Shown: positions 1 through 64,000 of the stretch, one piece after another | Layout: each line of letters opens with the position of its first letter | How positions within the stretch are numbered: position 1 is the first letter of the stretch | NCBI RefSeq assembly: GCF_034347385.1 | Contig: NZ_CP133777.1 | Coordinates: 496,001 to 560,000, forward strand | Source: Actimicrobium sp. CCC2.4 | GTDB lineage: Bacteria > Pseudomonadota > Gammaproteobacteria > Burkholderiales > Burkholderiaceae_D | Direction: 5' to 3' | DNA length: 64,000 nucleotides | Position numbers and translations under genes: made by a program | The notes under the pieces: model-generated | The model's database searches: none | What the model was told of the DNA's origin: nothing | Seen by the model: the letters and a program-made list of their open reading frames with translations, nothing else

Positions 1-556
1 GTTCCAGGCGTGCAAAGCGTTCCTTGAAAACATCTTGATCACGAATACTTTGCCCATGAGACCCAACATTATTTAATAGAAGTGTCGTTACCCGGTACTC
101 CACGGGAATATTACTTTCCAAATGTTCATTTACTGTACAGAACGAATCGACACCAGCTGAAAAGCCAGTGAAAACTTCGACCCCACCCCAATTGGTCCTG
201 ATAAGTCGATCCACTGAAATATCTACCTGACTACATTCTGGTATTAAATTTCTAATGATTTCCATTAAGTAAAAATTAACATTATAAAATAATTTACTCG
301 AAATTGAGCCATTTACGTGCACATCAAATTTGTTTTTCATTGCATAAATTAATATGGCAACGAGGAATGCATCACTGGTTTCATTCGAAATCCAATGTGC
401 GTATTCTGACTTTACCTCATACCAAAGCTGCTCTTTGCCCAAAGGAAATTCTATGTTCGAGGATATTCTTGTTAGTCCATCACCAATAGACATCACCGGA
501 GGATGAATAATCAGTAGCCCATTATTTTTAATTTCAATTTTATTATTTATAAGCAT
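1..556 (-). CDS. Partial protein with PP-loop-like motif, runs off left edge
   Basis: Reading the minus strand from an ATG at 556 gives an uninterrupted frame of about 185 codons that leaves the window at position 1. An in-frame TAA lies just upstream of the ATG, so the N-terminus is complete; no clear ribosome binding site is seen. Around residues 132-141 the protein reads FSAGVDSFCT, resembling the SGGxDS pyrophosphate-binding loop of N-type ATP pyrophosphatases (QueC/GuaA/asparagine synthetase-like fold). The middle Gly is Ala here, as in some divergent members. The coding region is AT-rich, unlike the rest of the window, which suggests acquired DNA. No specific function can be assigned without the C-terminal part. 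Confidence 0.6.
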   Translation of the reverse strand, partial: MLINNKIEIKNNGLLIIHPPVMSIGDGLTRISSNIEFPLGKEQLWYEVKSEYAHWISNETSDAFLVAILIYAMKNKFDVHVNGSISSKLFYNVNFYLMEIIRNLIPECSQVDISVDRLIRTNWGGVEVFTGFSAGVDSFCTVNEHLESNIPVEYRVTTLLLNNVGSHGQSIRDQDVFKERFARLE

Positions 557-773
557 AAATGTTATTATTGGTTATTTTTATTGATTAAGTTAAATTTATT
601 GACATTTTCAAAGCCGCAATTTTCACTTTAAGAAGAAATGCATGAATCATAGATTTATTTAAAAACAATCGACTGTTAAAATATATTCATGAGTCTTCTT
701 TATTTAGTTTTTATCTTTAACAAGTATGAAATATTAAGTCCGGAATTTTTTACCATGCACGGATTAGTGCAAT
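557..773. other. AT-rich intergenic DNA
   Basis: This stretch is strongly AT-rich with many A/T runs, in contrast to the GC-rich core genes. It presumably holds the promoter of the leftward partial gene, but I could not pick a convincing -35/-10 pair. No other gene or structured element is visible. Confidence 0.5.
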
Positions 774-1130
774 TTATAGCATACAATCCTCACCGCTCTT
801 GTAAGACCGTATTCCAGTAGCAAAGTCCATGACCCGCTGCAGTTTAATCGAAAGCGTTTTCACGCCCGGTTCGCCATCACCTTTGCGCCCCAGCAACACA
901 CCGAAATGGCGACCAGGCGGATCACCGTATTTAACGGCGGCGTGTCTCGCAGAATCGGTTTGCGCGCCACGATGTAGGCAGCTTGCCACTCCTCGCGATC
1001 AAAGACGGTCTCGCACTCCATCTCCGGACCTGTTCGTCCCAAACGCATCAGCCGCTGAATACTCCAGGCGATGATCGTGAACAATGCCAATGCCAACTCA
1101 AGGCGCTCGATGGTCGCCAGCAGCATCTCT
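774..1130 (-). pseudogene. IS4-family transposase C-terminal remnant (frameshifted)
   Basis: Two overlapping minus-strand frames together carry the C-terminal end of an IS4/IS50-type transposase. The first (about 1126 to 920) contains IERLELALALFTIIAW and later VFDREEWQAAYIVARK. Near 915-920 the similarity jumps to another frame, which continues with GRKGDGEPGVKT and RVMDFATGIRSY and ends near 774. No N-terminal part, DDE residues or terminal inverted repeats are present. It is a dead fragment truncated near 1130 where another insertion-sequence remnant begins on the opposite strand. The family call is from recalled motif similarity. Confidence 0.7.
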
Positions 1131-1164
1131 TATTGATCACCTGGGACCAACATTACAAGTCGCC

Positions 1165-1339
1165 AGCTCGCAGTGAGCTGCATTCGTTTGCCGTTATTCC
1201 ACAACGATAGGTCGTGGAGCGTTCCTTTGCCTGGCTTGAGAAGTGTCGGCGTCCGTGGCAAGACTGTGAACGCAAGCTGACGACAAGCTTGCAATTCGTT
1301 CATCTGGCGTTTCTTGCATTATTGTTCAGAAGATTCTGA
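1165..1339 (+). pseudogene. IS5-family transposase C-terminal remnant with in-frame stop
   Basis: The plus strand encodes RSELHSFAVIPQR, then a TAG at 1208-1210, then VVERSFAWLEKCRRPW and a tail ending in LALLFRRF with TGA at 1337-1339. The VVERSFAWL block is the C-terminal signature of IS5/IS427-like transposases, in which a Trp normally precedes it; here TGG has become TAG. Only about 58 codons remain. It abuts the oppositely oriented IS4 fragment, so this is a small graveyard of nested insertions upstream of the TIGR03790-type gene. Confidence 0.7.
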
Positions 1340-1466
1340 TCAGGTTGTGAATAGCCTCCGATGTGGTACTCGCGCAGTGCCAATTTGTTGCTGGACCGTG
1401 TTTCTGCTCGCAAAATGTTTATCGGCCGCTATACTCGCCGCAATAATTCGCTTCCTGTTTGCAGAT

Positions 1467-2498
1467 ATGTTCATCGCCTTTCACTTCGTTAGTACAGCTA
1501 TTTTGATGTTTCTCGTCACTACAAGCCATGCCGCGGAAATCGTACCGTTGCCGAAACCTTTGCAGCTCCAGGCCCACCAGTTCGCCGTCATCATTAACGA
1601 CACCGATCCCCTTAGCGTGGAAGTCGGCGAGTACTACCGTATAGCGCGTCAAATCCCTGCCGAGAACATGATCCATGTACGCATTCCCGATGCGCCGCGT
1701 AATTTGTCGCGGGCGGCTTTCGCCAGGCTTAAACGGGACATCGACGCGCAGCTGACGCCATCGATGCAAGCCATGCTGATGGTGTGGACGGCGCCGTATG
1801 GGGTCGAGTGCAATTCGATCACGTCTGCGATGACGCTCGGCTTTGATGCGCAACAGTGTGTCAAGACGTGTGCGCCCGGCAAGACCAGCCCGTACTACAA
1901 CGCGCTCACGCGTCAGCCTTTTACCGAGTTCGGGATTCGTCCGTCGATGCTGCTGCCAACCGAGTCATTCGAGCAGGCCAAAGCCCTGATCGATCGTGGT
2001 GTACAGAGCGGTTTTCGGGTCTATCCGTCGACGGCCTACTACCTGATCACGGCCGACCAGGCGCGCAATAGCCGCGCGGTGTATTTCCCGCGCAGCGGGG
2101 CAATTCCGCAGAAAAAGCTGGTGATCAAGACCTTGCGCCAGGACAGCCTCGTCGATGCGGCCGATGTGATGATTTACCAGACCGGTGCGGTATCGGTGCC
2201 GCATCTGGAGACGCTGCGTTTCCAGGCAGGGGCGCTGGCTGACCACCTGACATCTGCCGGTGGGGACTTGCTGGGCAAGAGCCAGATGAGCAGCTTGCGC
2301 TGGCTGGATGCGGGCGCGACGGCCAGCTATGGCAGCGTGTCGGAGCCGTGCAATTACTGGCAGAAGTTTCCGAATTCGAGCGTGTTGCTCAAGCATTATC
2401 TGGCCGGCGAAACGGCGATCGAGGCGTACTGGAAAAGCGTGGCGTGGCCGGCGCAAGGGGTGTTTATCGGCGAACCGTTGGCGGCGCCGTATCGGTAA
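1467..2498 (+). CDS. TIGR03790-family secreted protein of unknown function
   Basis: The protein of about 343 residues resembles the conserved hypothetical family TIGR03790, often seen near exopolysaccharide or PEP-CTERM genes. I chose the ATG at 1467 because it gives a typical signal peptide (residues 1-22, ending SHA before AEIVP). The longer frame from 1314 begins inside a transposase remnant and is unlikely to be real. Recognisable parts are FAVIINDTDPLSVEVGEYY near the mature N-terminus, a cysteine-bearing stretch MTLGFDAQQCVKTC, and a C-terminal region with GATASYGSVSEPCNYW. The biochemical role is unknown. Confidence 0.75.
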   Translation: MFIAFHFVSTAILMFLVTTSHAAEIVPLPKPLQLQAHQFAVIINDTDPLSVEVGEYYRIARQIPAENMIHVRIPDAPRNLSRAAFARLKRDIDAQLTPSMQAMLMVWTAPYGVECNSITSAMTLGFDAQQCVKTCAPGKTSPYYNALTRQPFTEFGIRPSMLLPTESFEQAKALIDRGVQSGFRVYPSTAYYLITADQARNSRAVYFPRSGAIPQKKLVIKTLRQDSLVDAADVMIYQTGAVSVPHLETLRFQAGALADHLTSAGGDLLGKSQMSSLRWLDAGATASYGSVSEPCNYWQKFPNSSVLLKHYLAGETAIEAYWKSVAWPAQGVFIGEPLAAPYR

Positions 2499-2614
2499 AT
2501 TCGTACTCGCGACATAGGGGGGCGCGCCAGTGTGAACTGAGTGCTCTTGAGTGCGCGCATTTCAGTTTGACGTTCCCGTTCCCCGAGGTAGCAAGCTGGA
2601 ATTCGGAGACTACA

Positions 2615-2648
2615 TTTATTCGTTACTTATTTGTATTCGACGAATAAA
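2615..2648. promoter_or_regulatory. Candidate AbiEi operator (inverted and direct repeats)
   Basis: TTTATTCGT at 2615-2623 is repeated as its exact reverse complement ACGAATAAA at 2640-2648. A third half-site TATTCG at 2634-2639 forms a 13-bp palindrome (TATTCG-A-CGAATA) with the right arm. The block ends about 12 bases before the abiEi start. AbiEi antitoxins of characterised AbiE systems autorepress by binding inverted repeats upstream, so this is the expected place and form of an operator. The function is inferred. Confidence 0.6.
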
Positions 2649-2659
2649 CGGAACATACT

Positions 2660-3274
2660 TTGCAGACCATGCGCCTTGAAACCCCTACCCAACGTGTCCT
2701 TGACCTGCTGCAGCGGAAAGGAATAGTGCGCCCCAGCGATCTCGTTGATATCGGGGTTCCGCGGATGGTTCTGACACGCATGGTGGTACGTGGCCAACTG
2801 GAGAAAACGGGTCGCGGCCTGTACCGGTTGCCTGGCTGGCAAGGCTCCGAGCATAAGAGCCTGGTCGCTGTCGCCACCAAAGTTCCACAGGCGGTATTTT
2901 GTCTGCTGAGCGCCCTGCAGTTCCATGAATTGTCTACCCAACTACCGTGGCAAGTGTGGATCGCCATGCCGCGTGGCAGTCACGTCCCCAAGATCGACTA
3001 TCCGCCGGTCAAGATGGTCCAGTTTTCCGGCGAGGCCTATTCGGAAGGCATCGAGGTCCATGAGCGTGATCAGGTGCAGTTACGGGTTTACTGTGTTGCC
3101 AAGACCATTGCCGATTGCTTCAAGCACCGCAACAAGATAGGACTCGACGTGGCGCTGGAGGCACTCAGGGATGCGCGATCACAAAAGAAGGCCAGTGCTG
3201 ACGACCTCTGGCGCTACGCCAGGATATGCCGTGTCGCAAACGTGATGCGGCCCTACCTTGAGGTGATTGGATGA
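2660..3274 (+). CDS. abiEi: AbiEi-family antitoxin (type IV toxin-antitoxin)
   Basis: This is the antitoxin and transcriptional autorepressor of an AbiE system (about 204 residues). The N-terminal 80 residues form a winged helix (QRVLDLLQRKGIVRPSDLVD...TGRGLYRLPGW), followed by the AbiEi C-terminal domain with YCVAKTIADCFKHRNKIG. The start may be the TTG at 2660, which has CGGAA six bases upstream, or the ATG at 2669, which lacks a good ribosome binding site. Its stop overlaps the toxin start by ATGA, as usual for this pair. AbiE modules act in plasmid maintenance and phage abortive infection. A damaged copy of its 3' end lies at 4251-4316. Confidence 0.88.
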   Translation: MQTMRLETPTQRVLDLLQRKGIVRPSDLVDIGVPRMVLTRMVVRGQLEKTGRGLYRLPGWQGSEHKSLVAVATKVPQAVFCLLSALQFHELSTQLPWQVWIAMPRGSHVPKIDYPPVKMVQFSGEAYSEGIEVHERDQVQLRVYCVAKTIADCFKHRNKIGLDVALEALRDARSQKKASADDLWRYARICRVANVMRPYLEVIG

Positions 3275-4155
3275 AGAAAGACCTTGCAGCATTGGTACGA
3301 GCACGGCTGTTGAGTGTTGCCAAGGCTCAGGGTGTTGATTTCAATCAGATCCTGGTGCGCTTTGCGCTTGGGCGCATGCTGTACCGCCTCAGTCTATCCA
3401 AACATGCCGATCAATTCTTGCTCAAGGGCCCGTTGCTGTTCACGCTCTGGTATGACATGCCGCATCGGCCGACGCGTGACGCGGATTTGCTCGGGTTCGG
3501 ACCGAGCGACCTCGAATCGATTGCGGCGACATTCCGTGATATCGCGGATGTCGCGGTTGAGGATGGCATCGTCTTCGACCCTGAATCCGTGAGCATTTCG
3601 GAAATCCGTAAAGATGCCGGCTATGCAGGTGCCAGGGTGCTGATGACGGGCGACGTTGCCAAGGCACGATGCAAAACGCAGATCGATATCGGTTTTGGCG
3701 ATGCAGTCACTCCCGGCCCGGTTTTTGCGGTCTATCCGCTGTTGCTTGACGATTTTCCCGCTCCTCGACTGCGAACTTACCCTGTCTACACGGTCATTTC
3801 GGAAAAACTTCACGCGATTGCCTTGCTCGGTATGACGAATAGTCGAATGAAGGATTATCTCGATATCTGGGTGTTGCTGGAGCGCGAAGACCTTGATGCC
3901 GACACGCTGGCTAAGGCGATCGCTGCAACCTTTGGCCGTCGAGGAATGCCGATTCCGGTTTCACTGCCCATTGGTCTGACAGTCGAGTTTGCTGCCGACC
4001 CGTCCCGGCAGACCATGTGGCTGGCTTTTCTCAAGAAGAACCGACTTGCGATGACGCCCCTACTCGACGTGGTCGCGATGCTCCGAACGAAGTTGGCGCC
4101 GGCGCTCACTCAGGCTGCGGCATGCTTGATAGAAAACAGTCGTCATGAAGAGTGA
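3271..4155 (+). CDS. abiEii: AbiEii-family nucleotidyltransferase toxin
   Basis: This is the toxin of the AbiE pair, a nucleotidyltransferase-like enzyme of 294 residues; related toxins (MenT) modify tRNA 3' ends. It shows the family pattern FLLKGPLLFTLWYD followed by RPTRDADLLG around residues 48-74, carrying the substrate-binding KG and the paired Asp residues of the DNA polymerase beta fold. A later SEKLHAIALLGMTNSRMKDYLD block (near residues 173-194) matches the conserved ExK...RxKD(Y/F)D motif. Translation is coupled to abiEi by a 4-base overlap. The frame and key residues are intact, so it is probably active. Confidence 0.88.
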   Translation: MKKDLAALVRARLLSVAKAQGVDFNQILVRFALGRMLYRLSLSKHADQFLLKGPLLFTLWYDMPHRPTRDADLLGFGPSDLESIAATFRDIADVAVEDGIVFDPESVSISEIRKDAGYAGARVLMTGDVAKARCKTQIDIGFGDAVTPGPVFAVYPLLLDDFPAPRLRTYPVYTVISEKLHAIALLGMTNSRMKDYLDIWVLLEREDLDADTLAKAIAATFGRRGMPIPVSLPIGLTVEFAADPSRQTMWLAFLKKNRLAMTPLLDVVAMLRTKLAPALTQAAACLIENSRHEE

Positions 4156-4194
4156 GGAACGGAGGGACTTGGCAAACATTTCTGGTTCGCGCGC

Positions 4195-4218
4195 GTGGGC
4201 ACATACGGGCGTGCCCAC
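4195..4218. repeat. Palindromic repeat, copy 1 (GTGGGCAC/GTGCCCAC)
   Basis: GTGGGCAC at 4195-4202 and GTGCCCAC at 4211-4218 form a perfect 8-bp stem with an 8-base loop, between abiEii and hipB. The same arms, extended to 12 bp, recur at 49246-49278, so this looks like a dispersed REP-like element. Confidence 0.6.
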
Positions 4219-4250
4219 AAAATCAGCAGGTTTGTCGGTGATCCGGTGGC

Positions 4251-4316
4251 GGCACTCAGGGATGCGCGATCACAAAAGAAGGCCAGTGCTGACGGCCTCT
4301 GGTGTTACACCAGGAT
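4251..4316 (+). pseudogene. Remnant of the 3' end of a second abiEi copy
   Basis: These 66 bases repeat positions 3160-3225 of abiEi: the first 44 bases are identical and the next 22 differ at four positions, all transitions. The abiEi reading frame is kept (ALRDARSQKKASADGLWCYT) until a TAG at 4317-4319. A further match upstream (GTGGCG) carries a 6-base deletion relative to abiEi. It is therefore a relic of a duplicated antitoxin gene, placed as a direct repeat about 1.09 kb away on the far side of the toxin gene. Confidence 0.75.
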
Positions 4317-4345
4317 TTAGGACGGAAGTCGGGAATACATCAGGT

Positions 4346-4356
4346 AGAATTATTCT
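4346..4356. promoter_or_regulatory. Small dyad upstream of hipB-like gene
   Basis: AGAAT-T-ATTCT is a perfect dyad 37 bases before the hipB-like start, in the place where an autoregulatory operator would be expected. It does not match the E. coli HipB operator, and the assignment is tentative. Confidence 0.3.
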
Positions 4357-4392
4357 CATTAAGTGCTTTCCACAAAGCTATCAGGAAGAAAT

Positions 4393-4713
4393 ATGCTTGA
4401 TTTAGCGCTAGCCCTTCCACACGAAATTTGTCTCGAACTTGGCGCGCGTGCCCGTACCCGCCGACTCTCGCTGAATGTGAGCGTTGACGAGATGGCGCAA
4501 CGCATTGGTCTTTCCAATAAGACGCTGGGTAACTTCGAGCGCACCGGGCGCTGCACGCTGGAGACCTTTGTCCGGATACTCGAATCGCTCAACGCTACTG
4601 CGGACCTCCAATCGGTGCTGGTTACACAAAATCGCACGATCGAGGATATGCGGGCGAAAGAGGCGCTTGTGGGACGCCAGCGGGCTTATCGGCTATCCGG
4701 TCGTACCAAATGA
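4393..4713 (+). CDS. XRE-family HTH regulator, HipB-like antitoxin
   Basis: A 106-residue helix-turn-helix protein that pairs with the HipA-like gene. The HTH lies at about residues 17-55 (GARARTRRLSLNVSVDEMAQ then RIGLSNKTLGNFERTGRC). The start is the ATG at 4393, with AGGAAG five bases upstream. Its stop overlaps the hipA start by ATGA, giving translational coupling. By analogy with HipB it should bind its own promoter and neutralise HipA. The C-terminal 30 residues are unlike E. coli HipB, so functional equivalence is inferred from context. Confidence 0.8.
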   Translation: MLDLALALPHEICLELGARARTRRLSLNVSVDEMAQRIGLSNKTLGNFERTGRCTLETFVRILESLNATADLQSVLVTQNRTIEDMRAKEALVGRQRAYRLSGRTK

Positions 4714-5960
4714 AAGAGCTGACGGTCATGTACCGGGCTTTTGGCGCATCGGTTGTGCTGGGCCGTTTGGCGGATGCCGGTGGCGAGGTGCTGTTTCAAT
4801 ACTCCTCCGCAGCGATTGCGCTTGGACTTGAGTTGTCGCCAATCCGCTTGCCCTTGCGCGTAGCGGCTTATCCCGACCAGCAACAGCACTACATGAATTT
4901 GCAACGGGTGCCTGGCTTGGTGTCCGATTCGCTGCCGGATAGCTGGGGTTTTGGCTTGATGAACCGGCGCATGAAAGCGCTCGGGATTGATCTGTCCACC
5001 GTGTCGACGCTGGATCGACTTGCTTATCTTGGCGAAAACACCATGGGTGCACTGACCTATGTGCCCTGCACTGACAAGGCGACCGATGGCGCGGACCTGA
5101 GCTTGCTCGCCTTGGCGAACGAAGTGCAGGCCTTGTTGATCGACAACAGCCATGCGGTGCTGGCAGAGATGGCCCGTGCGGGCGGATCGCCCGGTGGCGC
5201 ACGACCAAAGGCGTTAGTCTATCTCGACCCTGTCAGCGGCCAGATGAGCACGCGCGCAGGCAGCGTTGCCGGTGCCGAGTCATGGCTGATCAAGTTTCCG
5301 GCATCGGACGATGCATCGGATGCCTGTGCGCTGGAGGCGTTGTACGCGCAAGTCGCGGACCTGAGCGAGATGGGGATGACGGCAACCCGCTTTTTCGACA
5401 TTGGAACAGGATTGACGGCCTTCGGTACCAGGCGCTTTGATCGCGAAGGCGGGCAGCGTGTTCATGTCCATTCGCTGGCGGGATTGCTGCACGCGAATTT
5501 TCAGATTCCGTCGGTGAGTTATGACGATTTTTTCAGGGCAACGCGGCGCCTCACGCGTGACCAGCGCGCGCTGAAAAAAGCGGTGCAGCGTTGTGTGTTC
5601 AATGTGCTGATGAACAATCGCGACGACCATGCCAAGAACATCGCTTTCCTGCTCGATCGGGACCGTCAATGGCGGTTGGCGCCGCCCTTTGACCTGACGT
5701 TTTGCCCGGGATATCGGGGCGAACATTTCATGGATATTGCCGGTGAGGGAAAAGCGCCAACCCGGGCGCACATTGTCGTTGCTGCGCAGGGAGCAGGATT
5801 GGCCGCGAAAGACACGGAGACAATCATTGATGCCGTGCTCGCGCGTATCACCGACAAGGTATTCCGGACGCTGGCAAAAGAATTGCCGGTACGTGCCGCG
5901 ACGGTGAACGCCGTGGCCAACATGATCGAGGAAAATCGAAAGCGGCTGACGGGAGGGTAA
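4710..5960 (+). CDS. hipA: HipA-family serine/threonine kinase toxin
   Basis: A 416-residue HipA-like kinase; the E. coli family member phosphorylates glutamyl-tRNA synthetase and induces growth arrest. Visible features are the glycine-rich GGSPGGARPKAL near residue 157, the ATP-site IKFPA, the catalytic NNRDDHAKNIAFL near residue 308 (Asp base and Asn metal ligand), and the metal-binding PPFDLT near residue 328. All kinase residues appear intact. It begins at an ATG overlapping the hipB stop. With AbiE upstream and Fic downstream, it is the middle member of a cluster of growth-control modules. The actual substrate is unknown. Confidence 0.88.
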   Translation: MKELTVMYRAFGASVVLGRLADAGGEVLFQYSSAAIALGLELSPIRLPLRVAAYPDQQQHYMNLQRVPGLVSDSLPDSWGFGLMNRRMKALGIDLSTVSTLDRLAYLGENTMGALTYVPCTDKATDGADLSLLALANEVQALLIDNSHAVLAEMARAGGSPGGARPKALVYLDPVSGQMSTRAGSVAGAESWLIKFPASDDASDACALEALYAQVADLSEMGMTATRFFDIGTGLTAFGTRRFDREGGQRVHVHSLAGLLHANFQIPSVSYDDFFRATRRLTRDQRALKKAVQRCVFNVLMNNRDDHAKNIAFLLDRDRQWRLAPPFDLTFCPGYRGEHFMDIAGEGKAPTRAHIVVAAQGAGLAAKDTETIIDAVLARITDKVFRTLAKELPVRAATVNAVANMIEENRKRLTGG

Positions 5961-6072
5961 GCCAGCTGGGACGTTCACTCAAACGGGAGCTTGTTGGCCT
6001 GCTTTTCATCACGCGTGCGCATTGGAAACCGGGCGGAATTGGCAGGCTTTTTCGGTTCGCTGTAGCGGCCAT

Positions 6073-7413
6073 CTACATGGGCCGCTCATCTCTGATCCAC
6101 TCTTCCGTCTTGCCGATCGGCAGCCGGTACCGCGCGCAGTTCCACGGTTCAAGATGCTGCAACTCCTGCACCAGCATCAATCTGAAAAGGTGTTCATCGA
6201 TTTCATTGAGTGACTGCGCAGCGACCGCTTGCGACAGTGGGCTGCGCGAGCCAACTACCTGCCGGATCGCCTCGCCGAGATGTTCACGGAATCGCGCGCG
6301 ATCCGGATCGGGTGCTCCCATGGCATTGATAATGGCACGATATTTGTCAATCGCGCGGCGGTAGGTCCAGTCAAACAGTTCAATGGCCAGCGTGACATCC
6401 AATCGCTCATACACCCCCAGCATGGCGACAGCGTAGTCGTTGGCATCGACATCGAGAAAAGATAGTGGCGCACAGTTCGCCAGCATCAGTGGCAGGTTTG
6501 CGCACAACCGGCTGGTCCTCTTGTTGCCATCCTCGAACGGCTGCAAATACGCAATATTCACCCACAGAAAAAATGCCGCTTCCAGCGGATTGTTGATTTG
6601 CCGGGCTTTGCTGACGATTTGCTCCAGCATCTCTTCCAGCAAGGAAGGAACCTGGGTGGGGACATACACCGAACCGGTGATGTTGACCACCGTCTTGCGG
6701 ATGGCACCCAGGGAACGCGGATTCTCCAGCAAACCCTGCATGAGCAGACTTTGCACGTTGCGCACTACCGCGATCGTGATGCCGTATTCGGGTGCGGCGT
6801 CGACGATGAACTCGATGGTGTCTTTATGATTGAGCAACATTGTTGCATCCAGATCATCGTTTGCAGAGCGTCCCCGGATAAACAGTTCACGTGTATCGAG
6901 CAGGCTGATGCGGTTGCCTTCAAGGCGTGATGAATACCATGACAAATCAATCAATAATTGCTCCCGGACTTTACGTGCGTAGGTCCCGGCCGGCTGCTGT
7001 CCTTTAACGCGCCCTTTGGTGTGCAAATTATCGGCGAGCTGGTGCGGCAGGAGCGACGATTGGTTGGGTACATAACGATCGACGAAGTGCCGCTGGTACG
7101 ACACCGGCAGGCGACTACCGAGCGGCGCGTCGAGTTGGGCTCTCAGCGTCGTGGCGTCAACGCTCCAGGGACGTGTTGTCATCGTGGCGGCCGCGGAGGG
7201 CGACGGCATAGGGAGACGGTAGGTCGTACCGCGCCCGGCACCCGCACGGACGATCTCTCCCGATGCAGTCATTTTTGCCAGATGACGATTGATGGTGGAG
7301 CGGCTTGCCGCGATCAAGCGGGTGATGTCATCCGCCCCCGCCGGACCGAGGTCGCTTGCGGTGCGACTGGCCAGATAGTCCCGTATTGCCAGTGGGAGAT
7401 CGCGCTTTGCCAT
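6073..7413 (-). CDS. Fic-domain protein with N-terminal HTH; catalytic His replaced by Gln
   Basis: A 446-residue protein with an N-terminal winged-helix segment (about 20-60: GADDITRLIAASRSTINRHL), a middle part carrying an SxxxEGN inhibitory motif (SSRLEGN), and a Fic core. The Fic active-site loop reads LQPFEDGNKRTSR, so the catalytic His of HxFx(D/E)GN(G/K)R is Gln (codon CAG). Canonical Fic enzymes need that His for AMP transfer, so this member may lack AMPylation activity or do other chemistry. As far as I recall, a subfamily with Gln here exists, so it is probably not a sequencing error. A long inverted repeat directly upstream suggests autorepression through the HTH. Confidence 0.85.
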   Translation of the reverse strand: MAKRDLPLAIRDYLASRTASDLGPAGADDITRLIAASRSTINRHLAKMTASGEIVRAGAGRGTTYRLPMPSPSAAATMTTRPWSVDATTLRAQLDAPLGSRLPVSYQRHFVDRYVPNQSSLLPHQLADNLHTKGRVKGQQPAGTYARKVREQLLIDLSWYSSRLEGNRISLLDTRELFIRGRSANDDLDATMLLNHKDTIEFIVDAAPEYGITIAVVRNVQSLLMQGLLENPRSLGAIRKTVVNITGSVYVPTQVPSLLEEMLEQIVSKARQINNPLEAAFFLWVNIAYLQPFEDGNKRTSRLCANLPLMLANCAPLSFLDVDANDYAVAMLGVYERLDVTLAIELFDWTYRRAIDKYRAIINAMGAPDPDRARFREHLGEAIRQVVGSRSPLSQAVAAQSLNEIDEHLFRLMLVQELQHLEPWNCARYRLPIGKTEEWIRDERPM

Positions 7414-7414
7414 A

Positions 7415-7452
7415 GTTGTCCTGTCATTATTCGATTGCTTTGACAGGATAAC
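7415..7452. promoter_or_regulatory. Inverted repeat operator candidate upstream of fic
   Basis: GTTGTCCTGTCA at 7415-7426 and TGACAGGATAAC at 7441-7452 are reverse complements in 11 of 12 positions, with a 14-base spacer (26 bp centre to centre). The element begins one base before the start codon of the minus-strand Fic gene and must overlap its promoter. With an HTH in the encoded protein, autorepression is the simplest reading. Confidence 0.6.
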
Positions 7453-7492
7453 GACAAGCTAAATCAAACGGCAATGCTCTCTGCGAGTAACG

Positions 7493-8908
7493 TCACGCCC
7501 GCCCGTAATTATCCTGAAACCGCACGATATCGTCCTCGCCCAGATAGCCGCCACTCTGCACCTCGATCATCACCAGATTCAATCTGCCCGGGTTTTCCAG
7601 GCGGTGGCGGTGGCCGGCGGGGATGTAGGTCGATTCATTGGTGTTGACCAGGAATTCCTTCTCGCCATTGACGACCTTGGCCATGCCATTGACAACGATC
7701 CAGTGCTCGCTACGGTGGTAGTGCATCTGCAGGCTGAGGCTGGCGCCGGGCTTGACTTCGATACGCTTGATCTTGAAGCCGTTGCCTTCTTCCAGCACGG
7801 TGTAGGTGCCCCACGGACGATGCGCGGTGCGATGCATCTTGTGGGCTTCGTGGCCCTTGGCTTTCAGGCCGGCGTAGATGTGCTTGACGTCTTGCGCGCA
7901 GGATTTGTCGGCGATGAGGACGGCGTCGGGCGTGTCGATGATGATCAGGTTGTCGATGCCGACCGTGCCGATCACGCGGTCGCTGGTCTGGATCGTGCAG
8001 TTGCTGGTGTTATGCAGCATCACGTCGCCCTGGGTGCGGTTGCCATCGGCGTCGGCCGCCGACAAGTCGCCCAGCGCCGTCCATGAACCGATATCGCTCC
8101 AGCCAATGCTGCACGGAATGACGGCCACGTCGGTCGATTTTTCCATGACGGCGTAGTCGATCGACAGGTCGGGAATGCTGCGGAAGGACTCGGCGTCCAG
8201 GTCGAGCTGGGTGAAGTTCTTGCCTTCGGCCAGGCGGGATTGGTCGGTGCACGCCTTGGTGGCAGCGAGAATGTCGGGGCAATGTTTTGCCATCTCGGCG
8301 AGCATCGTGCCGGCTGCAAAACAGAAGATGCCGGAATTCCACAGAAAGCGGCCCGAAGCCAGGTATTCCTGCGCCTTGTCGAGCGATGGCTTTTCGACGA
8401 AGCGGATGACCGTGTTGCCATCGGCTTCGATGTAGCCATAGCCGGTTTCCGGCGACTCCGGCTCGATGCCGAAGGTGACCAGTTTGCCTGCAGCGGCCAG
8501 CTTGGTGGCGGCGAGCACGGCGTCTTCGAAGGCTGGCTGATCAGCGATCAGATGATCGGCGGCGAGCACCAGCATGATGGCGCTGGCACCGTATTTTTTT
8601 TCTACCTGCAGGGCCGCGGCGGCAATTGCGGCGGCGGTATTGCGGCCGAACGGTTCGAGGATGAACGAGGCCGGCAGTTTGGCGGCATTGACTTCGCCAT
8701 ATTCGTCTTCGGTCTTGAAGAGCAATTCGCGGTTCGTGACGGTGAGGATTTCGGTGACATCAGGCAATTGTGCACCACGCAGAAAGGCTTTTTGCAGCAG
8801 GCTCTGGCCATCGGCGAGGCGGATGAACGGCTTAGGATGCATCTCGCGCGAGACCGGCCAGAGACGGGAACCGGCGCCGCCGCAGAGGATGGTGGGGATT
8901 AGTTGCAT
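7493..8908 (-). CDS. manC: Mannose-1-phosphate guanylyltransferase / mannose-6-phosphate isomerase
   Basis: A bifunctional type II enzyme (471 residues) making GDP-mannose for exopolysaccharide or O-antigen. The N-terminal nucleotidyltransferase domain has the signature CGGAGSRLWPVSREMHPKPF at residues 9-28. The C-terminal cupin isomerase domain begins RPWGTYTVLEEG and contains MHYHRSEHWIVV with metal-binding histidines. The ATG at 8908 starts the family-typical MQLIPTILCGG. It stands alone, but the neighbouring accessory region and cellulase fit a surface-polysaccharide context. Confidence 0.92.
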   Translation of the reverse strand: MQLIPTILCGGAGSRLWPVSREMHPKPFIRLADGQSLLQKAFLRGAQLPDVTEILTVTNRELLFKTEDEYGEVNAAKLPASFILEPFGRNTAAAIAAAALQVEKKYGASAIMLVLAADHLIADQPAFEDAVLAATKLAAAGKLVTFGIEPESPETGYGYIEADGNTVIRFVEKPSLDKAQEYLASGRFLWNSGIFCFAAGTMLAEMAKHCPDILAATKACTDQSRLAEGKNFTQLDLDAESFRSIPDLSIDYAVMEKSTDVAVIPCSIGWSDIGSWTALGDLSAADADGNRTQGDVMLHNTSNCTIQTSDRVIGTVGIDNLIIIDTPDAVLIADKSCAQDVKHIYAGLKAKGHEAHKMHRTAHRPWGTYTVLEEGNGFKIKRIEVKPGASLSLQMHYHRSEHWIVVNGMAKVVNGEKEFLVNTNESTYIPAGHRHRLENPGRLNLVMIEVQSGGYLGEDDIVRFQDNYGRA

Positions 8909-9125
8909 CAGGGTTCCTTGGAGATGATTGGTTTTCAACCGGAGGTCTGCTCCGGTCAGAAGCATTTCAAGAAGTCGAATAGCGTACTCGATAGTTGGCG
9001 AAAGTGTACCACTGCGCTTGTCGCTTTCAGGCAGAGATCACGGCACATGCGGCGTCGATATCGCGATAAATGGTCATGACATTTTTGGAGTGCCATTCAC
9101 TTACGGTTCGGTTTCCGGCTCTCTG
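8909..9125. other. Intergenic region between manC and the cellulase
   Basis: This divergent spacer carries the manC promoter region on one side and is followed by REP-like copy 1. I see no ORF with protein-like character and no clear promoter or structured RNA in it. Confidence 0.4.
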
Positions 9126-9189
9126 AAAATTAGGGTCAGAGTCGAATATTTCCAATCGGCACTGTTTAAATTAACTCTGACCCTATTTT
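9126..9189. repeat. REP-like hairpin, copy 1
   Basis: TAGGGTCAGAGT at 9131-9142 pairs with ACTCTGACCCTA at 9174-9185, with A/T-rich flanks and a 31-base centre. Copies 2 and 3 at 10383-10446 and 11744-11806 share both arms and the GAATATT following the left arm. The arms resemble repeats I associate with REP-associated tyrosine transposases; no such transposase gene is in the window. Confidence 0.85.
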
Positions 9190-9331
9190 CTCCGAGTCAA
9201 TCGCAATCGTGTCGTAAATAAAGCTCTATTTGAGATACTTTGTAACAATTGCTCAAGAGAAATTAAAAGCCGTTAGTATTGTCGTGTGGAAACCAAATTA
9301 CCGAGTTAAAAATGCGACGCACAAATGGCAA

Positions 9332-9340
9332 CCCCCCCCC
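9332..9340. repeat. Homopolymeric C9 tract next to the cellulase start
   Basis: Nine consecutive C residues lie 20 bases before the ATG at 9360 and inside the frame that opens at an alternative ATG at 9312. If translation begins at 9312, slippage here would switch the gene on and off. Confidence 0.5.
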
Positions 9341-9359
9341 GGTGTCACAGCAAATTTCA

Positions 9360-10382
9360 ATGACCCGTCTCGCATCGATCTGCCTATTGGGACTGTCATT
9401 CGTTGCTACGGCTGCTACGTCGGCACCGGTACCCGTCAAACTGAAGGGCGTCAATATTTCTGGTGGCGAATATAACGGCGGCAATACCTCCGGCCGTCTG
9501 AATTACCAATATACCTACCCCAGTAATGCAGAGATTGATTACTACGCCGGCAAGGGTATGACCGTTATCCGGATGCCGTTTTCCGGAGCGCGTATCCAGC
9601 CAGTCAATAATGCGGCACTCAGCGTTAGCGAAATCGCGAACTTGCAAAAAGTCATCACGTATAGCGCCAGCAAAGGCGTCACCGTCATCCTCGATCCGCA
9701 CGATTACGGTCGGAAATACGACTCGGTCAGTGGCACGATGAAGCTGATTGGTGTTCCGGGCGGCTTGCCTTCGGCGAATTTTGCTGATTTCTGGAAGCGA
9801 CTGGCGATCGCGTTTAAGTCACAGCCTAACGTGATCTTTGCGTTAATGAACGAGCCGAATCAGCAGACGCCGGCGCAATGGAAAGCCGTTGCCACCGACG
9901 CGGTCACTGCGATTCGTTCTACCGGAGCGACACAGAAGATATTGATTCCGGGATCATCGTGGTCTGGCGCGCATAGCTGGGTGTCCAGCGGTAACGCGGC
10001 TGTCTGGCAAGGATTCACCGAACCGCGCAATAATTTTGCGTTCGAAGTACATCAATACCTCGACAGCAATAATTCGGGAACAAGTGATATCTGCGTTCTC
10101 GGTAAAGGCAAGGACGTACTCAGTAGCGCCACGCTATGGGCCCGCGCCAACAACTACAAGCTATTCCTGGCCGAAGCCGGGTGGTCACAACAAGCGACAT
10201 GCCTGAGCGAAGGTGCGGCGATGATGAATTACACTTCGGCGAACGCCGACGTCTGGGCCGGTTGGACCTACTGGTCCGGTGGCAGTTGGTGGCCGCAGAC
10301 ATACATGTACCTGCTCAAGCCAGCGAACCTTGCAAGTCCAGTGGACAAACCGCAAATGGGAGCACTGCTGAACAATCTTTAA
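9360..10382 (+). CDS. Secreted GH5-family cellulase
   Basis: A glycoside hydrolase family 5 endoglucanase-like enzyme (about 340 residues). The ATG at 9360 gives a clean signal peptide (MTRLASICLLGLSFVATA...). The alternative ATG at 9312 adds 16 residues, has GAG nearby and would include the C9 tract. Catalytic features are the acid/base in FALMNEPN (near residue 160 of the shorter form) and the nucleophile in LFLAEAGW (near 275), plus EVHQY and WAGWTYWSGG. It likely cuts beta-1,4-glucans outside the cell. It is a single gene framed by two REP-like hairpins, the second starting just after its stop codon. Confidence 0.88.
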   Translation: MTRLASICLLGLSFVATAATSAPVPVKLKGVNISGGEYNGGNTSGRLNYQYTYPSNAEIDYYAGKGMTVIRMPFSGARIQPVNNAALSVSEIANLQKVITYSASKGVTVILDPHDYGRKYDSVSGTMKLIGVPGGLPSANFADFWKRLAIAFKSQPNVIFALMNEPNQQTPAQWKAVATDAVTAIRSTGATQKILIPGSSWSGAHSWVSSGNAAVWQGFTEPRNNFAFEVHQYLDSNNSGTSDICVLGKGKDVLSSATLWARANNYKLFLAEAGWSQQATCLSEGAAMMNYTSANADVWAGWTYWSGGSWWPQTYMYLLKPANLASPVDKPQMGALLNNL

Positions 10383-10446
10383 AAAATTAGGGTCAGAGTC
10401 GAATATTCCCAAGCGGCATCAATTAAATTGACTCTGACCCTATTTG
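10383..10446. repeat. REP-like hairpin, copy 2 (possible bidirectional terminator)
   Basis: TAGGGTCAGAGTC at 10388-10400 pairs perfectly with GACTCTGACCCTA at 10430-10442, flanked by A-runs and TTT. It fills the space between the convergent cellulase and ligase genes, beginning right after the cellulase stop at 10382, so it may terminate both. Confidence 0.85.
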
Positions 10447-10462
10447 CTTTCCATGTCGTGTG

Positions 10463-11710
10463 TCACTCATACCGCCGTGCATCCTCGATCACCTTGCCAT
10501 CATTGGCCAGCGTCCCCGGTGCTACCAGCAACACCTCCCCACGCAACTTCGTCACCTCCCGGATCGCCTCGACGATCGCCGCCGACAAAGCCGCATCGGT
10601 CGTCGCCACTTCGCAATGCAAGGTCATCAAATCATTCGCCATCTCGCCCGAGACCACTAGTCGCGCCTTCCCCACCGCCGGGAAACGCCGCACGATTTCG
10701 GCGACTTGCGACGGGTGGACGAACATCGCGCGGACCTTGGTGGTCTGGTCGGCGCGGCCCATCCAGCCCTTGATGCGCAGGTTGGTGCGACCGCACGGCG
10801 AGGTGCCTTCGAGTACCGCCGACAGGTCGCCGGTGGCGAAACGGATCAGCGGGTAATCGGGGTTGAACGACGTGACGACGACTTCGCCGACTTCGCCGGG
10901 CGCGACCGGGTCGCCGGTGCCGGGACGGACGATTTCGAGCAGGATGTCTTCGTCGACGATCATGCCGGGATTGACGCGGTCGGCGGTCTCGGTTTCATAG
11001 GCGATATTGCCGATGTCGGCCGAGGCGTACATCTGCAGCACGTGCGGCACGCCGTTGTCCTGCAGCCAGCTGCGTAGTAATGGCGGCAGGGCTTCGGCGC
11101 TGACCAGCGCGCGTTGCGTGGCGCTGATGTCGGCACCCATGTCGCGGGCTTTTTCGATGATGAGCTTGAGGAACGAGGGTGTACCGACATACGCCGCCGG
11201 CTTCAGTTCGGCCATCGCCTGGACCTGCATTTCGGTCTGGCCGCTGCCGGCCGGGATGACGACGCAACCGAGCTTGGCGGCCGCGCCCTCGACCATGAAG
11301 GCGGCCGGCGTGAAGTGGTACGAGAAGCAGTTTTGCAGCAAGTCGCCACTGCGCAACCCCAGCGCATGCAGCCCGCGCGCAAAGCGCCACCAGTCATCGC
11401 TGCGTCCTTCCGGATCGAAGATCGGCCCGGGCGACATGAAGATGCGACGCAAGCCATCCGGTGCGGTAGAGGTCAGTCCGCCGAATGGCGGCGTGCCGGA
11501 TTGCAGGCTGTGCAGATCGGATTTGCGGGTGATCGGAAGCTGTGCGAGTGCTGCACGCGACGTGATGCCGGACGCCTCGACTTCACCGAGAATGCGCGCC
11601 CAGCCGCTGGCGGTTTGCGCGCGGGCGATCAGGTGCGGCAGGCGCGTCATCAGGTCCGCTTCGCGCTGGGCCGGGGAGCGGGTTTCGAGGTGGTCGAGGG
11701 CGTCGGACAT
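10463..11710 (-). CDS. AMP-dependent ligase, PaaK (phenylacetate-CoA ligase)-like
   Basis: A 415-residue adenylate-forming enzyme of the phenylacetate-CoA ligase type, which activates a carboxylic acid to its AMP ester and then a CoA thioester. Typical parts are the thoroughly conserved region around GCVVIPAGSGQTEMQ, the adenine site LQMYASADIGNIAYETE, RFATGDLSAVLEG, and a C-terminal lid with RIKGWMGRADQTTKVRAMFV. The ATG at 11710 has GGAA upstream. It lies downstream of, and in line with, the liv operon but is separated from livF by REP copy 3. A joint role in uptake and activation of an organic acid is inferred. Confidence 0.8.
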   Translation of the reverse strand: MSDALDHLETRSPAQREADLMTRLPHLIARAQTASGWARILGEVEASGITSRAALAQLPITRKSDLHSLQSGTPPFGGLTSTAPDGLRRIFMSPGPIFDPEGRSDDWWRFARGLHALGLRSGDLLQNCFSYHFTPAAFMVEGAAAKLGCVVIPAGSGQTEMQVQAMAELKPAAYVGTPSFLKLIIEKARDMGADISATQRALVSAEALPPLLRSWLQDNGVPHVLQMYASADIGNIAYETETADRVNPGMIVDEDILLEIVRPGTGDPVAPGEVGEVVVTSFNPDYPLIRFATGDLSAVLEGTSPCGRTNLRIKGWMGRADQTTKVRAMFVHPSQVAEIVRRFPAVGKARLVVSGEMANDLMTLHCEVATTDAALSAAIVEAIREVTKLRGEVLLVAPGTLANDGKVIEDARRYE

Positions 11711-11743
11711 GGGAAAGTTTCCGGTGGTATTCAGTAAAAAAAT

Positions 11744-11806
11744 CAATTAGGGTCAGAGTCGAATATTACTTTTGGGCGACAATTAAATTGACTCTGACCC
11801 TATTTA
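11744..11806. repeat. REP-like hairpin, copy 3
   Basis: TAGGGTCAGAGTC at 11748-11760 pairs perfectly with GACTCTGACCCTA at 11790-11802. It lies between livF and the PaaK-like gene, both on the minus strand, where a hairpin could stabilise the upstream transcript or reduce read-through. Confidence 0.85.
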
Positions 11807-11843
11807 TGTTCTGTATTGGCGGGCAACGCCGCTTCTACATCGA

Positions 11844-12647
11844 TTACGCCAGCCACCGCTTGCGCCGCCGGTAAAACTTCATGTCCTTGAAGCTCTTGCG
11901 CCCCGCGCCCGAGACGCCGAGGTAGAACTCCTTGACGTCTTCGTTGCTGGCCAGGTCCGACGCGGCGCCTTCCATCACAACCCGCCCGCTTTCCAGGATG
12001 TAGCCGAAATCCGCATAGCGTAGCGCCACTGAGGTGTTCTGCTCAGCCAGCAGGAACGAGACGTTCTCGCGGCTATTCAGGTCTTTGACGATTTCGAAGA
12101 TTTCTTCGACGATCTGCGGTGCGAGGCCCATCGATGGCTCGTCGAGCAGGATCATCGACGGCTTGGCCATCATCGCGCGGCCGATTGCGGTCATTTGCTG
12201 TTCGCCGCCGGAGGTGTAGCCGGCCTGCGATTTGCGCCGGATCTTCAGGCGCGGGAAATAGGTGTAGATTTTTTCGAGTTCATGGCGCGTTTCGGCGCCG
12301 CTGATGTTGCGTGTGTAGGCACCGGTCAGCAGGTTGTCTTCGATCGACAGGTGGGCGAAACAGTGGCGCCCTTCCATGACCTGGATCACGCCGCGCTTGA
12401 CCAGTTCGTTCGGGGTCAGTTTGTCGACGCGTTCGTCCTTGTATTCGATGCTGCCTTTGGTGACATCGCCGCGTTCGGCGGCGAGCAGGTTCGAGATGGC
12501 TTTCAGGGTGGTGCTTTTGCCGGCGCCATTGGCACCGAGCAGGGCGACGATCTTGCCCTGCGGGACTTCCAGAGAAACGCCTTTCAGGACCAGGATCACG
12601 TGGTCGTAAATGACTTCGATATTGTTGATGCGCAGTCCTGCGGACAT
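11844..12647 (-). CDS. livF: Branched-chain-type ABC transporter ATP-binding protein LivF
   Basis: One of two ATPases of a LIV-type (HAAT) importer, 267 residues. Walker A GANGAGKST lies near residue 40, the signature SGGEQQM near 150 and Walker B ILLDEPSMGL near 175. The ATG at 12647 has GGAGA just upstream; longer frames have no family similarity at the N-terminus. A basic C-terminal tail (FKDMKFYRRRKRWLA) extends beyond typical LivF. It is the last gene of the transporter operon and works with LivG on the cytoplasmic face of the LivHM channel. Confidence 0.92.
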   Translation of the reverse strand: MSAGLRINNIEVIYDHVILVLKGVSLEVPQGKIVALLGANGAGKSTTLKAISNLLAAERGDVTKGSIEYKDERVDKLTPNELVKRGVIQVMEGRHCFAHLSIEDNLLTGAYTRNISGAETRHELEKIYTYFPRLKIRRKSQAGYTSGGEQQMTAIGRAMMAKPSMILLDEPSMGLAPQIVEEIFEIVKDLNSRENVSFLLAEQNTSVALRYADFGYILESGRVVMEGAASDLASNEDVKEFYLGVSGAGRKSFKDMKFYRRRKRWLA

Positions 12648-12720
12648 GATTTCTCCTTTGGTAACCGCGTGGTGCGGGTCCGGTTGGGCGACCAGGATGA
12701 GGTCGTGGCCGCCCACGGGT

Positions 12721-14043
12721 TTACTTCATGCACGCAGGCGTGATGTTTTTCTCTTTGGCGTACTTGGCGGCATTGGCCTTGAACAGCGGATGGATCAGGG
12801 CTTTGTTGCCTTCGATCCAGTCCGAAATCAGGACCCATTTGGCGCCATCCCATTGCTGGATCTTGACCTTGCCGGACCCTTCGTGGTTATCGCAGCTGGT
12901 CTTGATTTCAGGCAGCAGGCCGGTCGCGCCCAGCGTACTCAGGCGGGCATTGGTGATGTTCAGGTTTTCCAGGCCCCAGCGCATTTGCTCGCCGGAGATG
13001 ACCTTGCCTTTGCCGTATTTGCCTTGCGCGGTACGGATCGCTTCGACGGTAGCAATGGCGACAGACACGCCGCGGTTGTACAGGATCGTGCCAACCTTGG
13101 TCTGGTCCTGCATGTTGCCCTTGCCGGCGGCGTAGACGACTTTTTCGATGTCGGTGATGACCGGCACATTTTTACCGGTGACGTTCCAGGTCGCGCTCAT
13201 GTAACCCTTGGCGGCTTCACCGGCCGGCACCGTGTCTTCTTCCGAACCGGCCCACCAGGAACCGATCATTTTTTCACGCGAGTAGCCGACTTTTTGCGCC
13301 GCCTTGATCGCCGTCTGGTTCATGACGCCCCAGCCCCAGAAAATCACGTAGTCGGGATTTTCCTGGCGGATGCGCAGCCATTGCGCGCCCTGCTCGTTGC
13401 CCGGATGGGCGACCGGGATCTGGATCAGTGCAAACTTACCGATCAGGCTTTCGGCTTCGAGCGCACCGATCGGCTCCTTGCCATAGGCCGAGTCGTGATA
13501 CAGGTAGGCGATTTTTTTGCCAGCCAGCGAGCCGCCGTTCTTGGTGGTCAGGTACTTGACGATGGCCGAGGCCTGCATCTGGTACGTCGTCACCAGCGGG
13601 AATGCCCACGGGAACACCGAGCCATCGACTGCATCGGTACGGCCGTAGCCGACCATCATCAGCGGTACCTTGTCTTCGGCGGTCTTGTCGATCAGCGCGT
13701 ACGAAATACCGGTCGCCATCACGTTGTAGGCGGTGCCTTTGGTGATCGGATTCTTGTTCTTGAGGCGCTCGTAGCACTCGACGCCCTTGGCGTTGTTGTA
13801 CTCGGTTTCACACTCTTCCCAGGACAGCTTGACGCCATTGACGCCGCCTTCTTTCATATTGACGTAGTTCAGATAATCGACATAGCCGCCGTAGAACGAC
13901 TGGCCGTTTGCGCCGTACGGGCCGACGCGGTAACTCGGGATCGCAATGAACTGGTCATTGGCTTGCGCCACGGCTGGCGTCAGCGGCGCGAGCAGTGTCG
14001 CGACGGTAGCTGCGGCGAACAGGATATTTCTCAACTTGGTCAT
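12721..14043 (-). CDS. livK: ABC transporter periplasmic substrate-binding protein (LivK-like)
   Basis: A 440-residue periplasmic binding protein of type I fold, with a signal peptide (residues 1-26, cleavage after PAVA). It is longer than E. coli LivK (about 370). Family features include FIAIPSYRVGPYGANG at the mature N-terminus and CETEYNNAKGVECYERLK, which resembles binders for non-amino-acid organic ligands in Burkholderiales. It sits inside the transporter operon between livM and livF. Because two acyl-CoA ligases flank the operon, the ligand may be an aromatic or aliphatic acid rather than leucine; this is an inference. Confidence 0.88.
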   Translation of the reverse strand: MTKLRNILFAAATVATLLAPLTPAVAQANDQFIAIPSYRVGPYGANGQSFYGGYVDYLNYVNMKEGGVNGVKLSWEECETEYNNAKGVECYERLKNKNPITKGTAYNVMATGISYALIDKTAEDKVPLMMVGYGRTDAVDGSVFPWAFPLVTTYQMQASAIVKYLTTKNGGSLAGKKIAYLYHDSAYGKEPIGALEAESLIGKFALIQIPVAHPGNEQGAQWLRIRQENPDYVIFWGWGVMNQTAIKAAQKVGYSREKMIGSWWAGSEEDTVPAGEAAKGYMSATWNVTGKNVPVITDIEKVVYAAGKGNMQDQTKVGTILYNRGVSVAIATVEAIRTAQGKYGKGKVISGEQMRWGLENLNITNARLSTLGATGLLPEIKTSCDNHEGSGKVKIQQWDGAKWVLISDWIEGNKALIHPLFKANAAKYAKEKNITPACMK

Positions 14044-14109
14044 GCTGTCTCCTTCATTTGGATGAGGTACTTTTTTGGGTGCTGCGGTAAAACGTTGCTG
14101 CGGTCAGGA

Positions 14110-15186
14110 TCAATGCGGGAACGGCCACAGGCGCAACTTCTCCTTGGTGATCGCCCACATGCGCGCCAGGCCATGCGGTTCGACAATCAGGAAGAAAATA
14201 ATCAACGCGCCAAACATCATCATCTGGATATGCGACACCGCCGAACCGGACAACGGCAAGTGCAGCAACGCTGCCAGCGGCGGCAAAAAGTTATCCAGGA
14301 AAATCGGGAACAGCAGGATGAAGGCCGAGCCGAGGAAGGCCCCCAGGATGCTGCCGACACCGCCGATGATGATCATGAACAGGATGCGGAACGACAGGTC
14401 CAGCGAAAAGCCATCCGGCTCGACCGACCCGAGGTAGCAGAACGCGTACAGCGCACCGGCCACGCCGCAATAGAACGAGCTGACCGCAAAGGCCACGAGC
14501 TTGGTCTTCATCAGCGGAATGCCGATCACTTCGGCGGCCACATCCATGTCGCGCACCGCCATCCATGCCCGGCCGGTACCGCTGCGCACCAGGTTCTTGG
14601 CGATCAGCGCCATGACGGTGACGATGGCCAGCACGAAGATGTATTTCTTCATCGGCGTGTTGATCGCGTAGCCGAACATTTCCAGTTTCTGGGCACTGAT
14701 GACGCCGGATGAACTGTCATTCGAGAACCATGAAAACTTGGTCAGCACCCAGATCACGAAAAACTGCGCTGCCAGCGTCGCAACGGCCAGATAGAAGCCC
14801 TTGATGCGCAGCGATGGCAGGCCGAACAGCACGCCGACGGCTGCCGCACACAAGCCGGCGAGGATGAAGGACACGAGGATCGGGATGCCTTCGATGCGCA
14901 GCTGGAAGTTGTACGCCGCATAGGCACCGACAGCCATGAAGGCCGCCGAACCCAGCGACAGCTGGCCGGCGTAGCCGGTCAGGATATTGAGGCCCAGTGC
15001 TGCCAATGCCAGTACCAGGAACGGAATCAGAATCGCGGAAAACCAGTACTCGGAACCGAGCAGCGGAATCCCGACAAAGGCAATCGCCAGCACGATGGCC
15101 ATGCCGATGCGGTCCTGGCGTAACGGAAAAATCTGGCTGTCGGCCACGTAGCTGGTTTTGAATTGGCCGGCTTCACGATAGAACAT
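14110..15186 (-). CDS. livM: Branched-chain-type ABC transporter permease LivM
   Basis: An inner-membrane permease of 358 residues with about nine to ten hydrophobic segments. It contains LGLNILTGYAGQLSLGSAAF, the typical LivM pore motif, and FRILFMIIIGGVGSILGAFLG near residue 270, the EAA-like loop region that contacts the ATPase. It pairs with LivH. The gap to livH is 24 bases, so the two are co-transcribed. Confidence 0.92.
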   Translation of the reverse strand: MFYREAGQFKTSYVADSQIFPLRQDRIGMAIVLAIAFVGIPLLGSEYWFSAILIPFLVLALAALGLNILTGYAGQLSLGSAAFMAVGAYAAYNFQLRIEGIPILVSFILAGLCAAAVGVLFGLPSLRIKGFYLAVATLAAQFFVIWVLTKFSWFSNDSSSGVISAQKLEMFGYAINTPMKKYIFVLAIVTVMALIAKNLVRSGTGRAWMAVRDMDVAAEVIGIPLMKTKLVAFAVSSFYCGVAGALYAFCYLGSVEPDGFSLDLSFRILFMIIIGGVGSILGAFLGSAFILLFPIFLDNFLPPLAALLHLPLSGSAVSHIQMMMFGALIIFFLIVEPHGLARMWAITKEKLRLWPFPH

Positions 15187-15210
15187 GGGTGTCTCCTGAA
15201 TGTGTGAGTG

Positions 15211-16125
15211 CTAAACGCGGTCGATGTGCTTTTCGCCGAACAGGCCGGACGGCCGTACCAGCAAGAACAGCAACGCGAACACATACGGAAACCAGCCTTC
15301 GATGCCACCGAAATTGCCACCGAAGGCGTCCTGCATGACCGGCGGAATATAGATCTCGGCCAGCTTTTCGGACGCGCCGATGATCAGCCCGCCGACGATC
15401 GCGCCGGGCACCGACGTGAAGCCGCCCAGGATCAGCACCGGCAAGGCCTTGAGTGCCGTCATCGTCAGCGCGAACTGCACGCCATTGCGCGAGCCCCACA
15501 GCAAACCGGCCGCCAGCGCGACGAAACCCGCCACGCCCCAGACGATGGCCCAGATATGCTGCAGCGGAATGCCCAGTGACAGCGCGGCCTGATGGTCGTC
15601 AGCGACCGCGCGCAAGGCCCGGCCGATCTTGGTCTTCTGGAAAAACAGCGCCAGCAAGGTCACCAGCACGATGACCATGCCGGAAGCGAACAGGTCGAAC
15701 TTCGAGATGCCGATGCCGTAGTTGTCCATGATCGACTGGATTGGTTCGTCGACGATACCGAGATTGATCGGCCGCACTTCGCTACCGAACAGCAGCGGCC
15801 CGAGGCCTTCGAGGAAAAACGTCAGGCCGATGGTCGCCATGAACAGCGTGATCGGCGGCTGGTTGACCAGCTTGCGCAACACGAAGCGTTCGGTCGACAG
15901 CCCGACGATGATCATCACCACGAACGCACCGATGATCGCTGCCCACATCGGCAAGCCCTTGTCCATCAGTCCGACCACCGCCAGCGCGGCGAAATACACC
16001 ATCGCGCCCTGGGCAAAGTTGAAGACACCGGAGGCCTTGTAGATCAGCACGAAACCGAGTGCGACCAGCGAATACATCAGGCCGGTCAGCATGCCGCTGA
16101 GCAGGACTTCAAAGAAAAATTTCAT
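15211..16125 (-). CDS. livH: Branched-chain-type ABC transporter permease LivH
   Basis: The second permease (304 residues) of the transporter, with about eight membrane spans. The N-terminus SGMLTGLMYSLVALGFVLIYKASGVFNFAQGA and the later LPVLILGGFTSVPGAIVGGL are characteristic of LivH. It forms the channel together with LivM. The gap from livG to livH is only nine bases, which supports a single transcript. Confidence 0.92.
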   Translation of the reverse strand: MKFFFEVLLSGMLTGLMYSLVALGFVLIYKASGVFNFAQGAMVYFAALAVVGLMDKGLPMWAAIIGAFVVMIIVGLSTERFVLRKLVNQPPITLFMATIGLTFFLEGLGPLLFGSEVRPINLGIVDEPIQSIMDNYGIGISKFDLFASGMVIVLVTLLALFFQKTKIGRALRAVADDHQAALSLGIPLQHIWAIVWGVAGFVALAAGLLWGSRNGVQFALTMTALKALPVLILGGFTSVPGAIVGGLIIGASEKLAEIYIPPVMQDAFGGNFGGIEGWFPYVFALLFLLVRPSGLFGEKHIDRV

Positions 16126-16134
16126 GTGATCCTC

Positions 16135-16923
16135 TTAATGCGATGTGCCGAGATAGGCCTTGATGACATCCGGATTGGCCATCACTTCGGCCGGCGTGCC
16201 GTCACCGATTTTCTTGCCGTAATCGAGCACCACGACGCGGTCCGAGATATCCATCACGACGCCCATGTCATGTTCGATCAGCACGATGGTGGTGCCGAAC
16301 TGGTCGTTCACGTCGAGCACGAAGCGGCACATGTCCTGTTTTTCTTCGACGTTCATGCCGGCCATCGGCTCATCAAGTAGCAGCAGACTCGGCTCGGCCG
16401 CCAGCGCGCGCGCCAGCTCGACGCGTTTCTGCAAGCCGTACGGCAAACGCCCGACCGGCGTCTTGCGGATGTGCTGGATTTCGAGGAAGTCGATGACTTC
16501 TTCAACCCGCTTGCGGTGTTCGATTTCTTCGGTGCGGGCCGGTCCCCACCACAGCGCATGGGCAAACAGACCCGACTTCATGCGCGTGTTGCGACCGGTC
16601 ATGATGTTGTCGAGGACCGTCATGCCCTTGAACAGCGCGATGTTCTGGAAGGTCCGGGCGATGCCCTGGTGCGCCACGCGGGTCGGGTTCATCGCATGGC
16701 GCTTTTCGCCATGGAAGGTGATGTCGCCGTGCTGCGGGTGATATACGCCATTGATGACATTGAGCATCGAGCTCTTGCCCGCACCGTTGGGGCCGATGAT
16801 GGCGCGGATTTCGTGTTCCTTGACGTCGAAGGAAATGTCGGTCAGCGCTTTCACGCCGCCGAACGCCAGCGAAATATTCTGCAGGCTCAGGATCACGTCG
16901 CCGGTTTGTCGTTGAGTACTCAT
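16135..16923 (-). CDS. livG: Branched-chain-type ABC transporter ATP-binding protein LivG
   Basis: The second ATPase, 262 residues. Walker A GPNGAGKSS is near residue 46, the signature region LPYGLQKRVELARAL near 160 and Walker B LLLDEPMAGM near 183, followed by the switch His in LIEHDMGVVMDISDRV. The ATG at 16923 gives the normal N-terminus; upstream codons overlap the acyl-CoA synthetase end. It begins 10 bases after that gene's stop, which ties the ligase to the transporter operon. Confidence 0.92.
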   Translation of the reverse strand: MSTQRQTGDVILSLQNISLAFGGVKALTDISFDVKEHEIRAIIGPNGAGKSSMLNVINGVYHPQHGDITFHGEKRHAMNPTRVAHQGIARTFQNIALFKGMTVLDNIMTGRNTRMKSGLFAHALWWGPARTEEIEHRKRVEEVIDFLEIQHIRKTPVGRLPYGLQKRVELARALAAEPSLLLLDEPMAGMNVEEKQDMCRFVLDVNDQFGTTIVLIEHDMGVVMDISDRVVVLDYGKKIGDGTPAEVMANPDVIKAYLGTSH

Positions 16924-16933
16924 GAAGTTCCGA

Positions 16934-18907
16934 TCAGGCTGCGCGCGGGAGAGCGGCGACAATTTTTGCGCTGCGAATTTGCAGGTCGGCGGCGACCATG
17001 CCCTTGCGGCCATCTTCGAACTTGACCTGGGTTTCGATGTATTGCGAGGTCTTGTCCGAGTACAGCGCGTCGATCAGCACCGCGTATTTTTCGGCAATGA
17101 AACCGCGCCGGACCTTGCGGGTGCGGGTCAGTTCGTCGTCATCCGGATCGAGTTCCTTGTGCAGGATCATGAAGCGATGGACTTGTGAGCCGGCCAGCAG
17201 CGGGTCGTGCACCAGGTCGGCATTGACCTTGGCGATGCATTCGGCGATCAGGTCATTGACCGCCGGCAGCGCAGCCAGGTCGGTGTAGCCGCTGTAGGCC
17301 AGGCCGCGTCGTTCGGCCCAGTTGCCCACCGCTGCCATGTCGATGTTGATGAAGGCATTGCACTGCGTGCGCTGGTCGCCGAAAGCCACGGCTTCCTTGA
17401 TGTACGGGAAGAACTTCAGTTTGTTCTCGATGTACTTCGGCGCGAACATCGCGCCATCGGCCATCTTGCCGACATCCTTGGCGCGGTCGATGATCTTCAG
17501 GTGGCCATCGGCATCGAAGAAGCCGGCGTCGCCAGTGAGGAAAAAGCCATCGGCATCGATCGCTTCGGCGGTCGCATCGGGGCGCTTGAAGTAGCCGGTC
17601 ATCAGGCCGCGCGAACGCACCAGTACTTCGCCGCTGTCGCTGAGCTTGATCTCGACGCCCTTCATCGGCTTGCCGACCGTGTCGAGCTTGACGTCGCCGG
17701 AACGCTGCATGCAGACCGACACGCAGGTTTCGGTCATGCCATACAGCTGCTTGAGGTTGATGCCGAGCGAACGATAGAAGTCGAACAGGTCGGGCCCGAT
17801 CGCTTCGCCGCCGGTGTAGGCCACGCGCAGGCGCGACAGGCCCAGCACGTTTTTCAGCGGACCATAAATGAGCAGTTCGCCGAACGCGTATTCGAGCCGG
17901 TCGAGCAGGCTGACGCTGCCTTTGCCATCAAGGATAGGAATGCCGACACGCCGTGCCACGGCCATGAAATGATGGAATAGCTTGCGCTTGATCCAGCTGG
18001 CGTCTTCGATGCGGATCATCACTTGCGTGAGGATGTTTTCATAGACGCGCGGCGGACCGAAATAATAGGTCGGGCCGATTTCGCGCAGGTCGGTCATAAC
18101 CGTCTCCGGCGACTCCGGGCAGTTCAGGCACAGGCCCGTCAGATGCGCTTGCCCATACGAGTACAAAAAGTCGCCGACCCACGCCAGCGGCAGATAACAG
18201 AGCACGTCATCGGCTTCGGTTAGCTGGTCGAACTCGACCAGGTTGGTAGCGGTGGCGATCATCGCTGCATGCGAATGGCAGACGCCCTTCGGCTTGCCGG
18301 TGGTGCCCGAGGTGTACAGGATGATGGCGGTGTCGTCGGGCTGGCCGAGATTGACTTCGCGCATGAAAAAATCGGGATGGGCGAGGTCGTACTTGCGGCC
18401 GATTTCCTGCAGCTTGGCGTAGCTGTCGAGCTCGGGCTGGGCGTAATGGCGCAGGCCGCGTTCGTCATCGACGATGATGTGATGGATCCGGTCGGCCATT
18501 GCCGGCTGGGTCTGCTTGATCTCGAAGAGCTTGTCGACCTGCTCCTGGTCTTCGACCACGGCGAAGTCGATCTCGGCATCCTGCAGCACGTAGGCCATGT
18601 CGGCCGCCGGCGCATCCTGATACAGCGGCACCGGCACGCCGCCCAGGCATTGGACTGCCGACATCGCCCAGTACAGACGCGGCCGGTTGTCGCCGATGAT
18701 GGCCAGATTCATGCCGCGCTTGAAGCCGATCGCCGCCAGCCCGCAGGCCAGCGCACGGACTTCGGCGGCGACTTGCGACCAGCTTGTGGCTTGCCAGATA
18801 CCGAGGTCTTTTTCGCGGAAGGCGGCCTTGTGCGGCCGTTGCTGCGCGTGTTGCAAGAGCAGGTGCGGGAACGTCGTTCCCGTCGCCTTGGTTGTTGTCT
18901 CCACCAT
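16934..18907 (-). CDS. AMP-forming acyl-CoA synthetase (long-chain type)
   Basis: A 657-residue ANL-superfamily enzyme that activates a carboxylic acid to its CoA thioester. The AMP/phosphate loop YTSGTTGKPKG lies near residue 200, LYGMTETC near 385, and the LTGDAGFFDADGHLKIIDRAKD hinge near 465. It resembles the large synthetases encoded with LIV-type transporters in Burkholderiales and is the first gene of the operon acs-livGHMK-livF. Substrate (fatty, branched or aryl-alkanoic acid) cannot be read from the sequence. A divergent Crp/Fnr regulator starts 300 bases upstream. Confidence 0.88.
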   Translation of the reverse strand: MVETTTKATGTTFPHLLLQHAQQRPHKAAFREKDLGIWQATSWSQVAAEVRALACGLAAIGFKRGMNLAIIGDNRPRLYWAMSAVQCLGGVPVPLYQDAPAADMAYVLQDAEIDFAVVEDQEQVDKLFEIKQTQPAMADRIHHIIVDDERGLRHYAQPELDSYAKLQEIGRKYDLAHPDFFMREVNLGQPDDTAIILYTSGTTGKPKGVCHSHAAMIATATNLVEFDQLTEADDVLCYLPLAWVGDFLYSYGQAHLTGLCLNCPESPETVMTDLREIGPTYYFGPPRVYENILTQVMIRIEDASWIKRKLFHHFMAVARRVGIPILDGKGSVSLLDRLEYAFGELLIYGPLKNVLGLSRLRVAYTGGEAIGPDLFDFYRSLGINLKQLYGMTETCVSVCMQRSGDVKLDTVGKPMKGVEIKLSDSGEVLVRSRGLMTGYFKRPDATAEAIDADGFFLTGDAGFFDADGHLKIIDRAKDVGKMADGAMFAPKYIENKLKFFPYIKEAVAFGDQRTQCNAFINIDMAAVGNWAERRGLAYSGYTDLAALPAVNDLIAECIAKVNADLVHDPLLAGSQVHRFMILHKELDPDDDELTRTRKVRRGFIAEKYAVLIDALYSDKTSQYIETQVKFEDGRKGMVAADLQIRSAKIVAALPRAA

Positions 18908-19206
18908 GGTCCTCTTATATTGGGTGCTGCTTGCCGGACTGTGTCCGGCGCGGTGGCACTGCTCTCTGGCAGTGCTCGACGGGTAGTGTGGTCGTTGAAA
19001 CTGACGCGACTCTTACTGTGATTTTTTCTATTTCAGTGATGGGCAATTCGATTGCGCACGATCAAATCGCGCCTGCACCACCGGTACGTCTACAATGACA
19101 ACGTCCGGCTTTTGTTTGATAGATAGTAGTTGCTCGTCTCGCTGCAGGTTGTCACCGGCACGACAATCAAGGATTTATTTCATCACTTTCGTTGGCGCAC
19201 TGCACC
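18908..19206. promoter_or_regulatory. Divergent intergenic region, acyl-CoA synthetase / Crp-type regulator
   Basis: This space must hold the promoters of both the synthetase-liv operon (minus strand) and the Crp/Fnr gene (plus strand). I could not identify a convincing -35/-10 pair or a Crp-like dyad. Regulation of the operon by the divergent regulator is only a positional inference. Confidence 0.4.
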
Positions 19207-19893
19207 ATGACCCCAGTTCCTTCCAGCATCGCGCAATTCCTCGATCAGACCTTTTGGGCACCGTCGCTGACCCAGGCGCAGCGCGAGCGTGTTGCCTGCG
19301 AAATGAGCGAGCGCGTGGTGCCGGCCGGCGGGTATGCCTGCCGCAAGGCGGAACCCGTCGATCACTGGATCGGCGTGATGTCGGGCCTGCTGAAAATGAG
19401 CAGCGTCTCGCCCGAAGGCAAGATCGTCACCTTCACCGGCATGGGGCCGGGCGGCTGGTTTGGCGAAGGCTCGGTGCTGAAAACCGAAGTGCGCCGCTAC
19501 GATGTGGTGGCGCTGCGCGAAAGCCGGCTGGCGTATATGCCGCGCGCGACCTTCACGTGGCTGCTCGACACCAGTATTTCGTTTAACCGTTTTTTGCTGC
19601 TGCAATTGAACGAGCGTCTCGGCCTGTTTATTTCGCTGGTCGAATATGACCGCATGCTCGACCCGGATACGCGCGTGGCACGGTGCCTGGCGGCGCTGTT
19701 CAATCCATACCTGAATCCGCACAATGGCTTGCAACTACAGATCTCGCAGGAAGAAATCGGCTACCTCTGCGGCACCTCGCGCCAGCGTGCCAACCAGGCC
19801 TTGCAGGTGCTCGAAAGAGATGGCTTGCTGAGTGTGGATTACGGTGGCATCACGATACTGAACCTGGCCGGCTTGCGACTTTTCGGCAGTTGA
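19207..19893 (+). CDS. Crp/Fnr-family transcriptional regulator
   Basis: A 228-residue regulator with an N-terminal cyclic-nucleotide-binding-like beta barrel (about 20-140; GPGGWFGEGSVL at the position of the phosphate cassette) and a C-terminal winged helix (about 150-225; ISQEEIGYLCGTSRQRANQALQ). No FNR-type cysteine cluster for an iron-sulfur centre is visible. The ATG at 19207 is preferred over a TTG at 19192. It is divergent from the synthetase-liv operon and is a plausible regulator of it. Confidence 0.85.
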   Translation: MTPVPSSIAQFLDQTFWAPSLTQAQRERVACEMSERVVPAGGYACRKAEPVDHWIGVMSGLLKMSSVSPEGKIVTFTGMGPGGWFGEGSVLKTEVRRYDVVALRESRLAYMPRATFTWLLDTSISFNRFLLLQLNERLGLFISLVEYDRMLDPDTRVARCLAALFNPYLNPHNGLQLQISQEEIGYLCGTSRQRANQALQVLERDGLLSVDYGGITILNLAGLRLFGS

Positions 19894-20008
19894 TGGCCGA
19901 CGCCAGGCGCGTGGCCACCATTGAACCGGGTGTTTCCATCACGGAAACGCTGTGGCATATTGTCCGTTGCATTGCCCTCTTCTCCCCTGACCAACCCGGA
20001 ACGCTGCA

Positions 20009-20350
20009 ATGACTTTTACCGATGCAATCAAGACCTGTTTTTCGAAATACGCCGACTTCAACGACCGCGCGTCGCGCGAAGAGTACTGGTACTTCGCCTT
20101 GTTCACGTTGCTCGGCAGTCTCGTGCTGACGATGATCGACAACACCGCCAGTGGTGTGTTTTCGCTGGTCACGCTGGTGCCGTCGATTGCTGCTGCGAGC
20201 CGTCGCCTGCACGATACCAACCGCAGCGGCTGGCTGCAGCTGTTGTGGCTGGTACCGCTGATTGGCTGGATCGTGGTGGTGGTGTTCCTGGTGCAGCAGG
20301 CAAAAGAACCCAATCAGTTCGGGGTGTCCCCGGACCATTCGTTGTCGTGA
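20009..20350 (+). CDS. DUF805-family membrane protein
   Basis: A 113-residue small inner-membrane protein of the DUF805 family. It has the typical start (FSKYADFNDRASREEYWYF), the SRRLHDTNRSGW motif near residue 70 and two or three hydrophobic segments. The function of the family is unknown. It is followed by the diguanylate cyclase gene 21 bases later, probably on the same transcript. Confidence 0.85.
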   Translation: MTFTDAIKTCFSKYADFNDRASREEYWYFALFTLLGSLVLTMIDNTASGVFSLVTLVPSIAAASRRLHDTNRSGWLQLLWLVPLIGWIVVVVFLVQQAKEPNQFGVSPDHSLS

Positions 20351-20371
20351 CATTAAACGGAGCTTGTTACC

Positions 20372-20998
20372 ATGAACATTGAGCCGGATGCTGCTACCGA
20401 AATCGCCCTGCTGCGCCAGCAGCTCGCCGTCAGTGAAGAAGAACTGCGCACCTTGCGTGCCGGGATCACGTCACTGATCCGGCATGATGCGCTGACCGGC
20501 GTGATGAACCGCCGCACGCTGCTTGAAACGCTGGATGGCGAACTGCAACGTTCGCGCCGGACCGGCCAGCCGTTCTGTTTCGCCATCGTCGATCTCGATC
20601 ACTTCCGTCGCATCAATGAACAATACGGTATGGCCGCCGGTGACCGCGTGCTCAAGGCCGTGTCGGACACCGCCCAGAAATTATTGCGCGGCATGGACCG
20701 TTTCGGCCGGCTCGGCGGCGAAGAATTCGGCATCGTGATGCCGGCCACCTGGCTCGATAGCGCGGCCACGGCAATGACGCGCCTGCGCACGGCGGTCGCC
20801 GCCTGCGACTGGGCCGGCATGACTGACGGCACCGTCGTCACGTTTTCGGCCGGCCTGACGACCAATGCGCCGGCCGACACGGCCGGCCACCTGCTGCAAC
20901 GCGCCGAATCGGCCCTGCTGCAAGCCAAGCTCGATGGCCGTAATTGCACGGTCGTCGTGGAAGAACCCTTACCTACTATGACGGACCCTGATGACTGA
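20372..20998 (+). CDS. GGDEF-domain diguanylate cyclase
   Basis: A 208-residue cytoplasmic protein made of a short N-terminal coiled coil (about residues 1-35; [19 protein letters not shown]) and one GGDEF domain. The active-site loop is GGEEF, and RGMD lies exactly five residues before it, the position of the RxxD inhibitory I-site. It therefore should make c-di-GMP with product inhibition. There is no sensory domain. The amyloid operon starts 1.6 kb downstream, and c-di-GMP control of that operon is a possibility, not something shown here. Confidence 0.9.
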
Positions 20999-21197
20999 TC
21001 CCTTGCATGGCATGACCCTCGAAGCAATGCTCACCGCGCTGGTGGCGCAACACGGCTGGGAGGGATTGGCGCAGCGCATCGATGTGCGTTGCTTCAAAAG
21101 TGATCCGAGCATCAAGTCCAGCCTGACTTTTTTGCGCCGCACGCCATGGGCGCGGGCGGAAGTGGAAGCACTTTTTTTGCGTCTTGCCCCGCTCTGA
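20991..21197 (+). CDS. VF530-family small DNA-binding protein
   Basis: A 68-residue protein that matches the VF530 family almost throughout: [39 protein letters not shown] and [11 protein letters not shown]. The start overlaps the end of the cyclase gene, implying translational coupling. Family members are small double-helix proteins described as DNA-binding; the cellular role is not known. Confidence 0.85.
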
Positions 21198-21276
21198 AGC
21201 GCACTGATGACCCTGTCGTTGCAACGATGATACGGTTCCCGACAGACCTGGTGGTCGGGTTATCCAGAGCGCTGGT

Positions 21277-22191
21277 TCAGACTGCTTGCCACGGGTCCGC
21301 TTCCGGTTCCGGAAAAGTGCTGCTGATGAAGTCGATGAAAGAGCGCACTTTGGCGGACAGCTGGCGGCGACTCGGATAGACCATCGTGACTGCCAGCTTG
21401 CCCAGATGATGCTGCGGCAGCAGGCGCACCAGCCGGCCCGAACTCAGGTCATCCCCGAGCGTGAAGGACGAGCGGATGACAATGCCCATGCCGGCCAGCG
21501 CGCACTGGCGCAACAGGTTGCCATCGTTCGACACCAGCTTGCTGGTAATCGGGACATCGACGCTGCGCTTGTTGATGATGAGGCTCCAGTGATGCCGCAA
21601 TTGTTCGTACGCAAAATTGAGGCAGACATGCTGCGAGATATCTTCCGGCTCCAGCGGTGCACCGTGCAGCCGGATGTAATCGGGCGAGGCACACAGGATG
21701 ATGTCCGACAGGCCGAGCTGGCGCGCAATCATGCTGGCATCGAACTTCTGCAGTTCAATAAACATGCCGATGTCGAAACCTTCTTCGACCAGATCGACCG
21801 TGTGGTCCGACAGCGTGACATCGAGTTTTACCTCCGGAAATAGCAGCGCATAGCGGGGTAACAACTGCGCCAGTTGCAACTGGCCAAAACCAAGGTGCGA
21901 GTAAATCCGTAACGTGCCGGCCGGCTTGTTCGACTGCGACGACGCCATCGCATCGGCATCGTCGATATCCTGCAGGATCTGCTTGGTGCGTTCCAGATAG
22001 ATCAGGCCGGTCTCGGTCAGCGACAAGCGGCGCGTCGTGCGATTGAGCAAGCGTACGCCCAGATGTTTTTCGAGGTCTGCGACGTGGCGGGTTACCACCG
22101 CATTCGACATGTCCAGGGCCAGGCCGGCACCGGCAAAACTGCCTTGCTCGACCACCTTGGCAAAGACGCGCATCGATTGCAAGCGATCCAT
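21277..22191 (-). CDS. LysR-family transcriptional regulator
   Basis: A 304-residue LysR protein. The N-terminal winged helix spans about residues 1-60 (MRVFAKVVEQGSFAGAGLAL, then HVADLEKHLGVRLLNRTTRR), followed by a periplasmic-binding-protein-like effector domain. It points away from the amyloid operon, with 397 bases between its start and fapB. LysR genes usually control a divergent neighbour, but fapB has a sigma-54 promoter, so this regulator's target is uncertain. Confidence 0.9.
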   Translation of the reverse strand: MDRLQSMRVFAKVVEQGSFAGAGLALDMSNAVVTRHVADLEKHLGVRLLNRTTRRLSLTETGLIYLERTKQILQDIDDADAMASSQSNKPAGTLRIYSHLGFGQLQLAQLLPRYALLFPEVKLDVTLSDHTVDLVEEGFDIGMFIELQKFDASMIARQLGLSDIILCASPDYIRLHGAPLEPEDISQHVCLNFAYEQLRHHWSLIINKRSVDVPITSKLVSNDGNLLRQCALAGMGIVIRSSFTLGDDLSSGRLVRLLPQHHLGKLAVTMVYPSRRQLSAKVRSFIDFISSTFPEPEADPWQAV

Positions 22192-22414
22192 CGGACATCC
22201 TGATTGTGTGTTCGGGCGGCCATTATTCCACTGTTCCGGTGCGGGGTGATCTATCAGTTTCGATACATTTCAGGACAGCTTATCCGGGGCGCGTTCGTGC
22301 CTCTGTTGCGGGTGTCGCTGAGAGTGTCCGCGTCACTGATGTCTCGCCAATCCCTCTTCCTGTTCCCACTTATCTGTATCAAACCTGAAACCAAGCAGGA
22401 CCGTTTGAGGGATT

Positions 22415-22439
22415 TTTTGTCGCCTTTCGGGCGACAAAA
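22415..22439. promoter_or_regulatory. Perfect inverted repeat upstream of the amyloid operon
   Basis: TTTTGTCGCC at 22415-22424 and GGCGACAAAA at 22430-22439 are exact reverse complements separated by five bases. The dyad ends 17 bases before the -24 element of the sigma-54 promoter. No gene upstream is transcribed toward it, so a terminator role is less likely than a protein-binding site. It is rather close to the promoter for a classical enhancer, so it could also bind a repressor. Confidence 0.5.
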
Positions 22440-22456
22440 CTAGCTGCCAAGCGGTG

Positions 22457-22472
22457 TGGCACGTCGCTTGCG
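22457..22472 (+). promoter_or_regulatory. Sigma-54 promoter of the fap-like operon
   Basis: TGGCAC at 22457-22462, five bases, then TTGC at 22468-22471: an exact match to the -24/-12 consensus with correct spacing. The expected start of transcription is near 22483, leaving a leader of about 105 bases before fapB. Sigma-54 promoters need an AAA+ activator, and one is encoded at the far end of this operon. Confidence 0.85.
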
Positions 22473-22588
22473 ATGTTAGCCCCGATGCGACCGGGACGTG
22501 GATGAAAATTCCGGTAGTGGTCGCCGCATTGAGGTGGCATCAGAGGCACTTTTCTGCCAATTTTTTTTACCGTTCCAGGAGGGCTGAA

Positions 22589-23215
22589 ATGTTGCAGATT
22601 TCATTGAAGACCATGCTGGCGGTCCTTGGTGCGGCTGTGCTGTCCGTACCGGTTGGCGCGCAGCACGTGTCGTCGGGCTTGCTGCCGTCGTCGCTTAGCG
22701 TGATTTCGGATACGGCACTGTCCAACGCAACAGGCCACGTCGGATTCAATTCAAGCGCCGGTCAGGGTAACGCGCAGTCCAACGCGACTGCCTTGGGTTT
22801 CGGCGGTAGCGGCGTCATCAGTGGTGCCGATCTGGTCAGCGACCATCAAGGTGCGGTAGCCGTCAACGGCGTGCGGGGTAATGAGGACGTGGTCATTCGT
22901 GGTGATGCTTTCCGGGCAGCGCGTGGCGTGATCTCCGTCAATCAATCCAGTGGCAGTGGCAATGCGCAAACCAACATGGTCTTGCTTGGTATCAGCGGCA
23001 TATCGGAAATCGCGATCGATCAACTGGTGCAGGTCAGTGCTGTTGCGCCGGCTGATTCTGCCGGGCCCGAAGCCAGACCGGCGGTGCGTCGCGCCGAGAT
23101 TGCCGACTCAGCGTTCGCCGGTTCGCGCGGCATTGTTCAGGTCAACCAATCGGCGGGATTGGGCAATCGTACCGCCAACGTGTTCGCACTCAACGTCAGT
23201 TCCGTAGTGCCGTAG
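22589..23215 (+). CDS. fapB: FapB-like amyloid nucleator/minor subunit
   Basis: A 208-residue secreted protein with a signal peptide (about 1-24, ending VGAQ). It carries three spaced repeats of the form GxxxxNxxxGxGNxxxN: GHVGFNSSAGQGNAQSN (near 49-65), GVISVNQSSGSGNAQTN (near 115) and GIVQVNQSAGLGNRTAN (near 185). Such Gln/Asn-rich repeats with long linkers characterise FapB and FapC, the nucleator and main fibre of the Pseudomonas functional amyloid. Position first in the operon and size fit FapB. The start has AGGAGG six bases upstream. No cysteine is visible. Confidence 0.78.
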   Translation: MLQISLKTMLAVLGAAVLSVPVGAQHVSSGLLPSSLSVISDTALSNATGHVGFNSSAGQGNAQSNATALGFGGSGVISGADLVSDHQGAVAVNGVRGNEDVVIRGDAFRAARGVISVNQSSGSGNAQTNMVLLGISGISEIAIDQLVQVSAVAPADSAGPEARPAVRRAEIADSAFAGSRGIVQVNQSAGLGNRTANVFALNVSSVVP

Positions 23216-23311
23216 CCGGGGAATGGCACGGAGTTTTTGCAGGTGGAAGTGGGCAGTGCCGTTCAGTACGTCGACCGACGTATTTTTATTCATATTCTTA
23301 AGGAGGACTTC

Positions 23312-24124
23312 ATGAAACCAACTAAATTCGTTCTTGCTGCGGCACTGGCTGCTGCCTTTGCTGCGCCTGCCATGGCCGGTGAAGTGACGGGCGTTACCGC
23401 GTCCCTGATCGCCAACGGCACCGTCATCGGCAATGCGATTGGCGTGTCGGGCCGCATCGGTGTTGCGGGTGACATCAATGTGCTATCGGAGTCGGGTGCC
23501 GTGCTGGATACCGAGCAATTTTCTACCGTTACCGTGACACCGGCCATCGTCACCCCACCCGCCGGTGTCGGCTCGACGGGCGGCACAACAGGTGTGGTGG
23601 CTGATCCCAACACTGCCACCATCGACGGTACGGCCGGGAACAATGCGCAGGGCAATATCGCCATCAACGTTGCTGCGGGTAATGGCAATGGACAGAGCAA
23701 TTCTGTCGCGTTGTCGGCCGTCGATGCACAGCGGGTATTTGCCTCGGCGCAAACCTTCGCTGAACAGCGGTCCAACAACACCATTACGGTCGCTCCGCTC
23801 CAGGTAAATTCTGCTTATCTGGTGGATGCATTGTCCGGCGCAAGCGGCAATATCAGCGCGAACGTTGCGGGTGGCGACGGAAACCTGCAACAAAACCAGC
23901 TGGCTGCTTCGGTTAATTCGAATGGCACGCTGGCCAAGGCAACGGGCTCGAATCTGCAGGACATTCGTGGCACCGTCATTCTCGGCGCTGGTGGCATCAA
24001 CACGGCCACATTGGGTGGGGCTGCACTGTCTGGCGCCCAAGGAAATATTGGTGCCAATATCGCGGCGGGTATCAGCAACGTGCAACGTAACAGTCTGTCG
24101 ATCGCAGCCGCTTCCGGACTCTGA
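23312..24124 (+). CDS. fapC: FapC-like major amyloid subunit
   Basis: A 270-residue secreted protein with a clear signal peptide (1-22, ending AMAG). Three repeats occur: GNIAINVAAGNGNGQSN (near 110), GNISANVAGGDGNLQQN (near 180) and GNIGANIAAGISNVQRN (near 245). They closely resemble the repeats I know from Pseudomonas FapC, and the linkers are low in charge and rich in Ala, Thr, Val and Asn. An ideal AAGGAGG lies before the ATG, which fits high expression. A stable hairpin follows the gene. As in Pseudomonas, it is longer than FapB and lies directly behind it. Fibre formation is inferred. Confidence 0.8.
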   Translation: MKPTKFVLAAALAAAFAAPAMAGEVTGVTASLIANGTVIGNAIGVSGRIGVAGDINVLSESGAVLDTEQFSTVTVTPAIVTPPAGVGSTGGTTGVVADPNTATIDGTAGNNAQGNIAINVAAGNGNGQSNSVALSAVDAQRVFASAQTFAEQRSNNTITVAPLQVNSAYLVDALSGASGNISANVAGGDGNLQQNQLAASVNSNGTLAKATGSNLQDIRGTVILGAGGINTATLGGAALSGAQGNIGANIAAGISNVQRNSLSIAAASGL

Positions 24125-24134
24125 TCGTATTTCG

Positions 24135-24176
24135 GGCGCTGGCTTTGAGGAAGGTTTTACTCCTCCGGTCAGCGCC
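24135..24176 (+). promoter_or_regulatory. Intercistronic stem-loop between fapC and fapD
   Basis: GGCGCTG at 24135-24141 pairs with CAGCGCC at 24170-24176, and inside it GAGGA (24147-24151) pairs with TCCTC (24161-24165). No T-run follows, so it is not a standard terminator. It could protect the fapBC part of the mRNA from 3' decay and so raise subunit output over export proteins. Confidence 0.5.
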
Positions 24177-24249
24177 GGCTTGATGGATGGTTGCTTTCCT
24201 GTGCATGCCGTTTCTGCTGGCGGTAGCAAGGTCTACGAGGGGATAGGTG

Positions 24250-24972
24250 ATGGATAAGCGCCTCTGGTCTGTTGCTGTCGTGATGCTGGCAAATTGTGTC
24301 GGGCACGGGCCGTTGCATGCGCAGCAGAGTGGCGCTCTTGTCGGCTCGCACCAGGAAATTGGCAATGTCGTGCCGGGGCTTTCTACGCAGAGGCTGGCCA
24401 TACGGTCGTTGCGCGACTTGCGTTTCAAAGGGCTGGTTCAGCAACAGCAGGATTTCAGTTGCGGTGCCGCTGCGTTGGCGACATTGCTGCAGCAAGTCTA
24501 CGGACGACCGATCAGCGAGGCCGACGTGATTGCCGACATGCTGAGAAATACCGATCCGGAGTTGGCGAAATCCCAGGGATTTTCGCTGCTTGACATGAAG
24601 AGCTACGTAGAACGTATCGGGTTACGCGGACGTGGCTATGTGGTTGATCGCACAAGCTTGCGGGCGGTCAAGATCCCGGTAATCGCGCTACAGAATAATG
24701 GCGGTTACAAACATTTTGTGATCATCAAGAAAGTAGTTGGCGACACGATATTCATCGCCGATCCCGCGCTGGGTCACCGGCAAATGGTGCTGGATGATTT
24801 TGTCAGCGGCTGGAACAACATCGTATTTGCCGTCGTCGGGGACGGGCTCCGGGCGGACAACGCACTGATTGCCTCCGCTCAGCCGCTAGCGCCATTGCAG
24901 AGGGCGGGCATCGTGACGCAAACATTGCCGCAGCAACGTCAGTTCGGTTTGCTGGGCATCGATACTTTTTAA
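24250..24972 (+). CDS. fapD: FapD-like C39-family cysteine peptidase
   Basis: A 240-residue secreted or periplasmic protein with an N-terminal signal region. The peptidase C39 core is evident: QQQDFSCGAAALATLL (near 68; Gln of the oxyanion hole and catalytic Cys), GGYKHFVIIKKV (near 153; catalytic His) and IADPALGHRQM (near 168; Asp). FapD of Pseudomonas is such a protease and is needed for Fap assembly. The ATG at 24250 is chosen; a GTG lies one codon before. Its place directly after the two subunit genes matches the fap order. Confidence 0.8.
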   Translation: MDKRLWSVAVVMLANCVGHGPLHAQQSGALVGSHQEIGNVVPGLSTQRLAIRSLRDLRFKGLVQQQQDFSCGAAALATLLQQVYGRPISEADVIADMLRNTDPELAKSQGFSLLDMKSYVERIGLRGRGYVVDRTSLRAVKIPVIALQNNGGYKHFVIIKKVVGDTIFIADPALGHRQMVLDDFVSGWNNIVFAVVGDGLRADNALIASAQPLAPLQRAGIVTQTLPQQRQFGLLGIDTF

Positions 24973-24988
24973 TGTGAAGGGAAATCGT

Positions 24989-25777
24989 ATGCAATCAAAG
25001 CAATTGCGCCGCACCTTGGCAGCGTTCGCGATAGTCGCCGCCCCGCTGCCCGTGACGACGCATGCGACACCGATGGCGGTGTGTACCAGTGACGGTTTGT
25101 GCGGCCGGGCACAGGCCATGGAAGCACAACACCTGGCCGGAGTCACCGGAAAATTCAGCCTTGGTGGCGAGGTAGTGGGTATGAATTTGCAGATGGCTTC
25201 TTCCTGGCAGGCAGCCAACGGCCAACATCTGAATGGCAAGGCCAGTCTTGCCCTGGCCTTGCCGGGTGCGAACGGTGCGGTCGAGCCGCAAGCGAGCATA
25301 CAGACGCAAGCAAGCGTGAGCGAGCCGACGTCGTCATCGCTGCCCGGTACCGGCCTGGTCAGCAGTGGAAAGGGGCTCAACAGCATTGCCGGAGCTACGC
25401 AACTGGTGCAGGTTGCCGGCGACAATAATGGCGCGTCCAACCTGACTACGATCGATGTGAGCCCGCGCGCGATTGTCTTGCCTGGCGGAGCCAACACCCC
25501 CCGCGCCGAATCGATCGCGGCCAATGGTGCGAAAGTGACCGTCGATTTTGCCAATAACGGCATTGCACTGGCACTGAACGTACCGGGTGCGGGATCCGCG
25601 CAACAACGCCTCAATACCCTCAATGCAAACAATATTTTGCAAAGCATACAGATCGCCGCGGATCGCCAGCAGGTGATGAATCAGCTTCAATTGCAGTTGC
25701 AGGTGCGTCCGCAAACTGCTGCCGTATTGGCGGCCGAGGGATTCGGTCAATCCCTGAACATGCTGCGTGGTCGTTGA
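24989..25777 (+). CDS. fapE: FapE-like minor fibre component
   Basis: A 262-residue secreted protein with a signal peptide (1-25, ending THAT). Two cysteines lie close to the mature N-terminus (VCTSDGLCGRA). The middle has LVQVAGDNNGASNLTTIDV, and the C-terminal half has NNGIALALNVPGAGSAQQRLN, which echoes the subunit repeat. Gene order and length (Pseudomonas FapE is about 230-250 residues) support the call more than sequence motifs do. The ATG at 24989 has GAAGGGA at a good distance. FapE is reported as a minor fibre constituent. Confidence 0.68.
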   Translation: MQSKQLRRTLAAFAIVAAPLPVTTHATPMAVCTSDGLCGRAQAMEAQHLAGVTGKFSLGGEVVGMNLQMASSWQAANGQHLNGKASLALALPGANGAVEPQASIQTQASVSEPTSSSLPGTGLVSSGKGLNSIAGATQLVQVAGDNNGASNLTTIDVSPRAIVLPGGANTPRAESIAANGAKVTVDFANNGIALALNVPGAGSAQQRLNTLNANNILQSIQIAADRQQVMNQLQLQLQVRPQTAAVLAAEGFGQSLNMLRGR

Positions 25778-25804
25778 TCTCTCTGCTGTGGATTGTCGAT
25801 GTCC

Positions 25805-25832
25805 TGCCCTGCTGCTCAGGCGGGGCATTTTT
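25805..25832 (+). terminator. Weak terminator-like hairpin between fapE and fapF
   Basis: TGCCC near 25805 can pair with GGGCA ending near 25827, followed by a TTTTT run. The stem is short and has mismatches, so it is at best a partial attenuator that would lower fapF relative to the upstream genes. Confidence 0.35.
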
Positions 25833-25908
25833 ATAGTCGAGTTGACCGACGCGGGTGAGGTCTTGGCTTGAATTGCCCCGTAAAACTTTTTCCCGGAATC
25901 TGGAATTT

Positions 25909-27252
25909 ATGAAACGACATTACCGCAGATGTTTTCCTGCCCTGTCCCTGGCGGCTTCGCTCGCGCTGTTGCCACTTTGCGCATGGAGCGCTGATCACGA
26001 CGAGGCCGGCACCATCGTGACGGGCACTTCACCCGAATCGCACTTCAGCCGTCAGGAAGAAGCGATCCGGCGCTTGCAGCAACGCGTGGATTACCTGGAG
26101 CAACGTGCACTGGCAAGCCCCGATCTGAAAACCGTCGTCGGGCGTGGTCCTGCAGGGACCGCAAGCGCGACTTCTGCAGGCACGCCGGAGCAGCCTGTCG
26201 ATGCGCGTATCAGTGCCAACCCGCCGCTGGCGCCGGCGACACAGACGACACAAGCGACACAGGCGGGTGGCAATGCCGCCGGCGGCTCCGCTGGTACGGT
26301 GCAGGGTACGGCGATTACCAGCACCCAGGGAATTCCATTGTTCGACAACCGATTTTCGTTTGAGCAAGGACTGACCTACACCCACTACGACAAACGTAGC
26401 CTGGTACTGAGTGGTTTCCTGGCGCTGGACGCGATCCTGCTCGGCAAGGTTAATTTGCAGCAGATCCGAACGGATCAATTCCAATATGACCTCACCGGTC
26501 GCTGGAATTTGTCAGAGCGTCTGAGTGCAGATTTCAATGTGCCGGTTGTCTATCGGAATTCGACCTATATTTCGCCGGGCGCGGGAAGCGCCGCCTCCGC
26601 CTTCAGCGATGGTTCGAATCATTCCGGGTCGGTCGGGGATATTAATGCGGGGGTGTATTTCCAGATGCCTAAAGGTGCCACGTCTGACATCGACTGGATT
26701 GTCAGTGCTCGCATGAAAGCGCCTACGGGGCGTGCGCCATTTGGCATCAAGTTGGTCGAAAATACGGACCCGAACAATAACAACTTGCTGATTCCAACAC
26801 GTCAGCCTACGGGCAACGGAATATGGGCAACGACGCTGGGCTTGTCGCTCCTGAAAGTTACCGATCCGATGGTGTTGTTCGCCAATCTTGGCTACACCTA
26901 TAACTTCAAGCGCAGCTTTGCCGATCTGTCGAGTTCGTTGACAACGGTTACACCGGGGGAGGCCAAGATCGGGAATGCCTGGTCACTCGGTGCGGGTTTC
27001 GCTCTTGCATTGAACGATAAAACATCGGCCAGTTTTTCATACGCGCAGTTACTACAGCAGGTGTCGCGCTTGCGTGCCGACGGTGGTGATTGGGTGCGTC
27101 AGGTTGGTAGTGATTCAAATTCTGCGAGCTTCAATGCCGGCTTGACGCATCAGTTGACGCCGCGGCTGTCGATGGTCGGAACGCTATCGATGGGGCTCAC
27201 ACCGGATGCCCCGAATTTTTCGGTCGGGATCAAATTCCCCTATACGTTCTGA
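25909..27252 (+). CDS. fapF: FapF-like outer-membrane amyloid exporter
   Basis: A 447-residue outer-membrane protein. The signal peptide (1-26, ending AWSA) is followed by a heptad segment at about 45-65 (RQEEAIRRLQQRVDYLEQRA), a Gly/Ala/Thr/Gln-rich linker to about 140, and a beta-barrel domain that ends in Phe (KFPYTF), as outer-membrane barrels do. Pseudomonas FapF has the same plan: an N-terminal coiled coil that trimerises and gates a 12-stranded barrel secreting the fibre subunits. The ATG at 25909 gives the signal peptide; upstream codons do not. It is the last gene of the operon and converges on the sigma-54 activator gene. Confidence 0.82.
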   Translation: MKRHYRRCFPALSLAASLALLPLCAWSADHDEAGTIVTGTSPESHFSRQEEAIRRLQQRVDYLEQRALASPDLKTVVGRGPAGTASATSAGTPEQPVDARISANPPLAPATQTTQATQAGGNAAGGSAGTVQGTAITSTQGIPLFDNRFSFEQGLTYTHYDKRSLVLSGFLALDAILLGKVNLQQIRTDQFQYDLTGRWNLSERLSADFNVPVVYRNSTYISPGAGSAASAFSDGSNHSGSVGDINAGVYFQMPKGATSDIDWIVSARMKAPTGRAPFGIKLVENTDPNNNNLLIPTRQPTGNGIWATTLGLSLLKVTDPMVLFANLGYTYNFKRSFADLSSSLTTVTPGEAKIGNAWSLGAGFALALNDKTSASFSYAQLLQQVSRLRADGGDWVRQVGSDSNSASFNAGLTHQLTPRLSMVGTLSMGLTPDAPNFSVGIKFPYTF

Positions 27253-27314
27253 TCAGACCGTGAAAAATGAGTGACGGGTTTGTGCCTGTGCTTGCTATGT
27301 AGCGTCTTGCCGCA

Positions 27315-28793
27315 TTAATTCACTATGTACCCATCAGTATCCGGACACTCAGGCTCCGGGGTGCTGATTGCCGATACGAGTTGCAGGAACTGGGTGTCCG
27401 GTTGAGCTTGTGCTTCAAAAAATGAAGGCTTCAAGCGATATTTATCGATTAACCGGTACAAGGTGACCCGCGACACGCCCAGCAACTGTGCCGCCACGGA
27501 AACCTGGTTGCGTGCCTGGGAAAGTGCGCGCTCGATCATGCGCCGGTCAGCTTCCGCACGGGCATCTTCGAGTGACATCAGCATCGTCGATGGCGACGCC
27601 GGATCGAAGCCGAGATCCTCGGGTTGAATAAACCGGCCATCTGCCATGACAACCGCACGCTGGACGCGGTTCACCAGTTCGCGGACGTTGCCCGGCCAAT
27701 TGTGGTGCAGCAGGGTGTGCAAGGCGGCTTTGGAAAAGCCACGCAGGCTTTTGTTGTGACGACTGGCGAAGCGCGTGAAGTAGTGACGTGCCAGTTCTTC
27801 GATGTCTTCCAGGCGATCAGCAAGTCGGGGCGTGGTGATGCACACCACATTGATGCGGTAATACAGGTCTTCGCGGAATCGACCGCGGGCGACCGCATCG
27901 GCCAGATCGATGTGCGTCGCCGCGATGATCCTCACGTCAATTGTCAATGTCTGGTTTCCGCCGATGCGCTCGATGGTTTTTTCTTGGAGGAAGCGAAGCA
28001 GGTTGACCTGCATCTCCATCGGCAGATCGCCGATTTCATCGAGGAACAGTGTTCCGCCTTGTGCCGCCTCGATGCGTCCGATCCGGCGCTGGATGGCACC
28101 GGTGAAGGCGCCTTTTTCGTAACCGAATAATTCGGACTGGAATAATTGTGGAGGGATTGCGCCGCAGTTGACCGCAACAAAGGGAGCATGCCGCCGCGTT
28201 GATTGACGATGTATCGATTGCGCGGCCAGCTCTTTGCCGGTGCCGGACTGGCCATCGATCATGACGGGGGCATCGGTACGCGCCACCCGCTTAATCTGAT
28301 GAAACAAGCGTTGCATCGGCGGTGTTCTTCCCAACATTGGACTGTGTTTTTCGCCGGCAATACTTGACTCCGGCCAGATATTGCGCGGTTGCGTGCGTAC
28401 AAAAGCCATGCCGCGAGCATGTCGCAACACCAGAATGATGTGTTCGATGGGAGCCGGCAAGGCGATGAAGTTAAACAGATAGTCAGCAACCAGATTACGT
28501 ACCGCCGGTAGCCCCACCAGATCATGGGCGATCAGGCCAACCCAGGTGATGCCGCTGTGGGCCAGCATCGGTTCGAAAGCACTCAGCCGTTGCAGCCACA
28601 TGAGGTCTGCCACCAGCACGACCCCGACTGTGCAACCAGTACGGCCTGCTTGTTCGGCGGTATGGCATTCATGTAGCACCATGCCGACATGACGCATCGT
28701 GTTGACCACGGGATATTCTGACAAGGGATGTCCGGGTGGCTGAAGCAGCACCACGGCTTGATTGCGCCGGAATGACGTCGCGTCATGAAGCAT
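27315..28793 (-). CDS. Sigma-54-dependent activator (VpsR/FleQ-like)
   Basis: A 492-residue enhancer-binding protein. The N-terminal 140 residues look like a receiver domain lacking a clear phosphorylation site, as in VpsR-type regulators. The AAA+ domain has Walker A GQSGTGKE, an intact sigma-54 contact loop EKGAFTGA, Walker B GGTLFLDEIGD and FREDLYYRINV. A Fis-type HTH is at about 425-455 (NQVSVAAQLLGVSRVTLYRL). It lies tail to tail with the amyloid operon, whose promoter is sigma-54 type, so it is the prime candidate activator. Whether it responds to c-di-GMP cannot be told from sequence alone. Confidence 0.85.
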   Translation of the reverse strand: MLHDATSFRRNQAVVLLQPPGHPLSEYPVVNTMRHVGMVLHECHTAEQAGRTGCTVGVVLVADLMWLQRLSAFEPMLAHSGITWVGLIAHDLVGLPAVRNLVADYLFNFIALPAPIEHIILVLRHARGMAFVRTQPRNIWPESSIAGEKHSPMLGRTPPMQRLFHQIKRVARTDAPVMIDGQSGTGKELAAQSIHRQSTRRHAPFVAVNCGAIPPQLFQSELFGYEKGAFTGAIQRRIGRIEAAQGGTLFLDEIGDLPMEMQVNLLRFLQEKTIERIGGNQTLTIDVRIIAATHIDLADAVARGRFREDLYYRINVVCITTPRLADRLEDIEELARHYFTRFASRHNKSLRGFSKAALHTLLHHNWPGNVRELVNRVQRAVVMADGRFIQPEDLGFDPASPSTMLMSLEDARAEADRRMIERALSQARNQVSVAAQLLGVSRVTLYRLIDKYRLKPSFFEAQAQPDTQFLQLVSAISTPEPECPDTDGYIVN

Positions 28794-28830
28794 GCTGTGT
28801 TACCCGCTCTGTGCTGGATGGTGTTCTGAC

Positions 28831-28912
28831 AGTACTCGAATGATCTGGCTGAAGCGTATCGCTTGAGTACCCCGGATAGGTGACGTCATACGTCTTGGCA
28901 CCTCTGCCAAGA
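28831..28912. promoter_or_regulatory. Inverted-repeat-rich region upstream of the sigma-54 activator gene
   Basis: TCTTGGCA and TGCCAAGA form an 8-bp dyad with a 4-base spacer at 28893-28912. The 8-bp palindrome TGACGTCA lies at about 28881-28888, and GTACTC/GAGTAC arms lie at about 28832 and 28864. The region sits 40-120 bases before the start of the activator gene and is probably its control region. The proteins bound are unknown. Confidence 0.45.
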
Positions 28913-28978
28913 TTATCAAGTCACTCCCTGCAGGGTTTGTGGCAGGTCAAAATCACGTGGTAACCGGTTGGATCGATG

Positions 28979-29431
28979 TCACGCCAGTTGCAGTTGTTGT
29001 ACCAGTTGCGTGGCGCGCTGCATCCCTTCTGCATTCAGGGCTAGCGTGGGCTCACCGCTATGGCTGAACAGGGTGGTTTCGCGCCGCAATACCGCTGAAA
29101 AATTATTGGTGTCGTGACAATGCATCTGTTTGACGATGTCGCGGATACGCCACAAAGGGGTCTGCCGGATTCCCTGCAGCAAGTCGGAGTAACCGATTAG
29201 CAGGGCAGCATTGACAGTTTTGTGGGCCATATTGCTTCCGGGGATATCCGTCAGCTGGGCAAAGTCGATGGCCGGATTGCAGCGCGCCACTGGCAGTGAT
29301 GCGCTTGTGGTGATGTCGAATTCCGGCTGCGCGTAGCGCGCCAGTTCAATTTGTACGAAAGCGGCGGTTCCTTCGATGCGAATGCTTCCTTGCGGCGTCT
29401 GTACGACAGCATGGCAGATTGATTGCGTCAT
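28979..29431 (-). CDS. Hypothetical protein of unknown family
   Basis: A predicted cytoplasmic protein of about 150 residues without signal peptide or membrane segment. I do not recognise the family. Two adjacent ATG codons (29434 and 29431) follow AAGGA; the second has the better spacing. Visible segments include ICHAVVQTPQGSIRIEGTAA at the N-terminus and VNAALLIGYSDLLQGIRQTP in the middle; the C-terminus ends QLVQQLQLA. It lies between the sigma-54 activator and the TrmB-like gene, on the same strand as both. Confidence 0.55.
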   Translation of the reverse strand: MTQSICHAVVQTPQGSIRIEGTAAFVQIELARYAQPEFDITTSASLPVARCNPAIDFAQLTDIPGSNMAHKTVNAALLIGYSDLLQGIRQTPLWRIRDIVKQMHCHDTNNFSAVLRRETTLFSHSGEPTLALNAEGMQRATQLVQQLQLA

Positions 29432-29527
29432 CATTGTTCCTTCACGGTATGGACTTGTCGCCATTAGACGCCGTGGATGTGTCGGCGATTTCTCCGTTTG
29501 ATGAGTCAATGTGTCTGCCACCTCCCG

Positions 29528-30223
29528 TTATTTCCGGATGCCCCCAACGACGGGTGACCCTATCTGTGCATGGCAGCGCCAGAGCGGATGGCCTGACGCG
29601 AGGTATTTGATTTCAAATGGCGTGATGGGTGCGGGGGGCGCATAGGGTTCGACGTTCACGTCGGTCACCCCAAGCTGGCGCAAGGCAAGCGCAAATTCTT
29701 CGACATAGACCGGCCAGTTGCTGCGGCACTCGATCATGCCGCCTAATGCGACCGCGGCAGGGAAGGCCGGGTGCCCGTGCCAGCGCCGTCCGAGGTGGCC
29801 GATTTTAGGCCAGGGATTCGGGTAGAGCAGGTAGTGCCTCGATAGTGGTATGCCGGCGTCGCCCATCAGCCGCCAGAAGTCTGCCAGCTCGGCGCGCAGC
29901 AACAGGGCATTGGGTGGCGGCGGGCCCGGCCATTGGGTTTTCCGGTCGATCCGGTCCGCCGATTGATCGACACCGACGACGAAACTGTCCGGTGATTGTG
30001 CTGCCAGATGATACGTTGACAGGCCAACTCCACACCCGGCATCGAGGATCAGCGCCGGCTCTCCCGCGCTGCGCCACTGCTGCACGAACAGGTCGAAAGC
30101 GGCCCGATTGTAGGGCATGACAGGTTTCAGGTAAGGCGAAGCGAGGTGCCGTGCGATCAGATACGGCAGGTGCGTGTGGGCTTCGGTCTGGGGGCTGGTA
30201 ACGGGGCGGGAATTGGCATGCAT
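29528..30223 (-). CDS. TrmB-like SAM-dependent methyltransferase (paralogue)
   Basis: A 231-residue class I methyltransferase related to TrmB, the tRNA (guanine-46-N7) methyltransferase. SAM-binding motif I is LILDAGCGVGLSTYHLA near residue 58. The catalytic-site region reads LLYPNPWPKIGHLGRRWHGHP where TrmB has FPDPWPKxRHxKRR, so the conserved Asp is Asn. The N-terminal 40 residues are unlike TrmB. It may act on another substrate or be a low-activity paralogue. Confidence 0.7.
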   Translation of the reverse strand: MHANSRPVTSPQTEAHTHLPYLIARHLASPYLKPVMPYNRAAFDLFVQQWRSAGEPALILDAGCGVGLSTYHLAAQSPDSFVVGVDQSADRIDRKTQWPGPPPPNALLLRAELADFWRLMGDAGIPLSRHYLLYPNPWPKIGHLGRRWHGHPAFPAAVALGGMIECRSNWPVYVEEFALALRQLGVTDVNVEPYAPPAPITPFEIKYLASGHPLWRCHAQIGSPVVGGIRK

Positions 30224-30263
30224 GCGCGGAGTATACCCGCGGCATGCACGCGGCGGCCGGTCG

Positions 30264-30524
30264 TCAGTGCATGATCACAGGGTTGTGCATCACTTCATCG
30301 TAACCGGCGAGAAAGGCGTCGAATTGTTCGGCGTTGGGATTGCTGGCGATGAGTTTTTCGACATTCCCGCGGAAGGCTTCGGCCAGTGAGCCGGCGATGA
30401 ATATCTCCCGCTTGCCTGGCTTGTCCATGATTTCATATCCGCCGGAGCGCAGCGCTTCCAGCGCGGTGTCTGCGCCGAATTCCACGACGCTGTACTGGTC
30501 ACTGTTATAGATCAGATTCATCAT
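30264..30524 (-). CDS. DUF3567-family protein
   Basis: An 86-residue protein typical of Burkholderiales (DUF3567). It begins MNLIYNSDQYSVVEFGAD and has ALRSGGYEIMDKPGKREIFI, then an acidic tail. Two Met codons open the frame. It lies 58 bases downstream of the CobW-like gene at the end of the ntrYX run and may belong to the same transcript. The function is unknown. Confidence 0.85.
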   Translation of the reverse strand: MMNLIYNSDQYSVVEFGADTALEALRSGGYEIMDKPGKREIFIAGSLAEAFRGNVEKLIASNPNAEQFDAFLAGYDEVMHNPVIMH

Positions 30525-30581
30525 GTTTCCTTGGTCGGTTGAATGCAGATTGCATCCTTCCCGATTGCAGGTTGGGCTGCT

Positions 30582-30968
30582 TCACGCAAAATCAATGGCA
30601 ACGCAGCGCAGGTCGGTATTGAGTTGCAGGTAGGTATCGTAGGGCGTGTTGGTCAGGAACTGCCTGGTTTGTTCCAGGTGTGCCGTACTCGCGAGGCTGA
30701 TGAACAGATAATCCGGTGGGTGGCGCAGCATCCGGTTGAGCGTGACGCGCATGGTCAGGTTGCCGATGCAGCACGGACAACCTGGCGCGATGCGGGCAAT
30801 TAAACAGTCCTTGTCAGACTGCATACCGGCAAGTGCACTGGCGCTGTCCGGCATGCCTTCAAGGATCACGGCGATCCGGCTACGCAACGGTAGCGCGGCC
30901 ATGGCCTTGGCGATGACGCTCTCCCGTTGCAAGCTATTTGCTCCGCTGACCAGCGTGGTCAGGGTCAT
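30582..30968 (-). CDS. Short CobW/GTPase-like protein with degenerate P-loop
   Basis: A 128-residue protein that resembles the N-terminal domain of CobW/UreG-type metal-chaperone GTPases. The metal-binding GCPCC (near residue 63) matches the GCxCC motif, and PPDYLFISLAS follows where CobW has the DxxxIExSG strand. The P-loop, however, reads SGANSLQRES and lacks the GKT/S triad, so nucleotide hydrolysis is unlikely. It starts within the ntrX stop codon (ATGA), so the two are translationally coupled. A metal-related role is conjecture. Confidence 0.6.
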   Translation of the reverse strand: MTLTTLVSGANSLQRESVIAKAMAALPLRSRIAVILEGMPDSASALAGMQSDKDCLIARIAPGCPCCIGNLTMRVTLNRMLRHPPDYLFISLASTAHLEQTRQFLTNTPYDTYLQLNTDLRCVAIDFA

Positions 30969-31687
30969 CCGCCGCGCCTGACCAGTTTGCTTGGCTCGAC
31001 ACCAAGCTGTTTGAGCTTGCGGTAAAGATGGGTACGTTCTAGGCCGGTCCTTTCTGCCACCCGCGTCATGCTGCCACCCTCCCGTACCAGATGATGCTCG
31101 AAATACGCTCTTTCGAAGGCATCGCGAGCTTCACGCAGCGGTAACTCGAAAGAGACCGTGAACCCCTGCGAGACCGGCGCGGCAACGATGTCGGCGGCCA
31201 GTGCGGAAAGTACCGGCGAGATCTGCACGGTGCTGGCAATGTGGTGGGAATGCGAATTCGCCGAAGCCTCGCTGGACAGGGTTGTCGGACGTGCCTGGAA
31301 ACTCGGCGGCCGTACCGGTTCCTTGCCACGGGATAAGCCTTGCTGAACGGCTTTCAGGAGTTTTTGCAAGGCGATCGGTTTTTCAAGGAAATTCATGGCA
31401 CCGATGCGTGTTGCCTCGACCGCTGTATCGATCGTCGCATGACCGGACATCATGATCACCGGCATGGTCAGCAAGCCATCGCGTTGCCACTCTTTGAGCA
31501 GAGTGACGCCATCGGTGTCCGGCATCCAGATATCGAGTAGCACCAGATCAGGTGCGCCGTTTGCGCGCGCATCCCGCGCTTGCTGGGCATTTTCGGCAGT
31601 CAGGATGACGTGGCCTTCGTCGCTCAGTATTTCTGAAAGCAATTCACGGATGCCCATCTCGTCATCTACTACTAGTATATTTGCCAT
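30965..31687 (-). CDS. ntrX: NtrX-like response regulator lacking the AAA+ domain
   Basis: A 240-residue response regulator. The receiver domain (1-120) has the acidic pair DDE, phospho-acceptor Asp in LVLLDIWMPDTDG and the Lys in FLEKPIALQK. After a linker, a Fis-type HTH at the C-terminus reads RVAERTGLERTHLYRKLKQL. The sigma-54 AAA+ domain of classical NtrX (about 230 residues, with GAFTGA) is absent, so it cannot itself open sigma-54 promoters. It is encoded 16 bases behind its NtrY-like kinase. Confidence 0.85.
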   Translation of the reverse strand: MANILVVDDEMGIRELLSEILSDEGHVILTAENAQQARDARANGAPDLVLLDIWMPDTDGVTLLKEWQRDGLLTMPVIMMSGHATIDTAVEATRIGAMNFLEKPIALQKLLKAVQQGLSRGKEPVRPPSFQARPTTLSSEASANSHSHHIASTVQISPVLSALAADIVAAPVSQGFTVSFELPLREARDAFERAYFEHHLVREGGSMTRVAERTGLERTHLYRKLKQLGVEPSKLVRRGG

Positions 31688-31703
31688 GTGCCGATCTCCC
31701 TTT

Positions 31704-34055
31704 TTAAACGGTTTTTATCCCTGAGTCCTTATTTGGGGCGGATCCGATATCTACTTCCGGTTGCTCTCCCGGAGCCAACTTTAACAGCAAAATTAGCACT
31801 TTTGCACCGTTTGATTCAATTCGATTAAGAATATCGATGCGCCCGCCGTGTTCATCGACGATTTTTTTTACCATGGCCAGTCCCAGGCCCGTTCCTCGCG
31901 GCTTCGATGTCACGTACGGCTCGAAGGCGCGCTTGAGAATTTTTGCTGAAAATCCAGGCCCGTTGTCACTGATCGCAAAACGGACCGCCTGGCAAGTCTT
32001 GCCGTTCGCGCTCTGATAGTGCACTACCTCGGTAAGCACATCGATACATGGCGCCGCACTCTCGGCAGAGCGGTCCACTACGGCGTCCTGCGCATTTTGC
32101 AGCAGGTTATGAATCACCTGACGCAACTGGGTCGCGTCGCCCATGACCATCGGCAAACCCGGTGCCAGTAAGGCATTGATGATCGCGCGTTCGTCGCCGC
32201 CGGTATAAAGATGCAGGACTTCCTCGACGAGCGCATTGAGGTTGAGTGGCGAGAGTACTGCCGGTGGCGTTTTGGCGTAGTCGCGGAAGTCATCGACCAT
32301 CCGCTTCATGGCCGTTACCTGATTGACAATCGTCGCGGTACTTTTGTTCAACATGGCGGCATCTTGGGGCAGCAATTTGTCCTCAAGTTTCATTTGCAGC
32401 CGCTCGGCCGACAGCTGGATCGGTGTCAACGGGTTCTTGATTTCGTGTGCGAGACGTCGTGCAACTTCGCCCCAGGCAATCGAACGCTGTGCCGAAATGA
32501 CTTCCGAAATGTTATCGAATACGACGACATAACCGCTGCCGCGCGCGACCGGGAGGCGCGAACCACGCGCCAGCAGCGTGATGTCATCGTCACGGCTGGC
32601 ATCACCGCTGTTCCTTGGCACCTCGATCTGCTGTTGCCAGTGCAGGCCGGCATTGCCATTGTCGGCACCGGCTGATTGGGCACTCTGGGTCGAAAACGCA
32701 TTGCGGACGGCATCGGCAAACGGCTCGAGTCCAGCGATCATCGCCAGTGGCTGGTTCAGATACGGTTCGACCTCGTGTTGCAGGATCCGCGCGACGGACT
32801 CATTACACGTGACCAGGCAAAATGTGTCGTCCAGCACCATCACGCCGGCCGACATGTTGGCCAGCACGGATTCCAGATAGGCCTTCGCATTTTCGAGCTC
32901 GATACGGTTGATTTCAACAGCGGCACGGGCATCGAACAATTGCCGCGTCATCGTGTTGAAGGACTGCGTCAGCGTCCCGAGTTCGTCCGAGGTCGCCACG
33001 ATTGGTCGCGGCGACAGATCGCCTTCCGCCACGGCTTTAGTTCCTTCGGCCAGTAGCAGCAGGGGTTCCGCCAGATCGCTGGCGATCAGGAACGCGCTGA
33101 CGATGGCGGCAAAGATGGCCAGCAAGAGCGTCAGTGTCAGTGTCACGATGTAAATTTTGCGCAAGCCGGAACGACTCAATGAGCGCTCCTGATATTCGCT
33201 GTAGGCCGCCCGCAGCGCCTCCGCATTCGTGGCCAGCGAGGACGGTACAGGCTGAATCAATTGCAGAAAACGCGCCTCGGATTGCAGCGACAGCGCGTTG
33301 CGTCCGGACGGGACTTCGACCACGACGCGCAGGCGCAGGTTATTGATCGCATCGGCCGCCGGCGGCGTGGTGCGCGCTGCCGTGGCATCGATTTCGCGGG
33401 GTTCGGGCTGACCTTCCATGCCGGTGTAACCGCGCGAAAGCCGGGCCTGACGCAACATGTTGGCATTCGGGATGTCCGGCACGATGGTGCTGAGCTGACC
33501 GCCATCAGTGGCGATCACACGGCCGCTGGCCGTGACGATGATGGCTTCCTGGGTACTGCTCTGTTCACGCCAGCGAGCCAGTTGCCGCATCTGGCCGCTA
33601 TCGGGCAAGTCCGACAACTCGATCGCGAGGTTATGCGCTTTGGTGCTCAGGTCGCTGAGCGAGGAATCCAGTGCTGCGCGGCCAAGATTGAGTCCGGATT
33701 CGAGCGCAGCTTCCACCCGGACATCAAACCAGGATTCGATTGAGCGGGACACGAACTGCACCGACACCGTATAGATCAACAGTCCGGGCAGGATGCCGAT
33801 CACGGCGAACAGCAACACCAGACGGGCCATCAAACGCGAACCGAACAGGCCGCGCTTGTAGCGGGCATACAAGCGCGCCAGCAACAAGGTCACCAGTGCC
33901 AGCAGCGCTACCGTAACCAGAACGTTAAGACCGAGCAACCAGGGATAGTGCTGGTCGAAAGAAGCCGAATTATCCGACGCCGAGGCCAGCAGGAACAGCA
34001 GGATCGCGACGATCGCTCCGCCCACCACCAACGCATATCGCAATGCCCGTTGCAC
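31704..34055 (-). CDS. ntrY: NtrY-like membrane histidine kinase
   Basis: A 783-residue sensor kinase. It has two N-terminal hydrophobic spans (about 8-28 and 40-62), a third near 85-105 and a fourth near 300-325, a HAMP domain (ASDLAEPLLLLAEGTKAVAEG), a PAS region, and HisKA with phospho-acceptor His in RRLAHEIKNPLTPIQLSAER. The ATPase domain shows NLLQNAQDAV and DNGPGFSAKI. It phosphorylates the NtrX-like regulator encoded next. The pair is linked to nitrogen metabolism and redox in other proteobacteria; the signal is unknown here. Confidence 0.9.
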   Translation of the reverse strand: MQRALRYALVVGGAIVAILLFLLASASDNSASFDQHYPWLLGLNVLVTVALLALVTLLLARLYARYKRGLFGSRLMARLVLLFAVIGILPGLLIYTVSVQFVSRSIESWFDVRVEAALESGLNLGRAALDSSLSDLSTKAHNLAIELSDLPDSGQMRQLARWREQSSTQEAIIVTASGRVIATDGGQLSTIVPDIPNANMLRQARLSRGYTGMEGQPEPREIDATAARTTPPAADAINNLRLRVVVEVPSGRNALSLQSEARFLQLIQPVPSSLATNAEALRAAYSEYQERSLSRSGLRKIYIVTLTLTLLLAIFAAIVSAFLIASDLAEPLLLLAEGTKAVAEGDLSPRPIVATSDELGTLTQSFNTMTRQLFDARAAVEINRIELENAKAYLESVLANMSAGVMVLDDTFCLVTCNESVARILQHEVEPYLNQPLAMIAGLEPFADAVRNAFSTQSAQSAGADNGNAGLHWQQQIEVPRNSGDASRDDDITLLARGSRLPVARGSGYVVVFDNISEVISAQRSIAWGEVARRLAHEIKNPLTPIQLSAERLQMKLEDKLLPQDAAMLNKSTATIVNQVTAMKRMVDDFRDYAKTPPAVLSPLNLNALVEEVLHLYTGGDERAIINALLAPGLPMVMGDATQLRQVIHNLLQNAQDAVVDRSAESAAPCIDVLTEVVHYQSANGKTCQAVRFAISDNGPGFSAKILKRAFEPYVTSKPRGTGLGLAMVKKIVDEHGGRIDILNRIESNGAKVLILLLKLAPGEQPEVDIGSAPNKDSGIKTV

Positions 34056-34057
34056 GA

Positions 34058-34657
34058 CTATTCAGCCTTGTAGAGAAAAGTTTTCCAGTCTGACGACAAG
34101 CGCCAGTCGGCGTTGTTGATGGCATTGACCTGAAAAGGTTTAGCCAGCTGGGCGACATCCAGTCGCATGCGTACCGCCACGGAATAAACGGCATCGGTCT
34201 TTAGTGCATTGCGATCCGCCACCAGCCAGCGGCTGGGTCGGCGGATCAGTGACAGCGCGTCGTCCAGCGTGCTGAAACTCTGCTGTAACCGGCCAAGGAT
34301 CGCGGCGTGGTATTGCCGTGTCAGGACGTTATAGGACAAGCGGATGGTTTGAGATTCGGTAATGGCTTTTTCGTCGAACCAGTACCAGCGCGGACGCGTC
34401 AGTTCGATTTCCGTCGTGAAATACAGTGGCAGGCCGTGGGTAATGGCGTCTTCCAGGCCGCGATTGAGTTCGAACGCGAAGGTCGCCGATAGTTTGACGC
34501 CCTCGTCGGTCGACTCGAGATGGGCCTGCGTGATATCGACGCCTTCGGCGTGCGCCACGGGTCCCAGCAAGAGCAGCAACGCCATCATCCAGCCGCGCAG
34601 TAGCGTCACCACGGTAACCCGGTACGCTGGCATGGCCACGGCATCATTGGCTCGCAT
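34058..34657 (-). CDS. DUF4390-family secreted protein
   Basis: A 199-residue protein with an N-terminal hydrophobic signal segment (about 20-38, ending AHAEGVDIT). The DUF4390 domain follows, with FELNRGLEDAITHGLPLYFT and WYWFDEKAITESQTIRLSYN. Its start overlaps the rsmB stop, and ntrY starts two bases after its stop. The constant place between rsmB and ntrY in betaproteobacteria suggests a role with the NtrY sensor, perhaps in the periplasm, but this is unproven. Confidence 0.85.
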   Translation of the reverse strand: MRANDAVAMPAYRVTVVTLLRGWMMALLLLLGPVAHAEGVDITQAHLESTDEGVKLSATFAFELNRGLEDAITHGLPLYFTTEIELTRPRWYWFDEKAITESQTIRLSYNVLTRQYHAAILGRLQQSFSTLDDALSLIRRPSRWLVADRNALKTDAVYSVAVRMRLDVAQLAKPFQVNAINNADWRLSSDWKTFLYKAE

Positions 34658-35970
34658 CAGCCCGCCGGCTTCCTGAATAGGGCATAAAACAAACCATCAT
34701 GGTCTTCATTGGAGGTTGCTATTGGCAATAATTGCCCAGGGGCAGGAAGTCGTTCGGCCTGGTTGCGCACGGCAAATGCGGCAGCTTGCGCCTCGGATTC
34801 CTGTGGCCACAGCGAGCAGGTCACGAAGAGCAATTTACCATCGGGTGCCAGCATGCGCCAAAGATTGTCGAGTATGCGCGACGACAGGGCCGCAAGTTGC
34901 GCAGTGTCCGCTTTGCGCCGCAACCAGCGAATATCCGGATGACGTCGCAAGATGCCGGACGCCGTGCAGGGCACATCGGCCAGAATACGGTCGAAGAGTT
35001 TGCCGTCCCACCAGTCGGTGGCAGCGGCGTCGCCGGCGACCAGGCGCGCTGACAATTGCAGCCGCTGCAGGTTTTCTTCGATGCGTTTGAGGCGGCGCGG
35101 GTCGGAATCCAGTGCGATCAGGTCGAGCTGTGCGCGCTCCAGCAAATGGCCGGTCTTGCCGCCTGGCGCTGCGCAGGCGTCCAGCACGCGCATGCCGTCG
35201 CGCGCCTCCAGCAACGGTGCCGCGAGTTGAGCTGCTGCATCTTGCACCGACACCAGTCCTTCCATGAATCCGGGGATCTGCAGGACCGGCACCGGTCGTT
35301 CCAGCCGGATCGCATCGGGACCCACCTGACGGGCGACGATCTGTTGCTCTGCCAGCAAGGCCAGATACGCTTCCGGTGTCGTGCGACGCTGGTTGACGCG
35401 CAAGATCAGTGGCGGCGCTGCATTACCGGCATCGAGAATGGCCTGCCAGTGCTGCGGATACGCATTGCGCATTGTATCGATCCACCAGCCGGGATAATTC
35501 CATTCGGCCACCGGTTGTTTCAGCACTTCGGCCAGCAAGGTCGCATGCTCGCGCAGGAAGCGGCGCAACACGGCATTGACCATGCCTTTCGCGTGCGCCA
35601 TGGCCGGATCTGCACTGGCGGCTTCCACTGCCTGGTTCACAACCGTAAAAACCTCGTACGGTGCGGGCAGATCGGACTCGTCGCGATCGATCAGTGTCAG
35701 CGCGCAGCACAGCAAGCCGTGCAGCGCAGCCGGTTCCGGTGCCCGCGAAGTCAACAGGGTCACCAGCGCGTCGGCACGTCCGAGACCACGCATGGCACGG
35801 TAAGCAATGTCCTGGATCGCGCCGCGTGCCTGGCCGGACGTGTCGGCATAACCCTGCACGCGTGTCAGAGCCTGCGGCAAAGCCGTACCTCCGCGCACAA
35901 GTGCAACGGCATGAGCGGCGCTGCGCAGGCTGAATGCCAGTGAATCGGGTTTCAAAACAAGTGTGGCCAT
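34657..35970 (-). CDS. rsmB: 16S rRNA (cytosine-967-C5)-methyltransferase RsmB
   Basis: A 437-residue rRNA methyltransferase. The N-terminal NusB-like RNA-binding domain spans about 10-145. The SAM site lies in LDACAAPGGKTGHLLE near 265, the proton-handling Cys in ADVPCTASGILRRHPDI near 335 and the second catalytic Cys in LLFVTCSLWPQESEA near 395. All signature residues are intact. It overlaps the DUF4390 gene by four bases and follows the lysE-type gene by three bases. Confidence 0.93.
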   Translation of the reverse strand: MATLVLKPDSLAFSLRSAAHAVALVRGGTALPQALTRVQGYADTSGQARGAIQDIAYRAMRGLGRADALVTLLTSRAPEPAALHGLLCCALTLIDRDESDLPAPYEVFTVVNQAVEAASADPAMAHAKGMVNAVLRRFLREHATLLAEVLKQPVAEWNYPGWWIDTMRNAYPQHWQAILDAGNAAPPLILRVNQRRTTPEAYLALLAEQQIVARQVGPDAIRLERPVPVLQIPGFMEGLVSVQDAAAQLAAPLLEARDGMRVLDACAAPGGKTGHLLERAQLDLIALDSDPRRLKRIEENLQRLQLSARLVAGDAAATDWWDGKLFDRILADVPCTASGILRRHPDIRWLRRKADTAQLAALSSRILDNLWRMLAPDGKLLFVTCSLWPQESEAQAAAFAVRNQAERLPAPGQLLPIATSNEDHDGLFYALFRKPAG

Positions 35971-35973
35971 GGT

Positions 35974-36612
35974 TTAGCTCCGGGCAAAGGCAATGCGCGC
36001 ACCAAGTGCAATGAAGGCGGCGCCGACGCAGCGTTCCAGCCAGAGCCTGGCACGCTGGCTGGAACCAGCCCGTCGTGCCAGCGTTCCGGAAACCAATGCA
36101 GTGCCGCAATTCCAGCCGGTCGACATCAGTACGAACACCACGCCAAGTATGAGAAAGGAAAGTGTCTTGCCCGTGGCATTCGGATTAACGAATTGGGGGA
36201 AAAAGGACAGGAAAAACAGTACAACCTTAGGATTGAGGAGGTTGGTGACCAGCGCCTGCCAGAAAATAACGCGCAGCGGACGGGCTGTGCTGGTTTTTGC
36301 TGGTACGCCTTCGACCGTGGCCCGCGTGAGCAGCATACGCAATCCGAGGTACATCAGATAGATGCCGCCAGCTAGCTTGATCAAGGTGAACGCCGTTGCC
36401 GAAGTTGCCAGCAGCGCACTCAAGCCGAGTGCCGCCGCGACCGCATGCACGCAGCATCCTGCAGAAATGCCCAGTGCGGATGTCAATCCTGCCGCACGCC
36501 CTTGCGCCACGCTGCGCCCGACGATAAAGGCAGTGTCGGGGCCGGGTGTGGCGTTGAGCAGGAGGACGGCCATCACGAAATAGCCAAAGTCGGTAACGCC
36601 GGGAATGCTCAT
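35974..36612 (-). CDS. LysE/RhtB-family amino-acid exporter
   Basis: A 212-residue inner-membrane protein with six hydrophobic segments. The N-terminal LLNATPGPDTAFIVGRSVAQGR is the LysE/RhtB signature, followed by AGCCVHAVAAALGLSALL and a NLLNPKVVLFFLSFFPQFV motif. The ATG at 36612 starts MSIPGVTDFGYF; the longer frame adds an unlikely basic leader. It exports amino acids or derivatives by proton antiport in the family; the substrate is unknown. Confidence 0.9.
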   Translation of the reverse strand: MSIPGVTDFGYFVMAVLLLNATPGPDTAFIVGRSVAQGRAAGLTSALGISAGCCVHAVAAALGLSALLATSATAFTLIKLAGGIYLMYLGLRMLLTRATVEGVPAKTSTARPLRVIFWQALVTNLLNPKVVLFFLSFFPQFVNPNATGKTLSFLILGVVFVLMSTGWNCGTALVSGTLARRAGSSQRARLWLERCVGAAFIALGARIAFARS

Positions 36613-36823
36613 CGAAGGTTCTTGCCAGTAGCATTTGCGGAAAACGGTGATTGTAGCGGTGCCTGTCGGCTTGCGCGTACGCCGGGGCATTTTTATGGCA
36701 TTTAAACTGCGCCCCGGCCAAGTCGCCGGCGTATCGACCTATTTTTTTGCCGCCACTAAATTCTTGGTCGCAGGTATTTTTTAACTAATTGCAAAAAGAC
36801 GGAAATAACGATGAAATAGTTGT

Positions 36824-36920
36824 GGTGCGACGCACAAATAATGTGGCATACTCGGGGCGTCTCCTCCATAACTCCTCCAAGAGTATGGATTTCAGCCCGC
36901 TCCTAGAGCGGGTTTTTTTT
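36824..36920 (+). ncRNA. Candidate small RNA with two CUCCUCC motifs
   Basis: On the plus strand, CATACTC at 36847-36853 pairs with GAGTATG at 36881-36887. The 27-base loop contains CTCCTCC twice (36861-36867 and 36872-36878), each complementary to a strong Shine-Dalgarno sequence. A textbook terminator follows at 36896-36920. No plausible ORF precedes the terminator, and both flanking genes are on the minus strand, so the terminator must serve an independent transcript. The 5' end is uncertain: weak -10 candidates allow a start near 36824 or near 36859. In the latter case the left stem arm would be part of the promoter. Confidence 0.55.
36896..36920 (+). terminator. Intrinsic terminator of the candidate small RNA
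   Basis: CCCGCTC (36896-36902), a three-base loop, GAGCGGG (36906-36912) and eight T residues. The T-run fixes the direction as plus strand. Confidence 0.85.
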
Positions 36921-36984
36921 GCACATGCAGCATTGTTATTGCCGTGCAGCAATTTTATCTTGCTGAGCGGCACTGCCGGCCTGA

Positions 36985-37545
36985 TCAGATATTAAAAACC
37001 AGGCTACCCCTTGGCGGTGAAAAATCACCCAGACGCTCAATGAGCAAGGTGTCCAGGGCATCTTGCGGATTCAGGTGCAGATCCGAGTGGGCATGTACGT
37101 CCCACATCCGTTGTGTCAGATGAATGTGCCGGCGCAGGATCGCCTCAGTGCGACGATCGTCTGCCATCAGGCCCTCCGCGATGATCTGGAGTGCCTCCGG
37201 GCGGGCACCGACGGCTGCCGTCGCATGGGATTTGTGGATCATGAAGCGCGCGGTATCGCTGGCGATCCGGCGTTGACCTGCCAGAAATACGGTGACGGCA
37301 ATCGAGGCAACCGCACCGCCGTTGTACATCACCAGCTCCAGCGGGGCATTACGCAATGTGTTGTAGAGGCAAATGCCGTCGCTGACGTAACCGCCGTTCG
37401 ACTGCAGCAGGATGTGGGCAGTACCGATACCGTCGGCTGTCATTTTCCCGAGGGCGTCAAAAACCCGCCTGACCATGTCGCTGTTGATATCGCCGGCCAG
37501 GGTGAAGTAGCCATCGCCACGGTGTGTGTGTTTATTGTCAATCAT
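36985..37545 (-). CDS. Orphan ClpP-like serine protease
   Basis: A 186-residue protein of the ClpP/crotonase-type protease fold. It has LQSNGGYVSDGICLYNTLRN near residue 48 (ClpP-like SxGG), the nucleophile Ser in GGAVASIAVTVFLAGQRR near 82 and the catalytic His in ARFMIHKSHA near 106. It lacks the propeptide of housekeeping ClpP and no ClpX or other partner is adjacent. Such orphan ClpP-like proteins occur in Burkholderiales; the substrate is unknown. The candidate small RNA lies beyond its 3' end. Confidence 0.75.
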   Translation of the reverse strand: MIDNKHTHRGDGYFTLAGDINSDMVRRVFDALGKMTADGIGTAHILLQSNGGYVSDGICLYNTLRNAPLELVMYNGGAVASIAVTVFLAGQRRIASDTARFMIHKSHATAAVGARPEALQIIAEGLMADDRRTEAILRRHIHLTQRMWDVHAHSDLHLNPQDALDTLLIERLGDFSPPRGSLVFNI

Positions 37546-37689
37546 GCCGTTTCCTGCAAGCGGATGTCATGCCCCGATATTCTCTGAAGGTAGTGGTGAC
37601 GAGTGTGTGTTGCCGCACACAGGAGGGCTAATCAGGAGGCCGCTGCGCGTGTATGCTCAAGAACGTTTTTCTGAAGAAAGAAGATAGGC

Positions 37690-38172
37690 ATGTTGACTGA
37701 TATCCGACGAGCAACCCACAGCGACCATGCTGCAATTTGCTGCCTGGCAGAAGAAATCAACTCGCAGCACTACGCCCATAGTCCCCATGTTTTTTCTGCT
37801 CCGCCCGGCATCGAACGCGATGCGGACTTCTGGCGTGTCGCGATTGACGATGGCGAGGGCATCTTGCTACTGGCGGTGCGGGAACAGCGGGTGGTGGGGT
37901 TGCTGCGCGCCCGGATGTTGTTGCCTGCAGAAACACCGTTCCTGCGGTCACGGGCGGTCTGCCATATTGGCACTGTCGTTGTGACGGCCTCCCTGCAGGG
38001 GCAAGGGATTGGCAAGCTGTTGCTCGACGAAAACGAGCGGTGGGCGAGGGGCAAGGCTGCCGAAGAAATCCGGCTGGAAGTGTTTGATGCCAACGGTGCA
38101 GCGATCGGCTTCTATGACGCAGCGGGTTTCGGCATGCAGTCGCACATCATGACCAAGGCGCTGGTGCCATGA
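37690..38172 (+). CDS. GNAT-family N-acetyltransferase
   Basis: A 160-residue GCN5-related acetyltransferase. It begins IRRATHSDHAAICCLAEEI and has the acetyl-CoA motif A VVTASLQGQGIGKLLLDEN (near 104) and the C-terminal GFYDAAGFGMQSHIM. The acceptor substrate cannot be told from sequence. It is a single gene between two minus-strand genes. Confidence 0.88.
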   Translation: MLTDIRRATHSDHAAICCLAEEINSQHYAHSPHVFSAPPGIERDADFWRVAIDDGEGILLLAVREQRVVGLLRARMLLPAETPFLRSRAVCHIGTVVVTASLQGQGIGKLLLDENERWARGKAAEEIRLEVFDANGAAIGFYDAAGFGMQSHIMTKALVP

Positions 38173-38257
38173 TAAAAATCTGACCAGGCTGGCCGGGCGC
38201 GCAGTGCAGCCGGGCCATCCTGTCCGACGTGAGCGTTACGGAGTGTGAAGCCAGGCG

Positions 38258-38602
38258 TCAAACTCCCCACAAAATATCGTTTTTGCCAGCATGGGCCGCG
38301 CGCAGCATTTCCATCAACGGATAGGCGCGTGCCGAAAAGGTGACTGCCGTTGTCGGCTCGTGCCCATTGTCGTCACCATCATCGCCATGATGCGCACGCA
38401 CATCATGTTCGAGTTCATCAGAGGCTGGATGCAGGCGGCTGGCTGCGACCTGTGCTTCGAGAACAGCCAGCGCATGGCCGGTTTCTTCGGCAGTGATAAC
38501 ACCGCGTGCGACATCTTTATGCAGCAGGTCGAGCAGGCGGCGCGCGTGCACCTGATACATGGTGACTTCGCCTGCGGCTTTGGATTTGAAAGTAACGAGC
38601 AT
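38258..38602 (-). CDS. DUF1840-family protein
   Basis: A 114-residue cytoplasmic protein with the DUF1840 N-terminus MLVTFKSKAAGEVTMYQVHA, a His/Asp-rich middle (HDVRAHHGDDGDDNGHE), and the C-terminal SARAYPLMEMLRAAHAGK. It is widespread in betaproteobacteria and has no assigned function. The acidic, histidine-rich loop could bind metal, which is only a suggestion. Confidence 0.85.
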   Translation of the reverse strand: MLVTFKSKAAGEVTMYQVHARRLLDLLHKDVARGVITAEETGHALAVLEAQVAASRLHPASDELEHDVRAHHGDDGDDNGHEPTTAVTFSARAYPLMEMLRAAHAGKNDILWGV

Positions 38603-38722
38603 GGCGTATTCCCTGTTTTTGATGTTAGTGAGGCCGACATCTGGCTGACGCAGTGTAGCGTTACTGTGGCGACGACGCTGTGTGCCGGGTCGCTTATTGA
38701 TTTGTTTTCGGTTCGCAGGATC

Positions 38723-39250
38723 TCATGGCAGCTTAAAGGACGTCATGAAAGTGTCGACCTGTTCACGGGCAATGGCTTTTTCAGGGCCGGTAACGATGAC
38801 CTGATAGGCCCGTTTGTTATTGCTGACGAAGCGCGCGATGAGCAGGCGTGGCGCGCCTCCGGTTGGCGCTCCGCGGGCTTCCAGGTCGATGGTGCTTCCC
38901 GCAGATTTTTCGCGCAGGACGGTGCCGCTGATATTCCTGACCATTGCGGTTTTCATTGCCAGCAGCGCTATTTTTGCCGCACTGTCATCGGCCAGTTCGA
39001 CGCTGCCGACCGCGTACGTGACGTTATCGATTTCGGCAGCCATCATGCTCATGGATACCTTGACACCATCAAGATCAATCTGCCGCGTCAGCGTTGCAGG
39101 CTTGGCCGGCATCAGTATCGAAAATGCCCCATCGCTACCACGGACTTCCCGCCAGTCATGGCTGGGCGTGCAGCCCGCCATCAGCGTCAGCAGAGTCATC
39201 AGCAAGAGGGTGGCGACGTATTTCACGGAGTTCGGGTGGAGGATTTTCAT
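38723..39250 (-). CDS. Putative lipoprotein
   Basis: A 175-residue protein with a lipoprotein signal peptide: the lipobox LMAG precedes Cys near residue 26, giving a lipid-anchored mature protein. I chose the ATG at 39250, which gives MKILHPNSVKYVATLLLMTL. The rest (FSILMPAKPATLTRQIDLDG ... FMTSFKLP) looks like a small beta-rich envelope protein. No named family is recognised with certainty. Confidence 0.7.
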   Translation of the reverse strand: MKILHPNSVKYVATLLLMTLLTLMAGCTPSHDWREVRGSDGAFSILMPAKPATLTRQIDLDGVKVSMSMMAAEIDNVTYAVGSVELADDSAAKIALLAMKTAMVRNISGTVLREKSAGSTIDLEARGAPTGGAPRLLIARFVSNNKRAYQVIVTGPEKAIAREQVDTFMTSFKLP

Positions 39251-39340
39251 GGCGAGCATGGTAACAGGGCCGCACGCCGGCATGGAGGAGTTGGACCCTG
39301 CCCGGTATGCGTCCGGTAAAAGCGGCATGGTCAGCGCGGG

Positions 39341-40864
39341 TCATTGCTCGCGCAAGCCGCGGCGGTACTGGATGGCCTCGCCGACATGTTGGGACCCGAT
39401 CTGAACGGCTCCAGCAAGATCGGCAATCGTGCGTGCAACCTTGAGCACGCGATGGTAAGAGCGTGCTGACCAGTTCAGTCGCAGCATCGCCGCATGCAAC
39501 AGCTCGGCAGCGGCTGTCTCGGGCTGGCAGTGGAGATCGACTTCGCTCGTTGACAGCAAATTATTGGTCTTGCCCGCCCTCAGGTGTTGGCGGTCGAAGG
39601 CACCCTTGACACGGAGCGCAATGACGGCCGAGGCCTCGCCACCTGCGGCCTTCAGCAGGTCTGCATGCGGCAGCGCGGCGACAACGATTTGCATATCGAT
39701 GCGGTCAAGCAGCGGCCCGGAAATCCGGCTTTGATAGCGTGCAACATTGTCTGGCGTGCAGCGGCACTGGCCGGAAGGGTGGCCGGTATAGCCGCAAGGA
39801 CAGGGATTCATTGCGGCGATGAGCTGAAAACGTGCCGGAAAGTCGGCTTGTCGCGCGGCCCGTGAAATCGTAATGCGGCCTGATTCCAGCGGCTCGCGCA
39901 AGACCTCGAGGACGCGGCGATCAAATTCCGGTAATTCGTCGAGGAACAGGACGCCACGATGGGCCAGCGAAATCTCGCCCGGACGGGGCGTGCCGCCGCC
40001 GCCCACCAGTGCCACGCCAGACGCCGTGTGATGCGGCGAGCGGAACGGTCGTACTTTCCAGCGGGTAGCCGTGAATCCGCCAGACAGTGATTGCACGGCG
40101 GCCGATTCAAGTGCTTCGTCGTCGGTCATCGGTGGCAGGATGCCGGCGAAACGCGCGGCCAGCATCGATTTGCCGGTGCCGGGCGGGCCAATCAGTAGGG
40201 CGCTGTGATTTCCTGCTGCGGCAATTTCGAGCCCGCGCTTGGCCTGCAACTGTCCTTTGACATCGGCAAAATCAGGATAGACATCGAGAACCGGTTCCGC
40301 CTTGCAATGGTGACGGGCTAGCCGGCTATTGCCGTCGGCGGCCGCGAAGTGCGCGCAGACTTCCAGCAGCGAGTTGGCCGGATAGATCAGGGCATCCTTG
40401 ACCAGCGCGGCTTCATCGGCGCTGGCGCGCGGCAGGATGAATCCGCGTCGCGCGCGGCCCGGATCGTCGCCGCGATGCATTGCAAAGGTCATCGCGAGGG
40501 CCCCGCGTACCGGTCGCAGTTCGCCGGACAAAGACAGTTCGCCTGCAAACTCGTAATCATCCAGTTCACCCGCCGGCATCTGTCCGGATGCGGCCAGGAT
40601 ACCGAGTGCAATCGGCAAGTCAAACCGGCCTGATTCCTTGGGCAGGTCAGCGGGGGCGAGATTGACGGTGATGCGTCGGGCCGGGAATTCGAAGCGGGCG
40701 TTTTGGAGTGCGGCGCGAACCCGATCCCGCGATTCCTTGACCTCGGTTTCCGGTAATCCGACGATCATGAAGCCCGGCAAGCCGTTGGCAAGATGGACTT
40801 CCACGGTTACCTGGGGGGCTTGCATGCCGGCCAGGGCACGGCTTTTGAGTACGGCAAGGCTCAT
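39341..40864 (-). CDS. comM: YifB/ComM-family Mg-chelatase-like AAA+ ATPase
   Basis: A 507-residue ATPase of the YifB/ComM family. ComM is a hexameric helicase that drives branch migration during natural transformation. The N-terminal ChlI-like domain starts MSLAVLKSRALAGMQAPQV. Walker A GPPGTGKSML is near residue 220, Walker B VLFLDELPEF near 305, and a cysteine motif MNPCPCGYTGHP near 360 is followed by CRCTPDNVARYQ. The ATG at 40864 gives the family N-terminus. All motifs are intact. Confidence 0.92.
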   Translation of the reverse strand: MSLAVLKSRALAGMQAPQVTVEVHLANGLPGFMIVGLPETEVKESRDRVRAALQNARFEFPARRITVNLAPADLPKESGRFDLPIALGILAASGQMPAGELDDYEFAGELSLSGELRPVRGALAMTFAMHRGDDPGRARRGFILPRASADEAALVKDALIYPANSLLEVCAHFAAADGNSRLARHHCKAEPVLDVYPDFADVKGQLQAKRGLEIAAAGNHSALLIGPPGTGKSMLAARFAGILPPMTDDEALESAAVQSLSGGFTATRWKVRPFRSPHHTASGVALVGGGGTPRPGEISLAHRGVLFLDELPEFDRRVLEVLREPLESGRITISRAARQADFPARFQLIAAMNPCPCGYTGHPSGQCRCTPDNVARYQSRISGPLLDRIDMQIVVAALPHADLLKAAGGEASAVIALRVKGAFDRQHLRAGKTNNLLSTSEVDLHCQPETAAAELLHAAMLRLNWSARSYHRVLKVARTIADLAGAVQIGSQHVGEAIQYRRGLREQ

Positions 40865-41017
40865 GGGGGGATCGCATTCTTGCTGGAACAGCGGTTCGGA
40901 TCGATGTGATCGCGAGCAAGTTTGCAATAAGGAATGACGACGAATATTGATCTGCAGCAGACGCAGGCCGGATAGCGCGGAGTGCGCCACCCGGATCGAA
41001 TAATGATGTCGGCTTAT

Positions 41018-41263
41018 TTACGCCGGCTTGTTCAATTGTGTTTCGAGTGCCGTCACCTGAAGTTCAAGCGCCTCGAGGCGGGTACGTGTTTTTTCCAGCA
41101 CCTGGGCCTGGATATCGAACTCCTCGCGGGTGACCAGGTCGAGTTTCGAAAATCCCTGGGACATCATTGCCTTGACATTCTTTTCGATGTCCTTGGCCGG
41201 CGAATTCTCAATGGCCTGGCTAATCTTGTTTTGCATATCAGTAAAAAAATTGCTCTTGTCCAT
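41018..41263 (-). CDS. ubiK: UbiK-family (BMFP) ubiquinone biosynthesis accessory factor
   Basis: An 81-residue coiled-coil protein, formerly YqiC. It has SNFFTDMQNKISQAIENSPA, then KNVKAMMSQGFSKLDLVTRE, then EEFDIQAQVLEKTRTRLEAL at the trimeric coiled coil. UbiK helps the aerobic ubiquinone biosynthesis complex with UbiJ. The ATG at 41263 has a GGTAAC context; upstream codons reach into the control region of the divergent porin-glnK operon. Confidence 0.88.
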   Translation of the reverse strand: MDKSNFFTDMQNKISQAIENSPAKDIEKNVKAMMSQGFSKLDLVTREEFDIQAQVLEKTRTRLEALELQVTALETQLNKPA

Positions 41264-41314
41264 GTTGTTACCTTTCCGGGTAGTAAGGCACCGTAAATGT
41301 GCGTCCATCGGTGG

Positions 41315-41333
41315 CGCGCCATAAATTGGTGCA
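41315..41333 (+). promoter_or_regulatory. NtrC-like binding site upstream of the porin-glnK-amtB operon
   Basis: GCGCC at 41316-41320 and GGTGC at 41328-41332, separated by seven bases, differ from the NtrC dyad GCACC-N7-GGTGC at one position. It is about 85 bases before the -24 element, a normal enhancer distance. Confidence 0.55.
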
Positions 41334-41415
41334 GTTGAATCAAAAGCCGCGCTATTGTTGCCGTGGCAGACAATGGTTATTTACCTAAAAGACACTTTTT
41401 CATGTCAAAAAAGGG

Positions 41416-41431
41416 TGGCACGAGTCCTGCT
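41416..41431 (+). promoter_or_regulatory. Sigma-54 promoter of the porin-glnK-amtB operon
   Basis: TGGCAC at 41416-41421, five bases, then CTGCT at 41427-41431. The -24 element is exact and the -12 element has one substitution (CTGC for TTGC). Nitrogen control of glnK-amtB by sigma-54 and NtrC is well known. Confidence 0.7.
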
Positions 41432-41496
41432 AATGTAGATCGAAACCCAAAGTCGCACCGTCTTTTTTATCCATAAACTTCAAGCAGGGAAACAAA

Positions 41497-42228
41497 ATGA
41501 AAAAACTACTTCTCGTTACGGCCATCGCAGCCACCTTTATGGGTAATTTTGCTCATGCAGAAGACGCCAAACCTGACAACGAGCTGAGCTTCAACGCTTC
41601 CTTGTCATCGGATTACCGCTATCGCGGCATTTCGCAATCGCGCCTGAAGCCAGCCATCTCGGCCGGGGCGGATTTCGTCAACAACCCGACTGGTTTCTAT
41701 GTGGGTACATGGGCCTCATCCATCAAGTGGATCAAGGACGCCGGCGGCAAGGGCGACATCGAACTCGATATTTATGGCGGCAAGCGCGGTGAAATCATCA
41801 AAGACGTGTCGTATGACGTCGGCGTACTGACCTATGTCTACCCATCGAACAAGCTCAACCCTAGCGCCAACACAACTGAGATCTACGGTCAGGTCGGCTA
41901 CGGTCCGGGCTATGTCAAGTACTCGCATTCGGTCACCGACCTGTTCGGTTTCGCTAACAGCAAAAATAGCGGCTACCTCGATATCGGCGCCAACATCGAC
42001 GTCGCCGAAGGCACCGTACTGAACCTGCATGTCGGTCACCAGTCGGTCAAGAACAATTCGGGCTTCAGTTATACCGACTACAAGGTCGGCGTGACGAAAG
42101 ACTTCGGCTTCCTCAGCGGCAGCCTGGCAGTAATCGGTACCGATGCCAAAACGGGCGCTTACTCGACTCCTTCGGGCAAAGACAACGGCAAAACAGCACT
42201 CGTCGTTGCCATCAGCAAAACTTTCTAA
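41497..42228 (+). CDS. TorF-family putative outer-membrane porin
   Basis: A 243-residue outer-membrane protein with a signal peptide (1-21, ending AHA) and repeated amphipathic strands, ending in Phe (AISKTF). It begins in mature form with NELSFNASLSSDYRYRGISQ, the start typical of the TorF/Gcw_chp family. Its gene precedes glnK by 12 bases and lies behind a sigma-54 promoter, so it is likely made under nitrogen limitation to admit small nitrogenous solutes. That role is inferred from context. Confidence 0.85.
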   Translation: MKKLLLVTAIAATFMGNFAHAEDAKPDNELSFNASLSSDYRYRGISQSRLKPAISAGADFVNNPTGFYVGTWASSIKWIKDAGGKGDIELDIYGGKRGEIIKDVSYDVGVLTYVYPSNKLNPSANTTEIYGQVGYGPGYVKYSHSVTDLFGFANSKNSGYLDIGANIDVAEGTVLNLHVGHQSVKNNSGFSYTDYKVGVTKDFGFLSGSLAVIGTDAKTGAYSTPSGKDNGKTALVVAISKTF

Positions 42229-42579
<351 letters not shown>

Positions 42580-42589
42580 GGAGTTATTC

Positions 42590-44137
42590 ATGAAAAAACA
42601 GTTTGCAAGCTTCCTGGCTGCCGGCGCGCTCTTGCTGGCCGTCGGCTTCGCACCTGCCGCCGTGGCTGCCGATGAAGTAGCCCCGGCCAAGGTCGAAGCG
42701 GCCGTTGTCGCGGCTCCTGCCGCTGACGCACCTGCTCCGGTTGCTGCCACCGCTGCTGCTCCCGCCGCCGGTGAATTGGCCGTGCCGGCAGCACCTGCTG
42801 CCGCTGCACCAGTGCCAAACAAAGGTGATACGGCATGGATGATGGTCGCTACCTGCCTCGTCATCCTGATGACGATCCCCGGCCTGGCGCTGTTCTACGG
42901 TGGCCTCGTGCGCTCGAAGAACATGTTGTCGATCCTGATGCAAGTCTTCACGATCTTCGCGGTCATCATTGTCCTGTGGTGCATCTATGGCTATTCGCTG
43001 GCCTTTACCGAGGGCGGTGCCTTCATTGGTAAATTCGATCGTCTGTTCCTTAACGGAATCTTTGATCCGGTCAAGGGCACCTTCGCTACTGCCGCTACCT
43101 TCAGCAAGGGCGTCGTGATTCCCGAGTTTATCTTCGTGGTGTTTCAGGCAACCTTCGCTGCGATTACCTGCGGCCTGATCATTGGTGCCTTCGCTGAGCG
43201 CGCCAAGTTCGCTGCGGTGCTGATGTTCATCGTGATCTGGTTCACCTTCTCGTACCTGCCGGTTGCGCACATGGTCTGGTTCTGGCCTGGTCCGGATGGC
43301 ATCAAGGACGCTGCTTCGCTGGCTTCCGAGTCGGCCAAGGCCGGCTGGTTGTGGCAAAAAGGTGCGCTCGACTTTGCGGGCGGTACCGTGGTGCATATCA
43401 ACGCCGCTGTTGCTGGTCTGGTCGGTGCGTACGTGATTGGCAAGCGGGTTGGCTACGGCAAGGAATCGATGGCGCCGCATTCGCTGACGATGACCATGAT
43501 CGGGGCCTCGCTGTTGTGGGTGGGCTGGTTCGGTTTCAACGCCGGTTCAGCACTCGAAGCCAATGACATTGCCGTGCTGGCCTTCGTCAACACGTTGCTG
43601 GCAACAGCTGCTGCGGCAGCCTCGTGGATCTTTGCCGAATGGCTGACCAAAGGCAAACCATCGATGCTCGGTGGAGCGTCCGGTGCGGTTGCCGGCCTGG
43701 TCGCCATTACGCCAGCCTGCGGTTTTGTCGGCCCGATGGGTGCCCTGGCAATCGGTTTGTTGTCCGGCGTGATCTGCCTGTGGGGTGTCAGTGGTCTCAA
43801 GCGCCTGCTGGGTGCCGATGATTCACTCGATGTATTTGGTGTCCATGGTGTCGGCGGTATCCTCGGTGCCTTGCTCACCGGCGTGTTTGCTGCGCCATCG
43901 CTTGGCGGTCAAGGTATTTATGACTACGTCGCCAACAAGATGTCGCCGGATTACTCGATCGCCAGTCAGGTCTGGATTCAGGCACAAGGCGTGATCACCA
44001 CAGTGATCTGGTCGGCAGTGGTATCGCTGATCGCCTACAAGCTGGTCGACATGATCATCGGCATGCGGGTCGTGGAAGAAGATGAGCGCGAAGGTCTGGA
44101 TATCTCCAGCCACGGCGAGTCGGCTTACCACTCCTGA
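42590..44137 (+). CDS. amtB: Ammonium transporter AmtB
   Basis: A 515-residue inner-membrane ammonium channel. After a signal-like segment (1-22) comes an Ala/Pro-rich stretch to about residue 80, then eleven membrane spans starting near WMMVATCLVILMTIPGLALF. The pore His pair lies in VVHINAAVAGLVGAYV and FGVHGVGGILGALL. GAFAERAKF and WFGFNAGSAL are also typical. GlnK controls it under high nitrogen. The ATG at 42590 has AAGGAG upstream. Confidence 0.94.
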   Translation: MKKQFASFLAAGALLLAVGFAPAAVAADEVAPAKVEAAVVAAPAADAPAPVAATAAAPAAGELAVPAAPAAAAPVPNKGDTAWMMVATCLVILMTIPGLALFYGGLVRSKNMLSILMQVFTIFAVIIVLWCIYGYSLAFTEGGAFIGKFDRLFLNGIFDPVKGTFATAATFSKGVVIPEFIFVVFQATFAAITCGLIIGAFAERAKFAAVLMFIVIWFTFSYLPVAHMVWFWPGPDGIKDAASLASESAKAGWLWQKGALDFAGGTVVHINAAVAGLVGAYVIGKRVGYGKESMAPHSLTMTMIGASLLWVGWFGFNAGSALEANDIAVLAFVNTLLATAAAAASWIFAEWLTKGKPSMLGGASGAVAGLVAITPACGFVGPMGALAIGLLSGVICLWGVSGLKRLLGADDSLDVFGVHGVGGILGALLTGVFAAPSLGGQGIYDYVANKMSPDYSIASQVWIQAQGVITTVIWSAVVSLIAYKLVDMIIGMRVVEEDEREGLDISSHGESAYHS

Positions 44138-44186
44138 TCCACTATTGCAGTCCATGTCGTCTGCCCGCCTGGTGCTGGCAGACGAC

Positions 44187-44217
44187 AAAAAAGCGCTTCC
44201 CGTGAAGCGCTTTTTTT
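44187..44217. terminator. Terminator after amtB
   Basis: AAAAAAGCGCTTC (44187-44199), four bases, then GAAGCGCTTTTTT (44204-44216), with a further T. The stem is perfect and A/T runs on both sides would let it work in both directions. It closes the porin-glnK-amtB operon. Confidence 0.9.
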
Positions 44218-44359
44218 CGTACCCGGGTTTAAAAAAGTGGTTTTGTCCTGACCTGTGTTCAGGGCGGGTTTCCGGCTCTCGCAAGCCCCGCACGACGATA
44301 ACCGTTAGAATCTGCTCCATCTTGCAGGCGCACCCTGCACCGCTCAGTCAAAGGCATAA

Positions 44360-45658
44360 ATGGTTCCGCATCTCGTCACGGCCCTGAATGGCCCGCTTCT
44401 CGATCTCGAAAAGAAAATTCTCAACAACACGCCGGCTATCGAACGCTGGTTCCGCCTCGAATGGCAAGAGCACACCCCGCCATTTTATTGTTCGGTCGAT
44501 TTGCGCAATGCCGGCTTCAAGCTGGCCCCGGTCGATACCAATTTGTATCCGGGTGGTTTCAACAACCTCGCACCGGAAATGCTGCCGCTGGCCGTCCAGG
44601 CAGCGATGGCTGCGATCGAGAAATACTGCCCCGATGCCAGGAACCTGCTGCTGATCCCGGAAGGCAATACCCGCAATTCGTTCTACCTGCAAAACATCGC
44701 CCGCCTGATGCAGATTTTCCGCCAGACCGGCCTGAATGTGCGTCTCGGCTCGTTTTCACCCGACATCACGGGCCCGACGCCGATCGACCTGCCCGATGGC
44801 ACCACGTTGACGCTGGAACCGCTGGAGCGTTCAGCCAACGGTCGCCGTCTTGGTCTGAAGAACTTCGATCCGTGCACGATACTGCTCAACAATGACCTGT
44901 CGGCGGGTATCCCGGAAATTTTCGACAACCTCAATGAACAGACCCTGCTGCCGCCGCTGCATGCGGGCTGGGCCGTGCGTCGCAAGAGCAATCATTTTTC
45001 GGCCTACGACGATGTCGTCAAGAAGTTCGCCAAGATGAATGACATCGACCCGTGGATGCTCAACCCATACTTTGCCAAATGCGGCCAGGTCGATTTCAAT
45101 GATCATTCCGGTGAAGATGCACTAATTGTCCAGGTCGACGCGCTGCTGACCAAGATCCGCAAGAAGTACCGCGAATACGGCATCAAGGAAACCCCGTTCG
45201 TGATCATCAAGGCCGATGCCGGCACCTATGGCATGGGCATCATGACGGTCAAGGAAGGCAGTGAAGTGCGCAGCATGGATCGCAAGCAGCGCAGCCGGAT
45301 GGCCGTGGTCAAGGATGGCCTCGAAGTCACCGACGTGATCCTGCAGGAAGGCGTGCATACCTTCGAGCGGATCAACGACTCGGTGGCCGAGCCGGTGGTC
45401 ATGATGATCGACCGCTACGTCGTCGGTGGTTATTACCGTGTGCATGCCGACCGCGACATCAATGAAAATCTCAATGCTCCCGGCGCGCATTTTGTCCCGC
45501 TCGCGTTTGCGCAGCAGCACTCGTTGCCGGACATGCATGCCAAGCCCGGTACGGCGGCGCCGAATCGTTTTTATCTGTACGGCGTGGTAGCGCGGCTGGC
45601 CTTGCTGGCCGCCTCGATCGAACTCGAAAAAACCGATCCCAACCCGGAAGTCTACTAA
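44360..45658 (+). CDS. gshA: Glutamate-cysteine ligase (proteobacterial ATP-grasp-like type)
   Basis: A 432-residue enzyme for the first step of glutathione synthesis. It belongs to the type found in Acidithiobacillus and betaproteobacteria (TIGR02049-like), not the E. coli GshA family. Recognisable parts are FYCSVDLRNAGFKLAPVDTN near the N-terminus, PCTILLNNDLSAG and FVIIKADAGTYGMGIMTVKE. The stop TAA overlaps the gshB start codon by one base, so both are translated together. Confidence 0.9.
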   Translation: MVPHLVTALNGPLLDLEKKILNNTPAIERWFRLEWQEHTPPFYCSVDLRNAGFKLAPVDTNLYPGGFNNLAPEMLPLAVQAAMAAIEKYCPDARNLLLIPEGNTRNSFYLQNIARLMQIFRQTGLNVRLGSFSPDITGPTPIDLPDGTTLTLEPLERSANGRRLGLKNFDPCTILLNNDLSAGIPEIFDNLNEQTLLPPLHAGWAVRRKSNHFSAYDDVVKKFAKMNDIDPWMLNPYFAKCGQVDFNDHSGEDALIVQVDALLTKIRKKYREYGIKETPFVIIKADAGTYGMGIMTVKEGSEVRSMDRKQRSRMAVVKDGLEVTDVILQEGVHTFERINDSVAEPVVMMIDRYVVGGYYRVHADRDINENLNAPGAHFVPLAFAQQHSLPDMHAKPGTAAPNRFYLYGVVARLALLAASIELEKTDPNPEVY

Positions 45659-46602
45659 TGAAAATTGCCTTCATTGCCGATCCGCTGGACGGCTTCAAGA
45701 CGTACAAGGATTCGACCTACGCGATGATGGCCGAGGCCGTATCGCGGGGGCATCAGATCTACGCCTTCGAGGCGCGCGAGATGGCTGTCACCGGCGGTGC
45801 CGTCACCGCCAACGTGGCACAACTGACGCTGACCGGCGAGCCGCTCGACTGGTACCGCGCCACGCCGCGCGAAGCCCGCTCGCTGGTCGATTTTGACGTT
45901 GTCGTGATGCGCAAGGATCCGCCGTTCGACATGGAATATGTCTACGCCACGTACCTGCTGCAGCTGGCCGAAAGCCAGGGCGCGCGCGTCGTCAACAAGC
46001 CGGCCGCAATCCGCGACCACAATGAAAAACTGGCCATCCTGCAGTTTCCGCAATACACCACACCGACGCTGGTGACCAGCGACGAGCAGCGTCTGCGCGC
46101 GTTCCATGCCGAGCATCGTGATGTTATTTTCAAGCCGCTCGATGGCATGGGCGGCACTGGTGTATTCCGCATCAAGGATGACGCCATGAACCTCGGCGTG
46201 ATCATCGAAACGCTGACCGCCAACGGCCACCAGACCATCATGGCGCAGCGCTACATCCCCGAGATCGTCAAGGGTGACAAACGTATCCTGCTCATTGATG
46301 GCGTCGCGGTACCGCACAGCCTGGCGCGGATTCCGCAGGGCACCGAAATCCGTGGCAACCTGGCTGCCGGCGGTGTCGGCGTGGCCCAGCCTTTGTCAGA
46401 GCGTGACCTGGAAATCGCCAATGGCATCGGCCCGATACTGGCAGCGCGCGGACTGTTGCTGGTAGGATTGGACGTCATTGGCGGGTGTATGACGGAAATT
46501 AACGTCACCAGCCCGACCTGTTTTCAGGAAATCCGGCAGCAAACCGGATTCAATGTGGCGGGCATGTTTGTCGATGCGCTGGAAAAAGGCAGTCAGGCGT
46601 AA
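45658..46602 (+). CDS. gshB: Glutathione synthetase
   Basis: A 314-residue ATP-grasp enzyme that adds Gly to gamma-glutamylcysteine. It starts MKIAFIADPLDGFKTYKDST, has VVMRKDPPFDMEYVYATYLL near 82, the ATP-grasp loop FKPLDGMGGTGVFRI near 158 and LDVIGGCMTEINVTSPTC near the C-terminus. Length and motifs are complete. The downstream PTS genes start 46 bases later, a linkage common in this lineage. Confidence 0.94.
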   Translation: MKIAFIADPLDGFKTYKDSTYAMMAEAVSRGHQIYAFEAREMAVTGGAVTANVAQLTLTGEPLDWYRATPREARSLVDFDVVVMRKDPPFDMEYVYATYLLQLAESQGARVVNKPAAIRDHNEKLAILQFPQYTTPTLVTSDEQRLRAFHAEHRDVIFKPLDGMGGTGVFRIKDDAMNLGVIIETLTANGHQTIMAQRYIPEIVKGDKRILLIDGVAVPHSLARIPQGTEIRGNLAAGGVGVAQPLSERDLEIANGIGPILAARGLLLVGLDVIGGCMTEINVTSPTCFQEIRQQTGFNVAGMFVDALEKGSQA

Positions 46603-46648
46603 TCGACCGGCAGGCGACCAATCTTTTGATGGGCTCTTGGAATAATTT

Positions 46649-47056
46649 ATGGTTGGTATTCTTTTGTTGACGCATGCGCCGCTCGGACAAGCTTTCATCG
46701 ATGCGGCCTCGCATGTTTTCCGCGCGCGTCCCGAGCGGCTCGAAGCGGTCGATGTCTGCGCCGACCAGGACCCGTGCGAAGTCAAGCGTCTGGCCAAGGT
46801 GGTCATCGAGCGTCTCGACGCCGGCGATGGCGTGCTCGTGATCACCGATGTGATGGGAGGCACGCCTTCCAACTGCACGTTGCCATTGCACGATCCGGGG
46901 CGCGTCGAAGTCATTGCCGGTATCAGCCTGCCGATGCTGTTGCGGGCCCTGACCTACCGTCACGACACGCTCGATGTCGTCGTCGAGATGGCGCTGGCAG
47001 GCGGGCAGAGCGGTGTGGTCCGGGTCGATAACCGGGTCCGGCTGTCGCCGAACTGA
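46649..47056 (+). CDS. PTS EIIA component, mannose family
   Basis: A 135-residue EIIA of the mannose/sorbose family. The phospho-acceptor is the His in LLLTHAPLGQAFIDAA (residue 9), and DVMGGTPSN near 68 is also conserved. There is no EIIB or EIIC gene nearby, so it probably has a regulatory role rather than sugar transport. It is followed by HPr and EI genes in the same direction, giving a complete short phosphorelay. Confidence 0.9.
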   Translation: MVGILLLTHAPLGQAFIDAASHVFRARPERLEAVDVCADQDPCEVKRLAKVVIERLDAGDGVLVITDVMGGTPSNCTLPLHDPGRVEVIAGISLPMLLRALTYRHDTLDVVVEMALAGGQSGVVRVDNRVRLSPN

Positions 47057-47116
47057 CAGCCCTGTCGATATTTTCTTGCGATACTTTTTTACTGACTCCT
47101 CCGACAAGACCTGACC

Positions 47117-47386
47117 ATGATCCAGCAAGAACTTGAAATCATTAACAAGCTGGGCCTGCATGCACGCGCCTCGGCCAAGCTGACCCAGCTGGCCGCAAAA
47201 TTCCAGAGCGAGGTCTGGCTGACGCGCAACAAGCGCCGTGTCAATGCCAAGTCGATCATGGGCGTCATGATGCTGGCCGCCGGCAAGGGCACCAAGGTCT
47301 TGCTGGAAACCGACGGCTCCGACGAACAAGCCTGTTTCACCGCATTGCAGGAGCTGATCGACAACAAGTTCGGCGAAGGCGAATAA
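47117..47386 (+). CDS. ptsH: PTS phosphocarrier protein HPr
   Basis: An 89-residue HPr. The phosphorylated His lies in NKLGLHARASAKLTQLA (residue 15) and the regulatory-Ser region in VNAKSIMGVMMLAAGKG (residue 46). It passes phosphate from EI to the EIIA encoded upstream. It lies 25 bases before the EI gene. Confidence 0.94.
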   Translation: MIQQELEIINKLGLHARASAKLTQLAAKFQSEVWLTRNKRRVNAKSIMGVMMLAAGKGTKVLLETDGSDEQACFTALQELIDNKFGEGE

Positions 47387-47411
47387 CCCTCACACTGAAG
47401 ACGGACCCCCG

Positions 47412-49163
47412 ATGGCCTCTTTTACGCTCCACGGCATTTCAGTCTCGCGCGGCATCGCGATCGGGCGCGCGCATCTGCTCACGCCGGCGACGCTCGACGT
47501 CAAGCATTACCTGATCGAGCAAGACCAGATGGAAGCCGAAGTCGCCCGTCTGAAAGACGCCATCCGGACCGTGCATGGCGAACTGCAATCGATCTGGCGC
47601 GACCTGCCCAAGGATGCGCCGGCCGAGCTGGCCGCCTTCATCGATGTGCACGTGCTGATCCTGTCGGACCCGATGCTCTCGGAAGTGCCGCTCAATATTA
47701 TTCGCAAGCGCTACTACAACGCCGAATGGGCGCTGGTCACGCAGATCGACGAACTGTCGGCGCAGTTCGATGAAGTCGAAGACCCGTATCTGCGCGAACG
47801 CAAGGCCGATATCCAGCAGGTCGGCGAACGCATCCTGAAAGTGCTGACCGGGACCGCCACGACCATCCCGACACCGTCCGGCAGCGAAGAAAAAATCTCC
47901 CACATGATTGTCGTCGCGCATGATATTTCGCCGGCCGACATGATGCAGTTCCGCGACCGTTCGTTTGCCGGATTCGTCACCGATGTCGGTGGTCAGAACT
48001 CGCATACCGCCATCGTCGCGCGCAGCCTCGACATCCCGGCCGCAGTCGGCATGTTCAACGCCTCGGCCCTGATCGACCAGGACGACTGGGTCATCATCGA
48101 TGGCGATGCCGGCGTCGTCATTGTCGACCCGTCGCCGCAAGTGCTCGAGCAATACCGCGAACGCCAGGCGCGCCTGATCCGCGAGCGCAAAAAACTCAGT
48201 AAGCTCAAGAAGACCCCGGCCATCACCATCGACGGCACCGAGATTCATTTGATGGCCAATATCGAGCTGCCCGACGATTGCGCCGCCGCGCTCGATGCCG
48301 GCGCCAACGGCGTCGGCCTGTTCCGCTCCGAATTCCTGTTCATGGGACGCACCGGCTACAACAACAAGCTGCCTACCGAGGACGAGCAATTCGAGTCCTA
48401 TCGCAAGGCCGTGGTGGCGATGAAAGGCCGGCCGGTGACGATCCGCACGCTCGACATCGGTGCCGACAAACCGCTCGACACGGCCGAGCAGACCGCGCTC
48501 AATCCGGCCCTTGGCTTGCGCGCGATCCGCTTTTGCCTGGCCGAGCCGCAAATGTTTTTGATCCAGTTGCGCGCCATCCTGCGTGCCTCGGCCTTCGGCA
48601 AGGTGCGCCTGCTGGTGCCGATGCTCTCGCATGCGTTCGAGATCGACCAGACGCTAGTGATGATCGAACAAGCCAAGGCCCAGCTGCGCACGGCCAACAA
48701 AAGATTCGACGAAGCCATCGAAGTCGGCGCCATGATCGAGATCCCGGCTGCCGCGCTGACGCTGCCGCTGTTCGTCAAGCGCCTCGATTTTTTGTCGATC
48801 GGCACCAACGACCTGATCCAGTACACGCTGGCGATCGACCGCGTCGACCACGAAGTCGCGCATCTGTACAACCCGCTGCATCCGGCCATCCTGTACCTGC
48901 TCTCGAACACGATTGCCATCGGTGCCAAGCACGGCGTGCCGGTCGCCGTCTGTGGCGAAATGGCCGGCGATACCCATCTGACCCGGCTGTTGCTTGGCAT
49001 GGGACTGCGCGAGTTTTCGATGCATCCGTCGCAGCTGCTGCCGGTCAAGCAGGAAGTGCTCAACAGCGACTTGCGCCTGCTGGTGCCGCAGACCAAAAAA
49101 ATATTGCGTGCCATTGAACCGCGTGCCATTACCGAGGGCGTGGAACGGCTGGCGGCGTTGTAG
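47412..49163 (+). CDS. ptsI: PTS enzyme I (phosphoenolpyruvate-protein phosphotransferase)
   Basis: A 583-residue enzyme I. The N-terminal domain has the active-site His in GGQNSHTAIVARSLDIPA near residue 197; the C-terminal PEP-binding barrel shows GLFRSEFLFMGRTG, RTLDIGADKPL and the Cys/Glu site VAVCGEMAGD near 517. There is no GAF domain as in PtsP. It uses PEP to phosphorylate HPr. Confidence 0.94.
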   Translation: MASFTLHGISVSRGIAIGRAHLLTPATLDVKHYLIEQDQMEAEVARLKDAIRTVHGELQSIWRDLPKDAPAELAAFIDVHVLILSDPMLSEVPLNIIRKRYYNAEWALVTQIDELSAQFDEVEDPYLRERKADIQQVGERILKVLTGTATTIPTPSGSEEKISHMIVVAHDISPADMMQFRDRSFAGFVTDVGGQNSHTAIVARSLDIPAAVGMFNASALIDQDDWVIIDGDAGVVIVDPSPQVLEQYRERQARLIRERKKLSKLKKTPAITIDGTEIHLMANIELPDDCAAALDAGANGVGLFRSEFLFMGRTGYNNKLPTEDEQFESYRKAVVAMKGRPVTIRTLDIGADKPLDTAEQTALNPALGLRAIRFCLAEPQMFLIQLRAILRASAFGKVRLLVPMLSHAFEIDQTLVMIEQAKAQLRTANKRFDEAIEVGAMIEIPAAALTLPLFVKRLDFLSIGTNDLIQYTLAIDRVDHEVAHLYNPLHPAILYLLSNTIAIGAKHGVPVAVCGEMAGDTHLTRLLLGMGLREFSMHPSQLLPVKQEVLNSDLRLLVPQTKKILRAIEPRAITEGVERLAAL

Positions 49164-49215
49164 TCAAGGCGGTGCCATGAAATCGTAGGCCGGGCACAGC
49201 CTTACCGTTCCCACG

Positions 49216-49300
49216 CGTGCGCCTCACCGAACCGTTGTGATGTGCTCGCGTGGGCACGAAATCCCCGTGCCCACGCGACCGATGCGTGGTGAGCGACGCA
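49216..49300. repeat. Palindromic repeat, copy 2, in a larger dyad
   Basis: TCGCGTGGGCAC at 49246-49257 pairs perfectly with GTGCCCACGCGA at 49267-49278 (9-base loop). The outer flanks, CCTCACC near 49222 and GGTGAG near 49288, can extend the structure. The core arms recur at 4195-4218. It lies between ptsI and the metX leader. Confidence 0.65.
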
Positions 49301-49361
49301 CATTTCCGGCGCTCATGGCGGGGCGTTTGACGCGCTCCGGCGACTTGGTTATTCTGTGCCC

Positions 49362-49432
49362 TTGGCGCCGATTTGAGATCAGCTTGCGGGCGCGTAAAAA
49401 ATACGGCTAAAGCGCGCTTGCATCCCAAGCCC
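49362..49432 (+). ncRNA. Probable SAM-II riboswitch upstream of metX
   Basis: GCGCC (49365-49369) pairs with GGCGC (49389-49393) as P1. The loop holds GATTT then CTTGC, and the 3' part reads GCGTAAAAAATACGGCTAAA. This fits the SAM-II layout as I know it (GAUUU...UUGC...GCGCGU..AAAU..GCUAAA). SAM-II riboswitches sit before metA or metX-type genes, and metX follows here. The identity is by eye; a covariance-model search would settle it. Confidence 0.72.
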
Positions 49433-49438
49433 ACCCTT

Positions 49439-49465
49439 AGCCCGAATCGCCTATCGGGCTTTTTT
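49439..49465 (+). terminator. Terminator in the metX leader (possible attenuator)
   Basis: AGCCCGA (49439-49445) pairs with TCGGGCT (49454-49460), followed by six T residues. It lies directly behind the putative SAM-II aptamer and 94 bases before the metX ATG, in the position of a ligand-controlled attenuator. Confidence 0.75.
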
Positions 49466-49558
49466 ATTGCGCCGCAGTCTCTCTGTTCCACGCTCGCCCC
49501 GTTCACTGTCCTGCAAGGAGTTTCCCGGCGGCTGCTCCGGCAACCGCGCGCTGTCATC

Positions 49559-50710
49559 ATGAAATCCCTCGGAATCGTCACCCCGCAATCGATGCATTTC
49601 CCGACCCCGCTGCCGCTGCAAAGCGGCGCGTCGCTGGCCGGTTATGCGCTGACCTATGAAACCTACGGCACGCTCAACGCGGCGCGCTCCAACGCAGTGC
49701 TGGTCTGCCATGCGCTGAACGCCTCGCACCATGTCGCCGGCCTGCATGCCGATGCCAACGGCGAGCCGGTCAGCCCGGGCTGGTGGGACAACATGGTCGG
49801 TCCCGGCAAGCCGGTTGATACTGATCGCTTCTTCGTCATCGGCGTCAACAACCTCGGCTCGTGCTTCGGTTCAACCGGGCCGATGCACGCTGATCCTGCC
49901 ACCGGCAAACCCTACGGCGCGAGTTTCCCGGTCGTTACCGTCGAAGATTGGGTACAGGCGCAAGCCCGGCTGGCCGATGCGCTCGGCATCGTGCAATTTG
50001 CCGCCGTCATGGGCGGCTCGCTGGGTGGCATGCAGGCGCTGGCCTGGAGCCTGCTGTTTCCGCAGCGCTTGCGCCATTGCGTGGTGGTGGCCTCGACCCC
50101 CAAATTGTCAGCCCAGAATATCGCCTTCAATGACGTTGCCCGCCAGGCCATCCTGACCGATCCGGATTTCCACGGCGGTGATTTTTATGCACATGGCGTG
50201 GTGCCGAAAAACGGCCTGCGGGTGGCGCGCATGGTCGGCCACATCACCTATCTGTCGGATGACGACATGGCCGAAAAATTCGGCCGCGACCTGCGCTCCG
50301 GCGAATATCAGTTCGGCTTCGGCGTCGATTTCGAAATCGAATCCTACCTGCGCTACCAGGGCGACAAGTTCGCCCAGTACTTCGACGCCAACACCTATCT
50401 GCTGATCACGAAAGCACTCGATTATTTCGATCCGGCGCGCGCCTATGGCGGCGACCTGACCAAGGCGCTGGCCAAGACCACGGCCGAATTCCTGCTGGTA
50501 TCTTTTCAGACCGACTGGCGCTTTGCCCCTGAACGCAGCCGCGAGATGGTGCAGGCGCTGGTCAACAATCGTCGCCGCGTTACCTATGCCGAAATCGATG
50601 CGCCGCATGGCCACGATGCCTTCCTGCAGGACGACGCGCGCTACATGAACGTGGTCCGTGCCTATTACCAGAACGTGTGGAATGCACTTCAGTCCGAAAG
50701 CTGCGCATGA
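49559..50710 (+). CDS. metX: Homoserine O-acyltransferase MetX
   Basis: A 383-residue alpha/beta-hydrolase-fold enzyme that acylates homoserine for methionine synthesis. The triad is visible: Ser in [13 protein letters not shown] near 145, Asp in [12 protein letters not shown] near 315 and His in [10 protein letters not shown] near 350. The ATG at 49559 gives the family N-terminus ([20 protein letters not shown]); no ribosome binding site lies at a normal distance. It overlaps metW by four bases and lies behind the riboswitch candidate. Acetyl or succinyl use cannot be decided here. Confidence 0.92.
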
Positions 50711-51318
50711 ATTTCAATGAACTCAGCGCCCTGCGTCCCGACCTCGCCTTCATCGCCCATTGGGTGCGTGCCGACACCGAAGTACTCGACCTCGGTTGCG
50801 GCGATGGCGTCATGCTCGACTACCTGCAAACTGACAAGCAGTGCCACGGCTACGGCGTCGAAATCGATGACGACAAGATCCCCGATTGCATCGCACGCGG
50901 TGTCTCGGTGATCCAGCAGGACATGGAAGCCGGCCTGGCGATGTTCGCCGACAGCGCCTTCGACACGGTGCTGTGCCTGTCTGCCTTGCAGATGATGAAG
51001 AACGTCGAAGGCGTGCTGACCGATATTGCCCGGGTCGGTCGCGAAGCGATCGTCTCGTTTCCGAACTTTGCTTACTGGCCGCATCGTCTGGCCTTGTTGC
51101 GCGGGCGCATGCCGGTCTCGAAAAGTCTGCCTTACGAGTGGTACGACACGCCCAACCTGCGCTGCGCGACGATCAAGGATTTCGAAGAATTGGCCAATCA
51201 GGTCGGCCTCGATGTGCTCGAATGCGTCTCGCTGCACGATGGCCGTCCGGTGCGTTTCCTGCCGAACTGGCGCGGTAATCTGGCGGTGTTTCGCCTCAAG
51301 AAAACCGGTAGCGCTTGA
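50707..51318 (+). CDS. metW: MetW methionine biosynthesis protein
   Basis: A 203-residue class I methyltransferase-fold protein. It has [16 protein letters not shown] near residue 30 and [20 protein letters not shown] near 120, both typical of MetW. MetW is needed for MetX activity in many proteobacteria and is nearly always encoded next to it. The start overlaps the metX stop (ATGA). Confidence 0.93.
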
Positions 51319-52556
51319 TGACGGCTATCCACGTGGGTTGGCGCGAGTACATGAACCGCCGCATGCTGGCGATCCTGGTGTTCGGCTTCAGTTCCGGCCT
51401 GCCGCTGTTCATCCTGCTGTATTTGCTGCAAGCCTGGCTGGCCACCTCCGGCCTGAACGTCAAGGCGCTCGGTTTGTTCGCGCTGGTGATGTTTCCGTAC
51501 ACCTGGAAATTTCTCTGGTCGCCGCTGATGGACCGCTACCAGTTCGGTTCGCTCGGACGCCGGCGCGGCTGGATGGCGCTCACGCAGGCAGCGCTGTTTC
51601 TGGCCATCGGCACGATGGGCATGCTCGATCCGCTGACGCAGATTTCGCTGGTAGCGGCGATGGCCAGCCTGGTCGCGTTTCTGTCGGCCAGTCAGGACAT
51701 CGTGGTCGATGCCTACCGGCGCGAAGTCCTGCCCGACAACCAGCAGGGACTCGGCGCGGCGGTCTACGTCAATGCCTACAAGGTCGCCAGCATGGTGCCG
51801 GGTGCGCTGTCGCTGATACTCGCTGACCGGATGCCGTGGGAACCGGTGTTCTGGATTACCGCCTCGTTCATGCTGCCTGGCCTGCTGTGCACGCTGCTGG
51901 TCAAGGAACCGGCGCAGTACGGCGCGCCGCCGAAGAACCTGGCGCAAGCAGTGACGCTGCCGTTTCGCGAGTTCATTGCGCGCGATGGCTGGCGTCATGC
52001 GTTGTGGATTCTGGCCTTCATTTTTCTATTCAAGCTGGGCGACAGCATGGCCACTGCGCTGTCGACCAAGTTCTATCTCGACCTCGGTTTCAGCATGACC
52101 CAGATCGGCGTCATCGCCAAAACTACCGGCCTGTGGGCCAGCCTGGCCGGCGGCATCGTCGGCGGTATCTGGATGCTCAAGCTCGGCATCAATCGCGGGC
52201 TGTGGGTGTTCGGTGCGATCCAGGCGGTGGCCGTGCTCGGCTTTGCGTGGCTGGCCTATGTCGGGCCCGATCCGCTGGTACTCGGCACCGTGATCGCGTT
52301 TGAAGCCTTCGGCAGCACCGGGCTCGGCTCGGCCGCGTTCGTCGCCTTCCTCTCGCGCGCCACCGACCCGCGCTACACCGCCACCCAGTACGCGCTGTTC
52401 TCCAGCCTGGCAGCGGTGCCGCGTACCTTCATCAATGCCTCGGCCGGCTACATCGTGGCCGAGACCGGCTGGTTCCTGTTCTTCTTCGTGTGCTTCGCGC
52501 TCACGATACCGGGGATGCTACTGTTGCCGAAGATTGCGCCGTGGTCGCAGAAGTAG
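51318..52556 (+). CDS. ampG: AmpG-like MFS transporter
   Basis: A 412-residue major-facilitator protein with about twelve membrane spans. It has FGFSSGLPLFILLYLLQAWL near the N-terminus, FLWSPLMDRYQFGSLGRRRGW near 65 and SASQDIVVDAYRREVL near 130, all typical of AmpG muropeptide permeases, which import anhydro-muropeptides for recycling. The start overlaps the metW stop. The 3' end overlaps the convergent GMC gene by 56 bases. The substrate is inferred from family similarity. Confidence 0.85.
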   Translation: MTAIHVGWREYMNRRMLAILVFGFSSGLPLFILLYLLQAWLATSGLNVKALGLFALVMFPYTWKFLWSPLMDRYQFGSLGRRRGWMALTQAALFLAIGTMGMLDPLTQISLVAAMASLVAFLSASQDIVVDAYRREVLPDNQQGLGAAVYVNAYKVASMVPGALSLILADRMPWEPVFWITASFMLPGLLCTLLVKEPAQYGAPPKNLAQAVTLPFREFIARDGWRHALWILAFIFLFKLGDSMATALSTKFYLDLGFSMTQIGVIAKTTGLWASLAGGIVGGIWMLKLGINRGLWVFGAIQAVAVLGFAWLAYVGPDPLVLGTVIAFEAFGSTGLGSAAFVAFLSRATDPRYTATQYALFSSLAAVPRTFINASAGYIVAETGWFLFFFVCFALTIPGMLLLPKIAPWSQK

Positions 52557-54174
52557 GGCTCGCCGCAGCCAGGATCATGTCGGCCGCTTTCTCGGCAATC
52601 ATGAAGGTCGGTGCGTTGGTATTGCCGCCGATCAGGCGCGGCATCACCGACGCATCGACCACGCGCAACTGCCGCAGACCATGAACCCGTAGCTGCGGGT
52701 CCACCACGGCCAGCGCATCAACGCCCATCTTGCAGGTGCCGACCGGATGGTAAATCGTGTCTGAATGCGTGCGCACGTATTGCTCCAGTTCGGCCTCGGT
52801 GCGGACGTGCTCGGTGTATAGCTCCTTGGCACGATAGCTCGCCAGCGCCGGCGCATTGAGGATCTTGCGCATGGTCCGGGTGCCGGCCAGCAGCAGTTGC
52901 AGGTCGCGCTCGTCCGACAGGAATTGCGGATCGATGCCCGGTGGCGCCAGCGGATCGCTACTGTTGAGGAAAACCGTCCCGCGCGAGGCCGGTCGCACCA
53001 CGCAGACGTGGCACGAAAAGCCGTAGCCCAGATGCAGTTTGCGGGCATGGTCATCGACTATCGAAATACAAAAATGCAATTGCAGGTCCGGCCGTGACAC
53101 CCCGGGCGACGATTTGAAAAATGCACCGCCTTCGGCGAACGGCGTGGCCATCATGCCGGTGCCATCGCGTCGCCATTGCCGGTACGCGCTGATCTGGGTC
53201 GCCAGCGCGCCCAGGCCGATACCGAACATGTCCGTGTCTTTCGAGCGGAACGACATCACGCAATCCAGATGATCCTGCAGATTCTTCCCGACGCCCTCCA
53301 GCACTTGCACCGGCGCGATGCCGTGCTTCGCCAGTTCTGCCTGCGGGCCGACGCCGGACAGCATCAGCAATTGCGGCGAATTGAACGCGCCACCACTGAG
53401 CACCACTTCGCGGCTGGCCCGCACCTGTTGGACCTTGCCATCCTGCTGGTATTCGATACCGATGGCGCGCGTGCCATCGAACAGGATGCGGTGCGCATGC
53501 GCTCGCGTCAGGACCGTCAGGTTGGGGCGGTCCATGACCGGATGCAGGTACGCGGCAGCCGCCGAGCAGCGCTGGCCATTGCGCTCGCCCTGATGGAATT
53601 GCGTGACCTGATACAGGAATGCGCCCTCTTGCACCGGGCCGTTGTAGTCGGGATTCGGCGCGATGCCGTTTTCGGCGCAGGCGTCCACGAAGGCCTGTGA
53701 TACGGGGCGTGGACTCTGCTGTTCGGCCACCTGCAACGGCCCGCTATCGCCGCGCAAGGCACTCGCGCCGCGCTGGTTGTTTTCTGATTTCTTGAAGTAC
53801 GGCAGCACCTCGGCATACGACCAGCCGTCACAGCCGAGACTGGCCCATTCGTCGTAATCGGCGGCATTGCCGCGCACGTATAGCATCGCATTGATCGCCG
53901 ACGAACCGCCAAGCGCCTTGCCGCGCGGCTGATAACCTTTGCGCCCGGCCAGACCGGCTTGCGGCACCGTGTCGAAAGCCCAGTTATTGATCTTCACCGG
54001 CTTGCCCGGCATCATCGCGACCACGCCGGCAGGCAGGCGGATCAGCAGGTCGCGGCCGTCGCCGCCGGCTTCGAGCAGGCAGACGCGGTAGTTGCCGTCG
54101 GCACTCAGGCGCGCGGCCAGCACGCAGCCGGCGGTACCGCCACCGACGATGACGAAATCGAAGTTGGTATTCAT
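52501..54174 (-). CDS. GMC-family FAD alcohol dehydrogenase (AlkJ/choline dehydrogenase-like)
   Basis: A 557-residue flavoprotein. The FAD-binding motif FVIVGGGTAGCVLAARLS lies at residues 6-23, GKALGGSSAINAMLYVRG near 84, the GMC signature GGAFNSPQLLMLSGVG near 260 and the active-site HPVGTCKMG near 476 with the catalytic His. It likely oxidises the alcohol made by the AlkB hydroxylase whose stop it overlaps (ATGA). The last 20 residues are read from the antisense of the ampG-like 3' end. The exact substrate is uncertain. Confidence 0.88.
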   Translation of the reverse strand: MNTNFDFVIVGGGTAGCVLAARLSADGNYRVCLLEAGGDGRDLLIRLPAGVVAMMPGKPVKINNWAFDTVPQAGLAGRKGYQPRGKALGGSSAINAMLYVRGNAADYDEWASLGCDGWSYAEVLPYFKKSENNQRGASALRGDSGPLQVAEQQSPRPVSQAFVDACAENGIAPNPDYNGPVQEGAFLYQVTQFHQGERNGQRCSAAAAYLHPVMDRPNLTVLTRAHAHRILFDGTRAIGIEYQQDGKVQQVRASREVVLSGGAFNSPQLLMLSGVGPQAELAKHGIAPVQVLEGVGKNLQDHLDCVMSFRSKDTDMFGIGLGALATQISAYRQWRRDGTGMMATPFAEGGAFFKSSPGVSRPDLQLHFCISIVDDHARKLHLGYGFSCHVCVVRPASRGTVFLNSSDPLAPPGIDPQFLSDERDLQLLLAGTRTMRKILNAPALASYRAKELYTEHVRTEAELEQYVRTHSDTIYHPVGTCKMGVDALAVVDPQLRVHGLRQLRVVDASVMPRLIGGNTNAPTFMIAEKAADMILAAASPTSATTAQSSATVASPVS

Positions 54175-55340
54175 GCCTGCTCCTTTGCCACCAGCCCATG
54201 GCGCGCCATCAGCCGCTCGCGCTGACCCGGTGCAAAGTTGATCCGGTCCGGATCGCGATCGACTGCGGCGACCAGCCGCCGATCCATCACCGCAAACCAC
54301 AGCGGCGGGAAATACGCGACCGTGAACATACCAAAATAACCGTTCGGCAGCTGCGGCGCCGCATCGAAATGCCGCAGCGACTGGAAGCGTCGCAGCGGAT
54401 GGGCATGGTGGTCGGAATGGCGTTGCAGATGGAAGGTGGCCCAGTTCGAAAAGACATGGTTGCTGTTCCACGAATGCTGCGGTTTGCAGGTCTCGACCCG
54501 GCCGTTTGACCTGACCTGGCGCAGCAGGCCGTAGTGCTCGATGTAGTTGGCCGAGGTCAGCTGGAAGTTCGACCACAGCGCCGCCGGCAGCAGGAACAGC
54601 AGCACCTGCGGACCCAGCCACAGACACAGCGCGCCCCACAGCGCAAATGTGATCAGGGCCGGCTGCAGGATCGCATTGTGCAGCGACCAGAACGGCAGGC
54701 CGTCGGCATGCAGGCGGGCTTTTTCGAGCGTCCATGCACGGCTGAACGCACCCGGCATTTCGCGCAGTACGAAGCGCCAGATCGACTCGCCCATCCGCGA
54801 TGAGGCCGGATCATTTGGCGTGGCGACATCGCGGTGGTGGCCGCGATTGTGTTCGACCGTGAAATGGCCGTAGAAGGTCGGTGTCAGGATCAATCGCGCC
54901 AGCCACTGCTCGAGCGGGGCGCGCTTGTGGCCGATCTCGTGACCGAGGTTGATGCAGAAGCCGCCGACGCCGCCGGTCGACAGGATCAGCCCGAGCTGCG
55001 CCTGCCACGACAGCACCACGCTCTGGCTGAACCAGGCCGCGTAAATGAAGGCACCCCACAGCAGCGGCACCAGCGCAAACGTGACGCGCCGGTAGTACGG
55101 ATCGGCGTCCAGCGCCGGCACCGCCGATTCGGGCGGATTGCTGGTGTCGGTGCCCATCGCCAGATCGATCAGCGGCGCGATGCCATACGTAAAAAAAACC
55201 GGCAGCCACAGCATCAGCGTCACCGGATGCCACTGCCATAGCAGCGGGCCGGTGGCGATCGACATCGGGATCAGCAGCGAGAGCATCCAGGCAAAGCGTT
55301 TGTGGTCGACATACGGCACCACGGGGGCGGAAGTTGACAT
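54171..55340 (-). CDS. alkB: AlkB-family alkane 1-monooxygenase
   Basis: A 389-residue integral-membrane di-iron hydroxylase. All histidine boxes are present: HEIGHKRA near 135, EHNRGHHRD near 165, NYIEHYGL near 270 and LQRHSDHHAHP near 310. About six hydrophobic spans surround them. It hydroxylates terminal methyl groups of alkanes or similar chains using electrons from rubredoxin; no rubredoxin gene or fused domain is in this window. The ATG at 55340 follows GGAG eight bases upstream and is preferred over that at 55355. Confidence 0.9.
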   Translation of the reverse strand: MSTSAPVVPYVDHKRFAWMLSLLIPMSIATGPLLWQWHPVTLMLWLPVFFTYGIAPLIDLAMGTDTSNPPESAVPALDADPYYRRVTFALVPLLWGAFIYAAWFSQSVVLSWQAQLGLILSTGGVGGFCINLGHEIGHKRAPLEQWLARLILTPTFYGHFTVEHNRGHHRDVATPNDPASSRMGESIWRFVLREMPGAFSRAWTLEKARLHADGLPFWSLHNAILQPALITFALWGALCLWLGPQVLLFLLPAALWSNFQLTSANYIEHYGLLRQVRSNGRVETCKPQHSWNSNHVFSNWATFHLQRHSDHHAHPLRRFQSLRHFDAAPQLPNGYFGMFTVAYFPPLWFAVMDRRLVAAVDRDPDRINFAPGQRERLMARHGLVAKEQA

Positions 55341-55514
55341 GCGGGTTGTCTCCATGATTGTTGGAATACGCGGTAGTCTGTGCTACCGATCTGTTCCAGT
55401 GTGCAATGTTTTCGATGCGCCCGCCACCGACGCCGATGCCACGACATCGTCTTATTGCGACACGTGCCGATGGCGCTGTACGGCTGGTCGAACAACCCAT
55501 TTTTTGATCACACG
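55341..55514. promoter_or_regulatory. Divergent control region, alkB / AraC regulator
   Basis: This 174-base spacer separates alkB (minus) from the AraC-type regulator (plus) and must hold both promoters. No clear operator repeat was found by eye. Confidence 0.45.
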
Positions 55515-56552
55515 ATGCCTGCAGAGACTGCCTTGCTCCAATCGACCACACTGACTGCCCCGATTTATGCGCGCCAGTTGCGCATGCTGCTGCAGCAAGG
55601 CGCGGTCGATGGCGACCGCGTGCTGGCTGCCGCGCAGCTGGACTGGGCCACGCTGCTGACCGACGACAGTCGTCTGCCGCAGGACACCGTGACACGGCTG
55701 GTCATGGCGGCGATGGCGGCTACCGGCAAGCCCTGGCTGGGACTCGATCTGGCCGCCAGCCTGCCGGTGACGGCCCACGGACCACTTGGCATCGCAGCGG
55801 TCACGGCGCGCGACATCGGCAGTTTGCTGGCCGTGCTGGCGCGCTACGGTAGCTTGCGCAACGAGGCGTTTTCGTGGGAGTGGCGGGTCACGCCGCAAGG
55901 CGCAGTGCTGGGGGCCACCGAGCAAGCCGACTGGGGCGATGCGCGTGGCTTCGTGCTCGACCTGATGGCCGGTGCAGTGCTGCATCTGATCGGCGCGGCG
56001 ACCGGCCAGTTGCCGGCCGGCTTGCGTGTCGACATGCCGATGGCACGACCGCCGTGGGCCGCGCAATACGGCCGCTACCAGCCGGTCGAGTTCCGCTTCG
56101 GCCAACCGGCACTGGCGTTGCATGTCGCTCCGGACGCACGCGCTTTACCGTGCCTCGGAGCCGATCGACATGCGCATGCGATGGCCTGTGGCGAGTGCGA
56201 TGACGCGCTGGCAGAACAGGCCGGTCGCAGTATCGCGCAGCGTGTCGCCGCCCTGCTGGCGGCAGCACCGGCGGGCCGCTATCCGCAACTGGTAGAAGTA
56301 GCCGCCGCCGTCAGCCTGACCCCGCGCACGCTGATGCGCCGCCTGCGCGCCGACGGCGTCACATTCCAGCAATTGCTGGATACGGCGCGTCAGTCCCGCA
56401 CGCTCTGGCTGCTGCAACACACCCACTGCAGCGTCGAAGACATCGCCGCCCAGCTCGGTTATGCCGACACGTCCAATTTCAGCAGGACGGTACGGCGCTG
56501 GTTTGGCGCGACACCGCTGGTGCTGCGCCAACGCGACGGGCGGGATGGCTGA
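55515..56552 (+). CDS. AraC-family transcriptional regulator
   Basis: A 345-residue regulator. The N-terminal part (about 15-200) resembles the arabinose-binding-like domain of OruR/ArgR-type AraC proteins. The C-terminal double HTH spans about 250-340 (VEVAAAVSLTPRTLMRRLRA, then VEDIAAQLGYADTSNFSRTV). The ATG at 55515 fits this family; upstream codons do not. It is divergent from alkB and is its likely activator. Confidence 0.85.
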   Translation: MPAETALLQSTTLTAPIYARQLRMLLQQGAVDGDRVLAAAQLDWATLLTDDSRLPQDTVTRLVMAAMAATGKPWLGLDLAASLPVTAHGPLGIAAVTARDIGSLLAVLARYGSLRNEAFSWEWRVTPQGAVLGATEQADWGDARGFVLDLMAGAVLHLIGAATGQLPAGLRVDMPMARPPWAAQYGRYQPVEFRFGQPALALHVAPDARALPCLGADRHAHAMACGECDDALAEQAGRSIAQRVAALLAAAPAGRYPQLVEVAAAVSLTPRTLMRRLRADGVTFQQLLDTARQSRTLWLLQHTHCSVEDIAAQLGYADTSNFSRTVRRWFGATPLVLRQRDGRDG

Positions 56553-56577
56553 GGTAGCTTGTACTGATGCGGCGACC

Positions 56578-57348
56578 CTATGCGTCGTATTCGATCGTTA
56601 GCGGCGCATGGTCGGAAAACCGCTCGTCCTTGTAGATCGCCACCGCCTTCGCGGTCGCGGCGATGCCGGGTGTGGCGATCTGGTAATCGATGCGCCATCC
56701 GACATTGTTGGCCCAGGCCTGACCACGGTTGCTCCACCAGGTGTATTGCTCAGCACGTTCATCGACGCGACGGAAGACATCAACCAGCGCAACCTCGTCG
56801 AACAGGCGTGACAGCCAGGCCCGTTCCTCGGGCAGGAAGCCGGAATTTTTCTTGTTGCCCTTCCAGTTTTTCAGGTCGATTTCCTGGTGCGCGATATTCC
56901 AGTCGCCGCAGATGACGACTTCGCGACCGCTGGCTTTCAGCGCAGCCAGATGCGGCAGGAAGACGTCCATGAAACGGAATTTGGCCAGCTGGCGTTCCTC
57001 GCCCGACGAGCCCGACGGGCAGTACACCGAGACGATACTCAGATTGCCGAAGTCGCATTGGACGTAGCGTCCCTCGGCATCGAATTCGGGCGTGCCGAAG
57101 CCGGTAATGACCTGGTCCGGCAAGCGCTTGCTGTAGATGCCGGTGCCCGAATAGCCCTTCTTTTCAGCGTAGTGAAAATGGCCGTGGTAGCCCTCCGGTG
57201 CCAGCATTTCCGGCGACATGTCGGCCGCCTGGGCCTTGAGTTCCTGGACACAGATGAAGTCGGCATCCTGTTTGGCTATCCAGGCAAAGAAGCCTTTTTT
57301 GCTGGCCGAACGGATGCCATTGAGATTGGCGGCGATGATTTTCAGCAT
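56578..57348 (-). CDS. xth: Exodeoxyribonuclease III
   Basis: A 256-residue AP endonuclease/3'-exonuclease for base-excision repair. It starts MLKIIAANLNGIRSASKKGF and shows VQELKAQ (metal-binding Glu), CGDWNIAHQEIDL, RIDYQIATPGIA and the C-terminal SDHAPLTIEY with catalytic Asp and His. The ATG at 57348 is the family start. All active-site residues are intact. Confidence 0.93.
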   Translation of the reverse strand: MLKIIAANLNGIRSASKKGFFAWIAKQDADFICVQELKAQAADMSPEMLAPEGYHGHFHYAEKKGYSGTGIYSKRLPDQVITGFGTPEFDAEGRYVQCDFGNLSIVSVYCPSGSSGEERQLAKFRFMDVFLPHLAALKASGREVVICGDWNIAHQEIDLKNWKGNKKNSGFLPEERAWLSRLFDEVALVDVFRRVDERAEQYTWWSNRGQAWANNVGWRIDYQIATPGIAATAKAVAIYKDERFSDHAPLTIEYDA

Positions 57349-57388
57349 GGTGGTCGTGGTCTGGTGAACGATGCAGAAGGATACCCGA

Positions 57389-60300
57389 TCAGTTCGTGAG
57401 CAGACTGGTGCGCTGGCTGATGACCTGCTGCAAGTGCTGCATCGCGACCTGTAATTCGTCGAGCAGGACGCCGCCGGTACCGGTATCGCCATCGAGCAGT
57501 ACGACCTCGATGGCACTGGCGATCCGGGCCAGTTGTTCTGCACCCAGAATACGTGCCGTACCTGCCAGCCCGTGTGCCAGCGCCGCCGCACCGGCGCAAT
57601 CGGAATCCATCAGCAGGCTACTGGCCTGCCGCACGTCATCGCTGCAGCTCAGCATGAATTGCTGCAACAGCGCGTCGAACTTCGGGGCATTGCCGCCGAA
57701 GGAGCGCAAGGCGCGGTCGATGTTCAGGATGGCCAGCACAGCGGTGTCCTTTGTATCCTCTGCGGCGGTCGCCGCCTGCATGGCAAATTGAGCGGGATGC
57801 CGGATCAGACGGTCCAGCATCGCCAGCAAGTCATCAATATCGAGTGGCTTGGTAAGCACGCCTGACAGGCCTGCCTGGCGAAAAGATTCGCGCTCCTGAC
57901 GTCGTGCTGATGCGGTCAGAGCGAGGATAGGTAAGGTCGCCATACCGGGCTGGGCACGGATAAGCCGCGTGGCTTCGTAGCCGTCCATGACCGGCATTTG
58001 GATGTCCATCAGCACGGCAGTGAAGTGTGATGTGCGCTGCGTCGCCGCCACTGCATCCTGTCCGTTCGATGCCAGTTCCACGCTGGCACCGGCACCGGTC
58101 AGGGTTTGCTCGATCACGATCTGGTTGATCACGTTGTCCTCCGCCACCAGAAAATGCATTCCCGTCAGACGACAATCATCGGCCGTTGCCGCCAGTGCCG
58201 GTAGCAAGGTGCCAAGCTCGCTCAGGCAAGTCTGCCGGACTATTTCGAGCAAGGTCGCCGGCAACAACGGCTTGGCCGCGAGGCGATCGATGAACAGATC
58301 GGCGCTGGCAACGGCGGCCTGCTCCAGCATGCCCATCGGCGTCATTAGTATGGTTGCGGGCAACAGGAGTCTGTCGATCGCACTGGCGCGCCGTAAGAAG
58401 TCCACCCCATCCATGCCGGGCATCTGCCAGTCCAGCAGCATCACATCATGGTCTTCGCTGCAGGCGGCACTGCGCTGTAATTCGGCCAGTCCGCTGGCGG
58501 CGCTGTCGCACGTCGTGACCTGCCAGCCGGCAGCGATGCAGGGACGTGCCAGCAGGTCGCGCGCTACCGGATGGTCATCGATAATCAGGACCCGCAGGCC
58601 GGCGATCGGTCGCGCGACGGGGCCAGACGGCGTGCCACGCTCGAGTTCCACGCAGAAGCAGAAGGTGCTGCCCCGGCCGGGCTGGCTGTCGACGCTGATG
58701 GTGCCGTGCATCAGGTCAGCGAGCCGCCGGGTGATGGCCAGTCCGAGTCCGGAGCCGCCGTAACGGCGCGTCGTCGACGTATCGGCTTGCGTGAATTGCT
58801 CGAAAATAGTGTCGAGCTGGGCCGCCGGGATACCGACACCGCTATCGCGGAACATGAACTTCAGTGCGACCAGGCCGCCACTGCGCGGCTCGCACCGCAG
58901 TTGCACGACGATGCTGCCGGCATCGGTAAATTTGACCGCATTGCTGGCCAGGTTCAACAAGACTTGCTGGAGTCGCAAACTGTCGCCAAGCACGATGTCG
59001 GGCATGTCGGGATCGATGTCAAAGCAGGCTTCGACCGGCTTGTCACCCAGTCCGATACCGATCACCGTGGCCGTCGTGCGCAGGATGGCGTTGAGCGAAA
59101 ACGGCTGGTGTTCGAGTTGCAGCTTGCCTGCTTCGATGCGCGAAAAATCCAGGATGTCGTCGATCATTGTCTGCAGCGCTTCGGCCGACAGCAGAATCTT
59201 GTCGGCATGATCGCGCTGGCGCGGACTGATGGGCGCTGCGCCCAGCAGCCGGGTCAGGCCGATGACCGCATGCAGTGGCGTGCGCAGTTCATGACTCATG
59301 GTGGCGAGGAAATCGCTCTTGGCGCGGTTGGCGGATTCGGCAGCGTCGCGCGCCTGTTCGAGTTCGATGGTGCGCGAGGTCACCAGTGCTTCCAGATCAT
59401 TGCGGTAGCGGTCGAGTTCGTTTTGTGCCCGCTTGCGCTCGGAGATGTCCTGGACGGTGCCGCGCAATCCGACAATCCGGTGGCGTGAGTCGCGGATCGC
59501 CTCGCAGCAGTAATGCGCCCAGAACGTGTCGCCGGTGTGACGCCGCGCCGGTATTTCCAGATCGCACAGTTCGCCCGTGGTGGCGGTGCGGTAGAGCGCC
59601 TGTTCCAGGGTGTCCCACACCTCCGGGGCGAACATCGTGTGTTTTTGCGCCGCGAACGCGGGTATCGTCGACCGGCCGAACATCCGGCAGATTTCCGCCG
59701 AGGCCCGCACCATCTCGCTACCGAGGGTCCAGTCCCAGCTACCCATGCGGCTCAGGCGTTGCGCTGTCACCAGTTCGATGTCGCGCTCCCGCAGCACGCG
59801 CTGGCGTGTGGCCAGCAACCGTGCGGTGCCGGCCATCGCCAGCGCGACATCATCGGCTTCGCGGAAGTACACCGGCGAGATTTGCACGCGCTCACCGGCC
59901 TCCAACGCAATAGCCGGCGCCGTCAATGCCTTGACCGACCGCGCAATCCGGTTGCCCATGAACCAGGCCAGTCCCATACCGCTACCAAACATCAGCAGCA
60001 AAACCAGTCCGAACTGCGAAATGCGTTGCCGCAAATGGTCTTTGAGAATCACGCGCGGTATGCCGACCACCACATGCCAGCCTGACACGGGTGCCGCGGT
60101 AACCACGTTACGCATGACGGTACCGTCGCGTCGCGTAATGTCGAACATATCGCCGCGGCCCTCGACGGTGGCTTTCCATAGCGCGGGGCTGACTTTTTCG
60201 CCGTCCATGATTCCGCCTAGCGTGCGTGCGACGAGGGTGCCGTCACCGTCAAAGATGCCTGCCTCCCAGTTCTCCGGCAGCGACTGGCGTCGCAGGATGG

Positions 60301-60853
60301 CATCGAATTTATGGGTGAACATGCCGACACCAAGGTCGTAGCCGACTTCGCCATCCACGATGATCGGTACGTCGACACTGGCGAGCGCACGTCGACTGAG
60401 CGCGCCGACATAGAGCCCGGATATCACCGGCTGCGCCGTGGCGAATATCTGCTCTACCAGGGCCGGATTGGCATGGCGCGGCAACGCCGTGCCATAGGGC
60501 TGCTGCGTGTTGAGCAGTTGCTGACCGCTCCTGTCGCTGAGAACCGCGTGCGAGCCGACATCCGATTTTTGCAGCAGGTCGGCAAACTGCCGATGGAGGG
60601 CCGGGAAATCGCGACTGGCGAAGTGACCGGAGCTCGCCAGGGCCAGCGCAACGTTGCGGACATCCACCAGCTCATTGTCCAGCACCAGCGCCAGTGTTTT
60701 TGCCATCCTGAGCGTTTCGCGCTCAAGTTCCTGTTGCTCCTGGTGGTACTGATGACGAATCAATGTGGTCACGCCGATGATGCCGGGCAGCAGGACCGTG
60801 AGCACCAGTAACAGCAGCAGCGTGCGCACGGAGTAGCGCGGGCGCCGGCGCAA
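57389..60853 (-). CDS. Hybrid sensor histidine kinase with two receivers and HPt
   Basis: A 1154-residue membrane kinase. It has a transmembrane span at about 10-30, a periplasmic Cache-like sensor to about 280, a second span near 282-305, HAMP-like and PAS parts (about 310-490), HisKA with His in TMSHELRTPLHAV near 522, an ATPase domain (about 640-750), a first receiver (Asp in LLDWQMPG near 811), a second (Asp in LMDIQMPVMDG near 951) and a C-terminal HPt with His in AHGLAGTAR near 1096. All phosphorelay residues are present. The start is a TTG; no ATG lies nearby in frame. No dedicated output regulator is adjacent. Confidence 0.88.
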   Translation of the reverse strand: MRRRPRYSVRTLLLLLVLTVLLPGIIGVTTLIRHQYHQEQQELERETLRMAKTLALVLDNELVDVRNVALALASSGHFASRDFPALHRQFADLLQKSDVGSHAVLSDRSGQQLLNTQQPYGTALPRHANPALVEQIFATAQPVISGLYVGALSRRALASVDVPIIVDGEVGYDLGVGMFTHKFDAILRRQSLPENWEAGIFDGDGTLVARTLGGIMDGEKVSPALWKATVEGRGDMFDITRRDGTVMRNVVTAAPVSGWHVVVGIPRVILKDHLRQRISQFGLVLLLMFGSGMGLAWFMGNRIARSVKALTAPAIALEAGERVQISPVYFREADDVALAMAGTARLLATRQRVLRERDIELVTAQRLSRMGSWDWTLGSEMVRASAEICRMFGRSTIPAFAAQKHTMFAPEVWDTLEQALYRTATTGELCDLEIPARRHTGDTFWAHYCCEAIRDSRHRIVGLRGTVQDISERKRAQNELDRYRNDLEALVTSRTIELEQARDAAESANRAKSDFLATMSHELRTPLHAVIGLTRLLGAAPISPRQRDHADKILLSAEALQTMIDDILDFSRIEAGKLQLEHQPFSLNAILRTTATVIGIGLGDKPVEACFDIDPDMPDIVLGDSLRLQQVLLNLASNAVKFTDAGSIVVQLRCEPRSGGLVALKFMFRDSGVGIPAAQLDTIFEQFTQADTSTTRRYGGSGLGLAITRRLADLMHGTISVDSQPGRGSTFCFCVELERGTPSGPVARPIAGLRVLIIDDHPVARDLLARPCIAAGWQVTTCDSAASGLAELQRSAACSEDHDVMLLDWQMPGMDGVDFLRRASAIDRLLLPATILMTPMGMLEQAAVASADLFIDRLAAKPLLPATLLEIVRQTCLSELGTLLPALAATADDCRLTGMHFLVAEDNVINQIVIEQTLTGAGASVELASNGQDAVAATQRTSHFTAVLMDIQMPVMDGYEATRLIRAQPGMATLPILALTASARRQERESFRQAGLSGVLTKPLDIDDLLAMLDRLIRHPAQFAMQAATAAEDTKDTAVLAILNIDRALRSFGGNAPKFDALLQQFMLSCSDDVRQASSLLMDSDCAGAAALAHGLAGTARILGAEQLARIASAIEVVLLDGDTGTGGVLLDELQVAMQHLQQVISQRTSLLTN

Positions 60854-61178
60854 TGGTGCCGGAACAGTGTTGCTTGGCGTCGGGTCAGGCGGGATGTTGA
60901 TGGAGTACCTTTTTACGGGACGGTGGGGGACGTAATTTTATGTGTCCATCGAATGTTGTCTAATGGTTTCACATTGCATGATGTCATAAGTTGCTGCGAT
61001 CAACGCCTTGCCGTGACCGGTTTCCTGAAATTCCTCCGTACCCGGCCAGGTTTTTCGGGCACACCTCTTGCTGATGTGTGCAGAATTCTGTGGATATCGC
61101 ATTAAAATGTCCGCTCGGCATCAGGTACTGCCAAAATTCGTCAGCACCGCCCATTCCGGTACGCCTCAAGGAAAACAA
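60854..61178. other. Intergenic region between the hybrid kinase and pyrE
   Basis: This divergent spacer of 325 bases must hold both promoters. AAGGA at 61168-61172 is the pyrE ribosome binding site. I see no convincing promoter pair, attenuator hairpin or other gene. Confidence 0.4.
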
Positions 61179-61844
61179 TTGAACAATTTACGTCAGCAAT
61201 TCATTGCCTTCGCCGTCGACAGCGGCGTCCTGCGCTTCGGCGAATTCATCACCAAGGCCGGGCGCACGTCGCCGTATTTTTTTAATGCGGGCGCCTTCAA
61301 CGACGGTGCCACGCTCGGCACGCTGGCGCAGTTCTATGCGCAGTCGCTGCTCGATGCCGGGGTGGAATTCGACATGCTGTTCGGCCCTGCCTACAAGGGC
61401 ATCACGCTGGCATCGGCCACCGCCGTGGCGCTGGCCGGCAAAAATCGTAACGTACCGTTCGCCTTCAACCGCAAGGAAGCCAAGGACCATGGCGAAGGCG
61501 GCACCATCGTCGGAGCCGCCTTGAAGGGACGTGTCGTGATCATCGACGACGTCATTTCGGCCGGCACCTCGGTGCGCGAATCGGTCGACCTGATCCGCGC
61601 GGCCGGAGCTACGCCCTGTGCGGTACTGATCGCGCTGGACCGGATGGAGCGCTCAGGTAAGGATGACGCGCTGTCGGCTGGATCAGCGGTGCAGGAAGTG
61701 AGTCAGCTGTATGGTATTCCGGTCATCTCTATCGGTAACCTTGCCGACTTGCTGGAATATCTCGGGCGCGCCGATGGCAACGCCGAACTGCAGCGCTACC
61801 GGCCGGCGATCAGCGCCTACCGCGAACGCTATGGCGTGGCCTGA
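61179..61844 (+). CDS. pyrE: Orotate phosphoribosyltransferase
   Basis: A 221-residue enzyme that converts orotate and PRPP to OMP in pyrimidine synthesis. It has [20 protein letters not shown] near 18, [20 protein letters not shown] near 88 and the PRPP loop [17 protein letters not shown] near 119. A TTG at 61179 is chosen as start because AAGGA lies seven bases upstream and the product then matches PyrE length; the longer frame from 61068 adds a non-conserved leader. Confidence 0.93.
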
Positions 61845-61866
61845 CGCCAGCTAATCTGCTGATCCG

Positions 61867-62487
61867 ATGCCTGCCCTCACGCGCACCTTGCTAATGCTGG
61901 TTCTGGCCACCGTGCCGGGATTGGTCGGCGCGCAAATTTATGTCTGCAAGGACAGCGCGGGGCGCACCATGACCGCAGACCGACCCATCCCCGAATGTGC
62001 GACCCGTGCGATGCGCGAACTGGGTAACAACGGCGTGGTACTGCGCGAGATACCGGCACCACTGACGGTCGCGCAACGCGAACAGCTGCAGCGCGACAAG
62101 GACAAGCTGAAGGCCGAGAACGATGCCCGGCTCGAATTGCGCCGGCGTGATGCGGCGATCCTCGAACGCTTTCGCAGCGAAGCCGAAATCGAGGCGGCGC
62201 GCAAGCGGGCCGTCGCCGACGTCAATGAAAAAATGCGCCAGGAACGCAATGCGCTGGCGCAAGCCGACAAGGAATTAAAAGAGGCGCAGGCCGAAGCGAC
62301 GCTGGCAACGAAAAAAAATGTCGTGCCGGTTCGCCTGGCGCGCAAAGTCGAGCAGGCACAGGGCATGGTCAAGGCCGGACAGGAGTTGATGCAGTCGCAC
62401 CAGCTCGAATTACTGAAGGTCGATACCTGGTTTGACGACACCTTGCAGCGCTACCGCGAACTGACCGGCGTCAGTCCGGCGCGCTAG
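61867..62487 (+). CDS. DUF4124-containing secreted coiled-coil protein
   Basis: A 206-residue protein with a signal peptide (1-22, ending VGAQ). The DUF4124 region follows (IYVCKDSAGRTMTADRPIPE), then a long charged helix at about 65-150 rich in Glu, Lys, Arg and Ala that looks like a coiled coil. It lies 22 bases after pyrE and may be on the same transcript. The function is unknown; DUF4124 proteins are common in the periplasm of beta- and gammaproteobacteria. Confidence 0.82.
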   Translation: MPALTRTLLMLVLATVPGLVGAQIYVCKDSAGRTMTADRPIPECATRAMRELGNNGVVLREIPAPLTVAQREQLQRDKDKLKAENDARLELRRRDAAILERFRSEAEIEAARKRAVADVNEKMRQERNALAQADKELKEAQAEATLATKKNVVPVRLARKVEQAQGMVKAGQELMQSHQLELLKVDTWFDDTLQRYRELTGVSPAR

Positions 62488-62503
62488 CGCCGGAATACGC
62501 TGG

Positions 62504-63964
62504 TCAGCTTGCCAGTTTCTGTTTCAGCAGCTCGGTCAGCTGGGCCGGATTGGCCTTGCCGCGCGAGGCTTTCATGGCCTGTCCGATCAGCGCATTGAAG
62601 GCTTTCTCTTTGCCGGCGCGAAATTCCTCGACCGACTTCGGATTGGCCGCCAGTACTTCCGCGATGATCGCTTCGAGCGCACCGCTATCGGAAATCTGCT
62701 TCAGTCCCATCGAGTCGATCAGCTGATCAGCCAGCAAAGGTTCGACCGACTTCGCTTCCCACATCGCCGCAAAAATTTCCTTGGCAATCTTGTTCGAGAT
62801 CGTGCCGTCAGCAATGCGCTGCAGCAGCAGCGCAAGCTGGGCCGGACCGACCGGTGCCTGGTCCGCGTCGATACCATCGCGGTTGACTGCCGACGCCAGA
62901 TCGCCCATCAGCCAGTTGGCCACTTGCTTGGCCAGGTCCTTGCCGGTCAGCGTGGCCACGGCTTCGAAATATAGCGCCATGGCTTTCGATTGCGTTAGCA
63001 CCGCAGCATCGTAATCGGTCAGGCCGAAATCGCTGGTGAAGCGCGCGCGCATTACACCGGGCAGCTCGGGCATCGCTGCCTTGACCTGCGCAATCCAGTC
63101 GGCACCGATGATCAGCGGCGGCAAATCCGGATCCGGAAAATAGCGGTAATCCTGCGCGTCTTCCTTGCTGCGCATCGAGCGGGTTTCCTTGCGGTCGGGA
63201 TCGTAGAGCCGGGTTTCCTGCACCACGCGGCCACCGTCTTCGATCAGTTCGATCTGGCGTCGTACTTCGTAGTTAATCGCTTCTTCGAGGAAGCGAAACG
63301 AGTTCAGGTTCTTGACCTCGCAACGGGTGCCGTACTGTTCCTGGCCGACCGGCCGCACCGAGACATTGGCGTCGCAGCGAAACGAGCCTTCCTGCATGTT
63401 GCCGTCGCAAATGTCGAGCCACATCACCAGCGAATGCAGCGCCTTGGCATAGGCGACTGCTTCGGCGGCACTGCGCATGTCGGGCTCGGTGACGATCTCG
63501 AGCAGCGGCGTACCGGCGCGGTTGAGGTCGATGCCGGTCATGCCCTGATAGTCTTCATGCAGCGACTTGCCGGCGTCTTCTTCCAGATGCGCGCGGGTCA
63601 GCTGCACGGTGCGCAGTTCGGTCTTGCCATCGCGTTCGAAGGCAAACGACACGCGTCCGCCCTGCACGACAGGAATCTCGAACTGGCTGATCTGGTAACC
63701 CTTGGGTAGGTCCGGATAAAAATAATTCTTGCGCGCGAATACCGAGCTGGACGCGATCACTGCGTCGACCGCCAGGCCGAACTGGATAGCCCGTTCGACG
63801 GCGCGCTTGTTCATTACCGGCAGCGCACCCGGCAAGGCCAGATCCACCAGGGACGCCTGCGTGTTCGGCTCGGCGCCGAAACGGATCGCCGAGCCGCTGA
63901 AAATTTTGGACTGGGTGGTCAGCTGTGTATGCGTTTCCAACCCGATGACGACTTCCCATTGCAT
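62504..63964 (-). CDS. gatB: Aspartyl/glutamyl-tRNA amidotransferase subunit B
   Basis: A 486-residue subunit of the GatCAB enzyme that turns Glu-tRNA(Gln) and Asp-tRNA(Asn) into the amide forms. It starts [15 protein letters not shown], has [18 protein letters not shown] near 82, [19 protein letters not shown] near 145 and [12 protein letters not shown] near 272. The C-terminal helical YqeY-like domain ends the protein. gatA would be expected just beyond the right edge of the window. Confidence 0.95.
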
Positions 63965-64000
63965 GATGATTCCTTGTTTTTATGTGCTGTCTATTGGTGA

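Follow-up and report, generated by a model that had tools for sequence, protein, structure and literature searches.

Among the closest described systems are the fapABCDEF operons of Pseudomonas fluorescens UK4 and PF07, P. aeruginosa and P. putida. A Fap system comprises the secreted subunits FapB and FapC, usually with three Fap repeats each, the periplasmic peptidase FapD with a catalytic Cys, His and Asp, FapE, and FapF, whose trimeric barrel adjoins a coiled coil in the periplasm; its products are surface amyloid fibres. FapF export, the need for the active cysteine of FapD and regulation by BrfA, RpoN and c-di-GMP are known from Pseudomonas only. In PF07, fap expression depends on RpoN and the operon adjoins the reverse-oriented gene of the regulator BrfA (PMC9207406), which has been reported as a c-di-GMP sensor (PMC13101488). 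The target of FapD has been called unclear, while FapE is favoured and already suspected as its substrate (PMC5557850), and mass spectrometry has suggested FapE processing in Pseudomonas. As first gene, fapA is canonical, but the literature does not demand it for Fap membership: its loss is the commonest published variation of the operon (PMC3792158; PMC6173800), it is missing in 6 of 16 genera, with Aeromonas, Chromobacterium and Laribacter among the exceptions to fapABCDEF (PMC3792158), and it is dispensable for fibres (PMC6173800). In one study, a fapA stop mutant of the P. putida F1 operon made mostly FapB aggregates, yet formed extensive biofilm (PMC3684753).

The stretch analysed here (the window) is 64,000 nucleotides long and comes from Actimicrobium sp. 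CCC2.4, by sequence a relative of 'Oxalobacteraceae bacterium IMCC9480'. Positions 22589–27252 code for FapB, FapC, FapD, FapE and FapF in that order, all on the plus strand. When searched with the NCBIfam Fap models, as the initial annotation had proposed, the five products matched each its own model in gene order, which bears out the annotated arrangement: fapB (22589–23215; NF058557, 1.8e-24) for the minor, nucleating amyloid subunit; fapC (23312–24124; NF058558, 1e-21) for the major subunit; fapD (24250–24972; NF058616, 2.1e-63) for a C39-type peptidase; fapE (24989–25777; NF058559, 5.8e-25); and fapF (25909–27252; NF058560, 1.6e-113) for the outer-membrane amyloid exporter. All five frames are open, and comparison with the sister strain IMCC9480 places fapBCDE under purifying selection (dN/dS 0.14, 0.06, 0.15 and 0.09 for fapB, fapC, fapD and fapE). 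None of the products reached the curated equivalog cut-off (86 of 190 bits for the FapB model, 78 of 195 for FapC, 214 of 330 for FapD, 88 of 250 for FapE and 380 of 700 for FapF); since every surveyed FapE and FapF match also scores below it, this cut-off is a curator's limit and not a defining Fap feature. The locus is a recognisable fapBCDEF operon without fapA, mostly ordinary and of a known type.

Both putative subunits carry three imperfect repeats of 31 residues, at residues 41–71, 105–135 and 173–203 of FapB and 106–136, 171–201 and 236–266 of FapC. The best ungapped triplet scores, 194 and 221, lie far above those of 100 shuffles each (FapB mean 40, sd 9, maximum 80; FapC mean 68, sd 9, maximum 101). 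Thus, the three repeats annotated in each protein stand, but their supposed Gln/Asn richness is only moderate (18% in FapB, 24% in FapC). FapC also matches the solved FapC 9nqd (2.2e-15). The peptidase, the FapE-like protein and the barrel of the exporter were likewise correctly recognised from the letters: FapD matches PF03412 (2.3e-22) and its Cys, His and Asp catalytic blocks line up with a solved C39 domain, FapE matches its model as given above, and the FapF barrel (residues 146–447) matches the solved FapF 5o65 at 2.3e-86. FapF found no match in a collection of genome contigs and none reaching 60% identity in a plasmid collection. It is 37% identical to A. caviae FapF over 66% of its length.

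Is fapA missing from the locus alone or from the whole genome? In its expected place (22192–22588) we found no fapA-like ORF, as annotated, but only ORFs of 79 and 60 aa, besides the fapB frame as extended upstream. The two ORFs both end ahead of the sigma-54 site described below, the FapA model matched neither the 79-aa ORF nor the extended fapB frame, and the interval between promoter and fapB holds no signal-bearing ORF. A search of the complete genome, also suggested by the initial annotation, detected no fapA elsewhere: no match to the FapA model NF058556 appeared even at E≤10, and we rejected the two weak matches (E 0.04–0.05) to a FapA alignment of 15 rows, one reading as a frame that we take from its motif to be histidine-phosphatase-like and the other being a short frame containing a stop. 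Among 28 sampled fap loci, fapA went undetected by profile in 13; when an antisense frame (L086) was left out of the profile, the same 15 loci scored and no others did at E<0.01.

A perfect sigma-54 (−24/−12) promoter match, TGGCACG-N4-TTGC, lies at 22457–22471 on the plus strand, 118 bp before fapB. It is the sole perfect match in the window; the genome contains 6 in all, and a backward control gave 0. At equal distance IMCC9480 keeps TGGCAC-N5-TTGC, with A as the seventh base. We considered the other perfect sites as exopolysaccharide targets and dropped the idea, as their neighbouring ORFs, read by eye only, gave no such indication. Downstream of fapF and convergent with the operon, a gene on the minus strand (27315–28793) codes for a sigma-54 enhancer-binding regulator (PF00158, 1e-72) that is BrfA-like by position and has a weak VpsR-type N-terminal domain, below threshold at 21.7 bits (cut-off 23.7). 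Site and activator together uphold the annotated sigma-54 link, and a homologue of the regulator is present in 23 of the 28 surveyed fap stretches. The regulator may not be dedicated to fap, because its relatives persist in three same-family loci that lack F/D-like genes; this weakens a fap-only role. Between fapE and fapF lies a terminator-like hairpin with a T tail (25805–25827, plus strand), the strongest of 11 such sites but weak on its own, because shuffles would give 8.3. The initial annotation had proposed a reduced, sigma-54-controlled Fap system that may assemble fibres differently. The missing fapA, the promoter match and the adjoining activator agree with this description; its novelty does not hold, since fapA-less fap operons and sigma-54-linked ones are both already in print (PMC3792158; PMC6173800; PMC9207406). 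A different fibre assembly is plausible because of the FapB-dominated aggregates, yet extensive biofilm, described for the P. putida F1 fapA mutant (PMC3684753).

What might FapD cleave? In an alignment of 31 FapE proteins, a glycine in C39-like context is invariant (31/31) and is accompanied by a conserved Leu (27/31) and Arg (28/31; Thr in the window protein). In the window this motif is L-A-G-V-T-G, codons 49–54 of fapE (25133–25150, plus strand), which makes Gly54 a specific candidate, with cleavage predicted to follow it. Most FapE proteins show the form L-x-x-[LIM]-R-G, and a companion protein in another cassette of the same family shows L-x-x-[MY]-R-G-G. The motif persists in divergent Fap loci, has a counterpart in that related cassette and offers a precise candidate for the FapD target.

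The window regulator groups with ten regulators of the same family whose genomes all lack FapE (0/10) and in which a different FapF/FapD-like cassette, or none, adjoins the regulator gene, whereas the FapF and FapD of the window fall among those of FapE-bearing loci. By these groupings the locus seems mosaic and apparently fills a site at which another exporter set stands in related bacteria. We give no weight to an AU test that kept the regulator of the window together with Burkholderiales fap regulators (p 2.7e-11), as the group so named is itself not one clade. A mosaic locus is relevant to the published conclusion that fap is seldom transferred horizontally (PMC3792158). Tentatively, one regulator-linked slot in the family could host alternative fibre-export cassettes: in the window it would hold fapBCDEF, in other members a set of FapF/FapD-like genes whose cargo is silk-like and rich in Gly, Ala, Ser and Thr. 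Both would share a glycine-site companion protein that the C39 peptidase would cut to license export. If so, the new elements would be the exact position of the cut, a site conserved in both cassettes, and the exchange of cassettes under a resident regulator. The genus is not otherwise devoid of fap, as we had considered, for the IMCC9480 genome carries FapE; a second assembly (G064) gives the same FapE place and the two are evidently one draft, whose fragmentation (1080 contigs) accounts for its missing FapF and regulator. Of the three other genomes of the genus, two, both drafts (G033 and G086), yielded no FapE.

These last two genomes, the lack of fapA from locus and genome and the hairpin between fapE and fapF could all be read as signs of a decaying operon that lost fapA first and makes no fibre. 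We consider this very improbable, with five open frames, dN/dS of 0.06–0.15 over fapB–E and fapA-less loci common both in our sample and in the literature (PMC3792158). An export system of Fil or other FapF/C39 type with a non-amyloid cargo would account for the matches of FapD to the FilB model (1.2e-26) and of FapF to the FilC model (1.2e-15), and the related cassette of other family members does include a protein rich in Gly, Ala, Ser and Thr; yet the Fap models outscore Fil by far (214 against 94 bits for FapD, 380 against 58 for FapF), FapB, FapC and FapE each match their own Fap model, and FapF and FapD cluster with FapE-bearing loci, which leaves such a system hardly credible. An unrecognised gene elsewhere that fills the role of FapA, so that the system is not functionally reduced, is unlikely but deserves more weight: FapA averages only 17% identity outside Pseudomonadales (PMC3792158) and small secreted ORFs of no assigned family occupy the fapA place in some surveyed loci, although neither the NCBIfam model nor the 15-row alignment found a substitute in the genome and the space from promoter to fapB is free of signal-bearing ORFs.

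The window therefore very probably carries a functional operon of the Fap (functional amyloid of Pseudomonas) type, fapBCDEF without fapA, as judged from the ordered model matches, the similarity to the solved FapF and FapC structures, the C39 catalytic blocks, the repeats and dN/dS, and also from the perfect sigma-54 site, the convergent activator and the PF07 precedent (PMC9207406; PMC13101488). Beyond the gene identities, repeats, conservation, promoter match and missing fapA observed in the window, we infer how the system may function in Actimicrobium. The convergent enhancer-binding protein, perhaps c-di-GMP-responsive like BrfA, would activate sigma-54 polymerase at 22457–22471, from which fapB–E and possibly fapF would be transcribed. 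Sec would carry all five proteins into the envelope, where FapF would form the outer-membrane pore and FapD, presumably periplasmic given its N-terminal hydrophobic, signal-like stretch, would clip FapE, possibly after Gly54, and so license export. FapB would nucleate and FapC polymerise into a surface amyloid, each through its three repeats, and in the absence of FapA the fibre may hold more FapB. An Oxalobacteraceae-like bacterium whose operon naturally lacks fapA could reveal how FapB and FapC are balanced without FapA.

How does the locus compare with its closest relatives? The Fil putative pilus (NCBIfam NF050078/NF050079) shares with it weak matches from the C39 peptidase and the FapF-like barrel, but these score far below the Fap models and below the FilB and FilC cut-offs (94 of 475 and 58 of 630 bits), and no further Fil match came up. 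The same-family cassette (L095–L099) has the same regulator lineage and neighbours, a FapF-like barrel and a C39 peptidase, but lies in genomes without FapE and has a cargo with no Fap repeat match at E<1e-3. With Pseudomonas fap the window shares the order of five orthologous genes, the triple repeats of FapB and FapC and, as in PF07, a sigma-54 promoter and, downstream of fapF, a sigma-54 activator gene in reverse orientation (PMC9207406); it differs in lacking fapA, in its low sequence similarity, with matches under the curated cut-offs, and in its FapC, which has no cysteine and therefore no CXXC motif. CXXC occurs in the FapC-like protein of four fapA-bearing loci (L069, L081, L083 and L088) and of no fapA-less locus; we draw no link to fapA because the remaining 11 fapA-bearing loci lack it there. 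In one fapA-bearing locus (L077), CXXC lies instead in an over-long FapB frame. In the published fapA-less operons (PMC3792158), likewise, fapA is gone and the remaining operon is kept. Aeromonas caviae (L105), for example, has a B-B-D-E-F-type order, a regulator nearby and no FapA match at E≤1. Compared with these operons, fapF in the window still adjoins fapE.

The five genes at 22589–27252 (+ strand) in the window, bases 496001–560000 of a 4.15-Mb genome held in a single contig, are a genuine fap operon; its kind is known, and so are its variation and its manner of control. The best NCBIfam match of each product was the expected Fap model: FapB (22589–23215, E = 1.8e-24), FapC (23312–24124, 1e-21), FapD (24250–24972, 2.1e-63), FapE (24989–25777, 5.8e-25) and FapF (25909–27252, 1.6e-113). 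The order fapB-C-D-E-F proposed by the initial annotation holds. All five proteins score under the curated equivalog cut-offs, but at this divergence these limits do not tell Fap proteins from others, because the surveyed FapE and FapF matches all fall short (FapE cut-off exceeded in 0/369 and 0/399 surveyed genomes, FapF cut-off by 0/28 surveyed FapF matches). Pfam detected only the C39 peptidase, plus barrel models under threshold. By sequence, FapF and FapC matched solved structures (5o65, 2.3e-86; 9nqd, 2.2e-15). The three amyloid repeats claimed for each of FapB and FapC were also borne out: the repeat triplets scored 194 in FapB and 221 in FapC, where 100 shuffles of each protein averaged 40 and 68.

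As previously claimed, fapA is missing. We found no FapA-like ORF between the LysR gene and fapB by ORF reading and profile scan, and the FapA model returned zero matches at E≤10 over the complete genome. A second query, built by aligning 15 FapA-like proteins of the survey, gave two weak genome matches that were inspected and rejected, and nothing else. The comparison set, selected for a FapE match, comprised 28 fap loci in 27 genomes other than this one, and a profile-detected FapA-like ORF was present in 15 loci. The remaining 13 are a ceiling for true absence: in five of them (L062, L064, L068, L071 and L074) the fapA place holds an unassigned small ORF that begins with a signal-like stretch, and in another (L067) no fapB was recognised that would mark the fapA place. 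A second small, unassigned ORF (~104–164 aa, signal-like start) lies between the regulator or promoter and fapA or fapB in L062, L064, L065, L066, L069, L071 and L074. Published accounts report fapA missing from 6 of 16 genera (PMC3792158), and FapB-rich aggregates, with biofilm, in a fapA stop mutant (PMC3684753).

Is the operon degenerating, with fapA loss as a first step and no fibre made? In the genus, a FapE search found none in two drafts (G033 and G086); in the third genome of the set (G064) the FapE position is identical to that of 'Oxalobacteraceae bacterium IMCC9480', evidently one and the same draft. On the IMCC9480 contig, counterparts of the GGDEF (96%) and LysR (98%) genes precede fapB-C-D-E, with which the contig ends; its sigma-54 site differs by one base outside the core. 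Between the two, dN/dS was 0.14 for fapB, 0.06 for fapC, 0.15 for fapD and 0.09 for fapE. Since the genus-based argument for decay is weakened, we consider decay highly improbable. The GGDEF (diguanylate cyclase) gene (20372–20998) adjoins the LysR gene, 1.6 kb upstream of fapB.

Two parts merit specialist attention: the mosaic appearance of the locus and a FapE glycine. The window regulator, a convergent sigma-54 activator gene (27315–28793, − strand), clusters with ten same-family regulators at 55–63% identity (SH-aLRT 100), two others (G018 and G132) falling outside. A FapE search of these ten genomes found nothing at E≤0.1. All ten regulators are flanked by a response regulator and DUF3567 and 'MTLTT' ORFs, and four by the window's LysR gene. 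In five of these loci, a secreted protein of 60–68% Gly/Ala/Ser/Thr accompanies a FapF-like barrel and a FapD-like peptidase; two have a more divergent F/D-like pair, and three no F/D-like gene. Window FapF and FapD instead cluster with FapE-bearing loci, the other FapF-like matches of the family reaching just 25–32% identity, and constraining them to the family set was rejected (p = 1.35e-05 for FapF, 0.015 for FapD). These are quick trees in which the window FapF branch is long, as is that of its nearest neighbour (G757, SH-aLRT 95), and long branches meet in the FapD tree. The locus looks mosaic; transfer would fit, and so would an ancestor that had both cassettes and whose descendants lost one or the other. 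Both kinds are present in G738 and G640, and in G770 a further FapF-like match of low score lies ~9 kb from fapF.

At same-family loci L095–L099 and L101, a FapF-like exporter and C39 peptidase adjoin a protein of 523–807 aa, 60–70% Gly/Ala/Ser/Thr, with a common terminal motif near QQSVNVQANL; the one scanned (L097) had no Pfam or NCBIfam match. This set may be a silk-like cargo system, kin of Fap and Fil. Elsewhere, G407 has two FapE loci (L068 and L067) on a single contig, the second with a 761-aa repeat protein and a fapE-fapF gap of ~5 kb. The A. caviae record NZ_AP026896 is titled plasmid yet spans 4.9 Mb with a fap operon, and seems to be a mislabelled chromosome.

What does FapD cleave? 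C39 peptidases usually target double-glycine sites. Across 31 aligned FapE proteins (28 surveyed loci, the window, IMCC9480 and A. caviae), a motif just past the signal-like start keeps its Gly in all 31, its Arg in 28 and its Leu in 27; the window version is L-A-G-V-T-G-K, Thr replacing Arg. Small ORFs of the other cassette contain L-x-x-[MY]-R-G-G, in several with a FapE-like strand after the motif. We infer that the conserved FapE glycine is a candidate FapD cleavage site. PMC5557850 reports that FapC secretion requires the FapD cysteine and that FapE alone was without N-terminal peptides; it proposes FapE as a likely FapD substrate owing to GG/GA motifs, while noting the canonical C39 sequence as absent and calling the FapD target unclear.

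Sigma-54 control, as proposed, is predicted from a promoter match and an adjacent activator gene. TGGCACG-N4-TTGC at 22457–22471 is the sole perfect pattern match in the window; the whole genome has six such matches, and none to the backward pattern. The convergent gene has the corresponding activator domain match. With one mismatch permitted, the window gave 6 matches against 2.9 expected, a number reached by 4 of 100 shuffles. A regulator homologue lay within the fetched stretch at 23 of 28 fap loci (the L088 copy partial, at a contig start), some stretches having been cut to include regulator positions already seen; none was found in those of L067, L071, L078, L079 and L080. This regulator type is not fap-only, because in same-family genomes it is commoner (45/145, E≤1e-90) than FapF-like matches (32/145). 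A terminator-like hairpin (25805–25827) between fapE and fapF could reduce the amount of exporter made per subunit; such hairpins are no more numerous than expected by chance. The VpsR-type domain match of the regulator was under threshold; c-di-GMP sensing is reported for BrfA (PMC13101488), and c-di-GMP input to the window locus is a guess. In Pseudomonas fluorescens PF07, fap expression is reported to need both an RpoN promoter and brfA, a reverse gene downstream of fapF, so that PF07 shares the window's plan of an RpoN promoter and a reverse activator gene downstream of fapF (PMC9207406).

Follow-up and report, generated by a model that had tools for sequence, protein, structure and literature searches.

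Among the double-hairpin RNAs of Burkholderia cenocepacia, which carry CU-rich stretches with predicted pairings at ribosome binding sites, NcS27 slows growth when overexpressed and has the opposite effect when silenced (PMC5688073). S17 of Bordetella pertussis is Hfq-dependent and represses BP2158, and this repression is lost and then restored by compensatory mutations in the 5′ tail of the RNA and in its target, while S17 overexpression is not clearly toxic in E. coli and leaves exponential growth unimpaired (PMC11722255). Members of the same family cloned in E. coli inhibit growth, according to Kimelman 2012 as cited in PMC4603805. Here, we compare with these RNAs a locus of Actimicrobium sp. 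CCC2.4 that lies in a stretch of 64,000 nucleotides (contig NZ_CP133777.1, positions 496,001 to 560,000), the whole of which we call the window. The features of the locus are collected in Table 1.

Table 1. Features of the small RNA locus and its surroundings, in window positions
Feature	Position	Strand	Basis or remark
LysE-type exporter gene	likely 35974-36612	-	flank of the small RNA gap
Upstream block TTGTGGTGCGACGCACAAATAA	36820-36841		inverted repeat (TTGTG...CACAA; GTGCG A CGCAC)
Predicted -10 hexamer CATACT	36847-36852	+	alignment with relatives; TGG before it (extended -10 form)
CATACTC	36847-36853	+	sequence check
Small RNA of RF02278	36858-36921	+	covariance-model match
Seed 1, unpaired 5′ tail CGUCUCC	36858-36864	+	fold prediction
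CTCCTCC, copy 1	36861-36867	+	within GTCTCCTCC; between CATACTC and GAGTATG
Predicted hairpin 1	36865-36889	+	UCCAU-(A)-ACUC / GAGU-AUGGA, 9 pairs and one bulged base
CTCCTCC, copy 2	36872-36878	+	between CATACTC and GAGTATG
Seed 2, loop CUCCAA	36875-36880	+	3′ half of the second CUCCUCC
GAGTATG	36881-36887	+	sequence check
Predicted hairpin 2, rho-independent terminator	36894-36920	+	GCCCGCUC/GAGCGGGU, then U8
Terminator in DNA letters	end at 36920	+	GCCCGCTC/GAGCGGGT, G+C-rich, then 8 T
Clp-protease-like gene	36985-37545	-	flank of the small RNA gap

Membership of the RF02278 family

When the whole window was scanned against all Rfam families, RF02278 (Betaproteobacteria_toxic_sRNA, "double-hairpin RNAs") was the only one to exceed its curated cut-off, with a match of 54.3 bits (E 3.9e-8; gathering cut-off 50 bits) that covers model positions 1-64 of 64. 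The original prediction had proposed a small RNA with anti-Shine-Dalgarno-like seeds, which this match supports, and had recognised no named family, a statement that the match supersedes. Its reading of the letters agreed with a direct check of 36824-36920, where CATACTC, GAGTATG, both CTCCTCC copies and the terminator with T8 were all found in place, and so did its description of the gap, which holds no plausible genes and is flanked by the LysE-type and Clp-protease-like genes, both on the minus strand. Besides its score, the locus shares with the family an unpaired UGUCUCCUCC tail, a hairpin with a CU-rich loop followed by a terminator and a U run, and dispersed copies. Judged by sequence comparison, the E-value and the presence of homologues over the full length in the majority of genomes from the host's taxonomic family place the match far beyond chance, and the locus is a real, conserved small RNA gene and an unremarkable representative of a family already described. 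Among other candidates, anti-hemB (RF02837) reached 25.6 bits against a gathering cut-off of 49.5, and the matches to the Trp leader and OmrA-B were likewise far under their own cut-offs. Open frames of 62 and 68 aa are present on this strand, and supporting evidence for a small-ORF reading was not found.

The genome (4.15 Mb, one contig) contains three RF02278 copies over the cut-off, at 422458, 532858 and 1316220 (G000:C1). The two paralogues of the window copy (L001:1501-1565 and L002:1501-1563) keep seed 1 and have lost the second CUCCUCC (GTCTCATCTTTTTG, GTCTACCCAAATTG), so that within this genome the window copy alone has two motifs. At least one RF02278 copy is found in all four genomes of the genus and in 102 of the 116 genomes sampled from the host's taxonomic family, with matches in 107 of them and a copy number ranging from 0 to 21 per genome; the 14 control genomes had none at the cut-offs used there. 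Herbaspirillum seropedicae belongs to the Oxalobacteraceae, the family named in the original prediction. Four members are predicted in this species, with predicted transcripts of 93-115 nt (PMC7011215). In two genomes of one genus, four small RNA copies lie inside about 10-12 kb (G008:C113:125971-138070 and G108:C42:193860-203865). This genome and that of a relative also hold a short double-hairpin sequence (L004 and L015; TGTCCGCACC...GGTGTGGATTTTAGCCCCCGA...) without CUCCUCC, which scores 26-33 bits with RF02278 and is possibly a diverged cousin with another seed.

The neighbouring Clp-protease gene was found in 30 loci by a search that included Massilia and other Oxalobacteraceae, and a pattern search of these 30 placed the small RNA beside it in only two, both in the genus. 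The locus is thus of genus level, while the RNA family is wide. A phage search with a relative's sequence as query returned no match, and the one match bearing on a plasmid origin, on a Paraburkholderia plasmid, was distant.

Promoter, RNA start and secondary structure

At the site of CATACT, relatives have TATACT, CATACT or TAGACT, 11 to 6 bases ahead of the RNA start, and a T occupies position -6 in 28 of the 30 homologues whose gene start lies next to the promoter. This alignment identifies CATACT, previously read as the 5′ arm of a stem, as a predicted promoter -10 box, and the 5′ end of the RNA is most likely at about 36858-36860, 6-8 bases past it; the RF02278 model also starts at 36858. 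With such a start, the CATACTC arm probably lies outside the transcript. The -35 element of the window copy is poor (TTGTGG, 21 bases ahead of the -10 box). Both orthologous loci of the genus retain the upstream block with its inverted repeat, as seen in L011/L016 and in L009/L017 (GTGCGTTGCAC there), with the farther-upstream sequence diverging, and its only exact match in the genome is this site. A genome-wide operator was considered and rejected, as the palindrome has a single exact copy and shows no excess over the control at 3 mismatches. It is possible that it serves as a regulator site for this copy only, at the -35 region or between -35 and -10.

In the predicted mature RNA, seed 1 is unpaired with a probability of 0.97-1.00; together with the next three bases it forms GUCUCCUCC, which is complementary to GGAGGAGAC, and GTCTCCTC is invariant in 44 homologues. 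The helix UCCAU/AUGGA of hairpin 1 is 97.2% paired across relatives, with changes on both sides at three pairs and C-G/U-A at two, and its pairing collapses when the columns are slid by one. The window copy has mismatches at the two innermost pairs of the consensus helix and, in their place, the ACUC/GAGU extension with one bulge. Seed 2 is unpaired with a predicted probability of 0.99-1.00, and hairpin 2 is also a covarying helix, 93.6% paired in relatives. The hairpin 1 stem holds about half of each CUCCUCC, including the last UCC of the first, and each motif therefore exposes its other half, the first as the 5′ tail and the second as the loop. Both motifs of the original prediction thus stand, but not their full exposure in an open loop.

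A start upstream of 36847 would instead allow the originally proposed CATACTC/GAGTATG stem to form and to hold one large loop with both CUCCUCC copies, possibly in a precursor that is processed later. Indeed, longer forms are known among relatives (ncS27, 92 nt; S17L, 190 nt and RNase E-processed; the Herbaspirillum predictions, 93-115 nt), and the minimum-energy fold (-26.8 kcal/mol) contains this stem if transcription is taken to begin at 36847 or slightly upstream, but the stem is absent from the fold of the full span 36824-36920, and even where it forms, GGGG pairs with the second CUCC and partly closes the loop. The comparison with relatives, in which CATACT aligns with the -10 box, points the same way: all seven pairs are kept in genus orthologues only and 2-6 of the seven elsewhere, giving 67.5% pairing over 44 aligned homologues, with two of the seven pairs mostly broken (31/35 and 26/41 cells). 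We therefore regard the longer stem as improbable. The check in relatives that had been suggested for it upheld the conservation of seed 1 and not that of the stem; the covarying helix in the alignment is UCCAU/AUGGA, inside the RNA. The case cautions that one half of a tidy inverted repeat may turn out to be a promoter element.

Mechanism and candidate targets

We are confident that these observations are jointly best explained by a trans-acting RF02278 small RNA of about 62-64 nt, whose 5′ tail and CUCC loop would cover Shine-Dalgarno sites and thereby repress catabolic and transport genes. The sequence provides the family membership, the promoter-like -10 box, the two predicted hairpins, the three paralogues and the covarying hairpin 1, and the steps of action are modelled on the published relatives. 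RNA polymerase would start at about 36858 and stop at the U8 terminator, and the free GUCUCC(UCC) tail and the CUCC loop, aided by Hfq, would pair with a Shine-Dalgarno sequence extended as GGAG(GAG)AC, from which the ribosome would be shut out. Translation of a group of genes for transport and catabolism would then fall, mainly under nutrient limitation, and high expression would slow growth, hence the name 'toxic'. The multi-target repression through ribosome binding sites that had originally been proposed is thus carried forward by analogy with the mechanism published for relatives (PMC5688073, PMC11722255).

A general inhibition of growth could also arise if the CUCC motifs acted as a decoy or sponge that titrates the 30S subunit or another regulator, and both the resemblance of the seeds to the anti-Shine-Dalgarno tail and the growth inhibition of E. 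coli by cloned family members (Kimelman 2012, cited in PMC4603805) are compatible with it. The seeds, however, complement messages and not the 16S tail itself, and S17 hits specific targets, with repression restored by compensatory mutations and exponential growth unimpaired (PMC11722255), so we give a decoy very little credence. That there is no RNA gene here at all, but a flanking-gene terminator beside a chance C-rich stretch, is next to negligible. The hairpin with U8 would indeed halt transcription arriving from the left, but each flanking gene is read from the minus strand, and the paralogues, the predicted promoter, the covariation and the match over the whole Rfam model speak for a gene; in practice, its conservation already refutes this reading.

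For the trans-acting repressor, targets were sought by sequence pattern only. A plausible predicted direct target is a gene whose product is an acyl-CoA dehydrogenase by Pfam match (G000:C1:2987500-2988693, minus strand), with the start AACAGGAGGAGACAGC-ATG. Three species of the genus share the unchanged site GGAGGAGACAGC-ATG, and of 12 orthologues farther away, 8 retain the GGAGAC core amid altered surrounding sequence; the paralogue at 422458 would pair with the site at 10 of 10 bases and the window copy at 9. In 34 of 40 relatives, GGAGGAGAC is found ahead of ATG, far more commonly than the reversed pattern. GGAGAC is itself a common Shine-Dalgarno form (10/40, in a small and non-independent sample), and target matches are therefore weak evidence. 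As, in addition, BP1445, an acyl-CoA dehydrogenase that was a candidate target in B. pertussis, gave no response in a reporter assay (PMC11722255), we treat this gene as a lead only. The pattern search gave a second candidate, a BON-domain lipoprotein gene with GGAGGAG ahead of its start.

Wider relatives and comparison with known systems

According to the H. seropedicae study, toxic small RNAs have so far been found only in beta-proteobacteria (PMC7011215); PMC8780938 lists one match in Aeromonas salmonicida. Our class-wide scan with RF02278 returned sub-threshold matches of 38-49 bits in 14 genomes outside the order, nearly all with ACTCCTCCATCCTCCTTTGGTGG or a slightly altered form of it ahead of a GCGCGG-type terminator, and no other Rfam model described these RNAs better. 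R1, a model that we based on 11 of these RNAs and whose E-values are rough, matches 131 of the 370 sampled GTDB Gammaproteobacteria genomes, mostly with one copy each; three of the 131 belong to the window's order and nearly all lie outside Burkholderiales, and the phylum sample added a single weak match beyond the class. Many R1-type genes have TTGACA and TATTAG-like sequences upstream, and a leader some 35 bases long. Loci of this type are L109-L123 and L124-L153, for example L127 around 1501.

It is reasonably probable that the 'Betaproteobacteria' toxic small RNA is part of a much wider superfamily, with a usually single-copy relative, made of the core CUCCUCCAUCCUCCUUUGGUGG and a GCGCGG-type terminator, in about one-third of the sampled genomes of the class. 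Because these gammaproteobacterial relatives score just below the Rfam cut-off, they are unannotated, and the R1-type RNA may be new. Shared descent of the R1-type and beta-type RNAs is likely, and convergence is possible, so that we treat the superfamily as a lead. If the superfamily is real, the family name, the cut-off and the known range of RF02278 would change, and double-hairpin RNAs that repress many targets through anti-Shine-Dalgarno pairing would form an old and widespread layer of control in Gammaproteobacteria. The locus itself adds one more placed member, with promoter and structure, to a family of carbon-metabolism regulators in beta-proteobacteria; what is new here is the corrected structure and the signs of RF02278 kin well beyond the named group.

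The closest described systems are ncS03, ncS05, ncS27 and ncS62 of B. cenocepacia (PMC5688073, PMC4603805), to which the window RNA is related over the full length of the covariance model, and in both hosts several copies are dispersed over the genome. The order of the free UGUCUCCUCC tail, the hairpin with a CU-rich loop and the terminator is the same, as is the presence of a shared motif upstream of the genes. In contrast, the window RNA starts with CGUCUCC rather than UGUCUCC, one base is bulged out of its hairpin 1, whose loop reads CUCCAA, and the copy is preceded by a predicted promoter of its own that includes a palindrome but lacks a clear -35. S17 (PMC11722255) likewise has the core UGUCUCCUCC tail (Site 1), a CU-rich loop (Site 2) and nearly the same 5′ end, and represses by covering ribosome binding sites as described for the family; its short form, however, is released from a precursor of 190 nt by RNase E cleavage, without an adjacent promoter, whereas the predicted -10 box of the window copy lies directly upstream. 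NmsRA and NmsRB of Neisseria meningitidis (PMC5362039), likened to the window RNA by description and not by sequence, repress central metabolism and also expose anti-Shine-Dalgarno sequence twice, in a single-stranded region and in a loop, but are arranged in tandem and have three stem-loops. The alpha-r14 or cuckoo RNAs of alpha-proteobacteria (NfeR1; PMC10746234) resemble it in multi-target repression through a repeated unpaired anti-Shine-Dalgarno motif, CCUCCUCCC, but belong to another lineage and have another structure, with three hairpins that each carry this motif. The window RNA has two hairpins only, the second of which is a terminator without CCUCCUCCC, and the cuckoo RNAs are a different family that works alike.
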